Source: Desulfitobacterium metallireducens DSM 15288 (GTDB taxonomy: Bacteria > Bacillota > Desulfitobacteriia > Desulfitobacteriales > Desulfitobacteriaceae). Taken from it: DNA of 64,000 nucleotides. Each line of letters opens with the position of its first letter. Positions within the stretch are counted from its first letter, which is position 1. The stretch covers positions 1 through 64,000 of the forward strand of contig NZ_CP007032.1 in NCBI RefSeq assembly GCF_000231405.2. Reading direction: 5' to 3'. Made by a program: the position numbers and the translations under genes. Below are positions 1 through 64,000 of the stretch, piece after piece. The notes under the pieces are model-generated. The model was not told the DNA's origin. It did no database searches and saw only the letters and a list, made by a program, of their open reading frames with translations.

Positions 1-40
1 TTAAACCTTTATTTAAAATAAAAACTTATAAAATCCAAAG

Positions 41-64
41 AAAACTTGGCAAGCGCCAAGTTTT
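41..64. repeat. Inverted repeat at the left edge (possible terminator)
   Basis: A 10-bp perfect inverted repeat (AAAACTTGGC, loop AAGC, GCCAAGTTTT) lies in AT-rich sequence downstream of rpmH. It could be a bidirectional terminator, but neither side has a clean T-run beyond the arm itself. The gene to the left is outside the window. Confidence 0.4.
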
Positions 65-125
65 AACGCGGTGTAGTTACCTTAACCTGCTAAAAATTAA
101 AAATTTCCATCAATAATGTATGATG

Positions 126-150
126 AAAAAGGCCACAATAATGCGGCCTT
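126..150 (-). terminator. Rho-independent terminator of rpmH
   Basis: On the minus strand AAGGCC, a 10-nt loop and GGCCTT are followed by a run of five T. The hairpin overlaps the rpmH stop codon. It would separate rpmH from the rnpA gene that usually follows. Confidence 0.65.
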
Positions 151-283
151 AAGCAGATAATTTCTTCCGCCCTTTTAAGCGACGTCTTTTGAGGACATTT
201 CTTCCGGTTGCACTACTCATCCGGCTTAAGAAACCGTGCACTCTTTTATGACGACGATTTTTCGGTTGATACGTTCTTTTCAC
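149..283 (-). CDS. rpmH: 50S ribosomal protein L34
   Basis: This 44-residue, Arg/Lys-rich protein reads [18 protein letters not shown] at the N-terminus and ends [11 protein letters not shown], the typical full-length L34 sequence. L34 is a late-assembling protein of the large ribosomal subunit. The start is GTG at 283, seven bases after a GGAGG at 290-294. The gene diverges from dnaA, the arrangement normally found at Firmicute origins. A sigma-A promoter lies at 348-377 on the minus strand and a hairpin terminator overlaps the stop codon. Identification is certain; only the use of a GTG start is slightly unusual. Confidence 0.97.
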
Positions 284-347
284 TGAAGCACCTCCTTTGA
301 GCAAAAGGACATTAAATAAAATATCCTTACAACAGATATCTTAAAAG

Positions 348-377
348 ATTATACTCTAGTTAATTTTATCATGTCAA
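348..377 (-). promoter_or_regulatory. Sigma-A promoter of rpmH
   Basis: Read on the minus strand, TTGACA (372-377) is followed after 18 bases by TATAAT (348-353), a near-perfect vegetative promoter pointing to rpmH. Confidence 0.8.
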
Positions 378-396
378 GGTGAATAAAAGGAAAGAA

Positions 397-594
397 TGTG
401 GATAACTCGTGGAAATAAAAAGTTATCCACTGTGTATAAATATCATTTATTACTGAAGTTTCTGTTGATAACCCATTCAAAACTTGGTATGATGTTTTTG
501 CAACTCCATATTTCGATAATTTTCCAGGGATTATTTTAGTCACAGCTTACTATGATGTTAAGTTATCCACAAATGTGTATAAGTTTGTGTATAA
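397..594. other. oriC: Origin region, upstream DnaA-box cluster (oriC part 1)
   Basis: Between rpmH and dnaA there are exact DnaA boxes (TTATCCACA or complement) at 397-405 and 563-571. Near-matches are TTATCCACT at 423-431 and complements of TTATACACA or TTATCAACA at 431-439, 463-471, 574-582 and 586-594. This corresponds to the upstream half of the bipartite origin known from Bacillus subtilis. The 284-643 interval holds no other gene. Confidence 0.85.
465..493 (+). promoter_or_regulatory. Sigma-A promoter of dnaA, overlapping a DnaA box
   Basis: TTGATA (465-470), a 17-base spacer and TATGAT (488-493). The -35 hexamer lies inside the DnaA-box-like TGTTGATAA at 463-471, so DnaA could repress its own transcription there (inference). 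Confidence 0.7.
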
Positions 595-643
595 CTTTTT
601 TTTGCCTAAAAAATTTATTCTATTCAACAAGGGAGGTCCATTC

Positions 644-1993
644 ATGCCACCCCGCCCACCACTTCAAAAAATGTGGCAAGATACACTTGCTAAACTGGAA
701 ACTGAACTTTCTAAGCCAAGTTTTGAAACTTGGCTTAGTTCAACCTGTTTGCTCGATATTGAGGGAAACACCTTAATTATTGGAGTTCCAAATGAATTCG
801 CTAAAGATTGGCTAGAGAGCCGCTATGCCCCATTAATACGTTCAGCGGTTCAAACCGTCTTTAGTCAGCCCATGAATTTAAGTTTTATAATTGGTATTCA
901 AAAAGAAGTTTTACACAACATAGAGAATCCTCAACAAACTTCTATTCCAGAAAATAACGAAATCACACCCAATTTTTTAATCTCAAAATATACTTTTGAT
1001 ACCTTCGTCATTGGTAATAGTAATCGCTTTGCCCACGCAGCTGCTCTTGCAGTTGCTGAATCACCCGCTAAATCTTATAATCCCCTTTTTATCTACGGTG
1101 GAGTTGGTTTAGGAAAAACTCACTTAATGCATGCTATCGGAAATTATGTCTTAGAACGGTCTCCAAACACACGTGTTCTCTACGTATCTAGTGAAAAATT
1201 TACGAATGAGTTAATCGAATCCATTCGAGATAAAAACCCGGTAGAATTTCGTAATCATTACCGCAATGTTGATATTCTTCTTATTGATGATATTCAATTT
1301 CTTGCCGGTAAAGAAGGGACTCAAGAAGAATTTTTTCATACGTTTAATGCTCTCTATGAGGCTGATAAACAAATTATTATTTCTTCCGACCGTCCACCCA
1401 AGGAAATTCCTACGTTAGAAGATAGGCTACGATCCCGTTTTGAATGGGGACTCATCACGGACATTCAAGCGCCTAATTTAGAAACACGGATTGCCATTTT
1501 AAGAAAGAAAGCAAAGTTAGAAAATCTCCAAGTTTCCAACGATGTAATGGTCTATATTGCTGATAAAATTCAGTCTAATATTAGAGAACTCGAAGGAGCT
1601 CTCATTCGCGTTATGGCTTACGCCTCCCTTTCAGAAAAACCAATTACTGTTGAAATTGCAGCTGAAGCCTTAAAAGATATTATTCCCGTTAATACACCTA
1701 AAGAAATTACAATTGAAAATATTCAACAAGCAACTGCTGAATATTTCCACCTCTCTTTGGGAGAATTTAAAGCAAAGAAAAGAACCCGTGCTATTGCCTT
1801 TCCTCGTCAAATCGCGATGTATCTTTCACGTGAATTAACAGACTATTCCCTACCTAAAATTGGCGATGAATTTGGAGGTCGGGATCATACAACAGTCATC
1901 CATGCCCATGACAAAATTAATCAAGCTCGACGTAAAGATCCTTTATTAGATAAAAAGATCAATGAAATCATTCAAAGAATACAATCATATTAG
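644..1993 (+). CDS. dnaA: Chromosomal replication initiator protein DnaA
   Basis: DnaA is the AAA+ ATPase that binds DnaA boxes and opens the origin. The protein is 449 residues, the normal length. An N-terminal DnaB/SirA-interaction domain is followed by a short linker. The AAA+ core has Walker A (GGVGLGKT, about residue 152) and Walker B (LLIDDIQ, about 212). The C-terminal helix-turn-helix carries the DnaA signature [12 protein letters not shown] near residue 412. The ATG at 644 is preferred because GGGAGG sits at 631-636; a longer in-frame reading from 575 would put coding sequence over DnaA boxes and has no ribosome-binding site. DnaA boxes flank the gene on both sides. Its regulator YabA is encoded at 30.6 kb. 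Confidence 0.98.
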
Positions 1994-2052
1994 ACTATAA
2001 ATATTCTAACCATTATTTTAAAATAAACGTTAAAAAACTTATTTTGTGGACA

Positions 2053-2137
2053 TGTGGATAATTCCTCAGAAGTTATTCACATGTTTTTAAACATTTCTTT
2101 ACCCTTATTTATTAAGGGTTTCAGCTAGATATCCACA
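2053..2137. other. oriC: Origin region, dnaA-dnaN DnaA boxes and AT-rich stretch (oriC part 2)
   Basis: The 212-bp dnaA-dnaN gap contains an exact DnaA box at 2053-2061 (complement), TTATTCACA at 2073-2081 and ATATCCACA at 2129-2137. An AT-rich tract follows up to about 2200, a candidate unwinding element. A 7-bp hairpin (ACCCTTA / TAAGGGT) lies at 2101-2119. By analogy with B. subtilis this is the unwinding half of the origin. Confidence 0.75.
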
Positions 2138-2229
2138 AAGAGACAAGCTATAGTACTATAACGACTAAATTAATATCTTATTATTATTCACGCCTACTTA
2201 TTCCTATGTTAATCATGAGGAGGTTATTC

Positions 2230-3333
2230 ATGAAAATTTATTGTTCTAAAGATGCCCTACTTACGGGTGTCAATACAGTACAAAAAGCGGTTTCGAATAA
2301 AAACACATTACCCGTATTACAAGGAATTTTAATTAAAGCTGAAAATAATGCCTTAGTTTTTGAAGCAACTGATATGGAAATTGGAATACGCTGTGTTGTT
2401 GAAGCTCAAATTGAAGAAGAAGGTATGATTGTTCTGCCAGCGCGTCTTTTTTCAGAGATTGTCCGTAAACTCCCCACTGCAACCATTGAAATTGAACAAC
2501 GTAATGATGCAGTTAATATTCACTACTATGAATCTGATATTTTACTAAAAGGCTTTGATCCTGAAGAATTTCCCTTACTTCCTGATCTTTATGATGCTGT
2601 TTCTTTCAATTTACCGATTTCTCTATTTAAAACAATGATTCGTCAAACTGTCTATGCTTGCGCAATTGAAGAAAATAGACCTGTATTTACTGGAATTTTA
2701 CTTCAGATTGAAGAATCGAATATTCGTTTAATTGGGACAGATACGCACCGTCTTGCTTATCGAATTTCAGAAATCGAAAATCCTGAAGATCTAAAATTTT
2801 ATGGCGTGATTCCTGCTAAAACATTATCAGAAATTTATCGTCTCCTTAAAGATGATGATGAAGTTCTAACTATCCGTTTTAATCAATCTCAAGTATCCTT
2901 CCAATTTGGTTCAGTTCATTTATTGTCACGTTTGATTGATGGGCAATTTCCTAATTACAAGCAAGTTGTTCCTAAAAGCTGTCAATCTAAGATATTTCTT
3001 TCTACAAAAGAATTTTCTGATGCTGTTGAAAGAGCATCCTTATTAGCGCGAGATAGTAGTCATGCCAATATTATTCGCCTCTCCGTTGAAAAAGAGAGAT
3101 TATGGTTAGATCAAGCCTCTGAAATTGGGAAAATTTCTGAACAGTTAGATATCCAAATGGAAGGAACAGAAGTCAAGGTTGCGTTTAATGCCAAGTTTTT
3201 ATTGGATGTACTTAAAGTAATCGACTGTGAAAAGATAATATTCGAACTTTCTGGACCCTATGGACCAGGTGTTATCCGCCCAGTTGATGATCCTAATTAT
3301 CTCAATCTTGTGCTTCCTGTACGTACATCATAA
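2230..3333 (+). CDS. dnaN: DNA polymerase III beta subunit (sliding clamp)
   Basis: The clamp forms a ring dimer that tethers DNA polymerase III and many repair proteins to DNA. The protein is 367 residues with the three repeated clamp folds, and ends in the typical family tail (LVLPVRTS). The ATG at 2230 follows GAGGAGG at 2217-2223; the upstream in-frame ATG at 2206 has no such site. recF begins four bases downstream, so the two are probably translated together. The B. subtilis gene yaaA, usually between dnaN and recF, is absent here. Confidence 0.97.
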   Translation: MKIYCSKDALLTGVNTVQKAVSNKNTLPVLQGILIKAENNALVFEATDMEIGIRCVVEAQIEEEGMIVLPARLFSEIVRKLPTATIEIEQRNDAVNIHYYESDILLKGFDPEEFPLLPDLYDAVSFNLPISLFKTMIRQTVYACAIEENRPVFTGILLQIEESNIRLIGTDTHRLAYRISEIENPEDLKFYGVIPAKTLSEIYRLLKDDDEVLTIRFNQSQVSFQFGSVHLLSRLIDGQFPNYKQVVPKSCQSKIFLSTKEFSDAVERASLLARDSSHANIIRLSVEKERLWLDQASEIGKISEQLDIQMEGTEVKVAFNAKFLLDVLKVIDCEKIIFELSGPYGPGVIRPVDDPNYLNLVLPVRTS

Positions 3334-3337
3334 AAAA

Positions 3338-4429
3338 ATGGAGATTGCAAAACTATACTTGCAAAATTTCAGAAATTATAAGAATGAAAAAATACAATTT
3401 TCCTCAGGTATCAACGTTTTACAGGGACAAAACGGACAAGGAAAAACCAACATATTGGAAGCCATCTATTATCTTCTAACTGGAAAATCATATCGCGTTC
3501 GTAAAGAACAAGAATTAATATTCTGGGGAGAAAATGCGTTTCATATCTTTGGAGATTTTTTAGCTTATGAACGAAGGTTGAGTTTGGAAAGCCATTATTT
3601 AGATAAACGTAAAATTGTCAAAATAAATCATGTTCCCTGTAAAAAACTTTCTGATTTTGTCGGGACGATCAATGTTGTATTTTTTTCACCTGATGATTTG
3701 ATTATGGTTAAAGGAGGACCAGCCGAACGTCGGCGCTTTTTGGATCTTCATATTACCCAGCTCAATTCGCGCCATGTTCATCTTCTCAACGATTATAATA
3801 AGGTTCTCCATCAGAAAGCTGCTTTATTAAAAAGTTCAATTCAAACTTCAAAAGTCTCAAATATTGAGATATGGAATGAACAGTTACTCGATTTAGGTTC
3901 TAAAATTATTCGTAATCGTTGGAGATTCACTCAGATAATTGCTAAAAAAAGTAAAGAAATTTATTATCAGCTCTCCTCCGGTGAAGAAGAGTTAAGTATA
4001 AATTACTTAGCTTTAGGTCATCAGGATGTTGAAGAGGCATTGCATGAATTTCCAATCCTGTTGGAAGAAAAAATGAAGCAAGAAATCGAACGTCAAATGA
4101 TTTTAGTTGGTCCTCACCGAGATGACCTTAATTTTCAGCTCAATGGAAAATCTGCGAGAATTTATGCTTCTCAAGGGCAGCAGCGCTCCATTGTTTTAAG
4201 TTTAAAATTGGCGGAACTCGAAGTGATCTATCAAGAAAAAGGAGAGTATCCTCTTTTACTCTTAGATGATGTACTGTCTGAACTTGATATTTTTCGGAGA
4301 GAATATTTGTTAGAGTTTATTCAACCGATCCGACAAGCCTTAATCACAATGACTAGTGCTGAAAAGCCGTCAACTGAAATAGCATCACTTTTCCAAGTAG
4401 ACAAAGGACATATAGGGAGGATAAACTAA
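3338..4429 (+). CDS. recF: DNA replication and repair protein RecF
   Basis: RecF is an SMC-like ATPase that helps load RecA at single-strand gaps with RecO and RecR (recR is at 18.0 kb). The 363-residue protein has the N-terminal motif LQNFRNY, Walker A GQNGQGKTN at residues 30-38, the signature region SQGQQRS and Walker B LLLLDDVLSELD. The ATG at 3338, four bases after the dnaN stop, gives the canonical N-terminus; an earlier in-frame start at 3260 lies inside dnaN. No strong Shine-Dalgarno is visible, which fits translational coupling. The stop codon overlaps the next start (TAATG). Confidence 0.96.
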   Translation: MEIAKLYLQNFRNYKNEKIQFSSGINVLQGQNGQGKTNILEAIYYLLTGKSYRVRKEQELIFWGENAFHIFGDFLAYERRLSLESHYLDKRKIVKINHVPCKKLSDFVGTINVVFFSPDDLIMVKGGPAERRRFLDLHITQLNSRHVHLLNDYNKVLHQKAALLKSSIQTSKVSNIEIWNEQLLDLGSKIIRNRWRFTQIIAKKSKEIYYQLSSGEEELSINYLALGHQDVEEALHEFPILLEEKMKQEIERQMILVGPHRDDLNFQLNGKSARIYASQGQQRSIVLSLKLAELEVIYQEKGEYPLLLLDDVLSELDIFRREYLLEFIQPIRQALITMTSAEKPSTEIASLFQVDKGHIGRIN

Positions 4430-4692
4430 TGTTTTTACACTTAGGTGGAGATTTTTTAGTTAATCAGCAAAAAGTCATTGCTATCTTAGATTTGGAAACA
4501 GCCATGAAAAATTCAACTTCTGAAAATTATTTAAATAGCATGAAAGTAAATGAAAAGGTACGTTATATTTCAGAAATCGGTAAAGAAAAGTCGTTAATCA
4601 TCACTACAGAAGGAAATTATCTTTCTCCAATCTCCTCAACAACACTTTTAAAACGTTCTTTATCGATCGAGGAGCAAATCAATGAAAATTAA
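4429..4692 (+). CDS. remB: RemB-like protein (DUF370 family, YaaB)
   Basis: This 87-residue protein begins MFLHLGGDFLVNQQKVIAILDLE, as in the DUF370 family that includes B. subtilis RemA and YaaB (RemB). RemA is a DNA-binding regulator of matrix and osmoprotection genes; the role of RemB is less clear. The gene overlaps the recF stop by one base and sits between recF and gyrB, the same place as yaaB in Bacillus. It is probably co-transcribed with dnaN-recF, since GGGAGG precedes the ATG and no promoter is visible in between. Family assignment is firm; function is inferred. Confidence 0.85.
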   Translation: MFLHLGGDFLVNQQKVIAILDLETAMKNSTSENYLNSMKVNEKVRYISEIGKEKSLIITTEGNYLSPISSTTLLKRSLSIEEQINEN

Positions 4693-4722
4693 ATATAGAT
4701 AAATTCCTCTAAAGGATTAGAA

Positions 4723-4751
4723 TTGAATGAAAAGTCTTTTCGTCGTATAAT
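4723..4751 (+). promoter_or_regulatory. Sigma-A promoter of gyrB-gyrA
   Basis: TTGAAT (4723-4728), a 17-base spacer and a perfect TATAAT (4746-4751), about 50 bases before the gyrB start. Confidence 0.8.
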
Positions 4752-4776
4752 AAAAAGGTTAAAGGTTAACAGGTAA

Positions 4777-6735
<1,959 letters not shown>

Positions 6736-6749
6736 AGGAGTGCCTGTTA

Positions 6750-9227
6750 ATGTCAATGGAAATGCAAGGGGGAAAAGTTCTTCCGATTGAAATTTCGGGT
6801 GAACTTAAAAAGTCATTTATTGACTATTCCATGAGTGTTATTGCCAGTCGGGCCTTACCTGATGTTAGGGATGGCCTGAAGCCAGTTCACCGGAGAATTC
6901 TTTATACGTTTCACGAGTTGGGAATGACCCCAAATAAACCTTATAGTAAATCAGCGCGACTTGTCGGAGACTGTATGGGTAAATTTCACCCGCATGGTGA
7001 TTCCTCTATTTATGATGCAGTTGTTCGTTTAGCTCAGGATTTTTCCAGTCGTTATCCTTTAGTTGATGGACATGGAAATTTTGGATCCGTAGATGGTGAT
7101 TCAGCTGCAGCTATGCGTTATACCGAGTGTAGAATGGACAAAATGGCTACATTTATGCTTGCTGATATTGATAAGGATACAGTCAACTTTGTTCCTAACT
7201 ATGATGAAAAACAGGAAGAGCCATCTGTTTTACCTTCAAAGTTTCCTAATCTCTTAGTAAATGGTTCTTCAGGTATTGCAGTCGGCATGGCAACAAATAT
7301 CCCTCCCCACAATTTAACTGAAGTGATTGATGGTACAATTGCCCAAATTGATAATCCTGATATTACAATTAAAGAACTGATGGAATATATCAAAGGTCCG
7401 GATCTTCCGACGGGTGCTATGATTATGGGGACTGAAGGAATTTATCAGGCCTATACAACGGGGAGAGGTATATTCAAGACACGAGCCAAAGCTCATATTG
7501 AACATATGGAAAAGTCAGGGAAAATGCGAATTTTAATCACAGAAATTCCCTTTATGGTTAATAAAGCAAGACTGGTTGAAAAGATTGCGGAGCTTGTTCG
7601 GGAGAAGAAAATTGAAGGAATTACGGATTTAAGAGATGAATCCGATCGCAGTGGTATGCGGATCGTGATTGAGCTCCGGAGGGATGTTGTTCCGCAAATT
7701 ATTCTTAATCAACTTTACAAACATACTCAACTTGAAGAATCCTTTGGAATGAATATGTTGGCTTTAGTTGATGGTCGCCCTAAGCTTTTAACGCTGAAAG
7801 AAATGATCTACTATTTTATTGAGCACCAAAGAGATGTTATCACGCGTAGAACGAGATTTGAGCTCAATAAAGCTGAAGCTGAAGCTCATATACTTGAAGG
7901 CTTGAGAATTGCATTAGATCATATCGATGAAGTGATTCAAATTATCAGGACTTCTGCGGATGAGACTGATGCAAAAAATAATTTAATGGCGCGGTTTGGA
8001 TTAAGCGAAAAGCAATCGCAAGCGATTGTAGATATGCGTTTGAAACGCTTAACAGGATTAGAACGCGAAAAAATTGAAAATCAATTAGCAGAACTTTTGA
8101 AAACAATTGAGTATTTGAGAGCCGTTTTGGCTTCGGAAAAAATGGTTGATGAGATTATTAAGACGGAGCTTAACGAAATCAAGGATAAATTTGGGGATGA
8201 ACGGCGAACCCAAATATCAATTGATGTCAGTAACATGCAAATTGAGGATTTAATTGCGGATGAAGATGTCGTAATTACGGTTACGCATAGAGGCTATATT
8301 AAACGAATACCGCTGAACTCGTATAAGAGCCAGAGACGTGGAGGTAAGGGAGTTAATGGTATGGCGACGCGGGAAGAGGACTTCGTAGAACACCTCTTTA
8401 TCACCTCTACCCATCAGTACATTCTGTTCTTCACCTCGCGAGGAAAAGTATATCGCTTAAAGGCGCATGAGATTCCTGAAGCCAGTAAGACAGCTAAAGG
8501 AATTGCAATCGTCAATATATTAAATATTAATCCTAGTGAAGAAGAAATCACAGCTATTCTTGCAATCAAAGCTTATTCCGAAGATTTCTGTCTTTTCACT
8601 GCCACGAAGCATGGAATTGTTAAGAAATCGGCTCTTAATGAATATGATTCCCAACGTAAGGATGGTTTGATTGCCTTGACTTTGGATGAAGGAGATGAAC
8701 TCATTGGGGTTCGCCTGACCAGAGAAGAAGATCATATTTTAATGGCCACAAAAAATGGATTATCGATATGCTTTAATTGCTCAGATGTACGGCAAATGGG
8801 TCGTACAGCACGTGGTGTGAAGGGCATTAATCTTACAGAAGATGATTCAGTCGTTGGTATGGATGTTATCTATGAAGATGGGTCTGAACTTTTGACGATG
8901 ACGGAAAATGGATTATCAAAGAGAACAGATGTCTCAGAATATAGAGTTCAAGGTCGTGGCGGTAAAGGAATTATCGCGATGAAATTGAATGAAAAAACGG
9001 GATCGTTGATAGGAATCAAAGTTGTAAAACCAGAAGATCAGCTTATGATTATAACTGAAGATGGTATTGTTATTCGCCAAGACGTATCTGGAATTTCCAA
9101 GCAAGGTCGTTCGGCCCAAGGCGTGATGGCTATGAGGACTAGAGAAAGCCGAGTTGTAGCTATTGCAAAAGTAGTTAATAAAGAAGATGTAGATAATGAA
9201 GTTTTAAACGAGGATGAAGAAGAATAA
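6750..9227 (+). CDS. gyrA: DNA gyrase subunit A
   Basis: GyrA cleaves and rejoins DNA in the gyrase A2B2 complex. The 825-residue protein has the breakage-reunion domain with catalytic Tyr near residue 124 (AAMRYTECRM), the exit-gate coiled coil around residues 370-480, and a six-bladed C-terminal DNA-wrapping domain. The GyrA box (QRRGGKG, near residue 527) marks this as gyrase and not topoisomerase IV. An acidic tail (EDVDNEVLNEDEEE) ends the protein. An AAAGGAG precedes the ATG. The quinolone-target region (HGDSSIYDA) shows serine at the usual position. Confidence 0.98.
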   Translation: MSMEMQGGKVLPIEISGELKKSFIDYSMSVIASRALPDVRDGLKPVHRRILYTFHELGMTPNKPYSKSARLVGDCMGKFHPHGDSSIYDAVVRLAQDFSSRYPLVDGHGNFGSVDGDSAAAMRYTECRMDKMATFMLADIDKDTVNFVPNYDEKQEEPSVLPSKFPNLLVNGSSGIAVGMATNIPPHNLTEVIDGTIAQIDNPDITIKELMEYIKGPDLPTGAMIMGTEGIYQAYTTGRGIFKTRAKAHIEHMEKSGKMRILITEIPFMVNKARLVEKIAELVREKKIEGITDLRDESDRSGMRIVIELRRDVVPQIILNQLYKHTQLEESFGMNMLALVDGRPKLLTLKEMIYYFIEHQRDVITRRTRFELNKAEAEAHILEGLRIALDHIDEVIQIIRTSADETDAKNNLMARFGLSEKQSQAIVDMRLKRLTGLEREKIENQLAELLKTIEYLRAVLASEKMVDEIIKTELNEIKDKFGDERRTQISIDVSNMQIEDLIADEDVVITVTHRGYIKRIPLNSYKSQRRGGKGVNGMATREEDFVEHLFITSTHQYILFFTSRGKVYRLKAHEIPEASKTAKGIAIVNILNINPSEEEITAILAIKAYSEDFCLFTATKHGIVKKSALNEYDSQRKDGLIALTLDEGDELIGVRLTREEDHILMATKNGLSICFNCSDVRQMGRTARGVKGINLTEDDSVVGMDVIYEDGSELLTMTENGLSKRTDVSEYRVQGRGGKGIIAMKLNEKTGSLIGIKVVKPEDQLMIITEDGIVIRQDVSGISKQGRSAQGVMAMRTRESRVVAIAKVVNKEDVDNEVLNEDEEE

Positions 9228-9267
9228 AGACATTACTTTGAATTTTTATGCTCTAATATGCGTAAAA

Positions 9268-9296
9268 TTGACAAAGATTGATTCAGGTGCTACTAT
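9268..9296 (+). promoter_or_regulatory. Sigma-A promoter of pdxS-pdxT
   Basis: TTGACA (9268-9273), a 17-base spacer and TACTAT (9291-9296), 47 bases before the pdxS start. Confidence 0.75.
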
Positions 9297-9343
9297 TTCA
9301 GAAAAAACAAAGACGGTTAAAATTGTTTAGAGGAGGATAAATC

Positions 9344-10228
9344 ATGACGGAAGTTGCCTCATGGAAAGTAAAAACGGGATTAGCAGAAATGCTTAAAGGT
9401 GGAGTTATTATGGATGTAACTACACCGGAACAAGCTAAAATAGCAGAAGAAGCGGGCGCATGCGCTGTTATGGCACTAGAAAGAGTCCCTTCAGATATAC
9501 GTGCAGCAGGTGGAGTTGCCAGAATGGCGGATCCCACGATTATTCAACGGATTATGGATGCTGTCACTATCCCGGTCATGGCTAAGGCTCGGATTGGTCA
9601 TTTTGTAGAAGCACAAATTCTTGAATCTATGGGTGCTGATTATATTGATGAGAGTGAAGTTTTGACTCCAGCAGATGATATGTATCATATCAATAAACAT
9701 GATTTTAAAGTTCCTTTTGTTTGTGGAGCTCGAAACTTAGGGGAAGCTCTTCGACGTATTGGTGAAGGTGCTGCCATGATTCGCACAAAAGGTGAACCAG
9801 GAACCGGTAATGTAGTTGAAGCAGTGCGTCATATGCGTACAGTTATGAGTGAAATCCGTACTTTATCAACAATGCCTAAAGAAGAATTAATGACCGCTGC
9901 TAAAAATATGGGTGCACCTTTTGATTTAGTAGTTTATGTTGCGGAAAATGGAAAACTTCCTGTTGTTAATTTTGCTGCAGGTGGAATTGCTACACCGGCT
10001 GATGCTGCGTTGATGATGCAACTTGGCGTCGATGGTATTTTTGTTGGCTCAGGTATCTTTAAATCTGGTGATCCTGTAAAACGAGCTAAGGCTATTGTTT
10101 TAGCGACCACGAATTATAATGATCCTCAAATGCTTGCTGAGATTTCTAAAGATCTGGGAGAAGCTATGTCCGGTATTGAGATTTCTACCCTCAAAGAGAG
10201 TGAACGTATGCAGGAGCGAGGCTGGTAG
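9344..10228 (+). CDS. pdxS: Pyridoxal 5'-phosphate synthase, PdxS subunit
   Basis: PdxS joins ribose 5-phosphate, glyceraldehyde 3-phosphate and ammonia into pyridoxal 5'-phosphate (the DXP-independent vitamin B6 route). The 294-residue beta/alpha barrel shows the two key lysines: one in [10 protein letters not shown] near residue 81 and one in RTKGEPGTG at about 149. Phosphate-binding [10 protein letters not shown] and [14 protein letters not shown] are also present. GAGGAGG precedes the ATG. The glutaminase gene pdxT starts three bases after the stop. A good sigma-A promoter lies just upstream. The order gyrA-pdxST-serS matches Bacillus. Confidence 0.98.
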
Positions 10229-10231
10229 TTA

Positions 10232-10819
10232 ATGGCGAAGAAAATTGGTGTCCTAGCCTTGCAAGGTGCTTTTCGTGAGCATCGGCAGGCATTGAAAAGC
10301 CTGGGATGCGAAGTCACTGAAGTCCGTAAATCGAGTGATTTAGAAGATATTAACGGACTGGTTATTCCCGGTGGGGAAAGTACGACAATGGGTAAGCTTC
10401 TTCAAGTGGATAAACTTGGTGAAAAAATTAAAGAATTAGCGGCTAAAAATTTACCTATTTTCGGAACATGTGCTGGGATGATTGTACTAAGTAAAAGAAT
10501 CGAGGATAGTAACCAATATAGCTTAGGGTTAATGGATGTTACGGTTCAACGCAATGCATTTGGACGTCAAGTTGCAAGCTTTGAAACTAATTTAGAGATA
10601 CCTGCTTTAGGTAAGGATCCAATAAGAGCTATTTTTATAAGAGCTCCGTATATCAAGGAAGTAGCTCCTAACGTTGGGATTTTAGCAGAATACGAGGGGA
10701 AAATTGTTTTTGCTCGTCAGGGAAATATGATTGCGAGCGCTTTTCATCCTGAATTAACTGAGGACCGAAGAGTTCATCAATATTTTCTCTCGATCGTTGA
10801 TGAACAACTGGCCAAGTAA
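10232..10819 (+). CDS. pdxT: Pyridoxal 5'-phosphate synthase, glutaminase subunit PdxT
   Basis: PdxT hydrolyses glutamine and channels the ammonia to PdxS. The 195-residue class-I-like glutaminase has the oxyanion segment [10 protein letters not shown], the nucleophile cysteine in FGTCAGM (about residue 80), and the His-Glu pair in FHPELTED (about residue 172). It is translated directly after pdxS (three-base gap), consistent with the 12+12 PdxS/PdxT complex. Length is normal for the family. Confidence 0.97.
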
Positions 10820-10842
10820 GGGCTGGATTAGGAGGGTTTCAA

Positions 10843-12108
10843 TTGCTAGATCTTAAGTTTGTACGAACTCATCCGGAAATGGTTAGGGAAGCGCTAAATA
10901 AGCGGAATTCATCCTTAAATTTGGACGAATTTTTAAGTCATGAGGAAAATTACCGAAAGGTACTTTTTGAGGTAGAAAACCTTAAGGCACAGCGTAATAC
11001 AGTTTCTGAAGAAGTGGGTCGCCGTAAAAAAAACAGAGAAGATGCTGAATCACTGATTCTTGAGATGCGTGAAGTTGGGCAAAAAATAAAAGAGTTAGAA
11101 GAAAAACTCAATGACCTAGAACAAAAAATGCAGGCCGTTTTGTACGAAATTCCGAACATCCCACATGAGTCCGTACCAGTAGGTCCGGACGAATTTGCAA
11201 ATGTTCAAGTCCGTTCTTGGGGAAGCCCAAGAGTGTTTGATTTTGATCCAAAGGCTCACTACGATGTCGGAGAAAACTTAAATATATTGGATTTTGCTCG
11301 AGCGGCTAAAGTGACGGGTGCACGGTTTACTTTTTATAGAGGATTAGGTGCTAAACTTGAGCGGGCCTTAATTAGCTTTATGTTAGATCGTCATACGGCT
11401 AAGGGATATACCGAAATTCTCCCGCCTTATATGGTCAACCGAAGTTCTATGTTTGGTACAGGACAACTCCCAAAATTTGAAGAGGATGCTTTTAAAATTA
11501 CGGGGACAGATTATTTCTTGATTCCTACGGCTGAAGTACCCGTGACGAATTTATACCGTGATGAAATTCTTGATGCTGATATGCTTCCCATGTATCATTG
11601 TGCCTATAGCGCCTGTTTCAGATCGGAAGCGGGTTCAGCTGGACGGGATACCCGGGGGTTGATTCGCCAACATCAATTTAATAAGGTTGAGCTTGTAAAG
11701 TTTGCATTTCCAGAAAACTCTTATGAAGAGCTAGAAAAACTAACACGGGATGCAGAAGCGATTCTTCAAGAGTTGGAACTTCCTTATCGCGTTATGGCTC
11801 TCTCAACAGGAGATATAGGATTTAGTTCTGCAAAGACGTATGATTTAGAAGTTTGGCTTCCGAGTTTTAACACCTATCGTGAAATCTCGTCTTGTAGTAA
11901 CTTTGAAGACTTCCAAGCAAGAAGAGCGAATATCCGTTTTCGTCGTGGACCAAAAGAAAAGCCGGAATATGTACATACCTTAAACGGTAGTGGTTTAGCT
12001 ATTGGCCGAACCGTCGCGGCAATCCTCGAAAATTATCAGGAAAAAGATGGTCGAGTTCGGGTTCCTAAAGCTTTACAGCCATATATGGGTGTTGAAATAA
12101 TCGGATAA
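10843..12108 (+). CDS. serS: Seryl-tRNA synthetase
   Basis: SerS charges tRNA-Ser with serine. The 421-residue class II synthetase has the N-terminal long coiled-coil arm (residues about 30-105) that clasps the long variable arm of tRNA-Ser. Class II motifs are also present: [30 protein letters not shown] (motif 2) and GSGLAIGRT (motif 3). The start is TTG at 10843 after GGAGGG. No T-box leader fits in the 23-bp gap from pdxT, unlike the B. subtilis gene. Three serine tRNAs (UGA, CGA, GGA) lie within the next 3.4 kb. Confidence 0.97.
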
Positions 12109-12156
12109 AGAGTGTTTTAATTTTTCAGACAGATTTTGTCTTGAAAAATATTTAAG

Positions 12157-12205
12157 AAAGCTGCAGAATACCCATATTAACGGTGTATTTTGCAGCTTTT
12201 TATTT
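12157..12205 (+). terminator. Strong terminator after serS
   Basis: A 15-bp stem (12157-12171 with 12185-12199, one G-T pair) is followed by TTATTTTTC. It ends the pdxST-serS unit. Confidence 0.85.
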
Positions 12206-12221
12206 TTCTTAGTGCTTGTCA

Positions 12222-12250
12222 TTTACAGTTTAAAAAAAATATGATATACT
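12222..12250 (+). promoter_or_regulatory. Sigma-A promoter of the tRNA cluster
   Basis: TTTACA (12222-12227), a 17-base spacer and TATACT (12245-12250), 18 bases before the first tRNA. Confidence 0.75.
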
Positions 12251-12267
12251 ATCATTCGTATCGATTT

Positions 12268-12356
12268 GGAGGGGTGTCCGAGTGGTTTAAGGAGCTAGTC
12301 TTGAAAACTAGTGACTCCGCAAGGGGCCGTGGGTTCGAATCCCACCCCCTCCGCCA
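12268..12356 (+). tRNA. tRNA-Ser (anticodon UGA)
   Basis: An 89-nt class II tRNA. The acceptor GGAGGGG pairs with CCCCTCC, the anticodon loop CTTGAAA gives UGA, a long variable arm follows, and the T arm is GTGGGTTCGAATCCCAC. CCA is encoded. Confidence 0.95.
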
Positions 12357-12361
12357 TATAT

Positions 12362-12438
12362 GCGCTCGTGGTTCAGCTGGATAGAACGTCTGACTACGAA
12401 TCAGAAGGTCGGGGGTTCGAATCCCTCCGAGCGCACCA
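12362..12438 (+). tRNA. tRNA-Arg (anticodon ACG, read as ICG)
   Basis: A 77-nt tRNA with acceptor GCGCTCG/CGAGCGC, anticodon loop CTACGAA and encoded CCA. This is the one tRNA whose wobble A34 is deaminated by TadA, and tadA lies 117 bases downstream. Confidence 0.95.
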
Positions 12439-12461
12439 TAATTTAAATAAAATTGCATCTT

Positions 12462-12540
12462 GGCCTCGTAGCTCAGGTGGATAGAGCGGGGGTTTCCTAA
12501 ACCCTGTCTTGCGGAGGTTCGAGTCCTCCCGGGGCCACCA
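12462..12540 (+). tRNA. tRNA-Arg (anticodon CCU)
   Basis: A 79-nt tRNA. The anticodon stem GGGGT/ACCCT frames the loop TTCCTAA, giving CCU for AGG codons. The T arm is GGAGGTTCGAGTCCTCC and CCA is encoded. Confidence 0.93.
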
Positions 12541-12555
12541 TTATCGAGGTACTCT

Positions 12556-13002
12556 ATGAGTCATCAAGATTGGATGCGCATGGCATTAGAACAGGCCAAG
12601 ATTGCGTATGATTTAGGAGAAGTTCCAATTGGCGCAGTTGTAATTCAAGATAATAAAGTTATAGCTCTAGCCCATAATGAGAAAGAGCAAAGGCAAGATC
12701 CGACAGCTCATGCTGAGGTTTTGGCCGTACAAAGAGCTACTGAAAAGTTAGGGACTTGGCGTTTATCTGATGCAACACTCTATGTTACTTTAGAACCTTG
12801 TCCTATGTGTGCAGGTGCTTTAGTTCAGTCGCGTTTGAGGACGCTCGTTTTTGGAGCTAGCGATCTTAAAGGCGGTGCAGTCGGATCAGTAATGAATGTT
12901 CTAGACTTTAGCCGTTGGAATCATCGCGTAGAAGTTGTAGCAGGTATTCTTGAAGAAGACTGTTCAGCTATATTGAAGAATTTTTTTCGTCAGCGACGTT
13001 AG
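12556..13002 (+). CDS. tadA: tRNA(adenine-34) deaminase
   Basis: TadA converts A34 to inosine in tRNA-Arg(ACG) so that it reads CGU, CGC and CGA. The 148-residue cytidine-deaminase-fold protein has the zinc motif HAEV (about residue 52, proton-shuttle Glu) and PCPMCAG (about 82-88, two zinc-binding Cys). The start is ATG at 12556, only 15 bases after the third tRNA, so the gene could be read through from the tRNA promoter and freed by tRNA processing. The corresponding Bacillus gene (yaaJ) sits just upstream of the SRP RNA and dnaX. Confidence 0.96.
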   Translation: MSHQDWMRMALEQAKIAYDLGEVPIGAVVIQDNKVIALAHNEKEQRQDPTAHAEVLAVQRATEKLGTWRLSDATLYVTLEPCPMCAGALVQSRLRTLVFGASDLKGGAVGSVMNVLDFSRWNHRVEVVAGILEEDCSAILKNFFRQRR

Positions 13003-13028
13003 TAACAATAATAAAATGAATAAATTTT

Positions 13029-13058
13029 ACTTAGATGAGAAGTATTTCTCATCTAAGT
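13029..13058. repeat. 12-bp perfect hairpin after tadA
   Basis: ACTTAGATGAGA, a 6-nt loop and TCTCATCTAAGT. No T-run follows, so it is either a weak terminator or a processing/stability element before the next tRNA. Confidence 0.5.
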
Positions 13059-13073
13059 ACTATAAATAATCAC

Positions 13074-13164
13074 GGAGGAGTATCGAAGTGGTCATAACGA
13101 GAGCGACTCGAAATCGTTTGACGGCTTAAACCGTCCGTGGGTTCGAATCCCACCTCCTCCGCCA
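13074..13164 (+). tRNA. tRNA-Ser (anticodon CGA)
   Basis: A 91-nt class II tRNA with acceptor GGAGGAG/CTCCTCC and anticodon stem AGCGA/TCGTT around CTCGAAA, giving CGA. The variable arm is GACGG/CCGTC and CCA is encoded. Confidence 0.93.
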
Positions 13165-13176
13165 TATGAAGTAATT

Positions 13177-13215
13177 AAAGGGTTGTCATAATTATAATGA
13201 CAACCCTTTTAATTT
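13177..13215 (+). terminator. Terminator after tRNA-Ser(CGA)
   Basis: A 13-bp perfect stem (13177-13189 with 13197-13209) is followed by TTTTAATTTT. Confidence 0.85.
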
Positions 13216-13226
13216 TAAGCTAATAA

Positions 13227-13338
13227 GAGGTGGGATTCGAACGGGAGGAAAAGAAAATGCGACCTATGGAAGCATTTTCCCGACCAGGCGTGATAGAGAG
13301 CGAAGCGAACGGAGCGAATCCCGCCTTCTTCGCCATAC
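13227..13338. pseudogene. tRNA-Ser-derived inverted remnant
   Basis: Bases 13227-13242 are an exact reverse complement of the T-arm and acceptor segment of the adjacent tRNA-Ser (13141-13156). Bases 13314-13337 are a diverged direct copy of the same tRNA 3' end, including GCCA. Between them is a hairpin-rich spacer. No complete tRNA can be folded, so this looks like a rearranged tRNA fragment and not a functional gene. Confidence 0.5.
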
Positions 13339-13343
13339 TTTTC

Positions 13344-13384
13344 ACCGCGACATGGAACTAGAATCTATGTCGCGGTTTTATTTG
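13344..13384 (+). terminator. Terminator-like hairpin
   Basis: ACCGCGACAT (13344-13353) pairs with ATGTCGCGGT (13367-13376), followed by TTTTATTTG. It would stop rightward transcription before the converging MFS gene. Confidence 0.7.
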
Positions 13385-13385
13385 T

Positions 13386-13460
13386 TACTTTCATCCTGCT
13401 TAAGTGCAACCATCGACTTTCGTCCCTCACTATGGCTCGGCGAAAGGCGGGTTTTCTTTA
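13386..13460 (-). repeat. 75-bp stop-codon-linked repeat, copy 1
   Basis: Read on the minus strand, this matches the plus-strand segment 32031-32105 at 67 of 75 positions. It begins with the TAA stop codon of the MFS gene. It contains CTTTCG...CGAAAG, able to form a stem. Both copies lie immediately 3' of a gene. Confidence 0.8.
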
Positions 13461-14831
13461 CTTTCCAGTATTCTCAAGTGAATCAATCTTATCATCACTA
13501 ATCTCTTCGAGTGATTTGCCCATTGTTTCTTTACCAAAGATTGCAACAATAACAGAGACGAAGGCAAATACTGCAGTCAACATTATAAAAACATAAGTAT
13601 AGCCGAGCTGAGTTCCATAAGATTTATAAACAACGGGAACAATAAATGGCGCTACAAATGCACCAAGACGGCCGAAGGCAGCAGCCCAACCCGAACCGCT
13701 CGCTCTGGCAGCTGTCGGATATACTTCTGGGGTATAGGCATATACGCATCCCCAGGCGCCTAAACTGAAGAAATAAAGTAAGCAGCCAAAGAGAAGAACT
13801 TCATTGATGCTTCCAGCGTGTCCAAACAACCAGGCTGCTATTGCTGTGCCTGCGAAATATACGGATAATACCATTTTTCGTCCAACTCGTTCAACGAGGT
13901 AAGCTGCACTGAAATATCCAGGTAACTGTGCTAGGCACATAATCAGTGTAAATTCAAAGCTTTTAACCAAGGTAAAACCCTTACCCAATAACAAGGTTGG
14001 AGTCCATAGGACAAAGCCATAATACCCAAAATTTATACCAAACCAAATTAACCATAATAGAATTGTATTTTTGATATATTTTCTTGACCAGAAATCTAGG
14101 AAAGATACTCGTTCATTATTGACATGAATTTGCTGGTTAAGAGGAGAATCTTTTTGCTTAGCTGTGATGCCAGCTTGATTCTCCATTTTTCTTATGAGAG
14201 CATCTGCTTCATCAAATTTTCCTACAGATTCAAGATACCGTGGGGATTCGGGAACTGCCCTTCTTAAATATGCTGCAAAAAGTGCAGGTAAAGCGCCGAC
14301 CCAAAAAGCCACTCTCCAGCCATATACGGGAATGAGTAGGTAGGCAACAAGCGCAGCAGCAATCCAGCCCCAAGCCCAGAAACTTTCTAGAAGAATGACA
14401 TTACGCCCTCGTGACTTCGTTGGTGAAAATTCACTAACTAAGGTAGAAGCAGCCGGTAATTCACCTCCAAGACCAAAGCCTGTTAAGAATCTTAAAATAA
14501 GAAGCATGGGAAAATTGATTGAAAAACCGGATAGGCCACTGCCAACGCCATAAATAATTAGAGTCCACATAATGACGGTTCTTCTACCCCATTTGTCCGC
14601 GGCCATACCGGAGAAGGCAGCTCCTAAGGCCATACCTAGCATTGCTGAACTTCCGAGTAAACCTAATTGCCCTGCGGTTAGTGCCCAGTCCTTGCCGATA
14701 GCTGCCATAACACCAGACACCATACCTTGGTCCATAGCATCGAACATCCAGCCAATCCCAGTCAACATCAAGATTCTTCGAAACATAGGTGTATTTGGTA
14801 ATTGATCGATTCGCGACGAAATATTTAACAT
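13458..14831 (-). CDS. MFS transporter, sugar/metabolite:H+ symporter type
   Basis: This 457-residue polytopic membrane protein has about 12 predicted helices in two halves. It carries the MFS loop motif around DKWGRR (between helices 2 and 3), a second copy at VERVGRK in the other half, and RFLTGFGLGGELPAA in helix 4. The N-terminal WMFDAMDQGMVSG resembles the NiaP/SV2-like group of metabolite carriers, but the substrate cannot be read from the sequence; niacin or an aromatic acid are possibilities. The gene has its own AAGGAAGG site and no enzyme partners. It lies on the minus strand between tRNA genes, interrupting the conserved tadA-SRP RNA order, so it is probably a later insertion. Confidence 0.8.
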   Translation of the reverse strand: MLNISSRIDQLPNTPMFRRILMLTGIGWMFDAMDQGMVSGVMAAIGKDWALTAGQLGLLGSSAMLGMALGAAFSGMAADKWGRRTVIMWTLIIYGVGSGLSGFSINFPMLLILRFLTGFGLGGELPAASTLVSEFSPTKSRGRNVILLESFWAWGWIAAALVAYLLIPVYGWRVAFWVGALPALFAAYLRRAVPESPRYLESVGKFDEADALIRKMENQAGITAKQKDSPLNQQIHVNNERVSFLDFWSRKYIKNTILLWLIWFGINFGYYGFVLWTPTLLLGKGFTLVKSFEFTLIMCLAQLPGYFSAAYLVERVGRKMVLSVYFAGTAIAAWLFGHAGSINEVLLFGCLLYFFSLGAWGCVYAYTPEVYPTAARASGSGWAAAFGRLGAFVAPFIVPVVYKSYGTQLGYTYVFIMLTAVFAFVSVIVAIFGKETMGKSLEEISDDKIDSLENTGK

Positions 14832-14957
14832 CTTTTACCTTCCTTTTACGATTTATCTGTTTCTAATTATCTTACTTATACTAACGCTATTGAGTCAAGA
14901 ATAGTCGTTAAAAAATCTAAATATTTTTATAATTATTAGCTAGTCAATTTCAATTAA

Positions 14958-15028
14958 TATGGAAAATAGTAACAAAGGAGTGGGCGTTCTAATTTTAAAG
15001 AATAGAATATCCTCTTTGTTACCATATT
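14958..15028. repeat. Long imperfect palindrome upstream of the spo0E-like gene
   Basis: AATATGG...GTAACAAAGGAG on the left is mirrored by CCTCTTTGTTACCATATT on the right across a ~30-base centre, with a 6-base bulge in the left arm. It lies in the 294-bp gap between the divergent MFS and spo0E-like genes. It may be a hairpin RNA, a small mobile remnant or a regulator site; nothing else is recognised in this gap. Confidence 0.55.
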
Positions 15029-15125
15029 ACGACATAGAATTACCTATTTCTGGATTAAATTTCGTTGTTATATTCCTTTGAAGTCTTTAAAATTAACATA
15101 TAAATACATTTCGGAGGGAATATAT

Positions 15126-15296
15126 ATGGAAAAAAGGCTTTTGAAGAGAATAGAGGCGTTGCGAAAAAAGCTGAATCAATTGGGCTTAACCCATAATCTT
15201 GTCGATGATGAAGTTGTCGCAGTAAGTCAACAACTTGATCAATTATTAAATCAATATCAAAGAATAACTGTTTATCAACAATTAAGTTTTTGGTGA
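15126..15296 (+). CDS. Spo0E-family aspartyl-phosphate phosphatase
   Basis: This 56-residue, two-helix protein has the Spo0E-family signature SQQLDQLLNQY at residues 34-44. Proteins of this family remove phosphate from Spo0A and so delay sporulation. The ATG at 15126 follows GGAGGG at 15112-15117; an upstream in-frame ATG at 15078 has no ribosome-binding site. The gene is monocistronic, since a promoter for the next tRNA follows at once. It is not adjacent to a kinase or response regulator. Family assignment is good; its target being Spo0A is inferred from relatives. Confidence 0.8.
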   Translation: MEKRLLKRIEALRKKLNQLGLTHNLVDDEVVAVSQQLDQLLNQYQRITVYQQLSFW

Positions 15297-15333
15297 CAAT
15301 TTTTAGCAATGAATTATCTTTGACGAAATTTGG

Positions 15334-15362
15334 TTGACAGGTTTTCAACGATAGCTTATAAT
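15334..15362 (+). promoter_or_regulatory. Consensus sigma-A promoter for tRNA-Ser(GGA)
   Basis: TTGACA (15334-15339), exactly 17 bases, TATAAT (15357-15362). It matches the vegetative consensus at all 12 positions. Confidence 0.88.
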
Positions 15363-15410
15363 AGCAAACGTCACTTGAAATTTAATCAATTATTTTCAAC
15401 GACGCACCAT

Positions 15411-15503
15411 GGAGAGGTGGCTGAGCTGGTCGAAGGCGCTCGCCTGGAAAGCGAGTACATGGGGTAACCTGTGTCGAGGGTTCGAATCCCTCTCTCTCCG
15501 CCA
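15411..15503 (+). tRNA. tRNA-Ser (anticodon GGA)
   Basis: A 93-nt class II tRNA. The anticodon stem CTCGC/GCGAG encloses CTGGAAA (GGA). It has a long variable arm, T arm GAGGGTTCGAATCCCTC and encoded CCA. Confidence 0.95.
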
Positions 15504-15562
15504 TACGGATAACTAGGGCCAAGTTTGATCACTTTGTATTCGACTTTGGCTTTTTCTTTTGT

Positions 15563-15568
15563 TATAAT
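15563..15568 (+). promoter_or_regulatory. -10 element of the SRP RNA promoter
   Basis: A perfect TATAAT seven bases before the RNA 5' end. A weak -35 (TTCGAC, 15539-15544) sits 18 bases upstream. Confidence 0.6.
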
Positions 15569-15574
15569 AATTTT

Positions 15575-15845
15575 GGTCGTGCTAGACGGGGTGGTGGCGG
15601 AATCCTGTAACCTGCAATCCGCTGTAGCAGGGTGGAATTCCTGCGCGAGGGCAACGCTTGTGGAGCGGCCAAGTCTAACTTGCGATGAAATTTGGGTCTT
15701 ACGCAACAGAGCACTTCGAACCGTGTCAGATCCTGACGGAAGCAGCACTAAGGAGCACGCTATGTGTGCCGTAAGGTCGCCTGAACTGAGCAAGAAAGCT
15801 TGGATTCGTCCGGAAGTGTTTGTTCGGACAAAGGTGCACGACCTT
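15575..15845 (+). ncRNA. ffs: Signal recognition particle RNA, large bacterial form
   Basis: This ~270-nt RNA binds Ffh to target membrane proteins to the translocon. The ends pair (GGTCGTGC at 15575-15582 with GCACGACC at 15836-15843). The conserved Ffh-binding domain is visible as GTGTCAGATCCTGACGGAAG followed by CAGCA at about 15724-15748. The size shows that the Alu domain is present, as in Bacillus scRNA. It lies just upstream of dnaX, the same place as in B. subtilis, and is followed by a strong terminator. One base differs from the commonest GTCAGGTCC form of the tetraloop stem. Confidence 0.93.
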
Positions 15846-15852
15846 TAAATTT

Positions 15853-15878
15853 AAGATGGTCTATGAACCATCTTTTTT
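15853..15878 (+). terminator. Terminator of the SRP RNA
   Basis: AAGATGGT, a 6-nt loop and ACCATCTT followed by TTTT. Confidence 0.85.
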
Positions 15879-15935
15879 CGTATATACAGGAAAATACTGG
15901 CTGACTTTGTCTCGGCGGAAAGTGAAGGTGGGACA

Positions 15936-17606
15936 ATGGCCTATTTAGCGCTTTACCGTGAATGGCGCCCGAAAAACTTCAGCGAAATGGTGGGTCAGGA
16001 ACATGTTACGAAGACCCTCACCAATGCTTTAAAACAAGAAAAAATTGCGCATGCCTATTTATTTAGCGGCCCTCGTGGAACGGGAAAAACGACTGCTGCC
16101 AAAGTACTAGCTAAAGCTTTAAATTGCGAGAATCCAGGTGGAGTTGAGCCTTGTAATCAGTGTTCCTCCTGTTTAAGTATTGATCAAGGAAATGCGATGG
16201 AAGTATTAGAAATCGATGCTGCTTCGAATCGAGGTATCGATGAAATACGCGAATTGCGTGAGAATGTTCGACTTAGTGCAGGTGAAGGAAAGTATAAAGT
16301 CTATATCATTGATGAAGTTCACATGTTAACGACGGAAGCTTTTAATGCTTTGCTCAAGACGTTAGAAGAACCGCCTAAGCGAGTCGTTTTCATATTGGCA
16401 ACAACTGAAGTTCAAAAAATACCTTTAACAATCTTATCTCGGGTGCAACGCTTTGAATTTCACCGAATCCCCCTTGAACAGATTGAGACGCGATTGCAAG
16501 AAGTGTGTCAATCTATCGATCGTACCGTTTTGCCAGAAGCTTTGAAGATTATTGCTCAAAAATCTGAAGGAGGCTTACGCGATGCCTTAAGTATTCTCGA
16601 TCAGTGCTTACTCCTTGATGGGGATATTGGGGTAGAACATGTCTATCAAGTCTTAGGGATGGTTGGAGAAGAATATAGTGCCCAACTTCTTGATATACTT
16701 CTGACTCGTGATTATGCTCAAGCATTAGGATTATTGACTGAAGGAATTAATCAAGGCCGTGATCCACGGCAGATATTGAAAGAATTTATGGAGTACTTAC
16801 GTCAGGTTTTACTTTATGTTTCAACACATCGAGTTCCCTTTGTTGCTCCTCAACTCAAAGAAAAGATTGTTGAACAAAGTGAACAGGCAGGGATGAGACT
16901 TGTTCTGCAATGGATTAGTATTTTATTGCATGGAGAGAGTCAGCTTAAATATGCGTCAAATGCGCGACTTGCAACGGAAATGTTACTTGTTCAAATGATT
17001 TATGATACACAGGAGGGGACTCCTTCGGGTTCCGAGGAGTTAGGACGGCGATTAACCTTACTTGAACAAGAGGTTCGTAAGTTAGCTTCAGGACAGCCCC
17101 TTCAGGTTACACAAGTGAATCCTCAGCAACAAGGACAAATCTCTACAAAAAGTCCTCGTAATCCCTCTGAGGAAAAACGTAAAGTTGAACCAAAAGTGAT
17201 TGCTAAGGCACAATCTGTGGAGAGGGGCCAAAGCGGGGTATCGCTTGAGCTTATTCAGAATAAGTGGCCAGAAGTTCTGGATCACGTTCGTAAATACAAA
17301 AAATCAACCCATGCCTTTTTAATGGAAGGAAAACCATTAGATTTAAAAGAGCTAAAACTGTTTATTATTTTCAAAGAGGGGTTATCATTTCACAGGGACA
17401 AGGTTGATCAAACAGAAAACCGAGAAACTATTGAAAAAGTATTGCAGGAATTTTTTGGAGTTCCCTTACATTTGCAAAATATGATGGAAAGTGAATGGGA
17501 AAAGTTCAAACCCGAGATAGATCAAGAGGAAGAGGAAAGTAACCTTGTTGTCAAAAAAGCTGAAGATATTTTTGGGGCAGATCTTGTAATTGTTAAACAG
17601 GATTAG
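15936..17606 (+). CDS. dnaX: DNA polymerase III gamma/tau subunit
   Basis: DnaX is the AAA+ clamp-loader motor and organises the replisome. The 556-residue protein has Walker A GPRGTGKTT (about residues 45-53), a four-cysteine zinc finger (residues about 64-79), Walker B YIIDEVHML and the sensor region LATTEVQKIPLTILSR. A C-terminal tau-like region follows from about residue 370 and binds polymerase. The start ATG at 15936 gives the classic N-terminus MAYLALYREWRP. ybaB and recR follow in the conserved dnaX-ybaB-recR order. Confidence 0.97.
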   Translation: MAYLALYREWRPKNFSEMVGQEHVTKTLTNALKQEKIAHAYLFSGPRGTGKTTAAKVLAKALNCENPGGVEPCNQCSSCLSIDQGNAMEVLEIDAASNRGIDEIRELRENVRLSAGEGKYKVYIIDEVHMLTTEAFNALLKTLEEPPKRVVFILATTEVQKIPLTILSRVQRFEFHRIPLEQIETRLQEVCQSIDRTVLPEALKIIAQKSEGGLRDALSILDQCLLLDGDIGVEHVYQVLGMVGEEYSAQLLDILLTRDYAQALGLLTEGINQGRDPRQILKEFMEYLRQVLLYVSTHRVPFVAPQLKEKIVEQSEQAGMRLVLQWISILLHGESQLKYASNARLATEMLLVQMIYDTQEGTPSGSEELGRRLTLLEQEVRKLASGQPLQVTQVNPQQQGQISTKSPRNPSEEKRKVEPKVIAKAQSVERGQSGVSLELIQNKWPEVLDHVRKYKKSTHAFLMEGKPLDLKELKLFIIFKEGLSFHRDKVDQTENRETIEKVLQEFFGVPLHLQNMMESEWEKFKPEIDQEEEESNLVVKKAEDIFGADLVIVKQD

Positions 17607-17680
17607 ACAAGAAAGAAGTTTTTAAGTACAATCATTTTAATACAGTGCCATAATTATGATTAGGGAATAAGGAGCGTGCA

Positions 17681-18022
17681 ATGATGGGTTATAAAGGTGG
17701 TATGGGGAATATGGGCAATATGGGTAATATGTTAAAACAAGCCCAAAAACTTCAGGAAGAAATGGCAAAAGCTCAAGAGGAGCTAAAAACAAAGACGGTT
17801 GAGGCTTCTGTTGGGGGAGGCGCTGTCCAAGTTGTCGTCAGTGGGAAAATGGAACTTATTGAATTGAAAATTAAGCCAGAGGCTGTTGATCCAGAAGATG
17901 TTGAAATGCTCGAAGATATGATTAAGGCGGCTGTCAATGAGGGCTTCCGGAAAGTCGAAGAAATGACTGCCTCAGAGATGGGTAAGCTGACCGGTGGACT
18001 AAAAATTCCTGGATTGTTTTAA
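17681..18022 (+). CDS. ybaB: Nucleoid-associated protein YbaB/EbfC
   Basis: This 113-residue DNA-binding protein has a Gly/Met-rich N-terminus (GMGNMGNMGNM), then an amphipathic helix (MLKQAQKLQEEMAKAQEEL) and the conserved EDMIKAAVNEG region of the family. Its relatives form tweezer-like dimers on DNA. GGAG precedes the start; ATG at 17681 or 17684 are both possible. Its place between dnaX and recR is conserved across Firmicutes. Confidence 0.94.
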   Translation: MMGYKGGMGNMGNMGNMLKQAQKLQEEMAKAQEELKTKTVEASVGGGAVQVVVSGKMELIELKIKPEAVDPEDVEMLEDMIKAAVNEGFRKVEEMTASEMGKLTGGLKIPGLF

Positions 18023-18042
18023 AGGGATAAGTGAGCTAGAAT

Positions 18043-18639
18043 ATGGACTTTTTAAATTATCCGCAACCTTTAGCGGATCTTATCTCAGGGCTTTCGAGAC
18101 TCCCCGGAATAGGGCCGAAAACGGCCGGGCGTTTAGCCTTCTATCTTTTGCAGCAACCTCAAATCGCAGAATCACTAGCTGATGCGATCCACAATGCCAT
18201 GGAGAACATTAAAGAGTGTTCTATTTGTTCAAACTACACGGAACAAGATCCTTGTCCCATTTGCACCAGTGAAAAAAGAGATTCTTCACTTCTTTGTATT
18301 GTAGAGCAGCCAAGAGACGTTGCCGCTCTTGAAAAAACGAGAGAATTTAAAGGTAGATATCATGTTTTACACGGGGTTATATCTCCATTAGAAGGAATTG
18401 GGCCTGAGCAATTAACGGTTTCCCAACTCCTTAATCGACTAGAGGGGATTAAGGAAGTTGTTATGGCATTGAATCCAACCGTCGAAGGAGAGGCAACCTC
18501 AATCTATTTATCCAAGCTTTTAAAACCTATTGGAATTAAGGTCACGCGTATTGCTCATGGTTTACCGGTAGGCGGAGACTTGGAGTACGCAGATGAAGTC
18601 ACGATTGCACGTGCTTTGGAAGGCCGTCGATTACTATAA
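18043..18639 (+). CDS. recR: Recombination protein RecR
   Basis: RecR works with RecF and RecO to load RecA at gaps. The 198-residue protein shows the N-terminal helix-hairpin-helix (GIGPKTAGRLAFYLL), a Cys4 zinc finger (CSICSNYTEQDPCPIC, about residues 57-72) and a Toprim domain. The Toprim domain contains IVEQPRDVAALE and the conserved C-terminal RIAHGLPVGGDLEYADEVT. Length is normal. It is probably co-transcribed with ybaB and dnaX. Confidence 0.97.
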   Translation: MDFLNYPQPLADLISGLSRLPGIGPKTAGRLAFYLLQQPQIAESLADAIHNAMENIKECSICSNYTEQDPCPICTSEKRDSSLLCIVEQPRDVAALEKTREFKGRYHVLHGVISPLEGIGPEQLTVSQLLNRLEGIKEVVMALNPTVEGEATSIYLSKLLKPIGIKVTRIAHGLPVGGDLEYADEVTIARALEGRRLL

Positions 18640-18714
18640 AAATAAGTTGTGGTAGTTCTTCTTTGCCTGGTTCAAGCATAAGCTTGGACTAGGATGGACA
18701 AAGGAGGACAAACC

Positions 18715-18969
18715 ATGACTTTTTTGTTTTTAGGTCTTTTTGTTGTTTTGATGGGACTAGTTGTTCGCACGAGCTTAGGAAAGCCTAATTTATTGCTTAA
18801 ATTGTCGATTCATATTCTTGGTGGTATTGTGGGATTATGGATCTTTGATCTTATTTTAAGTGTCTTAGGTTTTGGAATTCCGATTAATATATTTACAATT
18901 TTTATTGTAGGGTTATTAGGTTTCCCAGGTGTTTTAGCACTTGCTGGGCTTCAGGCATTTGGAATTTAA
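18715..18969 (+). CDS. bofA: BofA-family membrane protein (pro-sigma-K processing inhibitor)
   Basis: This 84-residue protein has two or three hydrophobic segments and ends in the conserved NIFTIFIVGLLGFPGVLAL pattern of BofA. In B. subtilis BofA with SpoIVFA holds the SpoIVFB protease inactive in the forespore outer membrane until sigma-K is needed. The ATG at 18715 follows AAAGGAGG at 18700-18707; an upstream in-frame ATG at 18694 precedes that site and is not used. The recR-bofA neighbourhood matches Bacillus. Confidence 0.88.
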   Translation: MTFLFLGLFVVLMGLVVRTSLGKPNLLLKLSIHILGGIVGLWIFDLILSVLGFGIPINIFTIFIVGLLGFPGVLALAGLQAFGI

Positions 18970-18993
18970 TTATGTATACATTTTCACACACCC

Positions 18994-19023
18994 TTGACTA
19001 ATGAAACACGTGAAGGGTATACT
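18994..19023 (+). promoter_or_regulatory. Sigma-A promoter upstream of the PFOR gene
   Basis: TTGACT (18994-18999), an 18-base spacer and TATACT (19018-19023). A terminator follows only 15 bases later. Confidence 0.65.
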
Positions 19024-19038
19024 GAGACTAAAGAAAAA

Positions 19039-19087
19039 GGGGACTATTCAGGAATGACCAGAATAGTGCCCTAATCTGTTTTTTTGG
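19039..19087 (+). terminator. Leader terminator (attenuator or small-RNA end) before PFOR
   Basis: GGGGACTATTC (19039-19049) pairs with GAATAGTGCCC (19061-19071), one mismatch, followed by ATCTG and seven T. It sits between a promoter and the PFOR gene. Confidence 0.6.
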
Positions 19088-19217
19088 GGTTCTTTTATGA
19101 AAATTCTATCTATTTCAACAATATATGCATTATACATATAACTTAGAATTTAGGGGATAGAAAGAAACCTTAGAACCCTATAATTAAATTTTTCACATTT
19201 TAAGGAGGATGTATCCA

Positions 19218-22200
19218 ATGGCAAAAATGAAAACCATGGATGGTAATGAAGCGGCAGCACATGCGTCGTATGCGTTTACAGAAGTCGCAACCATCTTCCC
19301 CATCACGCCTTCTTCGACGATGGCCGAATTTGTAGACGAATGGGCTGCTCATGACAAGAAGAACATTTTTGGACAGGCTGTTAAGGTTGTAGAAATGCAA
19401 TCTGAAGCTGGTGCTGCTGGTGCGGTTCATGGCTCTCTCCAAGCAGGTGCGTTGACAACTACATATACAGCTTCTCAAGGTTTACTCCTCATGATTCCAA
19501 ACATGTATAAAATAGCTGGAGAATTACTGCCATGCGTTTTCCATGTTAGTGCACGTGCTTTAGCAACTCATGCGCTTTCTATTTTTGGCGATCATCAAGA
19601 CGTTATGTCTGTTCGGGCTACTGGCTTTGCTCAACTTGCTTCTAATAGTGTTCAAGAAGCCCTAGATTTAGGATTTATTGCTCATTTAGCTACGATTAAA
19701 GCACGTGTTCCGTTCGTCCATTTCTTCGATGGTTTCCGGACATCCCATGAAATTCAAAAGATTGAAGTCACAGATTATGAAGATGTTGCTAAACTCTTAG
19801 ACCGTGATGCTGTTGCAGAATTTAAGGCTCGTGCCTTGAATCCGGAACATCCTGTACTTCGCGGTTCTGCTCAAAACCCGGATATTTATTTCCAAGGCCG
19901 TGAAGCTTCAAACAGCTTCTATGAGGCAATCCCAGATATTGTTGAGCATTATATGCAAGAATACAAAAAAATCACGGGCCGTGAATATCATCCTTTCCAA
20001 TATTATGGTGCTGAAGATGCTGACCGTGTCATCATTGCCATGGGTTCCGTCTGCGATACCATTGAAGAAACAATCGATTATTTGATGGCTAAAGGAGAAA
20101 AAGTTGGGGTTATTAAAGTTCACCTCTTCCGCCCGTTCTCCGCTAAATATTTATTCAACGTTTTACCGAAAACGGTGAAGAAGATTGCAGTTCTTGATCG
20201 TACAAAAGAACCTGGTTCTGCAGGTGAACCTCTCTATCTTGATATCAAAGATGCGTTCTATACAAGTGAAGTGCGTCCGGTAATTGTGGGTGGACGTTAT
20301 GGTTTAGGTTCTAAAGACACTACACCTTCTCAAATCTTGGCTGTCTATAAAAACCTTAATGCAGCAGAACCTAAAAACAGTTTCACCATCGGAATTATCG
20401 ATGATGTAACCCATTTATCCTTGCCTGAAGATGAATTCATTGATACAGCACCGGAAGGAACAATTTCTTGTAAATTCTGGGGGTTGGGTTCTGATGGTAC
20501 AGTCGGTGCGAATAAACAAGCCATCAAAATTATTGGTGACCACACCGATATGTCTGCTCAAGCCTATTTCCAATATGATAGTAAGAAATCTGGAGGTACT
20601 ACGATTTCTCACGTTCGTTTTGGTAAGAAAGCGATTAAATCTCCCTATTATGTTATTGGGGCAGACTACATTGCTTGTCATAATCAAGCCTATGTTGGCC
20701 AATATGACTTAGTTAAAGGCTTGAAGAAGAACGGAACTTTCGTTCTTAACACGCAATGGAAACCGGAAGATCTGGAAGAAAAAATTCCTACTTCTTTAAA
20801 ACAATACCTTGCGAAAAATGATATCAACTTCTATATCATTGATGCTGTTTCAATTGGCCGTGAGATTGGTTTGGGTTCCCGTATCAATATGATCATGCAA
20901 GCGGCTTTCTTTAAGCTCGCTAACGTGATTCCTGTTGATGTAGCGATTGGCTACCTTAAAGAATCCGTTATTAAAGCTTATGGTAAAAAAGGTCAAAACA
21001 TTATTGACATGAATAATGCTGCGATTGATCGCGGAGTTGGTTCTCTCGTTAAGGTAGAAATCCCTGCTTCTTGGGCTACAGCAACGGACGCACAAGCAGA
21101 AGCTGCGGCAACCAAAGAATTACCGGATTTTGTCAAGAATCTTATGATTCCTATGAATGCACAAGAAGGAGATAGCCTTCCTGTCAGCGCTTTTGCTGGT
21201 ATTGAGGATGGTACAGTTCCTTCTGGCACTGCTGCGTATGAAAAACGTGGGATTGCTGTCATGGTTCCCGAATGGCAAATGGATAATTGTATCCAATGTA
21301 ACCAATGTTCCTATGTCTGCCCGCATGCTGCAATTCGTCCTTTCTTAATGAATGAAGAAGAAGCAGCTCAAGCCCCTGCAACCTTTGCTGGCAAAAAGGC
21401 GATCGGTAAAGAAGCAGAAGGTCTCCAATTCCGTATTCAAGTGGACACACTCGATTGCACTGGTTGTGGAAACTGTGCTGAAATCTGTCCATCTAAGGAA
21501 AAATCTCTTGTTATGAAGCTTGCACCAGAGCAAATTGAAGCTCAAGCAGATAACTGGGAATTTGCACTTACGCTTTCCGATAAGAGCAAACGTTTTGACT
21601 TATTCACAGTTAAGAATAGTCAATTTGCACAACCTCTTCTCGAATTCAATGGTGCTTGCCCAGGTTGCGGTGAAACGATGAATGTTAAGCTTCTCACCCA
21701 ACTCTTTGGTGATCGTATGATGATTGCTAATGCAACAGGTTGTAGCTCCATTTGGGGCGGTAGTTCACCTTCCGTTCCTTATACCACGAACAAAGAAGGT
21801 AAAGGTCCAAGCTGGGCAAACTCTCTGTTCGAAGATAATGCTGAGTTCGGTTATGGTATGTATCTTGGTGTTCGTCAACAACGTGATAAAGTAGCACAAT
21901 TGATGACCGAAGCTATCGCTACTGATATCAGCGCTGAGCTTAAAGAAGCTTTCCAAGAGTGGATTAAGAGTATGAATGATGGCGATGAATCCAAAGTAGC
22001 ATCGGCTAAGGTTCTTGCTCTTCTGAATAACTACGAAGGAGACAATGGTCTTCTCAAAGATATCTACGCTCGTAAAGATCAATTCGTTAAAAAATCACAA
22101 TGGATCGTCGGTGGAGATGGCTGGGCTTATGATATCGGTTACGGCGGTTTAGACCATGTTCTTGCTTCAGGCGATGATGTGAATATTCTTGTTATGGATA

Positions 22201-22748
22201 CTGAAGTATATTCCAACACCGGCGGACAATCCTCTAAAGCAACACCACGTGCTGCTGTAGCTAAGTTCGCTGCTGCTGGTAAGAAGATCCGCAAAAAAGA
22301 CCTGGGTATGATGGCTATGAGTTATGGTTATGTTTATGTCGCCCAAATTGCAATTGGGGCAAACATGGCTCAAGCGCTTAAAGCGATTAAAGAAGCAGAA
22401 GCATACAAGGGACCTTCACTTATTATTGCTTATGCACCTTGTATTAACCATGGTCTTAAAGTAGGAATGTCTAAGAGCTTAAATGAATCTAAAAATGCCG
22501 TTGAATCGGGTTATTGGCATCTCTATCGCTTCAACCCGGATCTTGAAGATCAAGGTAAGAATCCATTCGCGTTGGATTCCAAAGAACCAACTAAACCTTT
22601 CCGTGACTTCATCATGGGCGAGGTTCGTTACACCTCCTTGCTGAAAACCTTCCCAGAAACTGCTGAGGAACTCTTTAACGGCGCTGAGAAGTATGCAAAG
22701 GTTCGTTATGACTCTTACAAACGTCTTGCAGATCAAAAGTGGGACTAA
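19218..22748 (+). CDS. nifJ: Pyruvate:ferredoxin (flavodoxin) oxidoreductase, homodimeric
   Basis: PFOR converts pyruvate and CoA to acetyl-CoA, CO2 and reduced ferredoxin; it is the central pyruvate enzyme of anaerobes. The 1176-residue single chain has the N-terminal TPP pyrimidine-binding domain (FPITPSSTMAE) and a CoA-binding/transketolase-like domain. Two [4Fe-4S] ferredoxin motifs follow (CIQCNQCSYVCP near residue 691 and CTGCGNCAEICP near 747). The C-terminal domain binds TPP diphosphate and a proximal cluster (GACPGCGET near 812 and GDGWAYDIGYGG near 966). ATG 19218 is chosen because AAGGAGG ends at 19208; the ATG at 19209 overlaps that site. Codon choice looks optimised, consistent with high expression. 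The symbol is the usual database name and does not imply nitrogen fixation. Confidence 0.97.
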   Translation: MAKMKTMDGNEAAAHASYAFTEVATIFPITPSSTMAEFVDEWAAHDKKNIFGQAVKVVEMQSEAGAAGAVHGSLQAGALTTTYTASQGLLLMIPNMYKIAGELLPCVFHVSARALATHALSIFGDHQDVMSVRATGFAQLASNSVQEALDLGFIAHLATIKARVPFVHFFDGFRTSHEIQKIEVTDYEDVAKLLDRDAVAEFKARALNPEHPVLRGSAQNPDIYFQGREASNSFYEAIPDIVEHYMQEYKKITGREYHPFQYYGAEDADRVIIAMGSVCDTIEETIDYLMAKGEKVGVIKVHLFRPFSAKYLFNVLPKTVKKIAVLDRTKEPGSAGEPLYLDIKDAFYTSEVRPVIVGGRYGLGSKDTTPSQILAVYKNLNAAEPKNSFTIGIIDDVTHLSLPEDEFIDTAPEGTISCKFWGLGSDGTVGANKQAIKIIGDHTDMSAQAYFQYDSKKSGGTTISHVRFGKKAIKSPYYVIGADYIACHNQAYVGQYDLVKGLKKNGTFVLNTQWKPEDLEEKIPTSLKQYLAKNDINFYIIDAVSIGREIGLGSRINMIMQAAFFKLANVIPVDVAIGYLKESVIKAYGKKGQNIIDMNNAAIDRGVGSLVKVEIPASWATATDAQAEAAATKELPDFVKNLMIPMNAQEGDSLPVSAFAGIEDGTVPSGTAAYEKRGIAVMVPEWQMDNCIQCNQCSYVCPHAAIRPFLMNEEEAAQAPATFAGKKAIGKEAEGLQFRIQVDTLDCTGCGNCAEICPSKEKSLVMKLAPEQIEAQADNWEFALTLSDKSKRFDLFTVKNSQFAQPLLEFNGACPGCGETMNVKLLTQLFGDRMMIANATGCSSIWGGSSPSVPYTTNKEGKGPSWANSLFEDNAEFGYGMYLGVRQQRDKVAQLMTEAIATDISAELKEAFQEWIKSMNDGDESKVASAKVLALLNNYEGDNGLLKDIYARKDQFVKKSQWIVGGDGWAYDIGYGGLDHVLASGDDVNILVMDTEVYSNTGGQSSKATPRAAVAKFAAAGKKIRKKDLGMMAMSYGYVYVAQIAIGANMAQALKAIKEAEAYKGPSLIIAYAPCINHGLKVGMSKSLNESKNAVESGYWHLYRFNPDLEDQGKNPFALDSKEPTKPFRDFIMGEVRYTSLLKTFPETAEELFNGAEKYAKVRYDSYKRLADQKWD

Positions 22749-22782
22749 GAAACTTAATTCAATATGATTTTTTCGAATTTTG

Positions 22783-22811
22783 AGAGTGGGTATTTCCCAC
22801 TCTTTTTTTTT
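22783..22811 (+). terminator. Terminator of the PFOR gene
   Basis: AGAGTGGG, a 4-nt loop and CCCACTCT followed by nine T. Confidence 0.93.
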
Positions 22812-22849
22812 GCTGACTGATATGGGTTAAAAATTGGGTTTGAAAGACC

Positions 22850-23113
22850 AGGGGCTGTTGAAATTAACAGCCCCTTTCTTTTCCTCCCAAAAGACCCTCA
22901 AGCGTAGCCTCACGCACAGGAGTGAACGATTTGCGAGGAGGAACGGTTTAACGCACGAGGCTTGCGTGGGTTAACGGCGCCACTGGACTTGGCCATGGAA
23001 GGCCTGATGTCGCGGGTGCATGGACGCATAGGAGCGACTCACATCAGGTCGAGTTCCTGAGTGTTGAGTGAACGGATGCACGTGAAGCTACACGACCATC
23101 AATTGTGCAGGCC
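22850..23113. repeat. Structured intergenic repeat element, copy A
   Basis: This ~265-bp element opens with the hairpin AGGGGCTGTT / AACAGCCCCT. It shares several blocks in the same order with 37741-37999: CAAAAGACCC, AAGCGTAG, AGTGAACGATT, GAGTGAACGGAT and CTACACGACCAT. No coding frame is evident. It fills most of the 487-bp gap between PFOR and the ger operon. Confidence 0.65.
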
Positions 23114-23181
23114 TTTTTTTACCGAGTGTTGACCTTAAAGGGGTCTCTGGCTTGTTCAGCGATTCAGGAGGCTAGAAACAG

Positions 23182-23214
23182 ATGCATAACGAGCAGGAAC
23201 TTCGCGAAAGATAA
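23182..23214 (+). other. Ten-codon leader ORF before gerA (tentative)
   Basis: An AGGAGG at 23167-23172 is followed by ATG and ten sense codons (MHNEQELRER) ending 21 bases before the gerA TTG start. It may be a leader peptide or chance. Confidence 0.2.
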
Positions 23215-23235
23215 GCTAGATGAGGGGGAATCGTT

Positions 23236-24810
23236 TTGAAAAGTTGGCTAAAAATGATTAAGGATCTTACCCTAAGACCCCATACTCGAAGAATTCGCAA
23301 GCCTCCAGTTTTGCCGATTGATCAGGAGCGTGAAAAACCTTTATCCTACAAAATAATCCGGGAAGAACTTGAAAAAAGTAGTGACATTGTCTTCCGGGAG
23401 TTTAGTTTACGGGCGCAAGAGGAAATCCCATGTGAGCTTGTCGTTGTTGATGGACTGATTGATAAGTCTATCTTAAATGACTTTATTCTTCGAGTCCTGA
23501 TGGTGGATTTGCAGTTAGATCCTGACATAAAAAAGCTAACGCAAAACAATATTATCGATAATGTACTAATACGTTTAGCACCGGCCAATGAAATAAAGAA
23601 AATTGATAAGATGGGAGAGGCTCTTGATGGCATTTTATCAGGAGATGCTGTTCTCTTTTTTGAGAATCTATCGGAAGCTTTGGTTATCGGAGCAAGAGGT
23701 TGGGCCTCGCGAGCTGTTTCCGAGCCCCAGATTGAGTCGTCCATCCGGGGGCCTCAGGAAGGGTTTACAGAAACGCTGCGAACGAATACGTCCTTACTCA
23801 GAAGAAGAATTAAGCATCCCTCTCTGCGAATCGTTTCCCTAAAGCTTGGGGATTTGACCCACACGGATGTCGTCGTTTGTTATGTTGATAAAATTGTGAA
23901 CTCTGATGTTTTATCCGAAGTCCTTCGACGTTTGAGTCGGATAAAAGTGGATGGGGTAGTTGCTGGTGATTCCATTGAGGAAATGATTGAAGATTCACCC
24001 TACTCTTCCTTTCCCACGGTTTATCATACAGAACGACCTGATGTCATTACAGCAAATTTGTTAGAGGGTCGGGTAGCAATTATGGCTGATGGAACACCAA
24101 CCGCATTGCTTGTCCCAATTACTTTGTCAAAGTTGATGCAAGTGAATGAAGATTATTATGAACGGGCCATGATAATTATCCTAATCCGCTTTGTTCGCTA
24201 TTTAGGTGCGACCGTTTCAGTCCTTGCACCGAGCATCTATATTGCAGTTACAACCTTTCATCAGGAGATTTTACCGACCTCTTTAGCGTTGAGCATTGCA
24301 GCGGGACGCGAGGGAGTACCTTTTCCGGCTTTAGGAGAGGCATTGCTTATGACGTTAAGCTTGGAAATTCTTCAAGAAGCGGGGCTTCGCCTACCGAAAC
24401 CGGTTGGACAGACGATAGGGATTGTTGGGGCCTTGGTAATTGGGGATGCAGCAGTAAAGGCGAGTCTCGTGAGCCCTCTGATGGTCATTGTCATTGGGAT
24501 TACTGCCGTTGCAAGTTATACGATTCCTGCTTATGATTTAGGAATTGCTGTCCGTCTCATCCGATTTCCGCTAATGCTATTAGCTGGAACAATGGGTTTT
24601 TACGGAGTGGGAGTGGGGCTTTATGCTGGACTTATTCATGTATTAAGTATTCGTTCTTTTGGGGTTCCCTATTTAAGCCCTATTGCTCCTCTAAGAATTC
24701 GTGCATTATTACAAGATACATTTGCTAGAGCTCCTTGGTGGGCGATGAAGAGGAGACCTGAACTGATTGATGTAGAAGACCCTAATTCGAGTTCAGGGGG
24801 GACAAAATAG
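23236..24810 (+). CDS. gerA: Spore germinant receptor subunit A (GerA family)
   Basis: GerA-type subunits form, with GerB and GerC, the inner spore-membrane receptor that senses germinants. The 524-residue protein has a soluble N-terminal domain (about residues 1-300; ERPDVITANLLEGRVAIMADG is typical) followed by several membrane helices. A conserved segment near residues 344-375 includes SIYIAVTTFHQEILP. The C-terminal tail is cytosolic. The start is TTG at 23236 after GAGGGGG. The gene abuts gerB directly (TAG then ATG). The germinant cannot be predicted. Confidence 0.93.
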   Translation: MKSWLKMIKDLTLRPHTRRIRKPPVLPIDQEREKPLSYKIIREELEKSSDIVFREFSLRAQEEIPCELVVVDGLIDKSILNDFILRVLMVDLQLDPDIKKLTQNNIIDNVLIRLAPANEIKKIDKMGEALDGILSGDAVLFFENLSEALVIGARGWASRAVSEPQIESSIRGPQEGFTETLRTNTSLLRRRIKHPSLRIVSLKLGDLTHTDVVVCYVDKIVNSDVLSEVLRRLSRIKVDGVVAGDSIEEMIEDSPYSSFPTVYHTERPDVITANLLEGRVAIMADGTPTALLVPITLSKLMQVNEDYYERAMIIILIRFVRYLGATVSVLAPSIYIAVTTFHQEILPTSLALSIAAGREGVPFPALGEALLMTLSLEILQEAGLRLPKPVGQTIGIVGALVIGDAAVKASLVSPLMVIVIGITAVASYTIPAYDLGIAVRLIRFPLMLLAGTMGFYGVGVGLYAGLIHVLSIRSFGVPYLSPIAPLRIRALLQDTFARAPWWAMKRRPELIDVEDPNSSSGGTK

Positions 24811-25920
24811 ATGGAGAGAATTTCTACTCATCAATTCCTGATGTTGGGTGCAGGCGTTACCTTAGGAACGACTTTTTTACCCGTAGGGACAGTTGTAACA
24901 AGTTTGGCAGGGCGTGACGGCTGGATGGCAGTTATTCCCGCGTTTCTTTTTGGTCTTCCCTTCGGCCTCATGGTACTGTCTTTAGCTGAAAGATATCCTC
25001 AAAAAAATCTCATTCAGATTACCGAGCAAGTTCTTGGCAAGTGGATCGGTAAAATTTTTGGAATTTTGGTATGCGTGATTGCTGCATATTTTGGAGGAAT
25101 GATTGTTGGACAAGGTATCGATATGTTTTCCCGTTCAATTTTACCGGTGACCCCACGTTGGGTCTTTATTTTCGCTGGGTTGCCATTGATCTTAATGATG
25201 GTCTATGCCGGACTTGAGGTCCTAGCTCGCTTCTCAGAGATTGTTTTTCCAATATTGGTGTTAGCCTTAGTGGGGACAGCTCTTTTATCAATTCCACGTT
25301 TTGAGCCGGGAGAGCTTTTCCCGTTTCTCGAGAATGGGTTTAAACCCGTATTATATGGAGTTGTTGAGATAATTCCCTGGCCGATGGAATTTATTCTGTT
25401 TTTAGGAGGCCTTTTAGAATTTTTACCTACAAGTCAACAAGAAATTAAACAAATGAGGATAAAGTTGGGGTACATTTTCCTACTCGTAGGGTTTATCGAT
25501 ATGCTGATTACTCTTGTCGAAATTTGGGTTTTTGGTCCCACTGAGACTGCACGACAAACCTATGGATTGCTGACGCTTGGTAAAATGATCGAAATTTCCC
25601 GGACGATTTCGGGAATAGAGTCTATTTTTATGATGTTTTGGATGGGAGCAAGCATAATAAAAATATCGGCTTTTTATTTCCTTGCGTGGTGGGGAGTTCA
25701 GTCTGTGTTCAAAGTCAAACGGTGGGTCGCCCATGCCCTAATAATTCCTATTTTTATGGTTGTTTCCTGGACTTCAGTCCGAGGAGCCGATATCTTAATT
25801 GCAATTGTTCAAGCGGATCGCTACCTTATTTTGCCATTAGCACTGGTATGGATACTCCTACTCTGGGGGGTGAGCACGTGGAAGCAAAGAAAACAAAGAC
25901 AATCTTCAAACGGGTGCTAA
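24811..25920 (+). CDS. gerB: Spore germinant receptor subunit B (GerB, APC-superfamily permease)
   Basis: The 369-residue integral membrane protein has about ten helices and belongs to the amino-acid-permease-like GerB family. It shows the family N-terminus (ISTHQFLMLGAGVTLGTTFL) and ends with a basic tail. GerB subunits are thought to bind the germinant. The ATG follows the gerA stop without a gap. The 3' end overlaps gerC by 43 bases in a different frame, a normal compact Ger operon. Confidence 0.93.
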   Translation: MERISTHQFLMLGAGVTLGTTFLPVGTVVTSLAGRDGWMAVIPAFLFGLPFGLMVLSLAERYPQKNLIQITEQVLGKWIGKIFGILVCVIAAYFGGMIVGQGIDMFSRSILPVTPRWVFIFAGLPLILMMVYAGLEVLARFSEIVFPILVLALVGTALLSIPRFEPGELFPFLENGFKPVLYGVVEIIPWPMEFILFLGGLLEFLPTSQQEIKQMRIKLGYIFLLVGFIDMLITLVEIWVFGPTETARQTYGLLTLGKMIEISRTISGIESIFMMFWMGASIIKISAFYFLAWWGVQSVFKVKRWVAHALIIPIFMVVSWTSVRGADILIAIVQADRYLILPLALVWILLLWGVSTWKQRKQRQSSNGC

Positions 25921-27104
25921 TTTTTCTTCTCATCTTTTCTGTTTTTTTTCTTGAAGGATGCTGGGGGAAAAGGGAAGTTGAGCAACTGGCTTTCGTTATC
26001 GGTCTTGGAATTGATCAAGGGGAAAAACCCGGAGATATTATCTTGACCTACCAAATGGCTCAGCCTAAAAAGGGGGGGCAAAGTGGCGCGGAGATTAATA
26101 ATTGGACACTTACCACAGAAGTGACCCATGCTCCACTTAGTGAAGATAAATTATATGAAATTCTTGATCGCCATCCCTTTCTAGGAACGACTAAAGTATT
26201 GATCATTGGCGAGGAACTGGCGAAATCAGGGATCGGTTCTATGATTGATTCATTTCAAAGGTTTTATCAGTTTAGGAGAACAATGTATTTGCTCGTGGCA
26301 AAAGGGAAGGCCAAAGATATTCTGAATACTAAGCTTCGTAATGATCAGTTACCTTCCTTAAGTCTTGCGGGTAGGATTGACGAAAGTAAAGGTGTCTCTA
26401 CCTATCCAGTCATAAGGATTGGGCACTATCTTACCTTATTATCTCGGGAAGGACAAACCCCGATTGTTCCCATTGTGGATCGGCTACAACCAGGAGAGGG
26501 CGGAATTGATTACAAAGGGAGTGAGGGTGGAGAGGCGGAGGAACTTCAGATCGAGGGGGCTGGGGTATTTCGTGGGGATAAAATCATTAGTTATTTATCA
26601 GACCAAGAAACAAAAGGATTTATGTGGTTAGAGAATTTAATAGGTATCCGCTTTATCGGTACAGAGGAAATAAACGGGATCAGTCTTACGGCGAAGGTCA
26701 CGAGTTCAAAAGCAAAATATAGTGTAACTCAGGATGAAAAGGGCCTACGTTTCAGTTATCAGCTCAAGGCGAAAGCAACTATCGATGATATCAAAGGCAG
26801 CCAGCCTCCGATGTCTGTTGAAGAATGGGGTACGTTTTCAAGAGATGCTGAAAAAGCAGTGGCTCAAGCGATTGAAAAGGAATGTCGGTCAGCTATTAGT
26901 AAAGATAAAGAGATTCCTAACGATTTTCTAGGAATAGGCCGTCATATCGAACAGAAGAATCCGAGTTTATGGAAAGAAGTTCGTAATCATTGGGAAAATA
27001 CGCTGCAGGAGTTACCCGTTGACATTGAGGTAGAGGTCGTCATTGAGAACAGTGGGGTTGGGCGCAATAGTCCGGTTAGCCCAAAAGAAACTCGGCAAGA
27101 ATAG
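25878..27104 (+). CDS. gerC: Spore germinant receptor subunit C (GerC lipoprotein)
   Basis: The 408-residue protein begins with a basic, hydrophobic signal ending in the lipobox LEGC (about residues 25-28), so it is a lipoprotein of the inner spore membrane. Family features follow: CWGKREVEQLAFVIGLGID, HPFLGTTKVLIIGEELAKSG and the C-terminal GIGRHIEQKNPSLWKE. The start is GTG at 25878 after GGGGGG; upstream in-frame sequence back to 25638 lies inside gerB and is not part of the protein. The three genes form one operon just before gin. Confidence 0.92.
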   Translation: MEAKKTKTIFKRVLIFLLIFSVFFLEGCWGKREVEQLAFVIGLGIDQGEKPGDIILTYQMAQPKKGGQSGAEINNWTLTTEVTHAPLSEDKLYEILDRHPFLGTTKVLIIGEELAKSGIGSMIDSFQRFYQFRRTMYLLVAKGKAKDILNTKLRNDQLPSLSLAGRIDESKGVSTYPVIRIGHYLTLLSREGQTPIVPIVDRLQPGEGGIDYKGSEGGEAEELQIEGAGVFRGDKIISYLSDQETKGFMWLENLIGIRFIGTEEINGISLTAKVTSSKAKYSVTQDEKGLRFSYQLKAKATIDDIKGSQPPMSVEEWGTFSRDAEKAVAQAIEKECRSAISKDKEIPNDFLGIGRHIEQKNPSLWKEVRNHWENTLQELPVDIEVEVVIENSGVGRNSPVSPKETRQE

Positions 27105-27150
27105 ATTGAGGGCGAATTCTTGATTTAGATTAATGAAAGGAGAAAGATTC

Positions 27151-27339
27151 ATGAATTCTCAAGTCTTGCCGCGTTGTAAATGCTGTCAGGAGGTCCCGAT
27201 TCAGGGGCTATATGATGGGATTCGAATTCAAGGGGTACTCTTTTGTTCAGAATGTTGCCATAGAATAGCTATGAGTTCAAACAGTTCAATTTTTTATCAA
27301 AGATTTTTTAGGGAAATAAAGAATACTCTTTTCCTATGA
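27151..27339 (+). CDS. csfB: Sigma-G inhibitor Gin (CsfB family)
   Basis: This 62-residue protein carries cysteine clusters CKCC (residues 9-12) and CSECC (32-36), the zinc-binding pattern of Gin. In B. subtilis Gin, made under sigma-F, binds sigma-G (and sigma-E) to prevent early or misplaced activity. The ATG at 27151 follows AAAGGAG at 27137-27143. The gene lies in the bofA-csfB-decarboxylase order seen in Bacillus, interrupted here by PFOR and the ger operon. Confidence 0.82.
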   Translation: MNSQVLPRCKCCQEVPIQGLYDGIRIQGVLFCSECCHRIAMSSNSSIFYQRFFREIKNTLFL

Positions 27340-27459
27340 GACTTTTGGGGTTCTTTGGTTCTTTTTAAATAAGGTAAGGGTTGTTTTGGACTAGATGAAT
27401 CTTCAAATAAGATGTGATACAATAAAAGGAAATACCTCTTAAATAAAAGAACTGGGGGA

Positions 27460-28902
27460 ATGTTTTTGTTATCCCTAGGAGAGGAGCTGTTAAAGTACCA
27501 AGAACAAGAATTTCTGTCGTTTCACACTCCTGGACACAAAGGGAAAAGCGAGTTTTTTAAGAACCTCAATTTTCCAGAACAGGATCTGACAGAACTTCCT
27601 GGTTTAGATATGCTGCATGCGCCACAAGGTGTAATTGCTAAAGCGCAAAAACGAGCAGCACAGGTTTTCGGAGCTGAAGAAAGTTTCTTTTTGGTAAATG
27701 GGGCGACTGTTGGTAACCAAGCGATGTTTTTAGCTCTTGCGGGAACAAAGGGGAAGGTTTTAATAGAAAGACAATCCCATCGTTCCGTTATGGCGGGCCT
27801 TGTTCTTTCTGGGCTAGAACCGGTATACATAAAACCTGTTGTTCACCCAGAGTTCCATTTACCCTTAGGATATGAGTATAAGCTTGAGCCTCAACTGTGG
27901 AGGGAGATACAAGGGGTACACCTAACTTATCCCAGTTATTATGGAACCCTTTCTGATGTCTCTCCTATCGTTCAAGGACGAGATTTGTGGGGATCTTCCG
28001 TTCCTATTCTTGTGGATCAAGCTCATGGTTCGCATTACTTATCTAAACTTTTTCCTCCGGGAGCTTTAGAATGGGGCGCAGATCTTGTTTTACATAGTTC
28101 TCATAAAACGTTGAGTGCTTTAACTCAGGCGGCGATGCTTCATGTTCAAGGAGAAAGAATTTCGAGAAACCGTTTGAAGCAAGGACTAGAGCTTTTACAG
28201 TCTTCCAGTCCTAGTTATCTCTTAATGGCTTCTTTAGAACGGGCCGTTGAATATGCTCAAGAAGAACAACGTTGGAAGCTTCTTTTTGAAGCTGTCCAGG
28301 AACTTCATCAACGCGTTGGAAAAGTTCTACGCATATTGAATTTAAAGGATAAAGGCCGATATGGAATTGCTCAGCTCGATTGGTCAAAAATCTTGATCAA
28401 TACTTCTTCAATTGGGCTAGCGGCACCATTAGGTGTTCAATTCTTAAGAAAGTATTTCCGGATTGAGCCAGAATTATGGGATCAAGAGAATATCTTGTTT
28501 TTATTAGGAATCGGTAATACTCTGGAAGAGGTCCAACGGTTAACCGAAGGACTAATTGCCATGGTACAATGGGCTGAGTCTGAAAAAGATTCTGGTCTAA
28601 TGATGATTAACTATAATGAAAATAGAGGAGATTTTGTAAAGGGATATGAAATTCCTTTGCCATCTCTTAGACTTACTCCACGTGAAGCCTTCCTGGCACC
28701 AAAACGTCAGATTCCGCTTAAAGAAAGCTTAGGAAAAATTCTTGGGGAGAGTATTTCCCCTTATCCACCAGGGATTCCTTGGGTCGTCATGGGGGAAGAA
28801 ATGACCCCCGAATTATTAGAGGCACTATTAGATTCTTCCTCAAAAAGCTGGCAAGGGTGGGAAAGTCCTGAAAAAGGCGTTTGGGTCATTGAGGAGGGAT
28901 AA
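27460..28902 (+). CDS. PLP-dependent Orn/Lys/Arg decarboxylase family protein (YaaO-like)
   Basis: This 480-residue fold-type I PLP enzyme shows PGHKG near the N-terminus, the aspartate in LVDQAHGSH and the PLP-binding lysine in LHSSHKTLSALTQ (about residue 216). The short length without the N-terminal wing domain matches the Bacillus SpeA/YaaO group. Substrate (arginine, lysine or ornithine) cannot be told from sequence. It stands at the position of yaaO, before holB. The tmk gene that usually follows is missing. GGGGGA precedes the ATG. Confidence 0.88.
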   Translation: MFLLSLGEELLKYQEQEFLSFHTPGHKGKSEFFKNLNFPEQDLTELPGLDMLHAPQGVIAKAQKRAAQVFGAEESFFLVNGATVGNQAMFLALAGTKGKVLIERQSHRSVMAGLVLSGLEPVYIKPVVHPEFHLPLGYEYKLEPQLWREIQGVHLTYPSYYGTLSDVSPIVQGRDLWGSSVPILVDQAHGSHYLSKLFPPGALEWGADLVLHSSHKTLSALTQAAMLHVQGERISRNRLKQGLELLQSSSPSYLLMASLERAVEYAQEEQRWKLLFEAVQELHQRVGKVLRILNLKDKGRYGIAQLDWSKILINTSSIGLAAPLGVQFLRKYFRIEPELWDQENILFLLGIGNTLEEVQRLTEGLIAMVQWAESEKDSGLMMINYNENRGDFVKGYEIPLPSLRLTPREAFLAPKRQIPLKESLGKILGESISPYPPGIPWVVMGEEMTPELLEALLDSSSKSWQGWESPEKGVWVIEEG

Positions 28903-28908
28903 GAGCGG

Positions 28909-29769
28909 ATGAATATTGCACTTGAGCTTTTGGTGAAGGCCGCTCTTGAAGAGCGCCTTGCCCATTTACTATTGTTCCATAGTGGAGCTGTTGTTGAACG
29001 TCGCCAAGCGGGTATGTATTTAGCTCAAGCTTTAAATTGCCAAAGACCACGGGAAGATGGTCCATGCTTAGAGTGTTCTGCTTGTTGTAAGATCCATTCA
29101 GGTAACCATCCTGATGTTCAGATTCTGCAACCTCAAAAAGCCTCTTTTGGAATTGAAGAAATCCTCCATTGGCAAGAGCAAGTATACCGTAAACACTATG
29201 AGGGAAAATATAAGGTCTATATTCTGGAACAGGCTGATCGATTGACCCTTCCTGCAGAGAATGCCTTACTGAAGGTCATTGAGGAACCACCAGAAAGAAC
29301 AATTATTATTTTGAGCGCTCAAAACGCTGAAACACTGCTACCCACTATTCAAAGTCGTGCACAAGCTGTTTATTTTCCAGTAATTGAAAAAGAAGTTTGG
29401 ATAGATTCTCTTGACCCTTCAATAAATCGGCAGGAAGCAAATGAGGCTTTCCGGTTGTGTGGGAACGATCCAGATAGTGCTCAGGTGATTCTTGAATTGG
29501 GTGTGGCTAAAGTGAAGCAATGGGTGAATCAATTTCAGGAATCGGTTCAAGAACGAGATTTTCTGAAGGTGTTTAATCTATTCCCCATTGAAAAAAATGA
29601 AGCTTTAATTTATCTCCAGGTCTTAGCCTATCAAGAATATGGAGACTTAAGAAGTCCAGGCTCGATGTTAGCTATAAATAAAACGCTGGATCAAATTCGA
29701 AAGCAGGCTAATCCTCGATTAGCGATTGAAGTATTGGCCCTAGAATTATTTCGGCAAGGAGGATATTAA
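28909..29769 (+). CDS. holB: DNA polymerase III delta' subunit
   Basis: Delta' is the non-catalytic stator of the clamp loader. The 286-residue AAA+-fold protein retains the zinc-finger cysteines (about residues 39-61), KVYILEQADRLTLPAENALLKVIEEPPE and the SRA arginine-finger-like motif (TIQSRAQ). The Walker A region (LFHSGAVVERRQAG) lacks the GKT of a working P-loop, as expected for delta'. It lies six bases after the decarboxylase and one base before ricT, forming a tight holB-ricT-yabA unit. Confidence 0.94.
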   Translation: MNIALELLVKAALEERLAHLLLFHSGAVVERRQAGMYLAQALNCQRPREDGPCLECSACCKIHSGNHPDVQILQPQKASFGIEEILHWQEQVYRKHYEGKYKVYILEQADRLTLPAENALLKVIEEPPERTIIILSAQNAETLLPTIQSRAQAVYFPVIEKEVWIDSLDPSINRQEANEAFRLCGNDPDSAQVILELGVAKVKQWVNQFQESVQERDFLKVFNLFPIEKNEALIYLQVLAYQEYGDLRSPGSMLAINKTLDQIRKQANPRLAIEVLALELFRQGGY

Positions 29770-29770
29770 A

Positions 29771-30592
29771 GTGGTAGAGGTTGTGGGGGTCCGTTTTAAG
29801 CGGGCAGGAAAGATTTATTACTTTTCTTCTGGAGATCTTGGACTTAAAATTGAGGATAAAGTGATTGTGGAAACCGCGCGTGGGGTTGAATTTGGAGATT
29901 TAGTGATTGCGCCAAGAAATATTCCGGAAGACACTGTGGTTTCTCCGCTTAAGCCTGTCATTCGCAAAGCGACTCCAGAAGATGAGCAAATTGTGGAAGA
30001 AAACAAAGTGAAGGAAAAAGAGGCTTTTCAGATTTGCTTCAAAAAGATAGAAGAGCACCAACTTCCTATGAAATTGGTGGATGTAGAATTTACCTTTGAT
30101 TGTAATAAAATTATATTTTCCTTTACCGCTGAGGGAAGGGTTGATTTCCGAGAATTGGTTAAGGACTTAGCTTCAGTTTTTCGGACGCGTATTGAACTCC
30201 GACAGATCGGAGTTCGTGATGAGGCTAAGATGTTAGGTGGGGTGGGTTCCTGTGGTCGAATGCTCTGCTGTTCCACTTTCCTTGGAGATTTTGAACCGGT
30301 ATCAATTCGAATGGCCAAGGATCAAAAATTATCCCTTAATCCAACTAAAATTTCTGGAATTTGTGGGCGACTGATGTGTTGTCTAAAATATGAAAATAGT
30401 GCTTATGATGAGGAGTTAAGGGAGGGGGCAAAGTATCCCTGCGAAAATAATCAGGGATGTTGTCACCAAGAAAATATTCAAAAAGAAGGTAAACCCGATA
30501 AACCTGAGCGACCTGCCCAGGCAATTCCAGTTTCAGGGAAGGGACGTCAAAGGAAAGGGGAAAAGAATAAAGGAAAGAGTGAGAAAGTATGA
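29771..30592 (+). CDS. ricT: RicT (YaaT), PSP1-domain regulator of RNA maturation
   Basis: RicT with RicA and RicF forms the Y-complex that binds iron-sulfur clusters and assists RNase Y; in B. subtilis it affects sporulation and competence. The 273-residue PSP1 protein has the cysteine-rich block [12 protein letters not shown]...[13 protein letters not shown] (about residues 155-212) and a basic, low-complexity C-terminal tail. The start is GTG at 29771. The ricT stop overlaps the yabA start by four bases. Confidence 0.93.
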
Positions 30593-30900
30593 GTCAATTG
30601 ACCCAGGCTTTAACTGAAGTAGAGGAGAAATTAAATTCCCTGCTCGAAGAGGTACGACGATTACGTCCGTATGTCGAAAGTCTGGAAGAAGAAAATGCTA
30701 GACTAAAACGAGAATTATGTGCCATTCCAGAACAAGAGACCGAGCGGGTTATTGCAAATGCGGAACACCTTCAGGGTGTTGCTCATGATAACTTGGAAAA
30801 GTTATATAAAGAAGGATTCCATATCTGCCACCTCCATTTCGGGCAGCCGCTGGAGGAGGGAGATTGTTTGTTCTGCATGGGGTTTTTGAGGAAAGATTAG
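30589..30900 (+). CDS. yabA: Replication initiation control protein YabA
   Basis: YabA binds DnaA and DnaN and restrains re-initiation. The 103-residue protein has an N-terminal leucine-zipper coiled coil (about residues 1-50). Its C-terminal zinc-binding region, [19 protein letters not shown], has the family arrangement of Cys and His. It is joined to ricT by a 4-base overlap. Both interaction partners, DnaA and DnaN, are encoded in this window. A repeat element directly downstream separates it from rsmI. Confidence 0.92.
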
Positions 30901-30901
30901 T

Positions 30902-31134
30902 AAAGTTTTGTTGGCACTCGTTTCGGCCATTCATTCGTCGACCAAACTAGTACTCAGGCTCGAATTTAGGGTTCGGGTTTCCGCCAGGAATCGGCATGCA
31001 GAGTTGCTATGCCATCCTTGGCGCACTCTGCACTAGGCACGTCCTGTGCTCAACCCTTTTATGCAAGAACTCGCCTTCGTTTAGTTTGGTTACGACTCAT
31101 TCAAAGGCCTTCACTCCTTGCTAACAAAACTTTT
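30902..31134. repeat. 233-bp palindromic element between yabA and rsmI (MITE-like)
   Basis: The ends are inverted repeats: AAAGTTTTGTTGGCA at 30902-30916 and its counterpart TGCTAACAAAACTTT at 31119-31133. Similarity continues inward on both sides (ACCAAACTA near 30941-30949 against TAGTTTGGT at 31082-31090). The centre folds through GCAGAGT/ACTCTGC. There is no coding frame. Confidence 0.65.
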
Positions 31135-31190
31135 GGGTAAGGATATTTTTGGAGTAGATTTAAAAGCTTTTTGATAGGAGCGTTATTTTA

Positions 31191-32033
31191 TTGGCTACAG
31201 TTGAGAAGGGGACGCTTTACGTTTGTGCGACGCCAATTGGAAACTTAGGGGATATCACCCTACGCGTTCTTGAAGTTTTGCGTGATGCTGATGTGATTGC
31301 AGCGGAGGATACTCGGCATTCACGAAAGCTATTAGAGCATTTTGGGATCAAAACTCCTTTAACGAGTTATCATCAACATAATGAAAAAGGGAAGGCTCAG
31401 GAATTGGTGCACAGACTTCAAGGTGGAGAAGTGATCGCTTTGATTTCTGATGCAGGTATGCCTGGAATTTCTGACCCTGGACAAGAAGTCATTCGCCTAT
31501 GTTTATCAGAGCATGTTCCTGTTGATGTTCTACCTGGACCTAATGCGGGTTTAACGGCTTTGGTTCTTTCAGGGCTTCCCAATGATCATTTTATTTTTCA
31601 TGGCTTTCTTCCCTCAACAAAGAGTGCCCGAAAACGTGAAATTAAAGGGTATGCTAAGCTCCCTTTTACGCAAATTTTCTATGAAGCCCCACATCGATTA
31701 GTGGATACGCTTACCGATCTTCTGGAGGTATGTGGAGATCGAGAAGCTGTAGTTGTTCGTGAGCTAACAAAGCTTCATCAGACGGTCCATCGGGGAACAT
31801 TAGAGAGTTTAAAAGTGGAGTTTCAGGCGATTCCCCCACGTGGAGAAATCTGCGTTCTTCTAGCTCCCTATGAAGAAGAGCCAGTTCAAGGTGGCCCAGT
31901 AGAGTGGCGAGAAGAAGTGGAAGAGGGAATCCATCAAGGGTTACAACCGAAGGAAGCCATGAAACGTGTTGCCCAAAAATATGGGATTAGTAAGAGAGAA
32001 GTTTATCAAGCGACTTTAGATCGTAAGGAATAA
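31191..32033 (+). CDS. rsmI: 16S rRNA (cytidine-1402 2'-O)-methyltransferase
   Basis: RsmI methylates the ribose of C1402 in the 16S decoding centre using SAM. The 280-residue tetrapyrrole-methylase-fold protein has ATPIGNLGDITLR (residues about 13-25), AAEDTRHSRKLL, LISDAGMPGISDPG and FHGFLP, all hallmark segments. The start is TTG at 31191 after ATAGGAG. Its stop codon is the first base triplet of the 75-bp repeat copy 2. Confidence 0.96.
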   Translation: MATVEKGTLYVCATPIGNLGDITLRVLEVLRDADVIAAEDTRHSRKLLEHFGIKTPLTSYHQHNEKGKAQELVHRLQGGEVIALISDAGMPGISDPGQEVIRLCLSEHVPVDVLPGPNAGLTALVLSGLPNDHFIFHGFLPSTKSARKREIKGYAKLPFTQIFYEAPHRLVDTLTDLLEVCGDREAVVVRELTKLHQTVHRGTLESLKVEFQAIPPRGEICVLLAPYEEEPVQGGPVEWREEVEEGIHQGLQPKEAMKRVAQKYGISKREVYQATLDRKE

Positions 32034-32105
32034 AGAAAACCCGGCTTTCGCCGAGCCTTAGCGAGGGACGAAAGTCGCTGGTTGCCCTTATGCTGGAGGA
32101 AAGTA
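32031..32105 (+). repeat. 75-bp stop-codon-linked repeat, copy 2
   Basis: Matches the reverse complement of 13386-13460 at 67 of 75 bases and begins with the rsmI TAA. CTTTCG (32045-32050) can pair with CGAAAG. A further hairpin, GAAAGTAT / ATACTTTC, extends the structure to about 32128. Confidence 0.8.
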
Positions 32106-32172
32106 TGAAACCGAAGGTTATACTTTCTGAAAGTAAAATAAAGAGACTTAGTTTCCGCTAAGTCTCAGATGA

Positions 32173-32200
32173 ATAAAAAAAGAAGGCGATTACGCCTTCT
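32173..32200 (-). terminator. Terminator of abrB
   Basis: On the minus strand AGAAGGCG, a 4-nt loop and CGCCTTCT are followed by seven T. Confidence 0.88.
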
Positions 32201-32220
32201 ATGTATTCTGCTTAAGTTTT

Positions 32221-32493
32221 TTAAACAGCTTCAGATTCATTGTTGGCTACAGTTGCTCCCATAGCTGCTGCGCATTCGCGGCAAACATTTTTGCCATGGA
32301 ACACTTGAATATCGCTAGCATTACCACAAAAAACACAAGCAGGCTCATATTTTTTGAGAATGATTTTTTCCTGATCGACGTAAATTTCTAGAGCATCTTT
32401 TTCATCAATTCCCAGAGTTCTACGTAGTTCGATCGGAAGTACAACCCGACCGAGCTCATCTACTTTTCTCACGATTCCCGTTGATTTCATCAT
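32221..32493 (-). CDS. abrB: AbrB-family transition-state regulator with C-terminal zinc-ribbon-like tail
   Basis: The first half (MKSTGIVRKVDELGRVVLPIE..., residues 2-50) is the swapped-hairpin DNA-binding domain of AbrB. AbrB represses stationary-phase and sporulation genes during growth. The C-terminal half instead holds CVFC and CREC pairs (about residues 54-57 and 72-75), suggesting zinc binding in place of the usual AbrB multimerisation domain. Three consecutive ATG codons lie at 32490, 32493 and 32496; 32493 gives the best spacing from GGAGGG. A good sigma-A promoter is upstream. It lies on the minus strand between rsmI and metG, as in Bacillus. Confidence 0.9.
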   Translation of the reverse strand: MMKSTGIVRKVDELGRVVLPIELRRTLGIDEKDALEIYVDQEKIILKKYEPACVFCGNASDIQVFHGKNVCRECAAAMGATVANNESEAV

Positions 32494-32539
32494 CATGACT
32501 CCCTCCTTACAACAACATTCGACAATTTCTAACACCCTT

Positions 32540-32568
32540 ATGATACCAACCGTACCATTTAAAGTCAA
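32540..32568 (-). promoter_or_regulatory. Sigma-A promoter of abrB
   Basis: On the minus strand TTGACT (32563-32568), a 17-base spacer and TATCAT (32540-32545). Confidence 0.75.
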
Positions 32569-32681
32569 TGGGTTTCTGGAAAAAAGTTGTTGTTTCTTTT
32601 ATATTAGGTATAGTGGTTCTTAAATTGGAGATACTTGACAAAAAACGTTAAATTAATTCTGCAAAATTTGCCGAAAGACTT

Positions 32682-32687
32682 TATAAT
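32682..32687 (+). promoter_or_regulatory. -10 element upstream of metG
   Basis: A perfect TATAAT about 43 bases before the metG start. No convincing -35 is present at the normal spacing. Confidence 0.4.
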
Positions 32688-32729
32688 AGATTTGAATCGT
32701 TACAAATACTTTGGAGAGGACTGAGACTC

Positions 32730-34700
32730 TTGAAATATTACATAACAACCCCCATTTTTTATCCTAATGCAAGCCCCCATATCGGGACGGCTTATACGAC
32801 AGTTGCTGCTGATGCCTTTGCCCGGTATCATCGTATGAATGGAGACGATGTTTACTTTTTAACAGGTACAGACGAAAATGCGCAAAAGATTGTCCGCACA
32901 GCTGAAAGTAAAGGGATGGATCCCAAAAGTTACGTTGATGGGATTGTCGAACGGTTTAAGTCACTTTGGGAAGAGCTTGATATATCGAATGATGATTTTA
33001 TTCGGACAACAGAGGAACGTCATCATCAAGTCGTTAAAGCGCTTTTTACGAAACTTCACGATCAAGGGGATATTTACAAGTCTGAATATGAGGGCTGGTA
33101 TTGTACCCCCTGTGAGACCTTTTGGCCGGAAAGTAAGTTAATCGATGGCAAATGTCCGAATCCAGATTGTGGACGAGACGTAGAATTATTAAAAGAAGAA
33201 AGTTATTTTTTTAGACTTTCTAAATATCAAGATGCTTTGCTTAAGCATATTCAAGAAAATCCTGATTTTATCCAACCCGCTTCACGACGCAATGAAATGA
33301 TTCGTTTTGTTGAAGGTGGCTTAGAGGACCTTTGTGTATCAAGAACAACGTTCCAATGGGGAATTCAAGTTCCTTTTGATCCAAAACATGTGGTTTATGT
33401 GTGGCTGGATGCATTGATCAACTATATTTCAGCTTTAGGCTATCCAGATGGCAAGCTCTATCAAAAGTATTGGCCGGCTGATGTCCATTTAATGGGCAAA
33501 GATATTGTGCGGTTCCATGCTGTGATTTGGCCGATTATATTGATCGCTTTAGGAATTCCATTGCCGAAGAAAGTATATGGCCATGGTTGGTTTTTAAGCA
33601 AGGAGGGCGGCAAGATTTCTAAGTCACGAGGAAATGTCCAAGACTCTTTTGAATTAATCCGACGTTATGGCTCGGATGCCATTCGCTATTTCCTTCTTCG
33701 TGAAATGCAAGTGGGAGCAGATGGTACGTATTCTGAGGATAATCTTGTAGATCGCCTTAACAGTGATTTAGCCAATGATTTGGGTAATTTTGTTTCCCGG
33801 AGCTTAGCGATGATTGTGAAGTATCGAGAGGGCCTTATTCCTAAAGTAGGAGAAGATACTGCTTTGGAACAGGAACTTAAAGCCTTAAGTCAGGAAGTAA
33901 AAGCTAAGGTTGAGGAAAGAATGGAAGCGTTGGATCCTGCAGGTGCTTTGGAAAACATCTGGCGGTTGGTTGCTCGGATGAATAAATATGTGGATGAAAC
34001 AGCACCTTGGGCTCTAGCTAAACAAGAGGATAGTCAGGCGAGGTTAGATCATGTTTTGCATACCTTTGCCGAAGCAATACGTATTTTTGCAATTCTTTGT
34101 GCACCTTTCATGCCTAAGCTTCCGGGTAAGATGCTCGGATTTCTTGGAGTGGATCAAGCCTTGCTTCGTTGGGAAGATGCCACTGATTGGGGAATTATTT
34201 CAGAAGGAACACGGGTCGAGAAGGGTCAGCCTTTATTCCCCCGCGTTGATGTATCACAATGGACAAGTGTAGAGGAGAGTAAGAGCGTGGAGCAAGACAT
34301 GAATCAAGGAGTTAATGAGCAAAACATTGCACCGGTAGAAGCTGTAGATGTAAAATCTGAGTTTGAGCCTATTAAAGAAGAAATTACAATTGATGACTTC
34401 GCAAAGATTGACTTGCGTGTGGCTAAAATTCTTCAAGCTGAAAAGGTAGAGAAAACGGACAAACTCATGAAACTCGAAATTGAGGTGTCTGGAGAGAAAC
34501 GGACCATCGTTTCGGGAATCGCCCAACACTATACTCCTGAAGATCTTGTGGGGAAATCGGTGGTCATTGTCGCTAATCTTAAGCCAGTCAAATTACGGGG
34601 AATTGTCTCTCAAGGTATGATTTTGGCTGCATCTCAGGATGGAGTATTAGAAGTGATTTCGGTCAATAAAGATTTACCCGGAGGAGCTCGCGTTAAATGA
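32730..34700 (+). CDS. metG: Methionyl-tRNA synthetase
   Basis: MetG charges both initiator and elongator tRNA-Met. The 656-residue class I enzyme has the HIGH-type motif PHIGTAYTT (about residue 14), a zinc knuckle (CTPCETF...CPNPDCG, about residues 124-149) and KISKSRG (KMSKS-type, about residue 296). A C-terminal EMAP/tRNA-binding domain (from about residue 550, DFAKIDLRVAKIL) serves for dimerisation. The start is TTG at 32730. The stop overlaps the tatD start (ATGA), so the two are translationally coupled, as in many Firmicutes. Confidence 0.97.
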   Translation: MKYYITTPIFYPNASPHIGTAYTTVAADAFARYHRMNGDDVYFLTGTDENAQKIVRTAESKGMDPKSYVDGIVERFKSLWEELDISNDDFIRTTEERHHQVVKALFTKLHDQGDIYKSEYEGWYCTPCETFWPESKLIDGKCPNPDCGRDVELLKEESYFFRLSKYQDALLKHIQENPDFIQPASRRNEMIRFVEGGLEDLCVSRTTFQWGIQVPFDPKHVVYVWLDALINYISALGYPDGKLYQKYWPADVHLMGKDIVRFHAVIWPIILIALGIPLPKKVYGHGWFLSKEGGKISKSRGNVQDSFELIRRYGSDAIRYFLLREMQVGADGTYSEDNLVDRLNSDLANDLGNFVSRSLAMIVKYREGLIPKVGEDTALEQELKALSQEVKAKVEERMEALDPAGALENIWRLVARMNKYVDETAPWALAKQEDSQARLDHVLHTFAEAIRIFAILCAPFMPKLPGKMLGFLGVDQALLRWEDATDWGIISEGTRVEKGQPLFPRVDVSQWTSVEESKSVEQDMNQGVNEQNIAPVEAVDVKSEFEPIKEEITIDDFAKIDLRVAKILQAEKVEKTDKLMKLEIEVSGEKRTIVSGIAQHYTPEDLVGKSVVIVANLKPVKLRGIVSQGMILAASQDGVLEVISVNKDLPGGARVK

Positions 34701-35464
34701 TTTGGGATACCCATGCCCATCTCGATGATCCCCGTTATCGGGAGGACTTTGAACACGTTCTTGAAAACATGAAAAATGCTCAGATCTCCCGTGTGACCAA
34801 TATTGGATATGACCTGCCATCTTCTCAACACTCTGTTGAATTAGCTCATCGTTATGACTTTATCTATGCTGCAGTTGGAGTTCATCCTCATGATGCTGAA
34901 GGAGTAACCGCTGAAACATGGGAAACCCTGCTTCAGCTTGCAAAGGATGAAAAGGTCATTGGCTGGGGGGAAATTGGGCTGGATTACTATCGGGATCTTT
35001 CTCCTCGGTCAATTCAGCAGGAGATATTTATTCAGCAGATAGAGCTAGCCAATCAAGCGGGTTTACCCATTATTATTCATAATCGTGAGGCTCACGGAGA
35101 TCTTCTGAAAATTGTACAGGAACATCCTCCGAAATACGGTGGAGTATTCCACTGCTATTCTGGTTCTTGGGAAATGGCAAAAGTTGTTCTAAACTTAGGC
35201 TTTTATATTTCTTTTGCAGGACCACTTACTTATAAAAATAATCGTCAAACAGTTGAAGTAGCCAGTAAAGTACCGCTCGATCGTTTTTTTGTGGAGACGG
35301 ATTCTCCCTATTTACCTCCTGAACCTTATCGAGGTAAGCGAAATGAGCCAACTTATGTTCGCGAGGTTGCGGCTAAGATTGCAGAACTTCGGCAACTTAG
35401 TCTTGAGGAAGTGGCTCAGCAATCCTTCCAAAATGCTATACGTTTATTTAGGGTACAAGGCTAA
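34697..35464 (+). CDS. tatD: TatD-family metal-dependent DNase
   Basis: The 255-residue TIM-barrel hydrolase has all metal ligands in view: THAHLDD (H6, H8), GEIGLDYY (Glu), IIHNREAH (His), FHCYSG (His) and ETDSPYLPPEP (Asp). Family members act as 3'-5' exonucleases or deoxyribonucleases on damaged or fragmented DNA. It overlaps metG by four bases and corresponds to B. subtilis yabD. A strong terminator follows. Confidence 0.95.
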   Translation: MIWDTHAHLDDPRYREDFEHVLENMKNAQISRVTNIGYDLPSSQHSVELAHRYDFIYAAVGVHPHDAEGVTAETWETLLQLAKDEKVIGWGEIGLDYYRDLSPRSIQQEIFIQQIELANQAGLPIIIHNREAHGDLLKIVQEHPPKYGGVFHCYSGSWEMAKVVLNLGFYISFAGPLTYKNNRQTVEVASKVPLDRFFVETDSPYLPPEPYRGKRNEPTYVREVAAKIAELRQLSLEEVAQQSFQNAIRLFRVQG

Positions 35465-35497
35465 CTCTTTAATTTAAGTTGATTTTGAGAAATCACA

Positions 35498-35539
35498 TTT
35501 TAGTCCGGAAAACTGATTAGTTTTCCGGACTAAATTTTT
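35498..35539 (+). terminator. Terminator after tatD
   Basis: A 16-bp perfect stem (35499-35514 with 35519-35534) with a 4-nt loop, followed by five T. Confidence 0.93.
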
Positions 35540-35637
35540 ATACGAGCAGAACAGCCAACTTAAGACATTTTTTCAAGGTTGCTTGTCGGTTCTTTTTTCA
35601 TTGTCTTTTTCATAATTTTAAATGAGGGGGGGAAAAA

Positions 35638-36447
35638 ATGTATTCATTGCCTATAGCTAACTATATGGATTTTTGGCGAACTGCAAAGAACCGGAGTGTA
35701 TATATAGGGAGTGGACTATTATTAGTGGGTACGACTATGGTTTACCTACCAATGGATAAGGTTATTGAGAATTTACCCCAAAGAGTAGTTCCTCGGCTGC
35801 AACTTTCGACTCCGCTAATACCTTCATTGCCAAAGGAAGGGGTTATATCTGAGGAAATTGTTTCTGAGCAAGTTGTGCCTGAGCAAAGTACACAAGTTCG
35901 TACTGAATTTCGAATCATAGACGTCGAGGTTCCGGTTGCAACAGAGTATGTGGAGTCAGGTCAGCTGGCTCCTGGTATGAGCAAGGTTAAAGATGAAGGA
36001 GAAAAAGGAATTGAAAGAAGGGTAATCAAAATAACCCAGATTGATGGAGAAGTCACAAGCGAGCAAATATCACATCAGTTTATGCTTGAGGCACCAAAGA
36101 AGCGTGTAGTCTTACGCAACAGTCAGCCTATTGTTGCAGTAAAGCCTAAAATTGATGTGAGCAAGCTTAATGTCCAAAGGGTTATGACGATGGAAGCAAC
36201 AGCTTACACCTATACAGGGAATCGGACCGCAACAGGGGTTGAACCTAGAGAAGGTTTAATTGCTGTTGATCCACGGGTAATTCCCTTAGGAACTCAAGTA
36301 TATATTGAAGATTATGGATATGCAGTCGCCGCTGATACAGGCGGCGCAATTAAAGGAAATATTATTGATGTATTTTTCCCAAGTCTTCAACATTGCATAA
36401 GTTGGGGGAGGCGTCCAGTTCAAGTCTACATATTATATGGAAAATAA
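35638..36447 (+). CDS. G5 and 3D domain cell-wall protein
   Basis: The 269-residue protein has one N-terminal membrane segment (about residues 20-38), a G5-like domain (about 100-160; TEYVESGQLAPGMSKV) and a C-terminal 3D domain. The 3D domain carries the three conserved aspartates: AVDPRVIPLGT, ADTGGAIKG and IIDVFF. 3D domains form the catalytic double-psi barrel of lytic transglycosylase-like enzymes such as YabE/Sps-type wall hydrolases. GGGGGG precedes the ATG. It is paralogous to the next gene but lacks its DUF348 repeats. Confidence 0.85.
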   Translation: MYSLPIANYMDFWRTAKNRSVYIGSGLLLVGTTMVYLPMDKVIENLPQRVVPRLQLSTPLIPSLPKEGVISEEIVSEQVVPEQSTQVRTEFRIIDVEVPVATEYVESGQLAPGMSKVKDEGEKGIERRVIKITQIDGEVTSEQISHQFMLEAPKKRVVLRNSQPIVAVKPKIDVSKLNVQRVMTMEATAYTYTGNRTATGVEPREGLIAVDPRVIPLGTQVYIEDYGYAVAADTGGAIKGNIIDVFFPSLQHCISWGRRPVQVYILYGK

Positions 36448-36458
36448 TGTAATTATTT

Positions 36459-36487
36459 TTGACAACTGACCACAGATAGGATAAAAT
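36459..36487 (+). promoter_or_regulatory. Sigma-A promoter of the yabE-like gene
   Basis: TTGACA (36459-36464), a 17-base spacer and TAAAAT (36482-36487), 54 bases before the ATG. Confidence 0.78.
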
Positions 36488-36540
36488 GAGGTTGTAGGTT
36501 ATTATGGAAAAACATTCCAAAAATATCATGGGGGGATTCA

Positions 36541-37710
36541 ATGGTTGAGAAAACGGGGACAAGGGCTATTTCGCTAGTTCGAAGCTCCCGCAAGACTCAA
36601 ATATTCGTAGCATTATTAGGAATACTCTTGGTTATTACATCCGTAGTGTTGTTAAAAGCGAAAACAATCAATGTACAAATTGACGAGAAAGTCGTTAGTA
36701 TAACGACAATCAGCGATTCAGTGGGTAGCGCTCTAAAATACTCAGGTTTAGGTGTTTTCCCAGAAGACCTTGTTGTCCCTGATCGTTCTACTCAAGTAGA
36801 AAAAGGGCTAGAGGTTAGTGTCACTCGAAGTCTTCCGCTCACGGTAAAGCTTGATGGGCAGGAATATACTAGCCGTTCAGCTAAATCAACTGTAGGTGAA
36901 GCTTTACAAGATTTATCAGATCGTCTAGGGCTAAACATTCAGGAAACAGATGAAGTAGATATAGATCTCCAAACGCCATTAGTAGCGAATATGGAAATAG
37001 ATGTAAAGAAAGCTGTTCCAATTCACGTAAAAGTTGACGGTAAACAAATCGATACTTATTTAGCGCCTCGTACTGTCGCTGAAGCACTTACTAAACTAGG
37101 AATTACACTGGGTGGGCAGGATAAAGTTTCATTACCTTTGGATCATAACCTACAAGAAAATGATGAAATCCAGGTCGTAAGGGTCACAGAAAAGGTAGAA
37201 ACAGTAACAACAGAAATACCTTACCAAGTTGTTGCGAAGCCCGCCGATTTTCCAGTTGGATTTCCGGATCGAATTGTGAACAGAGGAGAGAATGGGCTTA
37301 ATCAACAAGTAGTAAAGATAACCTACGAAGATGGTGAAGAAGTTCAACGAGATGTTCAGAAACAAGAAGTGACGAAGACACCGGTGAACCAAGTTGTCGC
37401 ACGCGGAGCGCAAACTTCGATTTCTCGTGGTGGGAAGACAATTAACTTTTCAAAAGCTATTGTGGTACGTGCTAGTGCCTATTCTTCAGGTTCGGTTACA
37501 GCAACTGGGTCTTCTGTACATTATGGAGTCGTTGCTGTCGATCCACGAGTCATCCCTTTAGGAAGTTCTCTCTATGTCGAAGGCTATGGAGATGGAATCG
37601 CCTTAGACACGGGTGGTGCCATTAAGGGAAACCGAGTCGATCTCTATATGAATTCTGCAGATGCAGCTTACTCTTGGGGTGTAAGATCCATAGTTGTTTA
37701 TATCAAGTAA
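36541..37710 (+). CDS. yabE: YabE-like wall hydrolase (DUF348 repeats, G5 and 3D domains)
   Basis: This 389-residue protein has an N-terminal membrane anchor (about residues 20-40) and three DUF348 ubiquitin-like repeats (about 45-90, 100-150, 160-205). A G5 domain follows (about 215-290), and a C-terminal 3D domain with VAVDPRVIPLG, LDTGGAIKGNRVDLY. This is the architecture of B. subtilis YabE, an Rpf/Sps-type peptidoglycan hydrolase. The position tatD-yabE-rnmV-rsmA is conserved, though cwlD and a GH18-like gene intervene here. Confidence 0.9.
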   Translation: MVEKTGTRAISLVRSSRKTQIFVALLGILLVITSVVLLKAKTINVQIDEKVVSITTISDSVGSALKYSGLGVFPEDLVVPDRSTQVEKGLEVSVTRSLPLTVKLDGQEYTSRSAKSTVGEALQDLSDRLGLNIQETDEVDIDLQTPLVANMEIDVKKAVPIHVKVDGKQIDTYLAPRTVAEALTKLGITLGGQDKVSLPLDHNLQENDEIQVVRVTEKVETVTTEIPYQVVAKPADFPVGFPDRIVNRGENGLNQQVVKITYEDGEEVQRDVQKQEVTKTPVNQVVARGAQTSISRGGKTINFSKAIVVRASAYSSGSVTATGSSVHYGVVAVDPRVIPLGSSLYVEGYGDGIALDTGGAIKGNRVDLYMNSADAAYSWGVRSIVVYIK

Positions 37711-37735
37711 TAGAATATTTGAGTTATCAAGTTGT

Positions 37736-37767
37736 AAAAAGGGGCTGTCGCAAAACAGCCCCTTTTT
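37736..37767 (+). terminator. Terminator of yabE, formed by the repeat B end
   Basis: AAAAAGGGGCTGT, a 6-nt loop and ACAGCCCCTTTTT: a 13-bp perfect stem ending in T. The hairpin is also the left end of repeat copy B. Confidence 0.8.
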
Positions 37768-37999
37768 CGGTGCTCAAAATAATTATTGAGTATTGCAAAA
37801 GACCCGAAAGCGTAGTTTCTCCCCTTCGAGGATAAGTCGACTAAGCTTTGAGTTTCGTTCCTCAATTCAAAGCTAGTCTCCTATAGCGCATAGAAGTGAA
37901 CGATTCGCGGAGGGACATGCAGGTGAACAAAGCTTTCATAGCGCCAGAGTGAACGGATAGGTGCGAAACTACACGACCATAGGATTTTGCGACACTCTC
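37741..37999. repeat. Structured intergenic repeat element, copy B (MITE-like)
   Basis: The two ends are inverted repeats sharing TGTCGCAAAA (GGGGCTGTCGCAAAAC on the left, complement of ATTTTGCGACACTCTC on the right). Internal blocks match copy A at 22850-23113 in the same order. No coding frame is seen. It occupies most of the 421-bp gap between yabE and cwlD. Confidence 0.7.
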
Positions 38000-38131
38000 T
38001 TTTTATTATCTTATACATTAAGAATTTAAGGTTACAATAAAGTGCTTACGTCTAAAAATAACAAGTAGCATGTTTACAAGCCTTTTGATCATATTTTAGA
38101 AATAGAATAGGATTTAGAGGGGGGGAGGGCC

Positions 38132-38848
38132 TTGCGTAAACCAATAATCTTCATTAGAAATACAAAGGGAATGGCAGCCATTATCATCGTGTTGCTGATG
38201 GCGAGTCTCGTATTTTCTGTGCTCTGGCAGGGTTCCACTGTAGTAATAAGTCATTTAAATAATACACAACATATCGTAGTCATTGATGCCGGGCATGGGG
38301 GGTATGATCCAGGAGCAATAACCTCTCAAGGGCTTTATGAAAAAGAAATCAATTTACAAATGGCCAAACGAGTGGGTGAACTTCTTAAACCAAGCGGCAT
38401 ACAAGTCTTTTTGACACGAGAAGAAGATATAGACTATGTTCCTGAGGGAACACGGGGGCGACAGACGAAGAAACAAGCGGATTTGAATTATCGAATTGAT
38501 TTAGCAAAGCAAGCAAATGCGGAAGCCTTCATCAGTCTGCACCTTAATTCTACTGTAACGGGTAAAAATTCGGGGGCTGAGACATTTTATCAAAATCAAT
38601 CTGAAGAAGGCAAAAGATTAGCGGAGAGTATTCAAGAAGAATTGATTAAAGTTCCGGGTATGAATCGGCGTATCGCTAAGCCAGGAGACTTTTATGTTAT
38701 TAAGAATACGCCAATGCCTGCAGTAATTGTAGAACTAGGATATATATCCAACCCTCAAGAACGAGTTAGGTTACAGCAAACGTGGTATCAGGATCAGTTA
38801 GCACGATCGGTAGCTAAAGGAATTGCTCAATATTTTGATCTCCCCTAA
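38132..38848 (+). CDS. cwlD: Germination-related N-acetylmuramoyl-L-alanine amidase CwlD
   Basis: CwlD removes the peptide from muramic acid so PdaA can form muramic delta-lactam in the spore cortex. The 238-residue protein has an N-terminal membrane anchor (about residues 15-33) and an Amidase_3 domain. The zinc ligands are IDAGHGGYDPGA (His near residue 53), KEIN (Glu), SLHLNS (His) and the catalytic Glu in VIVELGYISN. The start is TTG at 38132 after GGGGGAGGG. Single-domain size and anchor match CwlD better than vegetative amidases. Confidence 0.87.
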   Translation: MRKPIIFIRNTKGMAAIIIVLLMASLVFSVLWQGSTVVISHLNNTQHIVVIDAGHGGYDPGAITSQGLYEKEINLQMAKRVGELLKPSGIQVFLTREEDIDYVPEGTRGRQTKKQADLNYRIDLAKQANAEAFISLHLNSTVTGKNSGAETFYQNQSEEGKRLAESIQEELIKVPGMNRRIAKPGDFYVIKNTPMPAVIVELGYISNPQERVRLQQTWYQDQLARSVAKGIAQYFDLP

Positions 38849-38987
38849 AATTTGAATGAGAAAAGTTGAATGAATTGAATGCTGAAAAGTATATGGTTTA
38901 TTATGGATGAATTCGGATACATAAGCTGAATCGAAGAGGGGAAAATAAAGTCAGTCACCGAATCAAGATGAAGGAGTTGATCTCTGA

Positions 38988-40142
38988 ATGAAGCGGTTTC
39001 TGACTTTTTCTTTAATAGCTGTCTTAGTTTTAGGACTTAACTTAACCGGATGTAATCCGGCGCAACAGCCTTCTCCGCCAACACAACCTCAGCAGATGAC
39101 GGAGAATGGCCAACCTCCTACGGCGGAAGCAGATACCCGTCAAGATGTTCTTGGTGCTGAAAAGCGGGTCGTTATGGGTTTCTATACAGATCCAGAGGGA
39201 CCTACACCCGGTTCAAAGGAATCTATGATGAAGAACATTAAAATGCTAGATGAAGTCTCCTTCTTCTGGTACACCTTCGATGAAAATGGGAAAGTTGTGA
39301 CTTCTGGCAAGAAAGATCTGAGCATAAAAGAGGCAGCTCAGAAAAATGGGGCCAAAGCCTATGCCTTAATCCATAACATGAGAGGCGGAGGATTTGATGC
39401 CAATCTTGCTCATAAAGTTTTAGCTAATTCTTCGACAAGATCTACCTTTGTCAATAATCTGGTTAATCTAACGATTAACGAGAAATGGGATGGGATTGCG
39501 GTAGATATCGAAAAAACGCCGCCAGGAGATCGCAATAATTACTCTGCGTTTCTTGACGAATTGCATAAGGCACTAAAGGCTAAGGATAAAGTCCTTAACG
39601 TATCGATTCCGGCGAAGTACATTGATTATCCTTCAGATTTATGGTCAGGAGCGTATGATTATGCTGCAATTGGGAAAGCCTCAGACCAAGTTGTACTGAT
39701 GACCTATGATGAACATGGTTTAGGAACAACCCAAGGGCCGATTGCTTCCCACGCATGGGTAAATAAGGTGATTAGTTATGCTGTAGGAAAGATTCCCAAG
39801 GAAAAGATTGTAATGGGGCTTCCGGTTTACTCCTTTGACTGGGGGTCGAATAAACCTACCGTACCTGATTATTTATCCTATGCTCAATCGGTTGAGCGTG
39901 CCAAAAAACATGGCATTGAAGTCCTATTCGATGAGGAGAACAAAGTACCCCACTATCATTATACGGCCAATGGTGTTCGGCATGAGGTTTATTTGGAAAA
40001 TGCCAAGAGTTTGCAACCTAAGATGGAGTATGCCAAAGAACATAAATTACATGGAGTAGCTGTCTGGCGGATTGGAATGGAAGATCCCGCTATTTGGAAT
40101 AGTTTGATTAAGACTTACGGAACAAATAAAAATAAACAGTAA
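38988..40142 (+). CDS. GH18-like spore/cell-wall lipoprotein
   Basis: This 384-residue protein has a lipoprotein signal (lipobox LTGC, Cys about 22), a Pro/Gln-rich linker and a glycoside hydrolase family 18 barrel. The catalytic segment is WDGIAVDIEKTPP: the acid Glu of the DGxDxDxE motif is kept but the first inner Asp/Asn is Ala. YDYAAIGKASDQVVLMTYDEHG and GLPVYSFDWGS are typical of the YaaH/YdhD-type group that acts on spore cortex or wall glycans. It follows cwlD by 139 bases; a joint role in cortex processing is inferred. AAGGAG precedes the ATG. Confidence 0.82.
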   Translation: MKRFLTFSLIAVLVLGLNLTGCNPAQQPSPPTQPQQMTENGQPPTAEADTRQDVLGAEKRVVMGFYTDPEGPTPGSKESMMKNIKMLDEVSFFWYTFDENGKVVTSGKKDLSIKEAAQKNGAKAYALIHNMRGGGFDANLAHKVLANSSTRSTFVNNLVNLTINEKWDGIAVDIEKTPPGDRNNYSAFLDELHKALKAKDKVLNVSIPAKYIDYPSDLWSGAYDYAAIGKASDQVVLMTYDEHGLGTTQGPIASHAWVNKVISYAVGKIPKEKIVMGLPVYSFDWGSNKPTVPDYLSYAQSVERAKKHGIEVLFDEENKVPHYHYTANGVRHEVYLENAKSLQPKMEYAKEHKLHGVAVWRIGMEDPAIWNSLIKTYGTNKNKQ

Positions 40143-40203
40143 CCACCTGAGTTCAACGTAAGGAATCGGGTGTATAAATCAGGAATCAGAATTTTAGATG
40201 GCA

Positions 40204-40240
40204 ATATAGAGCGGGGAAAGCACCCCGCTCTATATTAATT
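40204..40240 (+). terminator. Terminator-like hairpin after the GH18 gene
   Basis: A 13-bp perfect stem (40204-40216 with 40223-40235), followed by only a weak T-run (TAATTT). Confidence 0.65.
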
Positions 40241-40303
40241 TGAGAAAAGGAGGAAGATAAGATAAGATAATTAAGCAACATAAGAAGAGGAAGAGGTTAC
40301 CTG

Positions 40304-40873
40304 ATGATTGAAGAATTGATTGTCGTCGAAGGCAAAAATGATGCTCAAGCCGTTCGCCGCGCTTTAGGAGAAGTCGATATTCTCTGGACAGAAGGATATG
40401 GCTTAACGCATGAAAAGCTTCAATATATCAGCGAGATGGCAACACGCCGTGGCGTCATCGTTTTGACAGATCCAGATTCGGTGGGGGAACAAATTCGAGA
40501 ACGCATAAGACGTACGGTTCCTGAGGCTAAACACATTTATCTGTCCAAAAAAGATGCTCGTTCCAAAGATGATAAGGATATAGGGGTAGAAAACGCTTCA
40601 CCTGAAGACATTCGACGAGCTTTTCAATTTATTCAGGTAGAACGTACTGAGGTAAAGAGAGCCCCGATTTTTAATATGGATGACTTGGTTCGAACAGGAC
40701 TCGTCGGGCTTCCCAATTCGGCGGAGAAGCGGAGAAGGGTTGGCCGGATTTTAGGATTAGGGGATGCTAATGCAAAGCAGTTTTTACACCGGTTAAATCG
40801 TTTTCAAGTTTCACGTGAAGATTTTGAAGGAGCACAACTCGGAGTAGGAGGTAAGGATGGAAAACGCAGCTGA
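40304..40873 (+). CDS. rnmV: Ribonuclease M5
   Basis: RNase M5 matures 5S rRNA. The 189-residue protein has a Toprim domain (IVVEGKNDAQAV at residues 6-17 and VLTDPDSVGE near residue 54) and the family C-terminal region (GLVGLPNSAEKRRRVGRILGLGDANAKQFL). It overlaps rsmA by 17 bases, the standard rnmV-rsmA pairing. Confidence 0.95.
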   Translation: MIEELIVVEGKNDAQAVRRALGEVDILWTEGYGLTHEKLQYISEMATRRGVIVLTDPDSVGEQIRERIRRTVPEAKHIYLSKKDARSKDDKDIGVENASPEDIRRAFQFIQVERTEVKRAPIFNMDDLVRTGLVGLPNSAEKRRRVGRILGLGDANAKQFLHRLNRFQVSREDFEGAQLGVGGKDGKRS

Positions 40874-41696
40874 CTATACACGGCGTTTACTTAGAAAAGG
40901 TGCCCGGGCTCATAAATCATTAGGACAGAATTTCTTGATGGATGATCAGGTGATTTCTGAGATTATAGGGGCAAGTGTTCTTGATCCAGATATCCCAATG
41001 ATAGAGATAGGTCCAGGTCTTGGCGTATTAACACGAATTCTTGCTCAAGACGTGAATAAACTTTGGGCGGTTGAGCTCGATAAAAGTAAGGTAGAGATAC
41101 TTCGACATGAACTTGAGGGACCCTCCCTAGAGATTCTGGTTATGGATGCCTTAAAGCTCAATCTTCGCGATATCTGGGGCGAACAGAAGGGCTTCTTGGT
41201 TGGCAATTTGCCCTATTATATTACCAGTCCGCTCCTTATGCATTTTTTAGAGCAAAAGGAGTCTCTGATCGGGATGACAGTTATGGTCCAAAAGGAAGTT
41301 GCCGATCGCATAGTCGCTAAACCAGGAACGAAAGCGTACGGAGTGCTGTCCATTGCTGTGCAAGTCGCAGCAGAGCCTGAAAGAATCTGTAACGTTTTAC
41401 CCCAGGCTTTTTGGCCTGCGCCAAAAGTTCACTCGACTGTTGTTCGTTTGAATCTGCGCCCTTATCCAGGCCTACAGGTCAATTCCCAGGATTTTTTTCG
41501 GGTGGTAAAAGCAGGTTTTAGCCAACGTAGAAAAACCTTGGGGAATTCACTTTCCTCAGGGTTAGGAATCGATAAAAAGAGGGTCAGTGAGATTCTGATG
41601 CAGGCAGGGATTGATGAACAAAGAAGAGCAGAGACCCTCAGCATTGAAGAGTTTCAAACAGTGACTCAAGTCTATTTAGAAAAAGCCCTTAAGTAA
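40857..41696 (+). CDS. rsmA: 16S rRNA dimethyladenosine transferase
   Basis: RsmA (KsgA) dimethylates A1518 and A1519 near the 3' end of 16S rRNA. The 279-residue SAM methyltransferase shows SLGQNFL (residues 21-27), IEIGPGLGVLTR (motif I), VELDKSKVE and the catalytic VGNLPYYIT (motif IV). GGAGG precedes the ATG inside the end of rnmV. A bidirectional terminator follows. Confidence 0.97.
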   Translation: MENAADYTRRLLRKGARAHKSLGQNFLMDDQVISEIIGASVLDPDIPMIEIGPGLGVLTRILAQDVNKLWAVELDKSKVEILRHELEGPSLEILVMDALKLNLRDIWGEQKGFLVGNLPYYITSPLLMHFLEQKESLIGMTVMVQKEVADRIVAKPGTKAYGVLSIAVQVAAEPERICNVLPQAFWPAPKVHSTVVRLNLRPYPGLQVNSQDFFRVVKAGFSQRRKTLGNSLSSGLGIDKKRVSEILMQAGIDEQRRAETLSIEEFQTVTQVYLEKALK

Positions 41697-41732
41697 GGTT
41701 TTAGTTTTACTGGGTTATCTTTTAAACGAGAA

Positions 41733-41774
41733 AAAAGGCGCCTGTTCGTCAGATTGAACGAACAGGCGCTTTTT
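41733..41774. terminator. Bidirectional terminator between rsmA and the MetF-type gene
   Basis: A long stem (GCGCCTGTTCGT / ACGAACAGGCGC, extended by A-T pairs on both sides) lies between two convergent genes, with A/T runs suited to both directions. Confidence 0.9.
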
Positions 41775-41785
41775 AAAAATCCAAA

Positions 41786-43372
41786 CTATTTGGCAACATC
41801 CTTTTTCTCAGCCTGTGGTTGCGACTTAGCGACCTCTTCTTCAGGAGTAGGAATTCCAAGGATCGCGGCAGAGTGATCGCGTCCTAAATAGAAGTTTGAC
41901 CAAGAAGAGGTTTGGTAAAGATCCCAGTTGGCAGGTGGAATATGATAGGAATCCAGTTGATGCTCTTCGCCAACTTTCTTTAAGCGTGAATAAGCTCTGA
42001 CATAGACACATTGTTTTTCGTTAGGATAGACTTCACACCAGCCTTGAAAGCTTCCGCCACAGGCCCCGTTACGTTGATTTTTAGGGCATTGGGACATGGG
42101 GCAAAGATAGGCCATATCCAGTAAAGCACAATCGCCACAATCCTTACAGTCATTCGAGATCACTTTAATGACATGTTCTAGACTATGTTTACGGGGGTTC
42201 TTTCGTGCTTTATAAATACTTCTCATAATTGGGAAAAAGGCTTGATTGGGAGTAAAGATAAGGCTGTGCATTAGACGCAAGGCACGGAAGCTTGCTCCGA
42301 CAGGAGCATTAAGCGGGAGATTCTTTCGATCAACAGGGATTGTTGTATTGAGTCCTGTCTTCTCATCTTTTTCATAATAATAAAATCCACCCGGGATAGG
42401 ATAATCAAATTCACGAATAAGATCCATCCATTTTGAACTGAGTTCTTCACCCTTATTAATAATGTACTCAACTTGTTCGTATTTAACGTTATTTCCGCCG
42501 ATGTGTACTCCAGCAAAGCCCATCCCCTTCATGATCGCATACATTTTGGCCGCTCTGAGTAGGCGGGCGCTTAACCCTTTATCTTCAGCTTTTTTTTCTT
42601 GATCTAGTTCAGCTAAGAGTTTATCAGTGACAACACAGCCCGGAAGTTTATTCTGGTTCATGATCCGAGCGGCTCCATAAGGAAGAATGTAAATATTACC
42701 GATGATAGGAATATTTAAATCATTTAATTTTATAAACTGAAGGACTTCATGAAATTTACGGGCATCATATCCAAGCTGAGTCACTATAAATTCAGCTCCG
42801 CTGGCTATTTTCTTTTTCATTTTAAAATATTGAACCATCTGCTCCGCTTCAGTTGCTTTGAAGGGAGAGACAGCGGCTCCGGCAAAGAAATCACTCGGTT
42901 GGTGACGGATGATTCCTTTCATTCCGGGATACTCCAAGCCATGGTTCATTTCACCGATCAATTCAACACCATGAGTTGGATCAAGATCGAAAACAGGCTT
43001 AGGTCGCCCTTGGAAACCTGACTCGGTGTAGTCTCCGGTCATGACTAAAAGATTACGGACTCCAGCACGATCAAGTGCATAAAGTTGACTTTCCATTTGG
43101 TTACGGTTTTTGTCTTTACATGTAAAGTGGACGAGAGGTTCAATCCCTAGTTTTAAGATCTCTTCACCTAAATAGTCTGCAAGCATCGCTGGATTTCCGC
43201 CGGGATTATCAGTGATAGTTAAGGCATGGACCTTTCCTCCTTTGGCTGCTTGTTCAGCAGCGAGGAGGGCACTTTCTTGGGCTTTCTCTCGAGCGCCTCT
43301 ACCGGGAACTAATTCCCAGGTTACAGACATCGTTTTCTTATCGAGCAGAGACTCCTTAAATCGGTTTTCCAT
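41786..43372 (-). CDS. metF: Methylenetetrahydrofolate reductase with C-terminal cysteine-rich (MetV-like) domain
   Basis: The 528-residue protein starts with a flavin TIM barrel of the MTHFR family (TWELVPGRG, ALTITDNPGG, LLVMTGDYT, KMKKKIASGAEFIVTQLGYD). It reduces methylene-THF to methyl-THF for methionine synthesis or the Wood-Ljungdahl pathway. From about residue 410 it carries the MTHFR C-terminal zinc/cysteine domain (CKDCGDCALLDMAYLCPMSQCPK, CGGSFQGWCEVYP). In acetogens this domain is usually a separate protein, MetV, so this is a fused form. It lies alone on the minus strand with its own promoter, interrupting rsmA-yabG. The electron donor is not evident. Confidence 0.88.
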   Translation of the reverse strand: MENRFKESLLDKKTMSVTWELVPGRGAREKAQESALLAAEQAAKGGKVHALTITDNPGGNPAMLADYLGEEILKLGIEPLVHFTCKDKNRNQMESQLYALDRAGVRNLLVMTGDYTESGFQGRPKPVFDLDPTHGVELIGEMNHGLEYPGMKGIIRHQPSDFFAGAAVSPFKATEAEQMVQYFKMKKKIASGAEFIVTQLGYDARKFHEVLQFIKLNDLNIPIIGNIYILPYGAARIMNQNKLPGCVVTDKLLAELDQEKKAEDKGLSARLLRAAKMYAIMKGMGFAGVHIGGNNVKYEQVEYIINKGEELSSKWMDLIREFDYPIPGGFYYYEKDEKTGLNTTIPVDRKNLPLNAPVGASFRALRLMHSLIFTPNQAFFPIMRSIYKARKNPRKHSLEHVIKVISNDCKDCGDCALLDMAYLCPMSQCPKNQRNGACGGSFQGWCEVYPNEKQCVYVRAYSRLKKVGEEHQLDSYHIPPANWDLYQTSSWSNFYLGRDHSAAILGIPTPEEEVAKSQPQAEKKDVAK

Positions 43373-43444
43373 CCTTTTTCCCCTTTCCTACCCTTCCCTT
43401 GGTCGAAGTAAAACCTTTGATGACCTGTTTATATACTTTCTTTA

Positions 43445-43474
43445 ATTGTAGTACAATTTGGACAATTCTTTCAA
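43445..43474 (-). promoter_or_regulatory. Sigma-A promoter of the MetF-type gene
   Basis: On the minus strand TTGAAA (43469-43474), an 18-base spacer and TACAAT (43445-43450). Confidence 0.65.
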
Positions 43475-43517
43475 TAGAACTCCCAAAGTTTTATTTTGCA
43501 ATTATTAGAAATAATTG

Positions 43518-43546
43518 TTGAAATTCTTAACCAATAAGGTGATAAT
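43518..43546 (+). promoter_or_regulatory. Sigma-A promoter of the riboswitch-chemoreceptor unit
   Basis: TTGAAA (43518-43523), a 17-base spacer and GATAAT (43541-43546), about 55 bases before the aptamer core. Confidence 0.6.
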
Positions 43547-43597
43547 AAAAGAGAAAGTCGAAAATTAAGATAATTATGAGATTATTTCAAAACATTT

Positions 43598-43741
43598 GTA
43601 AAGGCAAACTCAGTGAAAGCCGAGGACGCAAAGCTACGAGTCTAAAGCCTCGGCAGAGGTAAAGATAGTCGGGTTGCCATGTTAAAGGATACGACGAATT
43701 GATCCTTGTTTTGGCAACGCCATACAGGGATTTATTTTTTT
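43598..43741 (+). promoter_or_regulatory. Cyclic di-GMP-I (GEMM) riboswitch with terminator expression platform
   Basis: The aptamer core (43603-43679) has the GEMM-I landmarks GGCAAACTC, AGTGAAAGCCG, GGACGCAAAGC, GTCTAAAG and a closing GGGTTGCC. A terminator follows: ATCCTTGT (43702-43709) pairs with ACAGGGAT (43724-43731), inner stem TGGC/GCCA, then a run of T. The aptamer 3' strand GTTGCCA (43673-43679) plus AAGGAT (43685-43690) is complementary to ATCCTT plus TGGCAAC (43712-43718) in the terminator. Two exclusive folds are therefore visible. The wiring suggests that bound c-di-GMP favours termination of the chemoreceptor mRNA. Confidence 0.9.
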
Positions 43742-43766
43742 AAAAAAGTTAAAGGGGACGAATAAA

Positions 43767-45536
43767 TTGAAAAAAATTAAGTCTAAGTTTATCGCTTCGT
43801 TTTTGCTCATAGCCATGATTATGGCTGCCTTTGTTGGAGGGTACAGTGTCTATAGTCAAGTTCAACTCGTGGATAATGAAATTCAGGATTATCGAGAAAC
43901 TTTATTTCAGGAATATGATGCTATGATGAAGGCACAAGTTGAAACAGCTACGAGTTTAGTACAAAATGTTTATAATGAACAGCAAAAGGGGTTACTGACA
44001 GAGGAGCAGGCTAAAGTGAAAGCGGCTAATCTCGTTCGTGACTTGCGTTTTAATGGGAGCAACTATTTTTGGATCGATACGACAGAAGGCATAAATGTTG
44101 TTCTTTTAGGAAGAGATACAGAAGGGAAAAGCCGTCTTGCATCTAAAGATCCCAACGGGGTTGAATATGTAAAAGAATTTATTAAGAATGGGCAGCAAGA
44201 AGGTGGGGGTTACAGCGATTATCAATTTGCTAAACCCAATGAAACACAACCGCTACCGAAAAGAGGATACACGCTCCTTTTTAAACCCTATAATTGGGTT
44301 ATCGGTACCGGGGACTGGGTCGATAATATTGAGAAAAGTGTGAGCGAGAAACAAGCTACATACCAGGCAGATATGCGTAAACAGGTAGGGATTAACGTAG
44401 GAATTATTCTGGTCGCGTTAGTTGCAGTTATTGCTTTTGCACTTTATTTTAGTCGTAAAATATCCCGACCCATTATCGAGGTAGCAGAGGAGAGTAAAGC
44501 TGTTGCCAATGGGGATTTCACTCGAGAAAAGCTGAATGTGTCTTCAAAAGATGAGTTGGGCGATTTAGCGGATTCTTTCAATAAAATGTCAGATAGTTTG
44601 CGTGAGCTTGTTCAGAGAGTTTCCCAAGCCTCCTCACAAGTTGCAGCTACTTCTCAAGAGTTAACCGCTGGAGCCGAGCAATCTGCTCAAGCTTCCAGTG
44701 AAGTTGCCGTTTCAGTAACAGAAATGGCTCAAGGCGCGGAAAAACAAAAGACGACGGTCGATGAAGTAGCAGCTGTAGCTGAGCAGCTCGCTGCGGGTGC
44801 GGAACAAATTCAAGCAAATACAGGAAATGTTGTTAGTTTTGCAGAAAGGACAGCACAATCAGCAGATGAAGGTCGTACTGCGATTACGACAACGATAGAA
44901 CAAATGAAACAAATCCAGTCTGTGGTGAACCGTTCTGCTGAAATCACACTTCAATTGGGCGAGAGATCTCAGGATATTGGCAAGATTGTGGATACCATCT
45001 CGGCCATTGCTGATCAAACAAACTTACTTGCGCTGAATGCCGCGATTGAAGCAGCTCGGGCTGGCGAACAAGGAAGAGGGTTTGCTGTAGTTGCAGATGA
45101 AGTTCGCAAATTAGCTGAACAATCACAAGAAGCAGCGAAGGAAATTGCGCATTTAATTGCCAGTATGCAACAAGATACAGAGAAAGCCGTTAGTGCCATG
45201 AATAATGGGACTTCTGTCGTAGAAACGGGATCCAAGGTCGTAGCCCAAGCCGGAGAAGCCTTTGAAGAAATTGCACAACAAATCGAAAAAGTTGTGGCTC
45301 AGGTCAAAGGGATTTCAGAGGAAATGGAGCAAATGACCCAAGGAAATGAACGAATTGCTTCTTCTGTACGCGATTTGGATCAGATCAGTCGGGTTATTGC
45401 TGATCAAACTCAGAATGTATCTGCTTCTTCAGAAGAACAAGCCGCTTCGATGGAGGAGATCGCCTCTTCAAGTCAGCTCCTAGCGAAGATGGCTGAAGAA
45501 CTAGACCAGTCTTTAGCTAAGTACAAGATCAACTAA
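43767..45536 (+). CDS. Methyl-accepting chemotaxis protein with periplasmic Cache sensor
   Basis: This 589-residue receptor has a first membrane helix (about residues 8-28) and an external single-Cache domain (about 35-190; [10 protein letters not shown] and [11 protein letters not shown] are typical). A second helix (about 210-232) leads to a HAMP domain (about 230-285) and a long signalling coiled coil. The hairpin tip reads [42 protein letters not shown]. It signals to CheA/CheW. The start is TTG at 43767 after AAAGGGG. Expression is controlled by the c-di-GMP riboswitch directly upstream, linking motility behaviour to the second messenger. No other chemotaxis gene is nearby. Confidence 0.95.
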
Positions 45537-45545
45537 GCATAGGAG

Positions 45546-46235
45546 TTAAAAGAAAGTCTTTTGCACTAGGAATAAAATAGACAAAAGAATAGGCTGATGG
45601 ATAAGATAGATGAGCAAAGAATGTTTGCTCATCTTTTCTATTATAGACGGTAAAGAATAAGAGGCCTGTAAATCAGAAGAAACATACTTAAACCGGTAGA
45701 AAAGGATTCCTAAAGCTGAAACTCCACTATAAGGAAAGAAAGGATAAATATCGATCGTTGAAAATCCAGGGTAATATACTCCTAAAGGGAGAAGCCAAGG
45801 TCCTGAGATATACGTGTTAGATAAAACGAATCCCAAGATTAGGGCAAAGAGTGAGTAGAAGCTTAAAAAAGCCGTTGAACGTTTTTGGAGAAAGGGATAA
45901 AGAAGAGCCATCACCCCCAGAAAATGGAGTATTCCAAAGCGGATATAGGACTCGGGCATTGCGATATAGGTAAGTAAGGTGATAATCAGAGCCCAGGATA
46001 AGATTTTGACAGCATTGCGGAATGGATGGTGACTGAAACCGCTACTCACTCCTGCTAGGAAGATAAACAAGACGGCCGAAATCTTTCCTTCTACAAACCA
46101 ATACCAAGAATCGACCTGAACTGGGGCAGAAGTGAAGAAATCCAAGTCATAAATAAAATGGTAGAGAATCATAAGAATGAGGGCAAGGGCTCGTAATAGA
46201 TCGATTTCGGGAATTCGAGAGGCGGTATTTTTCAA
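45546..46235 (-). CDS. DUF1624 (HGSNAT-like) acyltransferase membrane protein
   Basis: This 229-residue protein has six to seven hydrophobic segments. It begins RIPEIDLLRALALILMILYH, the N-terminal signature of the heparan-alpha-glucosaminide N-acetyltransferase catalytic-domain family, with a conserved His in the first helix and LLIYLIHQP near the end. Family members are thought to acetylate sugars across a membrane, but no bacterial substrate can be named here. It lies 17 bases after the glycosyltransferase gene on the same strand, so a joint role in envelope glycan modification is plausible but unproven. Confidence 0.75.
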   Translation of the reverse strand: MKNTASRIPEIDLLRALALILMILYHFIYDLDFFTSAPVQVDSWYWFVEGKISAVLFIFLAGVSSGFSHHPFRNAVKILSWALIITLLTYIAMPESYIRFGILHFLGVMALLYPFLQKRSTAFLSFYSLFALILGFVLSNTYISGPWLLPLGVYYPGFSTIDIYPFFPYSGVSALGILFYRFKYVSSDLQASYSLPSIIEKMSKHSLLIYLIHQPILLSILFLVQKTFF

Positions 46236-46252
46236 ATTAACACCTTACTTTC

Positions 46253-47101
46253 TTACACTTTATCTTTTCGTTGATAGGGAATGATGAGATGCTGTTCACA
46301 AAAAGGATGAGAAATAGCTAAGGTTTCATTCCAAAGTTTGAGAATATCAAACCGTCTTTCGGGATGATAGCCTAGTAATTGGTGTTTTCCCAAGGAACGT
46401 GTGAGAGGCTTATCATGAGCTAAAGCAAATCCCATGATGCAATCCCCAATAATCGTTTCGGCGATTAAGCGGGCATGTTGTCGCTCTTTACGCGGAGATT
46501 TTAAGTCTTGATGGCGTAGTGAAGTTACGACTTGGGTTTTTAAGCCAAGTTTGCTAGCCCATACTAATGACAAAGGCGGAATTGCGATCCCCTCGGGGGG
46601 AATGGCATCCAAAGCTTTGGCAGATAAAGCATGGGGACCATGGGTGGGCGTAGCTAGACCTAAAGTATGGAATAGTCCGAGCTCTTTGTTGAGGTTAGCC
46701 CGAAATCGTAAAACAAGATGGGCGAGATTCGCGCGATGAGTAATATAGGGATAACAGTTGGTGAGGGCGATATCGACTCCCTGATCTAAAGCGAAAAGGA
46801 GTTGTTCCAAATTTTCAAGGATATTTCCCGACATATCTCCATCTAAAAAGAGCACTCCCTCAGAGTTCAGTTTATGGGCATAGAGAGCGCCGACAGCCCG
46901 AGGAATATCAATACCGAGCGGTTCAGCAAAATAGATGGTGTGAATGCGTGAATCAGGAATGGAACGGGTAAGCTCTAGGGTTCGATCGGTACAACCGTTC
47001 AGCACAAGAATAATATACCTGAGAGGAAGTTTCAAGACTGTGGCCAGGACGGCAAGGATACTCTTTTCTTCGTTGTAGGCGGGAATGACAACATCATACA
47101 T
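46253..47101 (-). CDS. Glycosyltransferase family 2 protein
   Basis: The 282-residue GT-A fold protein begins MYDVVIPAYNEEKSIL and has the nucleotide-sugar metal motif FLDGDMSG (DxD-like, about residue 89). No membrane segment is evident. The start at 47101 is preferred because GGAGG lies eight bases before it; a longer reading from 47119 would include that site. The acceptor and donor sugars are unknown. It forms a two-gene unit with the DUF1624 gene and diverges from yabG. Confidence 0.8.
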   Translation of the reverse strand: MYDVVIPAYNEEKSILAVLATVLKLPLRYIILVLNGCTDRTLELTRSIPDSRIHTIYFAEPLGIDIPRAVGALYAHKLNSEGVLFLDGDMSGNILENLEQLLFALDQGVDIALTNCYPYITHRANLAHLVLRFRANLNKELGLFHTLGLATPTHGPHALSAKALDAIPPEGIAIPPLSLVWASKLGLKTQVVTSLRHQDLKSPRKERQHARLIAETIIGDCIMGFALAHDKPLTRSLGKHQLLGYHPERRFDILKLWNETLAISHPFCEQHLIIPYQRKDKV

Positions 47102-47115
47102 GTTTCTCGCCTCCA

Positions 47116-47141
47116 GCATATGATTTTATTACATCATATGC
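47116..47141. repeat. Palindrome in the glycosyltransferase-yabG divergent region
   Basis: GCATATGAT, an 8-base centre and ATCATATGC: a 9-bp perfect inverted repeat just upstream of both divergent genes. It is a candidate operator. Confidence 0.4.
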
Positions 47142-47158
47142 CGTTTCTCTTCATTCGT

Positions 47159-47167
47159 CATAGAATA
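47159..47167 (+). promoter_or_regulatory. Possible sigma-K -10 element for yabG
   Basis: CATAGAATA matches the sigma-K -10 pattern CATANNNTA and lies about 28 bases before the start. B. subtilis yabG is known to be sigma-K dependent. No clear -35 is visible. Confidence 0.35.
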
Positions 47168-47195
47168 AAGCAGAGATCGGAAGGAGGGAAAAAGT

Positions 47196-48035
47196 GTGTT
47201 TGATGTAGGAGATATCGTCGCTAGGCATTCGCACAAACAGGACTTGTATTTCCGGATTGTTCAGATTCAAGCCAGCGGAGGAGAAAAAACAGCCTTACTT
47301 AAGGGCATTAATACGAGGCTCTTAGCTGATGCTCCTCTAAATGATCTCGTTGGGAAAAATCCGTCTGAGGTTGCCCATTATCAACTGGAGGATTTTCAGG
47401 GAATTTACCAAAAGCTCAAGGTTGTTGTTAATCAGAGAAAGGCTAGTCAAGAGAAGGATGAAACTGATGAATATTTCGAAATACCGGGTCGCGTCCTTCA
47501 CCTTGATGGCGATGAAGACTATCTTAATCAGTGCCTTAAGACCTACCATCAATTAGGGTTGGAGGCTAAGGGGATTTGTAAATCAGAAAAAGAGCAACCT
47601 AAAGTGATTTACCAGATTCTCAAAGAGAATCCTACAGATATTCTTGTTTTAACCGGACATGATGGGTTTCTTCATGGAAAAAAGGACTTTCGGAGCCTTG
47701 ATAGTTATAGAAGTTCACGGTATTTTGTACAGTCCGTTATTGAGGCTCGTCGATTTCAACCCAATAGGGACGCTTTAGTCATTTTTGCGGGAGCTTGCCA
47801 GTCAAACTATGATGCAATTTTATCATCTGGGGCAAATTTTGCCTCTTCTCCGCAAAGAGTGCTGATTCACGCTTTTGATCCGGTTTTTATTGTTGAGAGA
47901 ATTGCCTATACTCCAATCGATGGAATGGTTTCTTTAAAAGAAGCTATAACGCATACAGTAACCGGGACGGATGGAGTCGGTGGGATTGAGACAAGGGGGC
48001 AGTTGCGACGGGGATATCCAAGAAGTCCTTATTAA
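47196..48035 (+). CDS. yabG: Sporulation-specific protease YabG
   Basis: YabG processes spore coat proteins (and in clostridia also germination proteins). The 279-residue protein begins FDVGDIVARHSHKQDLYFRI, typical for the family. It shows the proposed catalytic His in LVLTGHDG (about residue 152) and Cys in IFAGACQSNYDA (about residue 205). The start is GTG at 47196, eight bases after AAGGAGGG. It follows the conserved rsmA-yabG order, here interrupted by five other genes. A terminator follows. Confidence 0.92.
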   Translation: MFDVGDIVARHSHKQDLYFRIVQIQASGGEKTALLKGINTRLLADAPLNDLVGKNPSEVAHYQLEDFQGIYQKLKVVVNQRKASQEKDETDEYFEIPGRVLHLDGDEDYLNQCLKTYHQLGLEAKGICKSEKEQPKVIYQILKENPTDILVLTGHDGFLHGKKDFRSLDSYRSSRYFVQSVIEARRFQPNRDALVIFAGACQSNYDAILSSGANFASSPQRVLIHAFDPVFIVERIAYTPIDGMVSLKEAITHTVTGTDGVGGIETRGQLRRGYPRSPY

Positions 48036-48066
48036 ATCCAAGGGGACAGTTAAGGTATAAAAAGTG

Positions 48067-48095
48067 AAGGGCGCCGATGAGGCGCCCTTTGTATA
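48067..48095 (+). terminator. Terminator of yabG
   Basis: AAGGGCGCC, a 5-nt loop and GGCGCCCTT, followed by a short T/A tract. Confidence 0.75.
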
Positions 48096-48179
48096 ATTAT
48101 AGGACTCAGAAGGATATTTATCCCAATAGGCCGAAGATATATAAAAGATAGTCAGAATTAAAAGATAGGGGGTTAGAGA

Positions 48180-48335
48180 ATGAATCCTATAAGTGTTAAT
48201 TTTGGCCTATTTGGTTTGGCTGCTACTTTTAACGTTTTATTGTTGATTCTGGGTTTTGCTTGTTTAATTCAACTTTTCCGATTTTTAACTAAGGGCATTA
48301 AAGCACTAGATATTTATATAAAAAATGTAAAATAA
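48180..48335 (+). CDS. Small single-pass membrane protein, unknown function
   Basis: This 51-residue reading frame starts with ATG at 48180, eight bases after GGGGG, and reads MNPISVNFGLFGLAATFNVL at the start. Residues about 8-34 are strongly hydrophobic, followed by a basic tail (RFLTKGIKALDIYIKNVK), so it should be a positive-inside membrane peptide. I do not recognise a family. It stands 35 bases before the next gene, also of unknown function, and the two may form an operon. The good ribosome-binding site supports its being real. Confidence 0.5.
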   Translation: MNPISVNFGLFGLAATFNVLLLILGFACLIQLFRFLTKGIKALDIYIKNVK

Positions 48336-48370
48336 GAAAAACGAAATATGATTGGAGGTTAATCATTGTT

Positions 48371-49354
48371 TTGAAGCATAAAGTTTTTGTAATGGGTATC
48401 CCAATTTTACTTTTAATAGCTTTTCTTATGGGAATAGCATCTCTCTTCTATGGCATACCTTTCGGAAACCTTATTGCAAAACATTATATTAAACAATATT
48501 CTAATGTTAAGTATAGTCATGTCGAACATAGAATGGGCAACGTTAATTATAACTTCAAGAACTCAGCATACCATGCCTCGATTTTAGATAGTAATGGGAG
48601 CCTTATAACTGAAATTGCTTATAGCTTAGGAACTAATTCTTTGTATGATTCAAGTTACAATGATGAGATTAGTAAAGATTTTAAAGCAAATATAAATGGT
48701 TTACTATCAAAAGAATATCCTTCAATAGAAACTACATTTGTTTATGTATGGGAAGAGGTAGATGCGAACCAAGATTTTAATAGAGCTGATCTAAAGAAAA
48801 AACATAGGATAGATGTTTCCATGAATGACAAATCGACCACAATAAGCACTGATGAAAGCAAAAAAAAGTTTACCGAAATAGTGAGAAAAATATTTAATTC
48901 AGTAGAAGGCCAATACAATGCAGAATCGTCACAAATAATGTACGATAATCATCACGACATGATGGAAGTATTGATAGGGAACGAACAAAGTAAATTACCC
49001 GATGAAGAACTGCAAAAATTGATTCATGTAATACATACCTATGATGGTACAGAGAATCCAGTAGTCAAAGCAGAAGCAATTACCGTTGACAGTATTGATG
49101 AGTTCGTTGATTATGTTCACCAAGACTTAAGCGCTAAATATCAAGTAACCCAAACGACTGAAGAAGGAGACGCAATTATTCAGACCTTAGAATATGACGG
49201 AACAACTATTAAATTTACTTTCGATAATACACAGGACAAATTTGCAGGAAATAGCAAAGGCGTAATAACTAAGGAATATCTAAAAATAGATAAGGAAGGC
49301 GGCCTTTGTTATTTACTAGATAAAGACGGAAATAAAAGTGTTTTCCCTTTATGA
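48371..49354 (+). CDS. Membrane-anchored protein of unknown function (YfjL-like N-terminus)
   Basis: This 327-residue protein has one N-terminal membrane helix (about residues 5-28) followed by YGIPFGNLIAKHYIKQY. That segment resembles the N-terminus of the Bacillus YfjL-like group of small exported proteins. The rest is hydrophilic, Asp/Lys/Ser-rich and has no catalytic motif that I recognise. The start appears to be TTG at 48371 after GGAGG at 48355-48359. Base composition is clearly AT-richer than neighbours, and it lies between two strong terminators with a tiny membrane gene, suggesting recent acquisition. Function unknown. Confidence 0.6.
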   Translation: MKHKVFVMGIPILLLIAFLMGIASLFYGIPFGNLIAKHYIKQYSNVKYSHVEHRMGNVNYNFKNSAYHASILDSNGSLITEIAYSLGTNSLYDSSYNDEISKDFKANINGLLSKEYPSIETTFVYVWEEVDANQDFNRADLKKKHRIDVSMNDKSTTISTDESKKKFTEIVRKIFNSVEGQYNAESSQIMYDNHHDMMEVLIGNEQSKLPDEELQKLIHVIHTYDGTENPVVKAEAITVDSIDEFVDYVHQDLSAKYQVTQTTEEGDAIIQTLEYDGTTIKFTFDNTQDKFAGNSKGVITKEYLKIDKEGGLCYLLDKDGNKSVFPL

Positions 49355-49401
49355 TGTATAAAACAATTACAGACCCATGGGATATTTAATCGGTGTAATG
49401 C

Positions 49402-49446
49402 AAAAGAGGCAGACCAGAAGAATAATTATCTGGTCTGCCTCTTTAA
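49402..49446. terminator. Bidirectional terminator
   Basis: A 16-bp perfect stem (49403-49418 with 49429-49444) between the convergent YfjL-like and L,D-transpeptidase genes, A/T-flanked on both sides. Confidence 0.88.
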
Positions 49447-49478
49447 GGTTTTAATACACTAAAACTACATCCATCATG

Positions 49479-49817
49479 TTAAGGCTTAATAATCACTGGT
49501 GTACCAACCCCTACTTGTTGATAGAGGGCTTCGACATGATTATTATGCATACGAATGCATCCCTTTGAAGCACTTGTTCCAATGCTTGCGGGGTTACTTG
49601 TTCCGTGAATTCCGTAATGAGGGATGGAGAGTCCTAACCAGCGGCTGCCAAATACACCACCGGGATTTATATATTTACTGGCAACTGAGTAAGTCCCGGT
49701 AGGTGTTGGCGTGTTAGATTTGCCAATAGCAATCGGGTAACGCGCGATCACTTTATTTCCCTCATGAAGTTCAAGTTGACGACTGGAACGGTGAATGACA
49801 ATTTGACGTTGGGGCAT
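49479..49817 (-). CDS. L,D-transpeptidase (YkuD domain)
   Basis: The 112-residue protein is a bare YkuD catalytic domain. It has the ordered motif HGTSNPASIGTSASKGCIRM with His71, the nucleophile Cys87 and Arg89, preceded by the TPTPTGTY strand. Such enzymes form 3-3 peptidoglycan cross-links or act on the spore cortex. No signal peptide or LysM domain is visible, unlike most YkuD proteins, which fits the short spore-associated type. GGGAGGAAGG precedes the start. It lies alone on the minus strand, diverging from the cyanophycin genes. Confidence 0.9.
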   Translation of the reverse strand: MPQRQIVIHRSSRQLELHEGNKVIARYPIAIGKSNTPTPTGTYSVASKYINPGGVFGSRWLGLSIPHYGIHGTSNPASIGTSASKGCIRMHNNHVEALYQQVGVGTPVIIKP

Positions 49818-49920
49818 TAAACCTTCCTCCCTTCTTTTACAGCATATGGCGCTGAATTTGAAAATGTTTAATTTTGAATAATGTAGGGACCTTTTTGCGG
49901 AAAATAGATAAAGGAAACTT

Positions 49921-50019
49921 ACTTCAGGTGGAGTTTTGACTTCATCTGAAGTTTAGTTGACTTATCCAGGGACTTAGCGCCACTTATCTCCCTCTTATGT
50001 AGAGGGAGTATTAGTGGCG
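49921..50019 (+). promoter_or_regulatory. Two-hairpin leader before cyanophycinase
   Basis: Hairpin 1: ACTTCAGGTG (49921-49930) with CATCTGAAGT (49943-49952). Hairpin 2: CGCCAC and CTCCCTC (49978-49994) with GAGGGAG (50002-50008) and GTGGCG (50014-50019). No T-run follows. The pair could be an mRNA leader structure or protein-binding sites; it matches no riboswitch class that I recognise. Confidence 0.45.
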
Positions 50020-50051
50020 ATTAGTCATCGGATAATGGAGGGAGGCTTTTC

Positions 50052-50858
50052 ATGAGTGACTATGTTGATGGCAAACTTTTAATTATTGGTGGAGCTGAGG
50101 ATAAAAAAGGGGAATGTAAAATTCTCAAACGTTTTATACAGGAAGCGGGTGGGAGAGAAAGCGTGATTACGGTCCTAACAGCGGCGACGGAGCTTCCGGA
50201 GCAGGTTGGTGAAGAGTATCAGGAACTCTTTACAAAATTGGGGGGTGGCGAGATTCAAGTCCTCGATGTTGCCGACCGAGGGGGAGCCAACCACGAAAGT
50301 ATAGTTCGTGAATTGCAAAAATCGTCAGGTGTTTTTTTTACAGGAGGGGATCAGCTGCGGATTACGGGGATGATTGGAGGAACTCTGCTGGGGAAAGCCC
50401 TTCATCAGCTCTATGAAAGAGGGGTAATCATTGCAGGGACAAGCGCTGGAGCCTCTGTCATGTCGGATACCATGATTGTGGGTGGGGAAGCAGGTACACC
50501 CAAAAAAGATACTTTAACGATGGCTCCAGGGCTCGGGCTTTTACGATCAGTTGTTATTGATCAACATTTTGCGCAGAGGGGAAGAATTGGACGATTATTG
50601 ATGGCTGTTTCCCAGAATCCCTATGTTTTAGGCGTAGGAATTGATGAGGATACTTCAATCCTGGTTCATTCCGATGGACGTTTTTTTGTCGTGGGCAAGA
50701 ATACGGTAACGGTGGTCGATGCTTCACCGACAATTGCGAGTAACGTCTCGGAAATCTCTCCAGGGCAGGCCTTAGTGTTGACTCCAGTGCTGATGCACGT
50801 TTTATCCGAAGGATATGGCTTCGATCTTAAACGCCGAGTTGCCCATTTTCACGCCTAA
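50052..50858 (+). CDS. cphB: Cyanophycinase
   Basis: Cyanophycinase cleaves the arginine-aspartate storage polymer cyanophycin to beta-Asp-Arg dipeptides. The 268-residue serine peptidase (S51 family) begins with GKLLIIGGAEDK, has FFTGGDQLRI and the nucleophile serine in AGTSAGASVMS (about residue 132), and the family segment GVGIDEDTS. GGGAGG precedes the ATG. cphA follows 86 bases downstream, giving a complete make-and-break pair. Confidence 0.95.
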   Translation: MSDYVDGKLLIIGGAEDKKGECKILKRFIQEAGGRESVITVLTAATELPEQVGEEYQELFTKLGGGEIQVLDVADRGGANHESIVRELQKSSGVFFTGGDQLRITGMIGGTLLGKALHQLYERGVIIAGTSAGASVMSDTMIVGGEAGTPKKDTLTMAPGLGLLRSVVIDQHFAQRGRIGRLLMAVSQNPYVLGVGIDEDTSILVHSDGRFFVVGKNTVTVVDASPTIASNVSEISPGQALVLTPVLMHVLSEGYGFDLKRRVAHFHA

Positions 50859-50944
50859 GGTTTAGGAAAGAGAATATTAAGAATAAAAAAGGTAAAACTA
50901 ATAGATGTGTACTTTTCCCATGTCAAAGGAGGACAAATATCGTA

Positions 50945-53599
50945 ATGGAGATAAAAAGTATCCAGGCGATTCAGGGTGCTAATGTCTATAGTTATCGGCC
51001 AATCATCCGAACCGTTGTGGATCTCCAGGAATGGGCAGAAAAAGAAAGCAAAACACTGGGGGATTTTAACTCGCGTTTAGTCCAGATCCTTCCTAATCTT
51101 TATGAGCACCACTGCTCACGGGGAAAACCGGGTGGTTTTATCGAGCGGCTCCAGGAGGGAACGTTCATTGGCCATGTTATGGAGCATGTGACTATTGAAC
51201 TTTTAACCCTCACAGGACAAACTATTCCTTATGGTAAAACAATGTCTATTCTGGAATCCCCAGGAGAGTATGAAATCATCTTTAATTATGATTCCTTAGA
51301 GGCGGGAATTGAGGGTTTCAAACAAGGGTTTAAGGTTGTTGAACAACTCCTTGCAGGGGAGCTTCCTGATGTTAAGATATCGCTAGAACGAATACGACAA
51401 GTTAAGGAAGAGTTTGAGCTTGGCGCTTCAACCCGGTCAATCCTGGAAGCGGCAAATGAAAGAGGAATACCCGTACAACGGTTAAATGAAGGAAGTCTGC
51501 TTCAGCTGGGGTATGGTCGTAATCAAAGACGAATTCAAGCGGCAATGACTGATCAGACAAGTTGTATCGGAGTTGATATTGCCTGTGATAAGGAGTTAAC
51601 CAAACAGCTTCTTTATGAAGGGGGAGTTCCTACTCCAAGAGGGGATAGCACAGAGAGTGAGGAGGAAGCTGTCGAGATTTTTCATTGGTTGGGCAAGCCG
51701 TCTGTAGTGAAGCCCTATAATGGAAATCAAGGAAAAGGGGTTAGCCTTAAATTAGAGACCGAGGGTGAAGTTCGTGCAGCGTTTAGGGTTGCGCAAACCT
51801 ATAGCAATCGCGTCTTGGTGGAAGAATATGTGGAGGGACAAAATTATCGGCTCTTAGTGATAGGAAACCAACTTGTAGCTGTAGCGGAGCGGATTCCAGC
51901 TAGCGTGATTGGAGATGGAGTTTCGAGTATAGAACAATTAGTCCAGAAAGTGAATGAGAATCCCTTGCGGGGTGAAGATCATGAAAAACTCCTCACTAAG
52001 ATTAAAATTGATCCTGTAGTGATTATGTCTTTAGCCCAGAAGAAGTTGACTTTGGAGTTTGTACCCGATGAAGGGGAGCTTGTTTATCTTCGAGATAGTG
52101 CCAATTTAAGTACGGGTGGGATTGCTAAAGATGTTACTGCACTTGTCCATCCTGAAAATGCAGAATTAGCAATATACGCTGCACGGATAATTGGATTGGA
52201 TATTGCAGGTGTTGATTTAGTTATTGAGGATATTGGAATCTCTTATCGGGAACAAAAGGGGGCAATTATTGAAATTAATGCTGCGCCTGGGATTCGCATG
52301 CATCAGCATCCCTCTCTCGGAATACCTATCGATGTGGGTCGGAAAATTGTTGACCATGTTTTACCCAAGGGTAACGGGAGAATCCCTATTGTTTCTATAA
52401 CAGGCACAAATGGCAAAACAACAACAACCCGAATGATTGGGAAAATGTTGGCCGATCGACATCTTAATGTAGGGATGACGACGACAGATGGAGTTTATAT
52501 CGGGGGTAAGCTTCTCATGAGCGGGGATACAACAGGCCCAGAAAGTGCTCGCATGATCTTACGCCATCCGGATGTGCAGGTTGCCGTTTTGGAAACAGCG
52601 CGTGGCGGGATTTTACGGTCGGGTTTAGCCTATGATTATGCGGATATAGCCGTGATTACTAATGCAGCAAAAGATCATTTGGGTCAATATGGTGTAGAGA
52701 CGCTTGAAGATATTGCTCATGTCAAGAGCCTTGTTGCTGAGGTGGTGAAGCCGCATAGCCATGTTGTATTGAATGCGGATGACCCGTTGGTTGTTCAAAT
52801 GGCGCGTAAAACGAAAGGGCGGGTTATCTTTTTCAGTAGAGAAAAGGATAACCTAACCGTTCGTAAACATTTGGCCTGTGGTGGGACGGCTGTTTTTGTT
52901 CGCCGTGGCGTAATTTTACTTTGCCAAGGGGATCAAAGCTATAAAATTTGCACGGTCAAACAACTTCCCATTACCTGGGAGGGGAGAGCTGTTCATAATC
53001 TTCAGAATGCCTTAGGGGCAATTGCTGCAGGTTGGGCGTTAGGATTGACGGCAGAGGATATTCATTTGTCCTTGAGGGAATTCACCTCTGATCCGGAATA
53101 TAACCGAGGACGTCTCAATCTTTATGAAATCGGCGGAGTTAATGTCTTCATCGATTATGGACATAATGCCGCCGGAATTCAGGAAGTGATCAATACTTTA
53201 AAAAAATTTAAAGCGAGTTCTGTCGTGGGGTGTGTTACCGTGCCAGGAGATCGTTCCGATGAAACAATACGGGAAGTTGCTCGTGTAGCGGCTCAGGGAT
53301 TTCACCGTTTAATTATCCGAGAGGATGAAGATTTACGAGGAAGAAAACCAGGAGAAATTGCGAAGATTATGCTTGAGGAAGCGCGCTCTGCGGGGATGGA
53401 TCTTAAGCAAATCTCGGTTGTTTTACCGGAACGGGAAGCCTTCAAATATGGTATTGAGCATTGCCGTGCGGGTGAGATTTTTGTGATGTTTTATGAGAAT
53501 CTAAAGCCTATAGAAGAGGAAATTCGGCTTCGCCTGAATCAACAAGACATGACTGGATTTGGGATACCTCAAAAAGTGGCAACAGGCGAGGCAGGCTAA
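50945..53599 (+). CDS. cphA: Cyanophycin synthetase
   Basis: CphA polymerises aspartate and arginine, without a ribosome, into cyanophycin using ATP. The 884-residue protein has the N-terminal CphA domain (FIGHVMEHVTIELL), an ATP-grasp domain (about residues 220-470; VVKPYNGNQGKGVSLK, LVEEYVEGQNYRLLV) and a Mur-ligase-like domain. The Mur-like domain has the P-loop ITGTNGKTTTTR near residue 485 and VLETARGGILRSGLAY. All expected active-site regions are present and length is typical. AAAGGAGG precedes the ATG. Confidence 0.97.
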   Translation: MEIKSIQAIQGANVYSYRPIIRTVVDLQEWAEKESKTLGDFNSRLVQILPNLYEHHCSRGKPGGFIERLQEGTFIGHVMEHVTIELLTLTGQTIPYGKTMSILESPGEYEIIFNYDSLEAGIEGFKQGFKVVEQLLAGELPDVKISLERIRQVKEEFELGASTRSILEAANERGIPVQRLNEGSLLQLGYGRNQRRIQAAMTDQTSCIGVDIACDKELTKQLLYEGGVPTPRGDSTESEEEAVEIFHWLGKPSVVKPYNGNQGKGVSLKLETEGEVRAAFRVAQTYSNRVLVEEYVEGQNYRLLVIGNQLVAVAERIPASVIGDGVSSIEQLVQKVNENPLRGEDHEKLLTKIKIDPVVIMSLAQKKLTLEFVPDEGELVYLRDSANLSTGGIAKDVTALVHPENAELAIYAARIIGLDIAGVDLVIEDIGISYREQKGAIIEINAAPGIRMHQHPSLGIPIDVGRKIVDHVLPKGNGRIPIVSITGTNGKTTTTRMIGKMLADRHLNVGMTTTDGVYIGGKLLMSGDTTGPESARMILRHPDVQVAVLETARGGILRSGLAYDYADIAVITNAAKDHLGQYGVETLEDIAHVKSLVAEVVKPHSHVVLNADDPLVVQMARKTKGRVIFFSREKDNLTVRKHLACGGTAVFVRRGVILLCQGDQSYKICTVKQLPITWEGRAVHNLQNALGAIAAGWALGLTAEDIHLSLREFTSDPEYNRGRLNLYEIGGVNVFIDYGHNAAGIQEVINTLKKFKASSVVGCVTVPGDRSDETIREVARVAAQGFHRLIIREDEDLRGRKPGEIAKIMLEEARSAGMDLKQISVVLPEREAFKYGIEHCRAGEIFVMFYENLKPIEEEIRLRLNQQDMTGFGIPQKVATGEAG

Positions 53600-53605
53600 G
53601 GCAAT

Positions 53606-53666
53606 AATTCAAAAAGAATCATGAGAAGGGGTCATTTTGGCCTCTTTTTATGATTCTTTTTGAATT
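53606..53666 (+). terminator. Terminator of the cyanophycin operon
   Basis: A 17-bp perfect outer stem (53606-53622 with 53650-53666) contains an inner GAGAAGGGGTC / GGCCTCTTTTT stem with a T-run. Confidence 0.75.
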
Positions 53667-53790
53667 CTGGTATGCCCTACGATGAATGGGGTTAAGTGTG
53701 CGGACAAGTGTAAATAAGCTATTGGCGGTGCTAAGCTTGTTAATAGCTAGTTTTCTATACATTAGACTGGTAGAGAGAAGGTAAAAGGGA

Positions 53791-53824
53791 TATAATATAA
53801 TAAAATAAAATCCGAACGTTCGGA
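53791..53824 (+). promoter_or_regulatory. ispE upstream region: TATAAT and a 14-bp palindrome
   Basis: TATAAT at 53791-53796 lacks a clear -35. Directly before the gene, TCCGAACGTTCGGA (53811-53824) is a perfect palindrome, a likely protein-binding site overlapping the start of the transcript. Confidence 0.5.
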
Positions 53825-53836
53825 AAGGATACCGCG

Positions 53837-54694
53837 ATGAAAGCAGATGATCTTGTAACGTTCGCATATGCGAAGATCAATTTGGGGCTTTCTGTGAAAG
53901 GAAAGCGCCCAGATGGGTATCATGAGTTACAGACGGTGATGCAAACCATTGAGCTTCATGATACGGTGAAGATATCTCGAGTCGGAAATGATGAGATTGA
54001 ATGCCTTTGTGGAGGGTTAAGCGGACCGAGGAATTTAGCCTATCAAGCGGCAAGGCTTTTTAGGGAGGGGATTAATTCCCATCAGGGTATCCGTCTTGAA
54101 ATTGAAAAGAAAATCCCGATTCAAGCGGGTTTAGCCGGTGGAAGCGCAGATGCAGCGGCAACGTTGAGAGGGTTAAATCAGCTATACAATCAACCTTATT
54201 CTCAAGAGGAAATTCTTCAACTTGCTAATCAGTTAGGCTCAGATATCGCCTTTTGTCTAAACGGAGGAACGCAATGGGCCGAAGGACGGGGTGAAAAACT
54301 TCTGCCTTTAACGGATGTTCCAGAGATGTTTTTGATCATAGTAAAACCTCAGCAGGGGATTAATACAGGCGAATCTTATCGGAAATTTGATCAGTTAGGG
54401 AAAAGTCATCCGCTTTCCTTTCATGCTTGGGATGAGGCTTTGCAATCCGGTTCTGTTGAGAAAATTGCTTCATTATTGAGTAATGATCTAGAAGCAGGAT
54501 CGCAAATAATTTTGCCATTGATTGAAAGATTAAAAGAGGGTCTAAAGGAGAACGGTTGCTATGGGGCTCTTATGTCGGGAAGCGGATCTGCTGTTTTCGG
54601 AATTGCTCATTCTGCGGAGCACGCTCAAGAGATAGCCCATTCCTTGCAGAAGAGAGGATATTTATCTTGGGCGACTAAAACAATAACGCCATAG
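53837..54694 (+). CDS. ispE: 4-diphosphocytidyl-2-C-methyl-D-erythritol kinase
   Basis: IspE phosphorylates CDP-ME in the MEP pathway to isoprenoids. The 285-residue GHMP kinase has AYAKINLGLSVKGKRPDGYHEL (residues 9-30), the ATP-binding PIQAGLAGGSADAAA (about residues 95-109) and the C-terminal MSGSGSAVFGI. The weak site GGAAAGGAT precedes the ATG. It begins the conserved ispE-purR-spoVG-glmU-prs run, with a GntR gene inserted before purR. Confidence 0.96.
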   Translation: MKADDLVTFAYAKINLGLSVKGKRPDGYHELQTVMQTIELHDTVKISRVGNDEIECLCGGLSGPRNLAYQAARLFREGINSHQGIRLEIEKKIPIQAGLAGGSADAAATLRGLNQLYNQPYSQEEILQLANQLGSDIAFCLNGGTQWAEGRGEKLLPLTDVPEMFLIIVKPQQGINTGESYRKFDQLGKSHPLSFHAWDEALQSGSVEKIASLLSNDLEAGSQIILPLIERLKEGLKENGCYGALMSGSGSAVFGIAHSAEHAQEIAHSLQKRGYLSWATKTITP

Positions 54695-54791
54695 TATATA
54701 TAAAGTAAAATTGATAAGTCCATAGAGAGTTAAAGCATTTTATCGGATTATCGGAGGGTGCTTAAATAGTTGAATTTGAAAGGGGAAATAT

Positions 54792-55508
54792 ATGTTGGAA
54801 AGAAAACTAGTTCCGGTTAAACTCGATAGCTATAAACCGCTTCGAGAGATTGTTTTTGAATCTTTACGTGAAGCCATTATCAGCGGGCTGCTTGAACCGG
54901 GAGAACGACTGATGGAGATACAATTAGCAGATGAAATGGGGGTTAGCCGTACTCCTGTTCGAGAGGCGATTCGCAAATTAGAATTAGAAGGGTTTGTCGT
55001 GATGATTCCTCGCAAGGGAGCTTATGTTGCAGGAGTCAGCGATAAGGACGTTGCTGACGTTTTTGAAATCCGCGCCGCCTTGGAAGGATTAGCTGCAAGT
55101 TTGGCCGCAGAGCGGATAACCGATGAGGAAATTGAGCAGATGGAGCGGATGATTCTTTACCGTTCAGGAGAAGAAGTTGATATGGAGAAAATTGTGGAAG
55201 CGGACACGGATTTTCATGCACTCGTTTATAAAGCCAGCCGTAATGAACGATTGATTACGATTTTAGCTAATTTACGTGAGCAGATTCAACGTTTTCGGGC
55301 AACCTCGCTAGCGTATCCTGGGCGACTAAAAGATGCAGTCGAGGAACATCAGGGAATCGTTGATGCCTTATCTAGCCACAATGTAGAAGAAGCTCAGGCT
55401 TTAGCCATGGCTCATATTGTGACTGCAGAGAATGTTATGTTTGAAGCCCTGCGTTTAACTAAAGGAAAAAAGGAAGCAGAGAAAGTACAGGAAAAAGATA
55501 AGGAATAG
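54792..55508 (+). CDS. GntR-family transcriptional regulator (FadR/FCD subgroup)
   Basis: The 238-residue protein has an N-terminal winged helix (SLREAIISGLLEPGERL...VSRTPVREAIRKLELEGFV, residues about 22-75). An all-helical FCD ligand-binding domain follows (about 85-220), with FEIRAALEGLAA and metal-binding DTDFHALVYKAS and EEHQGIVDAL. The effector is unknown, often a carboxylic acid in this subgroup. It sits between ispE and purR, 12 bases before the latter, in the same place as in several clostridia, which suggests that it may influence this operon. Confidence 0.88.
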   Translation: MLERKLVPVKLDSYKPLREIVFESLREAIISGLLEPGERLMEIQLADEMGVSRTPVREAIRKLELEGFVVMIPRKGAYVAGVSDKDVADVFEIRAALEGLAASLAAERITDEEIEQMERMILYRSGEEVDMEKIVEADTDFHALVYKASRNERLITILANLREQIQRFRATSLAYPGRLKDAVEEHQGIVDALSSHNVEEAQALAMAHIVTAENVMFEALRLTKGKKEAEKVQEKDKE

Positions 55509-55519
55509 AGGATCAGACC

Positions 55520-56341
55520 ATGGACAAGATGAAAAGAGCGGAACGTATGGTCGCAGCTATGCAGATCCTAATGTCTAAGCCCAATATGCTTATTCCATTA
55601 ACCGTATTGGCAGAGCGTTTTGGAGCGGCAAAGTCGACGATTAGTGAAGATTTATTGGCATTAAAAGAAAGCCTACAATGCACGGGTCAGGGCCGTTTGG
55701 AAACAGTCTCGGGAGCCGCTGGTGGGGTCCGTTATATTCCGGAAATTTCACAACAGGAAAAAGACCTTTTCCTTAAGGATCTTGCCGAACGTCTCAGTGT
55801 AAAAGAACGAATATTACCGGGTAGTTTTCTCTATATGACAGATCTATTGTATAATCCTACGATTTTAAGACCTTTAGGGTTGATTTTCGCAGGGACCTTT
55901 CGGGAGAAAAAACCGGATATCGTCGTTACAATTGAAACAAAGGGAATTCCGCTTGCTTTAGTCACGGCTGAGGCTCTAGGGGTACCTATGGTCATTATTC
56001 GGCATGGAAATAAAGTGACAGAAGGTTCTGCTGTGAGTATCAATTATGTTTCCGGATCCTCAAAAAGAATTCAGTCAATGTCGTTAGGACGGAGGGCCTT
56101 GGAATCGGGGAAAAACGTTTTAATCATTGATGATTTTATGAAGGCAGGTGGAACCTCCTTAGGAATGATCAATTTAATGCAAGAATTTGAGGTCAATGTT
56201 GTTGGGTTGGGAGTTCTCATGGAAAGTCTAACGGATAATGAGCCTAAGCTTGTTCAGCATTACCTTTCGCTACTCCAACTCAAGGAATTAGATCCGGCGC
56301 AGGGGTTAGCACTTGTTACCCCTTCACCAGAATTTATATAA
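55520..56341 (+). CDS. purR: Purine operon repressor PurR
   Basis: The 273-residue protein has the winged-helix N-terminal domain of Gram-positive PurR (KRAERMVAAMQILMSKPNMLI, residues 4-24) and a phosphoribosyltransferase-like effector domain. The PRPP-binding loop is LIIDDFMKAGGTS (about residue 202). PurR represses purine synthesis genes; PRPP relieves this. The position ispE-purR-spoVG matches Bacillus, but the yabJ gene that follows purR there is absent. Confidence 0.95.
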   Translation: MDKMKRAERMVAAMQILMSKPNMLIPLTVLAERFGAAKSTISEDLLALKESLQCTGQGRLETVSGAAGGVRYIPEISQQEKDLFLKDLAERLSVKERILPGSFLYMTDLLYNPTILRPLGLIFAGTFREKKPDIVVTIETKGIPLALVTAEALGVPMVIIRHGNKVTEGSAVSINYVSGSSKRIQSMSLGRRALESGKNVLIIDDFMKAGGTSLGMINLMQEFEVNVVGLGVLMESLTDNEPKLVQHYLSLLQLKELDPAQGLALVTPSPEFI

Positions 56342-56446
56342 AAGAATCGATCTTTTTCAGCTTGAATTATACCCTCTCCCCCTGTGCAATAGAGGTTTAA
56401 AACTATTGAGGTAAAATCGCGAATTTTAAAAATTTTACCAGGAAAA

Positions 56447-56473
56447 GCAGGAGTTTTTTACCAAATATAGAAT
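56447..56473 (+). promoter_or_regulatory. Sigma-H promoter of spoVG
   Basis: GCAGGAGTT (56447-56455), an 11-base spacer and ATAGAAT (56467-56473) fit the sigma-H pattern RNAGGAWWW-N11-12-RNNGAAT with one mismatch. The classic B. subtilis spoVG promoter is sigma-H dependent. The segment 56342-56522 holds no other feature. Confidence 0.7.
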
Positions 56474-56522
56474 TATAAATCATGGAATATTGCGAGGCAG
56501 CAGGGAAGGGTGGTGATTCTTA

Positions 56523-56777
56523 GTGAATATTACTGATGTACGAGTTCGGAAAGTGAATGTTGAAGGTAAGATGAAAGCAGTCGTTTCGGTAACATTTGAC
56601 AATGCGTTTGTCGTTCATGATGTGAAGGTTGTTGAAGGTACAAATGGTTTATTTGTTGCGATGCCAAGCCGTAAAACTCCGGAAGGGGAATTTCGTGACA
56701 TAGCTCACCCTATTTCCTCTGCGGCGCGTGAAGTTATTCAGACCGCTGTTTTAAAAGCCTATCAAGAAGCGATGTAG
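56523..56777 (+). CDS. spoVG: Septation/RNA-binding regulator SpoVG
   Basis: SpoVG is a small nucleic-acid-binding regulator that affects septum placement and sporulation. The 84-residue protein reads [20 protein letters not shown] at the N-terminus and has the conserved [29 protein letters not shown]. The start is GTG at 56523. A sigma-H-type promoter lies upstream and a strong terminator downstream, so it is monocistronic. Confidence 0.97.
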
Positions 56778-56856
56778 GAACGATAATCGGTAATTCACGA
56801 GATATATTTGATGAATAAGAATGGTACACATGTCTAATGCATGCATAGATACTATC

Positions 56857-56884
56857 AAAAAGAGACCTGTAGAGGTCTCTTTTT
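56857..56884 (+). terminator. Terminator of spoVG
   Basis: AAAAAGAGACCT, a 4-nt loop and AGGTCTCTTTTT. Confidence 0.92.
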
Positions 56885-56991
56885 AGATATAAAAAGATAA
56901 AGTGAGAATAAAAGGAGGAATTTTGCAGTTTTTTGACGAATAATTTTATTTCGAGAGTTTTCGGTTAAAATAGGGTTGGAGGCGAAAAACC

Positions 56992-58350
56992 ATGCCTAAT
57001 TGGGCAGCAGTCATCCTGGCTGCGGGGAAAGGGACACGAATGAAATCTAAGCTTCCTAAGGTGATGCATCACTTGGCAGGGAAGCCGATGATTTCGCATG
57101 TCCTGGATCTAGTGACGAAGAATAAAATAGAACGCTCTTTAGTGATTTTAGGACACGGGCGGGAACAGATTGAGGAGTTTCTATCTGGACAGACTGAAAT
57201 TGTTATTCAAGCAGAACAGTTAGGGACAGGCCATGCACTAATGCAAGCGGACCCTTATCTTGATGGAGTGGATAATATCGTAGTCTTGAGCGGAGACCAA
57301 CCCTTAATTCGGCCGGAAACCTTAGCCGAACTCATCCGTATTCATGCTCATAGTCAAGGAGCTGCAACAGTTCTCACAGCCCAGTTTGAAAATCCTTACG
57401 GATATGGACGTGTTGTTAAGGATGGAGAGAATTTTGTTAAGATAGTGGAAGAAAAGGATGCAACTATAGAAGAACGAGCCATCCAAGAAATTAATACGGG
57501 AACTTACTGTTTTAATGTGGCCAAACTTAGGGAAGCTCTACAGAAGATTACACCTCAAAATGCCCAAGGTGAATATTACCTCACTGAAGTTTTTGATATA
57601 TTTATGACCCAGGGAGAAAAAATTGCAACATATTGTACGGAAGATGTCAATGAAGCCTTAGGGATCAATAGTCGAGTCCAATTAGCTGAAGCCGAGCATG
57701 TATTTCGCGAGCGTATTCTTAAACACTGGATGGATGAAGGAGTTACGATTATTGATCCGTCATCGACCTTTATTGGTAGTGAGGTTAAGCTCAGCCGTGA
57801 TGTAGTAATCGAACCCTTCACGACTTTAAAGGGCAAAACCCAAGTAGAGGAGGATGCCATCCTGGGTCCACAAACTACGCTCGAGGACTGCTTCTGTGGT
57901 ACGGGATGTCAAGTCGCATACTCGGTGGCTAATAAGGCGCAAATCGGACCACGATGTAACATTGGACCCTTTGCCTATCTAAGGCCGGGAACGGTCTTAG
58001 AGGAAGGGGTTAAAGTGGGGGATTTTGTAGAGATCAAAAACAGTAAGATTGGTCGAGGAAGCAAGGTGCCTCATTTAAGCTATGTGGGAGATTCTCAAGT
58101 GGGTCAATCCGTTAACATTGGTGCAGGGACTATTACTTGTAACTATGACGGAATTAATAAACATCAGACCATAATTGGGGATAATGTTTTTATTGGTAGT
58201 AATACTAATCTAGTAGCTCCAGTGGAAGTTGGCGAAGGGGCTATAACCGGTGCTGGTTCAACTATTACGAAGAATGTACCAGCTTATGCATTGGCTGTGG
58301 AGCGGAGTGCCCAAAAATTAAAGGAAAATTGGGCCCGTAATAAGAAATAA
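56992..58350 (+). CDS. glmU: Bifunctional N-acetylglucosamine-1-phosphate uridyltransferase/acetyltransferase
   Basis: GlmU makes UDP-GlcNAc, the precursor of peptidoglycan. The 452-residue protein has an N-terminal uridyltransferase domain (LAAGKGTRMKSKLPKVMH, residues 8-25; QLGTGHALMQA; SGDQPLI). A C-terminal left-handed beta-helix of hexapeptide repeats carries the acetyltransferase site (RPGTVLEEGVKVGDFVEIKNS, NIGAGTITCNYDG). prs follows 18 bases after the stop, the conserved glmU-prs pair. Confidence 0.97.
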   Translation: MPNWAAVILAAGKGTRMKSKLPKVMHHLAGKPMISHVLDLVTKNKIERSLVILGHGREQIEEFLSGQTEIVIQAEQLGTGHALMQADPYLDGVDNIVVLSGDQPLIRPETLAELIRIHAHSQGAATVLTAQFENPYGYGRVVKDGENFVKIVEEKDATIEERAIQEINTGTYCFNVAKLREALQKITPQNAQGEYYLTEVFDIFMTQGEKIATYCTEDVNEALGINSRVQLAEAEHVFRERILKHWMDEGVTIIDPSSTFIGSEVKLSRDVVIEPFTTLKGKTQVEEDAILGPQTTLEDCFCGTGCQVAYSVANKAQIGPRCNIGPFAYLRPGTVLEEGVKVGDFVEIKNSKIGRGSKVPHLSYVGDSQVGQSVNIGAGTITCNYDGINKHQTIIGDNVFIGSNTNLVAPVEVGEGAITGAGSTITKNVPAYALAVERSAQKLKENWARNKK

Positions 58351-58368
58351 TAGGGGGATAAATAAGCA

Positions 58369-59310
58369 ATGTCGGTCAAGGAGTTAAAAGTATTTTGTGG
58401 CAACGCTAACCGCGAACTAGCAGAAGAAATTACGGAGTATCTTGGGGTGCCACTAGGAGAGTCTAAAGTTAAACGCTTCCAAGATGGTGAGATTGCCATT
58501 GAAATTAATGAGAGTGTTCGGGGTGCGGACGTTTTTGTCGTACAACCGACTTGCAATCCAACCAATGATAATATTATGGAACTTCTGATCATGATTGATG
58601 CGTTAAAACGGGCTTCCGCTCGCCGCATTACTCCAGTAATCCCTTATTACGGGTATGCTCGACAAGAAAGGAAATCAAGAGCGCGTGACCCGATTACCGC
58701 TAAACTTATGGCCAACTTAATCACGACCGCAGGAGCAGATAGGGTAGTCACTATGGATCTCCATGCTCCGGCCATTCAGGGATTTTTTGATATTCCAGTG
58801 GATCATTTACCGGGTGTGCCGATTCTAGCGGAGTACTTCCTGGATAAAGGACTTAAGGACCTTGCGGTGGTTTCTCCAGATTTAGGGGGAGTACAACGCT
58901 CACGGAATCTAGCCGAAAGAATAGGAGCTTCACTTGCTATTATCGATAAACGACGCCCAGAACCGAATGTTTCGCAGATTATGAATGTTATTGGTGATAT
59001 TCAAGGTAAGACGGTAATCATGATTGACGACATTATTGATACTGCAGGGACGATTACGCTAGGAGCTCAAGCCTTAATAGATCGGGGAGCAAAAGAAGTT
59101 TATGCCTGTTGTACTCACGCTGTTTTATCTGGCCCAGCTCTCGATCGACTTGAGAAATCAGTAATTAAAGAAGTTATTGTTACGAATACGATACCGCTTG
59201 ATCCCGAACATAAGATCCCCAAAATTAAGACACTTTCTGTGGCTCCTTTGTTAGGATCAGCCATCGTCCGCATTCATGAGGATCTTTCAGTGAGTAAGCT
59301 ATTTAGTTAA
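58369..59310 (+). CDS. prs: Ribose-phosphate pyrophosphokinase
   Basis: Prs makes PRPP from ribose 5-phosphate and ATP. The 313-residue class I enzyme shows [16 protein letters not shown], the flexible ATP loop [33 protein letters not shown] and the PRPP-binding loop [11 protein letters not shown] (about residue 219). PRPP is the effector of PurR, encoded 2 kb upstream. A terminator follows. Confidence 0.98.
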
Positions 59311-59326
59311 TTAAGTCCCCTGGGGT

Positions 59327-59352
59327 TAGCCCAGGGGTTCTTTGCACTAAAG
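59327..59352 (+). terminator. Terminator of glmU-prs
   Basis: CCCCTGGG, a 5-nt loop and CCCAGGGG, followed by TTCTTT. Confidence 0.8.
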
Positions 59353-59375
59353 TATAAATACAACTAAAGCTTTGC

Positions 59376-60170
59376 TCAAACCAAGTTTTCTTTAGTTATC
59401 GGGTTTGGAGCAGAAGAACTGGAATCTTCCTCTGAAGCACTTGCTGAGGGGGAGGAGGCTATTTCAGTGGTTTCAGAGGGCTCCAGAGTGGATTCGGTAA
59501 CAATCACGCCATCTTGATCCAGAGGGAGACTTTCACCTTCACGTGGTTCTTGGGCAAAATCTAGTGGCTCTTTTTTCTTGAAGTATTTTCCGAAGGAATG
59601 CGTTGTTTCGCTGGCTAGATGGGAGGTAGAGTGGACTAAGGATTTAAAGCTGTCGCTTAATCCTTTATCTGCTGTCACAAGATGCGTCTCACTTCCTTTT
59701 TCAGTAACAATGACATCTTGCCCAATCGTTGATATATACTCTGCCTGGAGGATAGCTTTGCCATTGAGAAGACCCTCAAGCTTGCCGCCTGAGATCTGAA
59801 TTTGGGTAATTCGTCCTGTTTCTGATTCAATAAAATACTCTTCAGCAACTCCGAGGGTTTTACCACTTTGCGTAATGACGCGTGTGCCAATAATTGAGAG
59901 CTTTTCTTTAATTAAGCTGAGGATCTCGGGCAGATTTGCAGATTTTTCAACATGCGCTCCTTTGTCAATCGTGATGGCATCATCGCCTACGCTGATGACT
60001 TTACCGTAGGGAATGATGCGTTGGTCCTTAAAGAACCCTTTAAGGTCAACTACGAGAGCAGCAAGGGATTTGGTGCGGGCATCAATAACTAGACTTTTGA
60101 CATAACCGATATGTTGTCCTTCGCTCAGGGAAACAATCGGTAAAGATAAAAATTTACGGCTTGGTTTCAT
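59376..60170 (-). CDS. PRC-barrel domain protein
   Basis: The 264-residue protein has two PRC-barrel domains (about residues 5-80 and 90-160; the first contains GYVKSLVIDARTKSLAALVVD). An acidic, Ser/Glu/Pro-rich, probably disordered C-terminal third follows. PRC-barrels occur in RimM and photosynthetic proteins, and stand-alone forms in spore-formers (YlmC/YmxH type) have no firm role. The start at 60170 is preferred: GGGGGCG lies eight bases upstream, while the ATG at 60176 is too close. It lies on the minus strand between prs and pth, in the place of ctc in Bacillus. Confidence 0.8.
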   Translation of the reverse strand: MKPSRKFLSLPIVSLSEGQHIGYVKSLVIDARTKSLAALVVDLKGFFKDQRIIPYGKVISVGDDAITIDKGAHVEKSANLPEILSLIKEKLSIIGTRVITQSGKTLGVAEEYFIESETGRITQIQISGGKLEGLLNGKAILQAEYISTIGQDVIVTEKGSETHLVTADKGLSDSFKSLVHSTSHLASETTHSFGKYFKKKEPLDFAQEPREGESLPLDQDGVIVTESTLEPSETTEIASSPSASASEEDSSSSAPNPITKENLV

Positions 60171-60278
60171 GAGCATTCGCCCCCTTATTTTTATTTAATA
60201 ATCAGCGTCAGTACAAATATGTTTCCTTCACAATTTATTCGAGAGATGTTTTCAATATGCTTAGAGGGAGTGAAATAG

Positions 60279-60836
60279 ATGAAACTTATTGTAGGATTAG
60301 GAAATCCGGGTGGACAATACGCAGAGACGCGACATAATGTGGGCTTTTTACTCTTAGATACATGGGCTGAGGAACTAAAATTGGATTTTCGACCTAAATT
60401 TCAGGGACTCATAGCTGAAATGCAATTAACGGGAGAAAAAGTATTTTTTCTTAAACCCCTGACTTTTATGAACCTCAGTGGTCGCTCGATTCGCGAAATA
60501 GCCCAATTTTATAAAATTGCTTCGAAAGATATTCTCGTTGCCCATGATGATATGGATTTACCTTTGGGAAGGATTCGTCTTCGGCAATCGGGAAGTGCGG
60601 GCGGCCATAACGGGATTAAGTCAACGATTGCCGAAGTCGGAACCGAAGAGTTCTGGCGGTTAAAAATTGGAGTCGGTAGACCGCCCGCAGGATGGGATCC
60701 GGCTAACTATGTGCTGGGCAGTTTCGGAAAAGAAGAACTCTCCTCGCTTGAAGATGTATTAGAGCGTGGACAGGAGGTTCTGCGTCTTTGGATTCAGGGA
60801 GAAAGTAACAAGGCGATGAATAAGTACAATCACTAA
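60279..60836 (+). CDS. pth: Peptidyl-tRNA hydrolase
   Basis: Pth releases tRNA from peptidyl-tRNAs that dropped off the ribosome. The 185-residue protein has [19 protein letters not shown] with the catalytic His near residue 20, [20 protein letters not shown] (catalytic Asp near 93) and [11 protein letters not shown]. It corresponds to B. subtilis spoVC. fin and mfd follow in the conserved order. Confidence 0.97.
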
Positions 60837-60903
60837 TCAAACAACTCCTCTGGGTATAACCATACCTAGCGAAGGTTAACCTAAGAAGGAGAGGTGTTGG
60901 AAA

Positions 60904-61080
60904 ATGTTTGTACTTAAAGTCTGTCAAGCCTGTGACCGTGTTCTCGGCGAACTTGAAGTGGAGGACTTGACCACGGAGCGGTCGAATTCTATAATAAATT
61001 TTGTAGGTAATGTTGCTTATGCTTTGTGCCCGGATTGCCTAGAGCAATTAGAAATGGAGAAAGAGCAACGATTTCATTAA
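60904..61080 (+). CDS. fin: Fin-family protein (anti-sigma-F factor, YabK-like)
   Basis: This 58-residue protein has two CxxC pairs, CQAC (residues 7-10) and CPDC (42-45), in a zinc-ribbon layout like Fin. In B. subtilis Fin, made under sigma-F and sigma-G, inhibits sigma-F to allow the switch to sigma-G. The ATG at 60904 follows GGAGAGG. The sequence is shorter than the Bacillus protein (58 against about 76), so the assignment rests on the cysteine pattern and the exact pth-fin-mfd position. Confidence 0.75.
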   Translation: MFVLKVCQACDRVLGELEVEDLTTERSNSIINFVGNVAYALCPDCLEQLEMEKEQRFH

Positions 61081-61220
61081 AAACCTAATCGATTGAACAG
61101 GGGGTATATATAAATATACCTCTATAGTCATCTTGTGTTTAAATGGCGCAATAAATGGGGGTCCCAGTTCGGACGTTCAGTTTTTTTGCGTGGGTAAACG
61201 GGTTTGAAAGGATGGACGGG

Positions 61221-64000
61221 TTGAGTACAATTCATCATTATCTCCGGCAAGGATTGGATATTGACCAGATTCAAGCAGCAATTGTCCGGAAAGAATGGCC
61301 ACAGATGGTTTACAATTTATCGGGAAGCCAAAAGATCGCACTTGCTGCAGAACTATTAAGTGGGGGTAAGACAGGGTTAATTCTCACCTACTCAGAGGAA
61401 GAAGCTCAAAAATGGGTCAATGATCTAAAGTCTTGGCTACCTGAGAAATCCGTTCTCTACTTTCCAGTAACGGAATGGCTACCCTTTGAGGTTTTGGGTC
61501 GGAGCCGGGAAACAACTGCGGAGCGGATTAAGGTTTTGAATCAGCTTGCTCAAAATAAACAACAGATTGTGGTAGCACCTATTCTTGCCCTCGATCGTCG
61601 GATGTTTTCAGAAGAGCGTTGGAAGGAATATACGCAGGAATTTGAATTGGGAGAGACCTATGTTCTGGCGGATGTGATTACAAAGCTCGTGACAGCAGGC
61701 TATGTGCGGCTTGACCTTGTTGAAGGAAAGGGTCAGTTTGCCCTGCGGGGTGGAATTCTCGATATTTATCCACTGGACGGAGAGCCGCTTCGGATTGAGT
61801 TTTTTGATGATGAAGTGGATTCGATTCGAATTTTTGATTTAGATACACAGAAATCAACTCGGTCTTTAGAAACGGTTTTAGTTCCTCCGGTTCTCGAATA
61901 TGTCGTTCGTCCTGAGGAATTGGAAAAGTTACGTTGGGAGATCAAAGCTCAGGCTCGTAAGGTATCAGGACGTTTAAATCGGAGTGAACGAACGGAAGCA
62001 GCAGAGCGAATTCAGGAGAAAGCTCAACGCTTGGAAGAACGGTTAAGTCAAGGGATTTTGGATGAAAATAGTTATCCTTATCTCAGCTTGCTAGAGAATT
62101 CGCTAGATTCATTTTTCTCGCTACTCGCTCCAGAAAGTTATGTCATTCTGGACGATCCCTTGCGTCTGAAGGAACAATTAGAGTTTCAACTTAAGGAACG
62201 CTTAGAAGAATATACTCAGGCCCTGGAAAAAGGGGAAGAATTTATAAGTCCAGAAGATCAATTTATAAATTATCCGGAAATTCTTGAATATGGAACAGGC
62301 CGTCCCTTTGTTCTTTTGTCCACACTTCCTCGTCAAATTCCCGGAGTCTCGCCACGTCAGATTTATAATCTTACAGCGCGCACATTAACAGGATTTATGG
62401 GTAAGACGGGTGTTTTAGCGGAGGAAATTGAGCATTGGCAGAAGATGGGATATATTGTTTCTTTATTTGCTGGGGATGAGGAACACGCGGAACGACTGAT
62501 TCAAGGTTTAAGAGACCGTGGAGCAGTAGCTCAGCGTAAGAAATTAGAGGAGCCCATTCAAGTAGGTGGAGTTTATGTTTATGCTTATTCTTTAGATCAA
62601 GGTTTTGAATTGCCACTCAGTAAGCTTGTTATATTGAGCGAAGCAGAGATTTACAAAAGAGAGAGGAAAACGCCTGCCAAGCGGCCAGTGGTTAAAGAAA
62701 CCAAGACAACAAGGCTTCAGTTCTCTGATCTCAAACCGGGTGATTATGTGGTTCATGTCCACCATGGTGTCGGGAGATTCTTAGGCATTGAAAGATTGGC
62801 AGTGAGTGGGGTTGAGAAAGATTATTTTACGGTTAAATATGCCGGAGAAGATCGCTTGTATGTTCCACTGGACCAGTTGAATTTGCTTCAGAAATATTTA
62901 GGTAGCGATGCTGAAGCCCTTCCAAAGCTCTATAAACTGGGCGGAAATGATTGGAAGAAAGTAAAGAATAAGGCGAAGAGCTCTATTAAAGAGATGGCCA
63001 TTGATTTAGTGAAGCTTTATGCTGAACGGGAGGCTGTTCAGGGATTTGCTTTTTCCCCAGATAATGTCTGGCAACAGGAATTTGAAGAAAAGTTTCCCTA
63101 TGAGGAGACGCCGGATCAACTGAAAAGTATTCAAGAAGTCAAACACGATATGATGCGTCTAAGACCTATGGATCGTCTGCTTTGTGGAGATGTCGGTTAT
63201 GGGAAGACGGAGGTCGCATTACGAGCAGCATTTAAGGCAGTGATGGACAGCAAACAGGTTGCCGTCTTGGTTCCTACTACGATTCTTGCTCAGCAGCATT
63301 TCAATACATTTAGGGAGAGGTTTACGGGTTATCCTGTAACGATCGAAATGCTCAGTCGTTTTCGTACAGCGAAGGAACAAAAAGTGATCATTCAAGGTCT
63401 CAAAGAGGGAAATATCGATATTATTGTGGGTACCCATCGCCTCATATCAGATGCCGTTAAATTTAAAGATCTAGGACTTTTGGTTATCGACGAAGAACAA
63501 CGTTTCGGGGTAACGCATAAGGAAAAGCTCAAGACGTTAAAGGCGAATGTGGATGTTCTTACCCTTTCTGCAACTCCTATTCCGCGGACCTTGCATATGT
63601 CACTCGTGGGTGTTCGGGATATGAGTGTGATTGAGACTCCACCTGAAGACCGTTATCCTGTTCAAACCTATGTTGCAGAATTCCGGCCTGATCTTGTTCG
63701 TGATGCGATACGTCGGGAGATTCAACGAGGCGGGCAAGTATTTTTCGTGCATAATCGAGTGGAAGATATGGAACAAGTTGTCCATTTTTTGAGCCAACTC
63801 GTACCTGAAGTGCGTTTTGGAATAGCTCATGGACAGATGAGCGAGACGGTGCTGGAAAAGGAAATGATCTCCTTTCTTGAGCATGAAAATGATGTTCTTG
63901 TTTGTACGACAATTATTGAAACAGGCTTAGATATGCCGAATGTAAATACCTTAATTATTGATGAGTCAGACCGCTTAGGGTTAGGTCAGCTTTACCAGTT
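61221..64000 (+). CDS. mfd: Transcription-repair coupling factor (5' part, runs off the window)
   Basis: Mfd removes RNA polymerase stalled at DNA damage and recruits UvrA. About 926 residues are visible without a stop. Present are the UvrB-like N-terminal domains (LAYSEEEA-type start, FALRGGILDIYPLDGEPLRIEFF), the RNA-polymerase-interaction domain (YVVHVHHGVGRFLGIE, about residue 510) and most of the helicase motor: GDVGYGKTEVALRAA (Walker A, about 656), DEEQRFGVTHKEKLK, LSATPIPRTLHMSL and TTIIETGLDMPN. TTG at 61221 has AAAGGA eight bases upstream; an in-frame ATG at 61212 is an alternative start, but overlaps that site. The C-terminal part lies beyond 64000. Confidence 0.96.
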   Translation, partial: MSTIHHYLRQGLDIDQIQAAIVRKEWPQMVYNLSGSQKIALAAELLSGGKTGLILTYSEEEAQKWVNDLKSWLPEKSVLYFPVTEWLPFEVLGRSRETTAERIKVLNQLAQNKQQIVVAPILALDRRMFSEERWKEYTQEFELGETYVLADVITKLVTAGYVRLDLVEGKGQFALRGGILDIYPLDGEPLRIEFFDDEVDSIRIFDLDTQKSTRSLETVLVPPVLEYVVRPEELEKLRWEIKAQARKVSGRLNRSERTEAAERIQEKAQRLEERLSQGILDENSYPYLSLLENSLDSFFSLLAPESYVILDDPLRLKEQLEFQLKERLEEYTQALEKGEEFISPEDQFINYPEILEYGTGRPFVLLSTLPRQIPGVSPRQIYNLTARTLTGFMGKTGVLAEEIEHWQKMGYIVSLFAGDEEHAERLIQGLRDRGAVAQRKKLEEPIQVGGVYVYAYSLDQGFELPLSKLVILSEAEIYKRERKTPAKRPVVKETKTTRLQFSDLKPGDYVVHVHHGVGRFLGIERLAVSGVEKDYFTVKYAGEDRLYVPLDQLNLLQKYLGSDAEALPKLYKLGGNDWKKVKNKAKSSIKEMAIDLVKLYAEREAVQGFAFSPDNVWQQEFEEKFPYEETPDQLKSIQEVKHDMMRLRPMDRLLCGDVGYGKTEVALRAAFKAVMDSKQVAVLVPTTILAQQHFNTFRERFTGYPVTIEMLSRFRTAKEQKVIIQGLKEGNIDIIVGTHRLISDAVKFKDLGLLVIDEEQRFGVTHKEKLKTLKANVDVLTLSATPIPRTLHMSLVGVRDMSVIETPPEDRYPVQTYVAEFRPDLVRDAIRREIQRGGQVFFVHNRVEDMEQVVHFLSQLVPEVRFGIAHGQMSETVLEKEMISFLEHENDVLVCTTIIETGLDMPNVNTLIIDESDRLGLGQLYQ

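Follow-up and report, generated by a model that had tools for sequence, protein, structure and literature searches.

The 75-base repeat found twice in the window (the whole 64,000-nucleotide stretch of the Desulfitobacterium metallireducens chromosome that was analysed) belongs to a family of short (~75-140 bases), non-coding, dispersed elements of many copies. The family probably represents structured, non-autonomous mobile DNA whose copies nest behind intrinsic terminators. It has defined ends, empty sites in related genomes and a position adjacent to terminators, and terminator sequence is embedded in the element itself. Such an element would be actively transposing, and it may recognise the hairpin or T-tract of a terminator.

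Copies of the element in the window

The earlier note reported that the minus strand of 13386-13460 and the plus strand of 32031-32105 match at 67 of 75 positions, which BLAST within the genome confirms (89% over 75 bases), and that the edge of the repeat is the TAA stop codon of two unrelated genes. Both genes are genuine, an MFS transporter (stop at 13460-13458, minus strand) and rsmI (stop at 32031-32033, plus strand), and their ends are indeed unrelated. By chance the core pattern would be expected zero times (0 matches in 100 shuffles). The second copy exceeds the reported repeat, running to 32135 rather than 32105 with the right end TTATACTTTCTGAAAGTA, and the first looks like the same design minus ~30 nt, perhaps deleted between two GAAAGTA repeats. 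Read from the sequence, the right edge of copy 1 is GTA, 9 nt from the stem of a terminator that lies downstream of tRNA-Ser (13074-13164). These features and a probable third copy are listed in Table 1. No Rfam match above the gathering score was obtained at either of the two copies, and a known RNA family or riboswitch was thus ruled out. Elsewhere in the window, a c-di-GMP-I riboswitch (74 bits, 43593-43681) is located just upstream of a 589-aa ORF at 43767.

Table 1. Element copies, terminators and adjoining genes in the window
Feature	Position	Strand	Basis or remark
Element copy 1, right half shortened	13386..13460	-	Covariance model R1 at 13399-13460, 71.9 bits; first three bases are the MFS stop
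Element copy 2, full length	32031..32135	+	Covariance model R1, 78 bits; first three bases are the rsmI stop
Third copy, probable, degenerate	59353..59394	-	Covariance model R1, 31.5 bits, E 6.4e-4
Putative terminator within copy 1, opposite strand, GGCTCGGCGAAAGGCGGGTTTTCTTTA	13434..13460	+	Terminator scan
Putative terminator within copy 2, opposite strand, AAGGCTCGGCGAAAGCCGGGTTTTCTTTA	32031..32059	-	Terminator scan and fold
Pre-existing intrinsic terminator, copy 1 behind it	13344..13376	+	13-pair stem, then TTTATTTGTT
Pre-existing intrinsic terminator, copy 2 behind it, 7 nt off the edge	32143..32166	-	9-pair stem, then TTTATTTTAC
MFS/sugar transporter gene, 457 aa, stop is element TAA	13458..14831	-	PF00083, 2e-61
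rsmI, stop is element TAA	31191..32033	+	TIGR00096, 275.9 bits; orthologues in relatives
AbrB/SpoVT-like gene, convergent with rsmI; its terminators precede the element	32221..32568	-	PF04014, TIGR01439

Family and anatomy

In the host chromosome (3.18 Mb), BLAST finds about seven good or partial copies and a covariance model finds 20 at E<=1, 13 of them below 1e-3. The model has matches in 43 of the 45 genomes of the host's family, with 1-50 copies per genome, and in 24 of 299 genomes sampled across the phylum, including other families; one copy is carried by a plasmid of Sporomusa termitida. One genus among the family genomes is probably Desulfosporosinus, because contigs of that name share copies with the analysed loci. 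A Desulfosporosinus variant was found at 9 loci by contig searching, and the same kind of search with an exact 24-mer of the host variant found none among the genome contigs searched. A phage collection gave no element match, and literature searches of open-access text found no description of the repeat. A second repeat, approximately TTTTCATTCATCAGTGGTGCCGCGCAGCGGCATGGGGGTCTGATA, recurs beside element copies in different genomes (flanks of L026, L114, L139, L090 and L127).

Three host copies are identical although their flanks are unrelated, which sets the ends at TAAAG..CTGATACGTA, and copies in general extend from TAAAG to about GTA; in aligned copies these ends are not inverted repeats of each other. 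In the orientation of the earlier note, the plan is TAAAGAAAACYYGGC-loop-GCCRAGCC...GGTTGCACTTATGCT, followed by a hairpin AGAAAGTATA..TATACTTTCT and GAN(2-5)GTA. The opposite strand, here called the terminator strand, begins with about TAC(N3-5)CAGAAAGTAT and continues through the same 5' hairpin (AGAAAGTATA...TATACTTTCT) and a variable middle to the element's own terminator, which is last. The CTTTCG/CGAAAG stem that the earlier note pointed out is present in the host copies, but it is the neighbouring CYYGGC/GCCRAG hairpin whose stem is kept family-wide. Additional hairpin modules, for example GACGAAGACACTGTCTTCGC, sit mid-element in many Desulfosporosinus copies. An optional internal module GACGAAGACACTGTCTTCGCACG...CTTCTTGCAGTAT, sometimes present twice, was also observed (L027, L028, L049, L112, L145, and L329-L388 of the related genome G014), a modularity like that of BOX elements.

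A probable terminator within the element

The terminator-strand end of the element, CTYGGC-loop-GCCRRG-TTTTCTTTA, is terminator-like in both window copies by terminator scan, and that of copy 2 folds as a terminator hairpin. The T-tract TTTTCTTT is found in 139 of 155 copies. Changes in the two stem arms are partly coordinated (CTC/GAG, CTT/AAG, CTC/GGG), and over 46 distinct arm pairs the standard pairs amount to 91% on the terminator strand versus 80% on the other, because a C-A mismatch on one strand is in many cases a G-U pair on the other, mostly at one position. The observed pairing was reached in 23 of 2000 shuffles, the sequences are related, and the covariation of the stem is modest. 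When 53 full-length copies were submitted to RNAalifold, this hairpin was the only structure returned, on the terminator strand only, with nothing on the other strand. The suggestion of a 3'-UTR processing or stability module in the earlier note is thus borne out in part, in that the opposite strand of the element ends in a hairpin like that of an intrinsic terminator, and the element itself is predicted to terminate transcription.

Copies lie head to tail in places, with a period of ~84-114 nt, and at these tandem junctions the ..GTA of one copy directly abuts the TAAAG of the next. Such arrays would follow from the presence of a hairpin and T-tract at the end of the element, which re-creates the target. 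At L044 (G003:C1:2126675-2126957), four or more copies follow one another every 84 nt, and the right part there is GC-rich and lacks the usual ACTTTC hairpin.

Right edges beside existing terminators

In most copies the GTA edge is followed by a run of A and then by a hairpin that differs between copies, the putative intrinsic terminator of a gene on the opposite strand. A strict detector places an opposite-strand terminator at 41 of 97 right edges, compared with 1 of 98 left edges and 39 of 4040 random sites, and in 36 of the 41 the stem starts 6-9 nt from the edge. A second criterion agrees (40/97 right, 1/98 left, 46/4800 random), as does an unselected 1.2-Mb stretch of G014 (4/11 right versus 0/15 left and 17/4000 random). 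The strict detector catches the hairpin at only ~42% of right edges, and most of the others show the A-run. The right-hand neighbour gene is convergent in about two-thirds of cases. A few copies (L003, L006, L128) depart from the pattern, lying inside coding sequence or ahead of genes without a terminator. Overall, the right edges suggest that the element occupies the RNA-release point of existing intrinsic terminators. Intrinsic terminators release RNA at such points.

Two further observations concern placement. In the host, L003 (G000:503922) is a shortened copy inside an ORF, on the antisense strand, that leaves the frame unbroken and may now be protein-coding. In G014 (C3:1-1200000), 35 of 38 element matches are on one strand, with the terminator strand apparently tracking the probable leading strand.

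Empty sites

Empty sites were sought by searching the joined flanks of copies in sister genomes. Clean ones are GACAGA^TCAAAAA (G022/G030), CTATAG^AGAAAAA (G012/G004) and TCTAATA^TAAAAAGG (G022/G032), and AATAGCT^GAACAAAA (G020/G021) is near-exact. None of the four clean empty sites has a target-site duplication, and there is no fixed 4-5-nt target by the left end of the kind required for IS200/IS605 elements, the empty sites ending TTGA, TTCT, GTTC and TTTA on the terminator strand. The empty site for L128, found in G010, retains GATATGC, which may be an excision scar unless the right boundary differs there. Derivatives that share one internal deletion and keep both ends recur at several sites in G014, an indication that mobilisation acts on the ends.

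Stop codons

The earlier note had proposed an element that inserts at stop codons and supplies a new TAA. The mobile appearance and the supply of TAA hold, but insertion is not directed at stop codons. Among 138 assessed copies, only 5 begin precisely on an in-frame stop, including both copies first noted in the window, and the 38 in the unselected stretch of G014 yield none. The genome-wide count by which the earlier note meant its proposal to be judged was made, and the stop rule fails. The two window copies and the three others are 5 of the 33 that have a same-strand upstream gene, which is what could be said for stop-codon targeting; that reading is nevertheless extremely improbable, given that TAAAG opens the element at every location, that its precise common feature is at the opposite edge, and that ORFs also enter copies in other frames. 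The latter run on inside the element, as in the third window copy, where an ORF (59376-60176, minus strand) passes the TAA in another frame and stops at a TGA 19 nt inside.

The shared TAA edge is accounted for by the near-invariant TAAAG start together with insertion beside the terminators of convergent genes: the terminal TTTA of the terminator strand is TAAA on the opposite strand, and therefore a convergent gene entering in one frame stops at the first codon of the element. In a relative without the element (L229), rsmI has an ordinary stop beside the terminator of the convergent gene, and rsmI of relatives without the insertion ends at nearly the same residue. Degenerate copies occupy the same place beside rsmI in relatives belonging to several genera (L218, L228; G016, G014).

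Possible means of spread

In the mechanism proposed here, the element would enter 6-9 nt past a terminator stem without target duplication, the upstream gene would be spared by insertion behind its terminator, and the inserted element would re-create a terminator and T-tract as a target behind which a further copy could insert. Where a convergent gene runs into the insertion in one frame, the element's TAA would become its stop. A trans-acting HUH transposase (Y1/RAYT-like) or the machinery of group IIC introns may be the mobiliser; it counts against mobility that no mobilising enzyme is tied to the element. Alternatively, the repeat might not be mobile now, being an old functional 3'-UTR or backup-terminator module that recombination has spread and selection has maintained, as its location directly behind terminators, its embedded terminator and the degenerate rsmI copies in several genera would allow. 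Such a module is distinctly unlikely in view of loci that are unrelated yet carry identical copies, of the clean empty sites seen in close relatives, of the tandem arrays and of the plasmid copy.

If the element is mobile, it could tentatively be a REP/REPIN-type repeat moved as single-stranded hairpin DNA by a REP-associated tyrosine transposase (RAYT), a possibility on the doubtful side. The element is asymmetric and hairpin-bearing and lacks terminal inverted repeats and duplications, and most family genomes encode a Y1 protein of ~260-305 aa, two of which were tested and scored 79.5 and 77.9 bits with NCBIfam REP_Tyr_transpos (cut-off 80). RAYT genes are flanked by REPs (PMC3116915), but the ~2 kb around each of 20 such Y1 genes is free of the element, the flanks of the empty sites have no fixed tetranucleotide, and neither the host genome, with its three identical copies, nor G025 has a Y1 protein. 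An IS200/Y1 transposase in the host genome was ruled out by the lack of a PF01797 match. It is unlikely that the element is instead a SINE-like RNA moved by the reverse transcriptase of group IIC introns, with which it would have terminators as a common target. Insertion behind intrinsic terminators is the known habit of group IIC introns (PMC4424553), and the host has four group II introns (L325-L328; G000: 597982, 1393126, 1723824, 1920952) that match Rfam intron models, share ~1.8 kb of identical sequence and each begin (T)GGTGCG directly behind a same-strand intrinsic terminator; their near-identity suggests that they were recently mobile. However, the element and the intron share no sequence, the insertion points of the introns follow (A)TG or TTG, neither of which is found at the element junctions, and there is no reverse transcriptase homologue in 1.2 Mb of the copy-rich G014. 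One-sided truncation as a mark of retrotransposition was rejected, as truncation in G014 is not clearly one-sided and both left-only and right-only remnants occur. The introns and the element have a target in common, which is not proof of a common machine. An autonomous copy with matching ends was looked for in the host genome and rejected: the element's right-end pattern gave only the known copies, plus matches with one mismatch at the level of the reversed control. A bacterial SINE-like partnership, in which a ~100-nt terminator-capped RNA element borrows the group IIC reverse transcriptase and is copied to points of transcript release, is an idea we hold with considerable doubt.

If the element is mobile and nests behind terminators as proposed, its integration point would be a transcription termination site that the element re-creates, permitting serial nesting; short repeats could multiply without damage to genes and add backup terminators genome-wide, and the replacement of a stop codon by a mobile element would be accounted for. 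The terminator-targeting group II introns of the same host make trans-mobilisation testable.

Comparison with known systems

Like SPRITE of Streptococcus pneumoniae (PMC3049150), the element is short, interspersed, similar to a Rho-independent terminator and enriched near the 3' ends of genes. SPRITE is described as a single 18-bp stem with a U-rich tract and AAAA/TTTT terminal repeats, with no empty sites available; by that description the present element is set apart by at least two hairpins, a terminator at one end, empty sites, and edges that abut existing terminators. BOX of S. pneumoniae (PMC3049150) is likewise modular with optional internal hairpin modules, but has terminal inverted repeats and target duplications, of which the element has neither; the same two features separate it from MITEs, with which it shares the character of a short, dispersed, non-coding repeat. 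Group IIC introns (PMC4424553) are also found directly behind intrinsic terminators, with the same strand relation in the host, but the element, at ~75-140 nt, lacks intron domains and a reverse transcriptase, differs at its ends and gave no Rfam intron match at either window copy. REPs and REPINs with RAYT (PMC3116915) are short, hairpin-bearing, extragenic repeats that form clusters, and RAYT-like genes are found in most genomes of the family; the element differs in that it is not two inverted REPs, its copies do not flank the RAYT-like genes, and its own genome has no RAYT. SPRITE is thus the nearest idea, and REPINs and group IIC introns are the nearest mechanisms. The element is filed as a small interspersed mobile repeat that is distinguished by terminator nesting.
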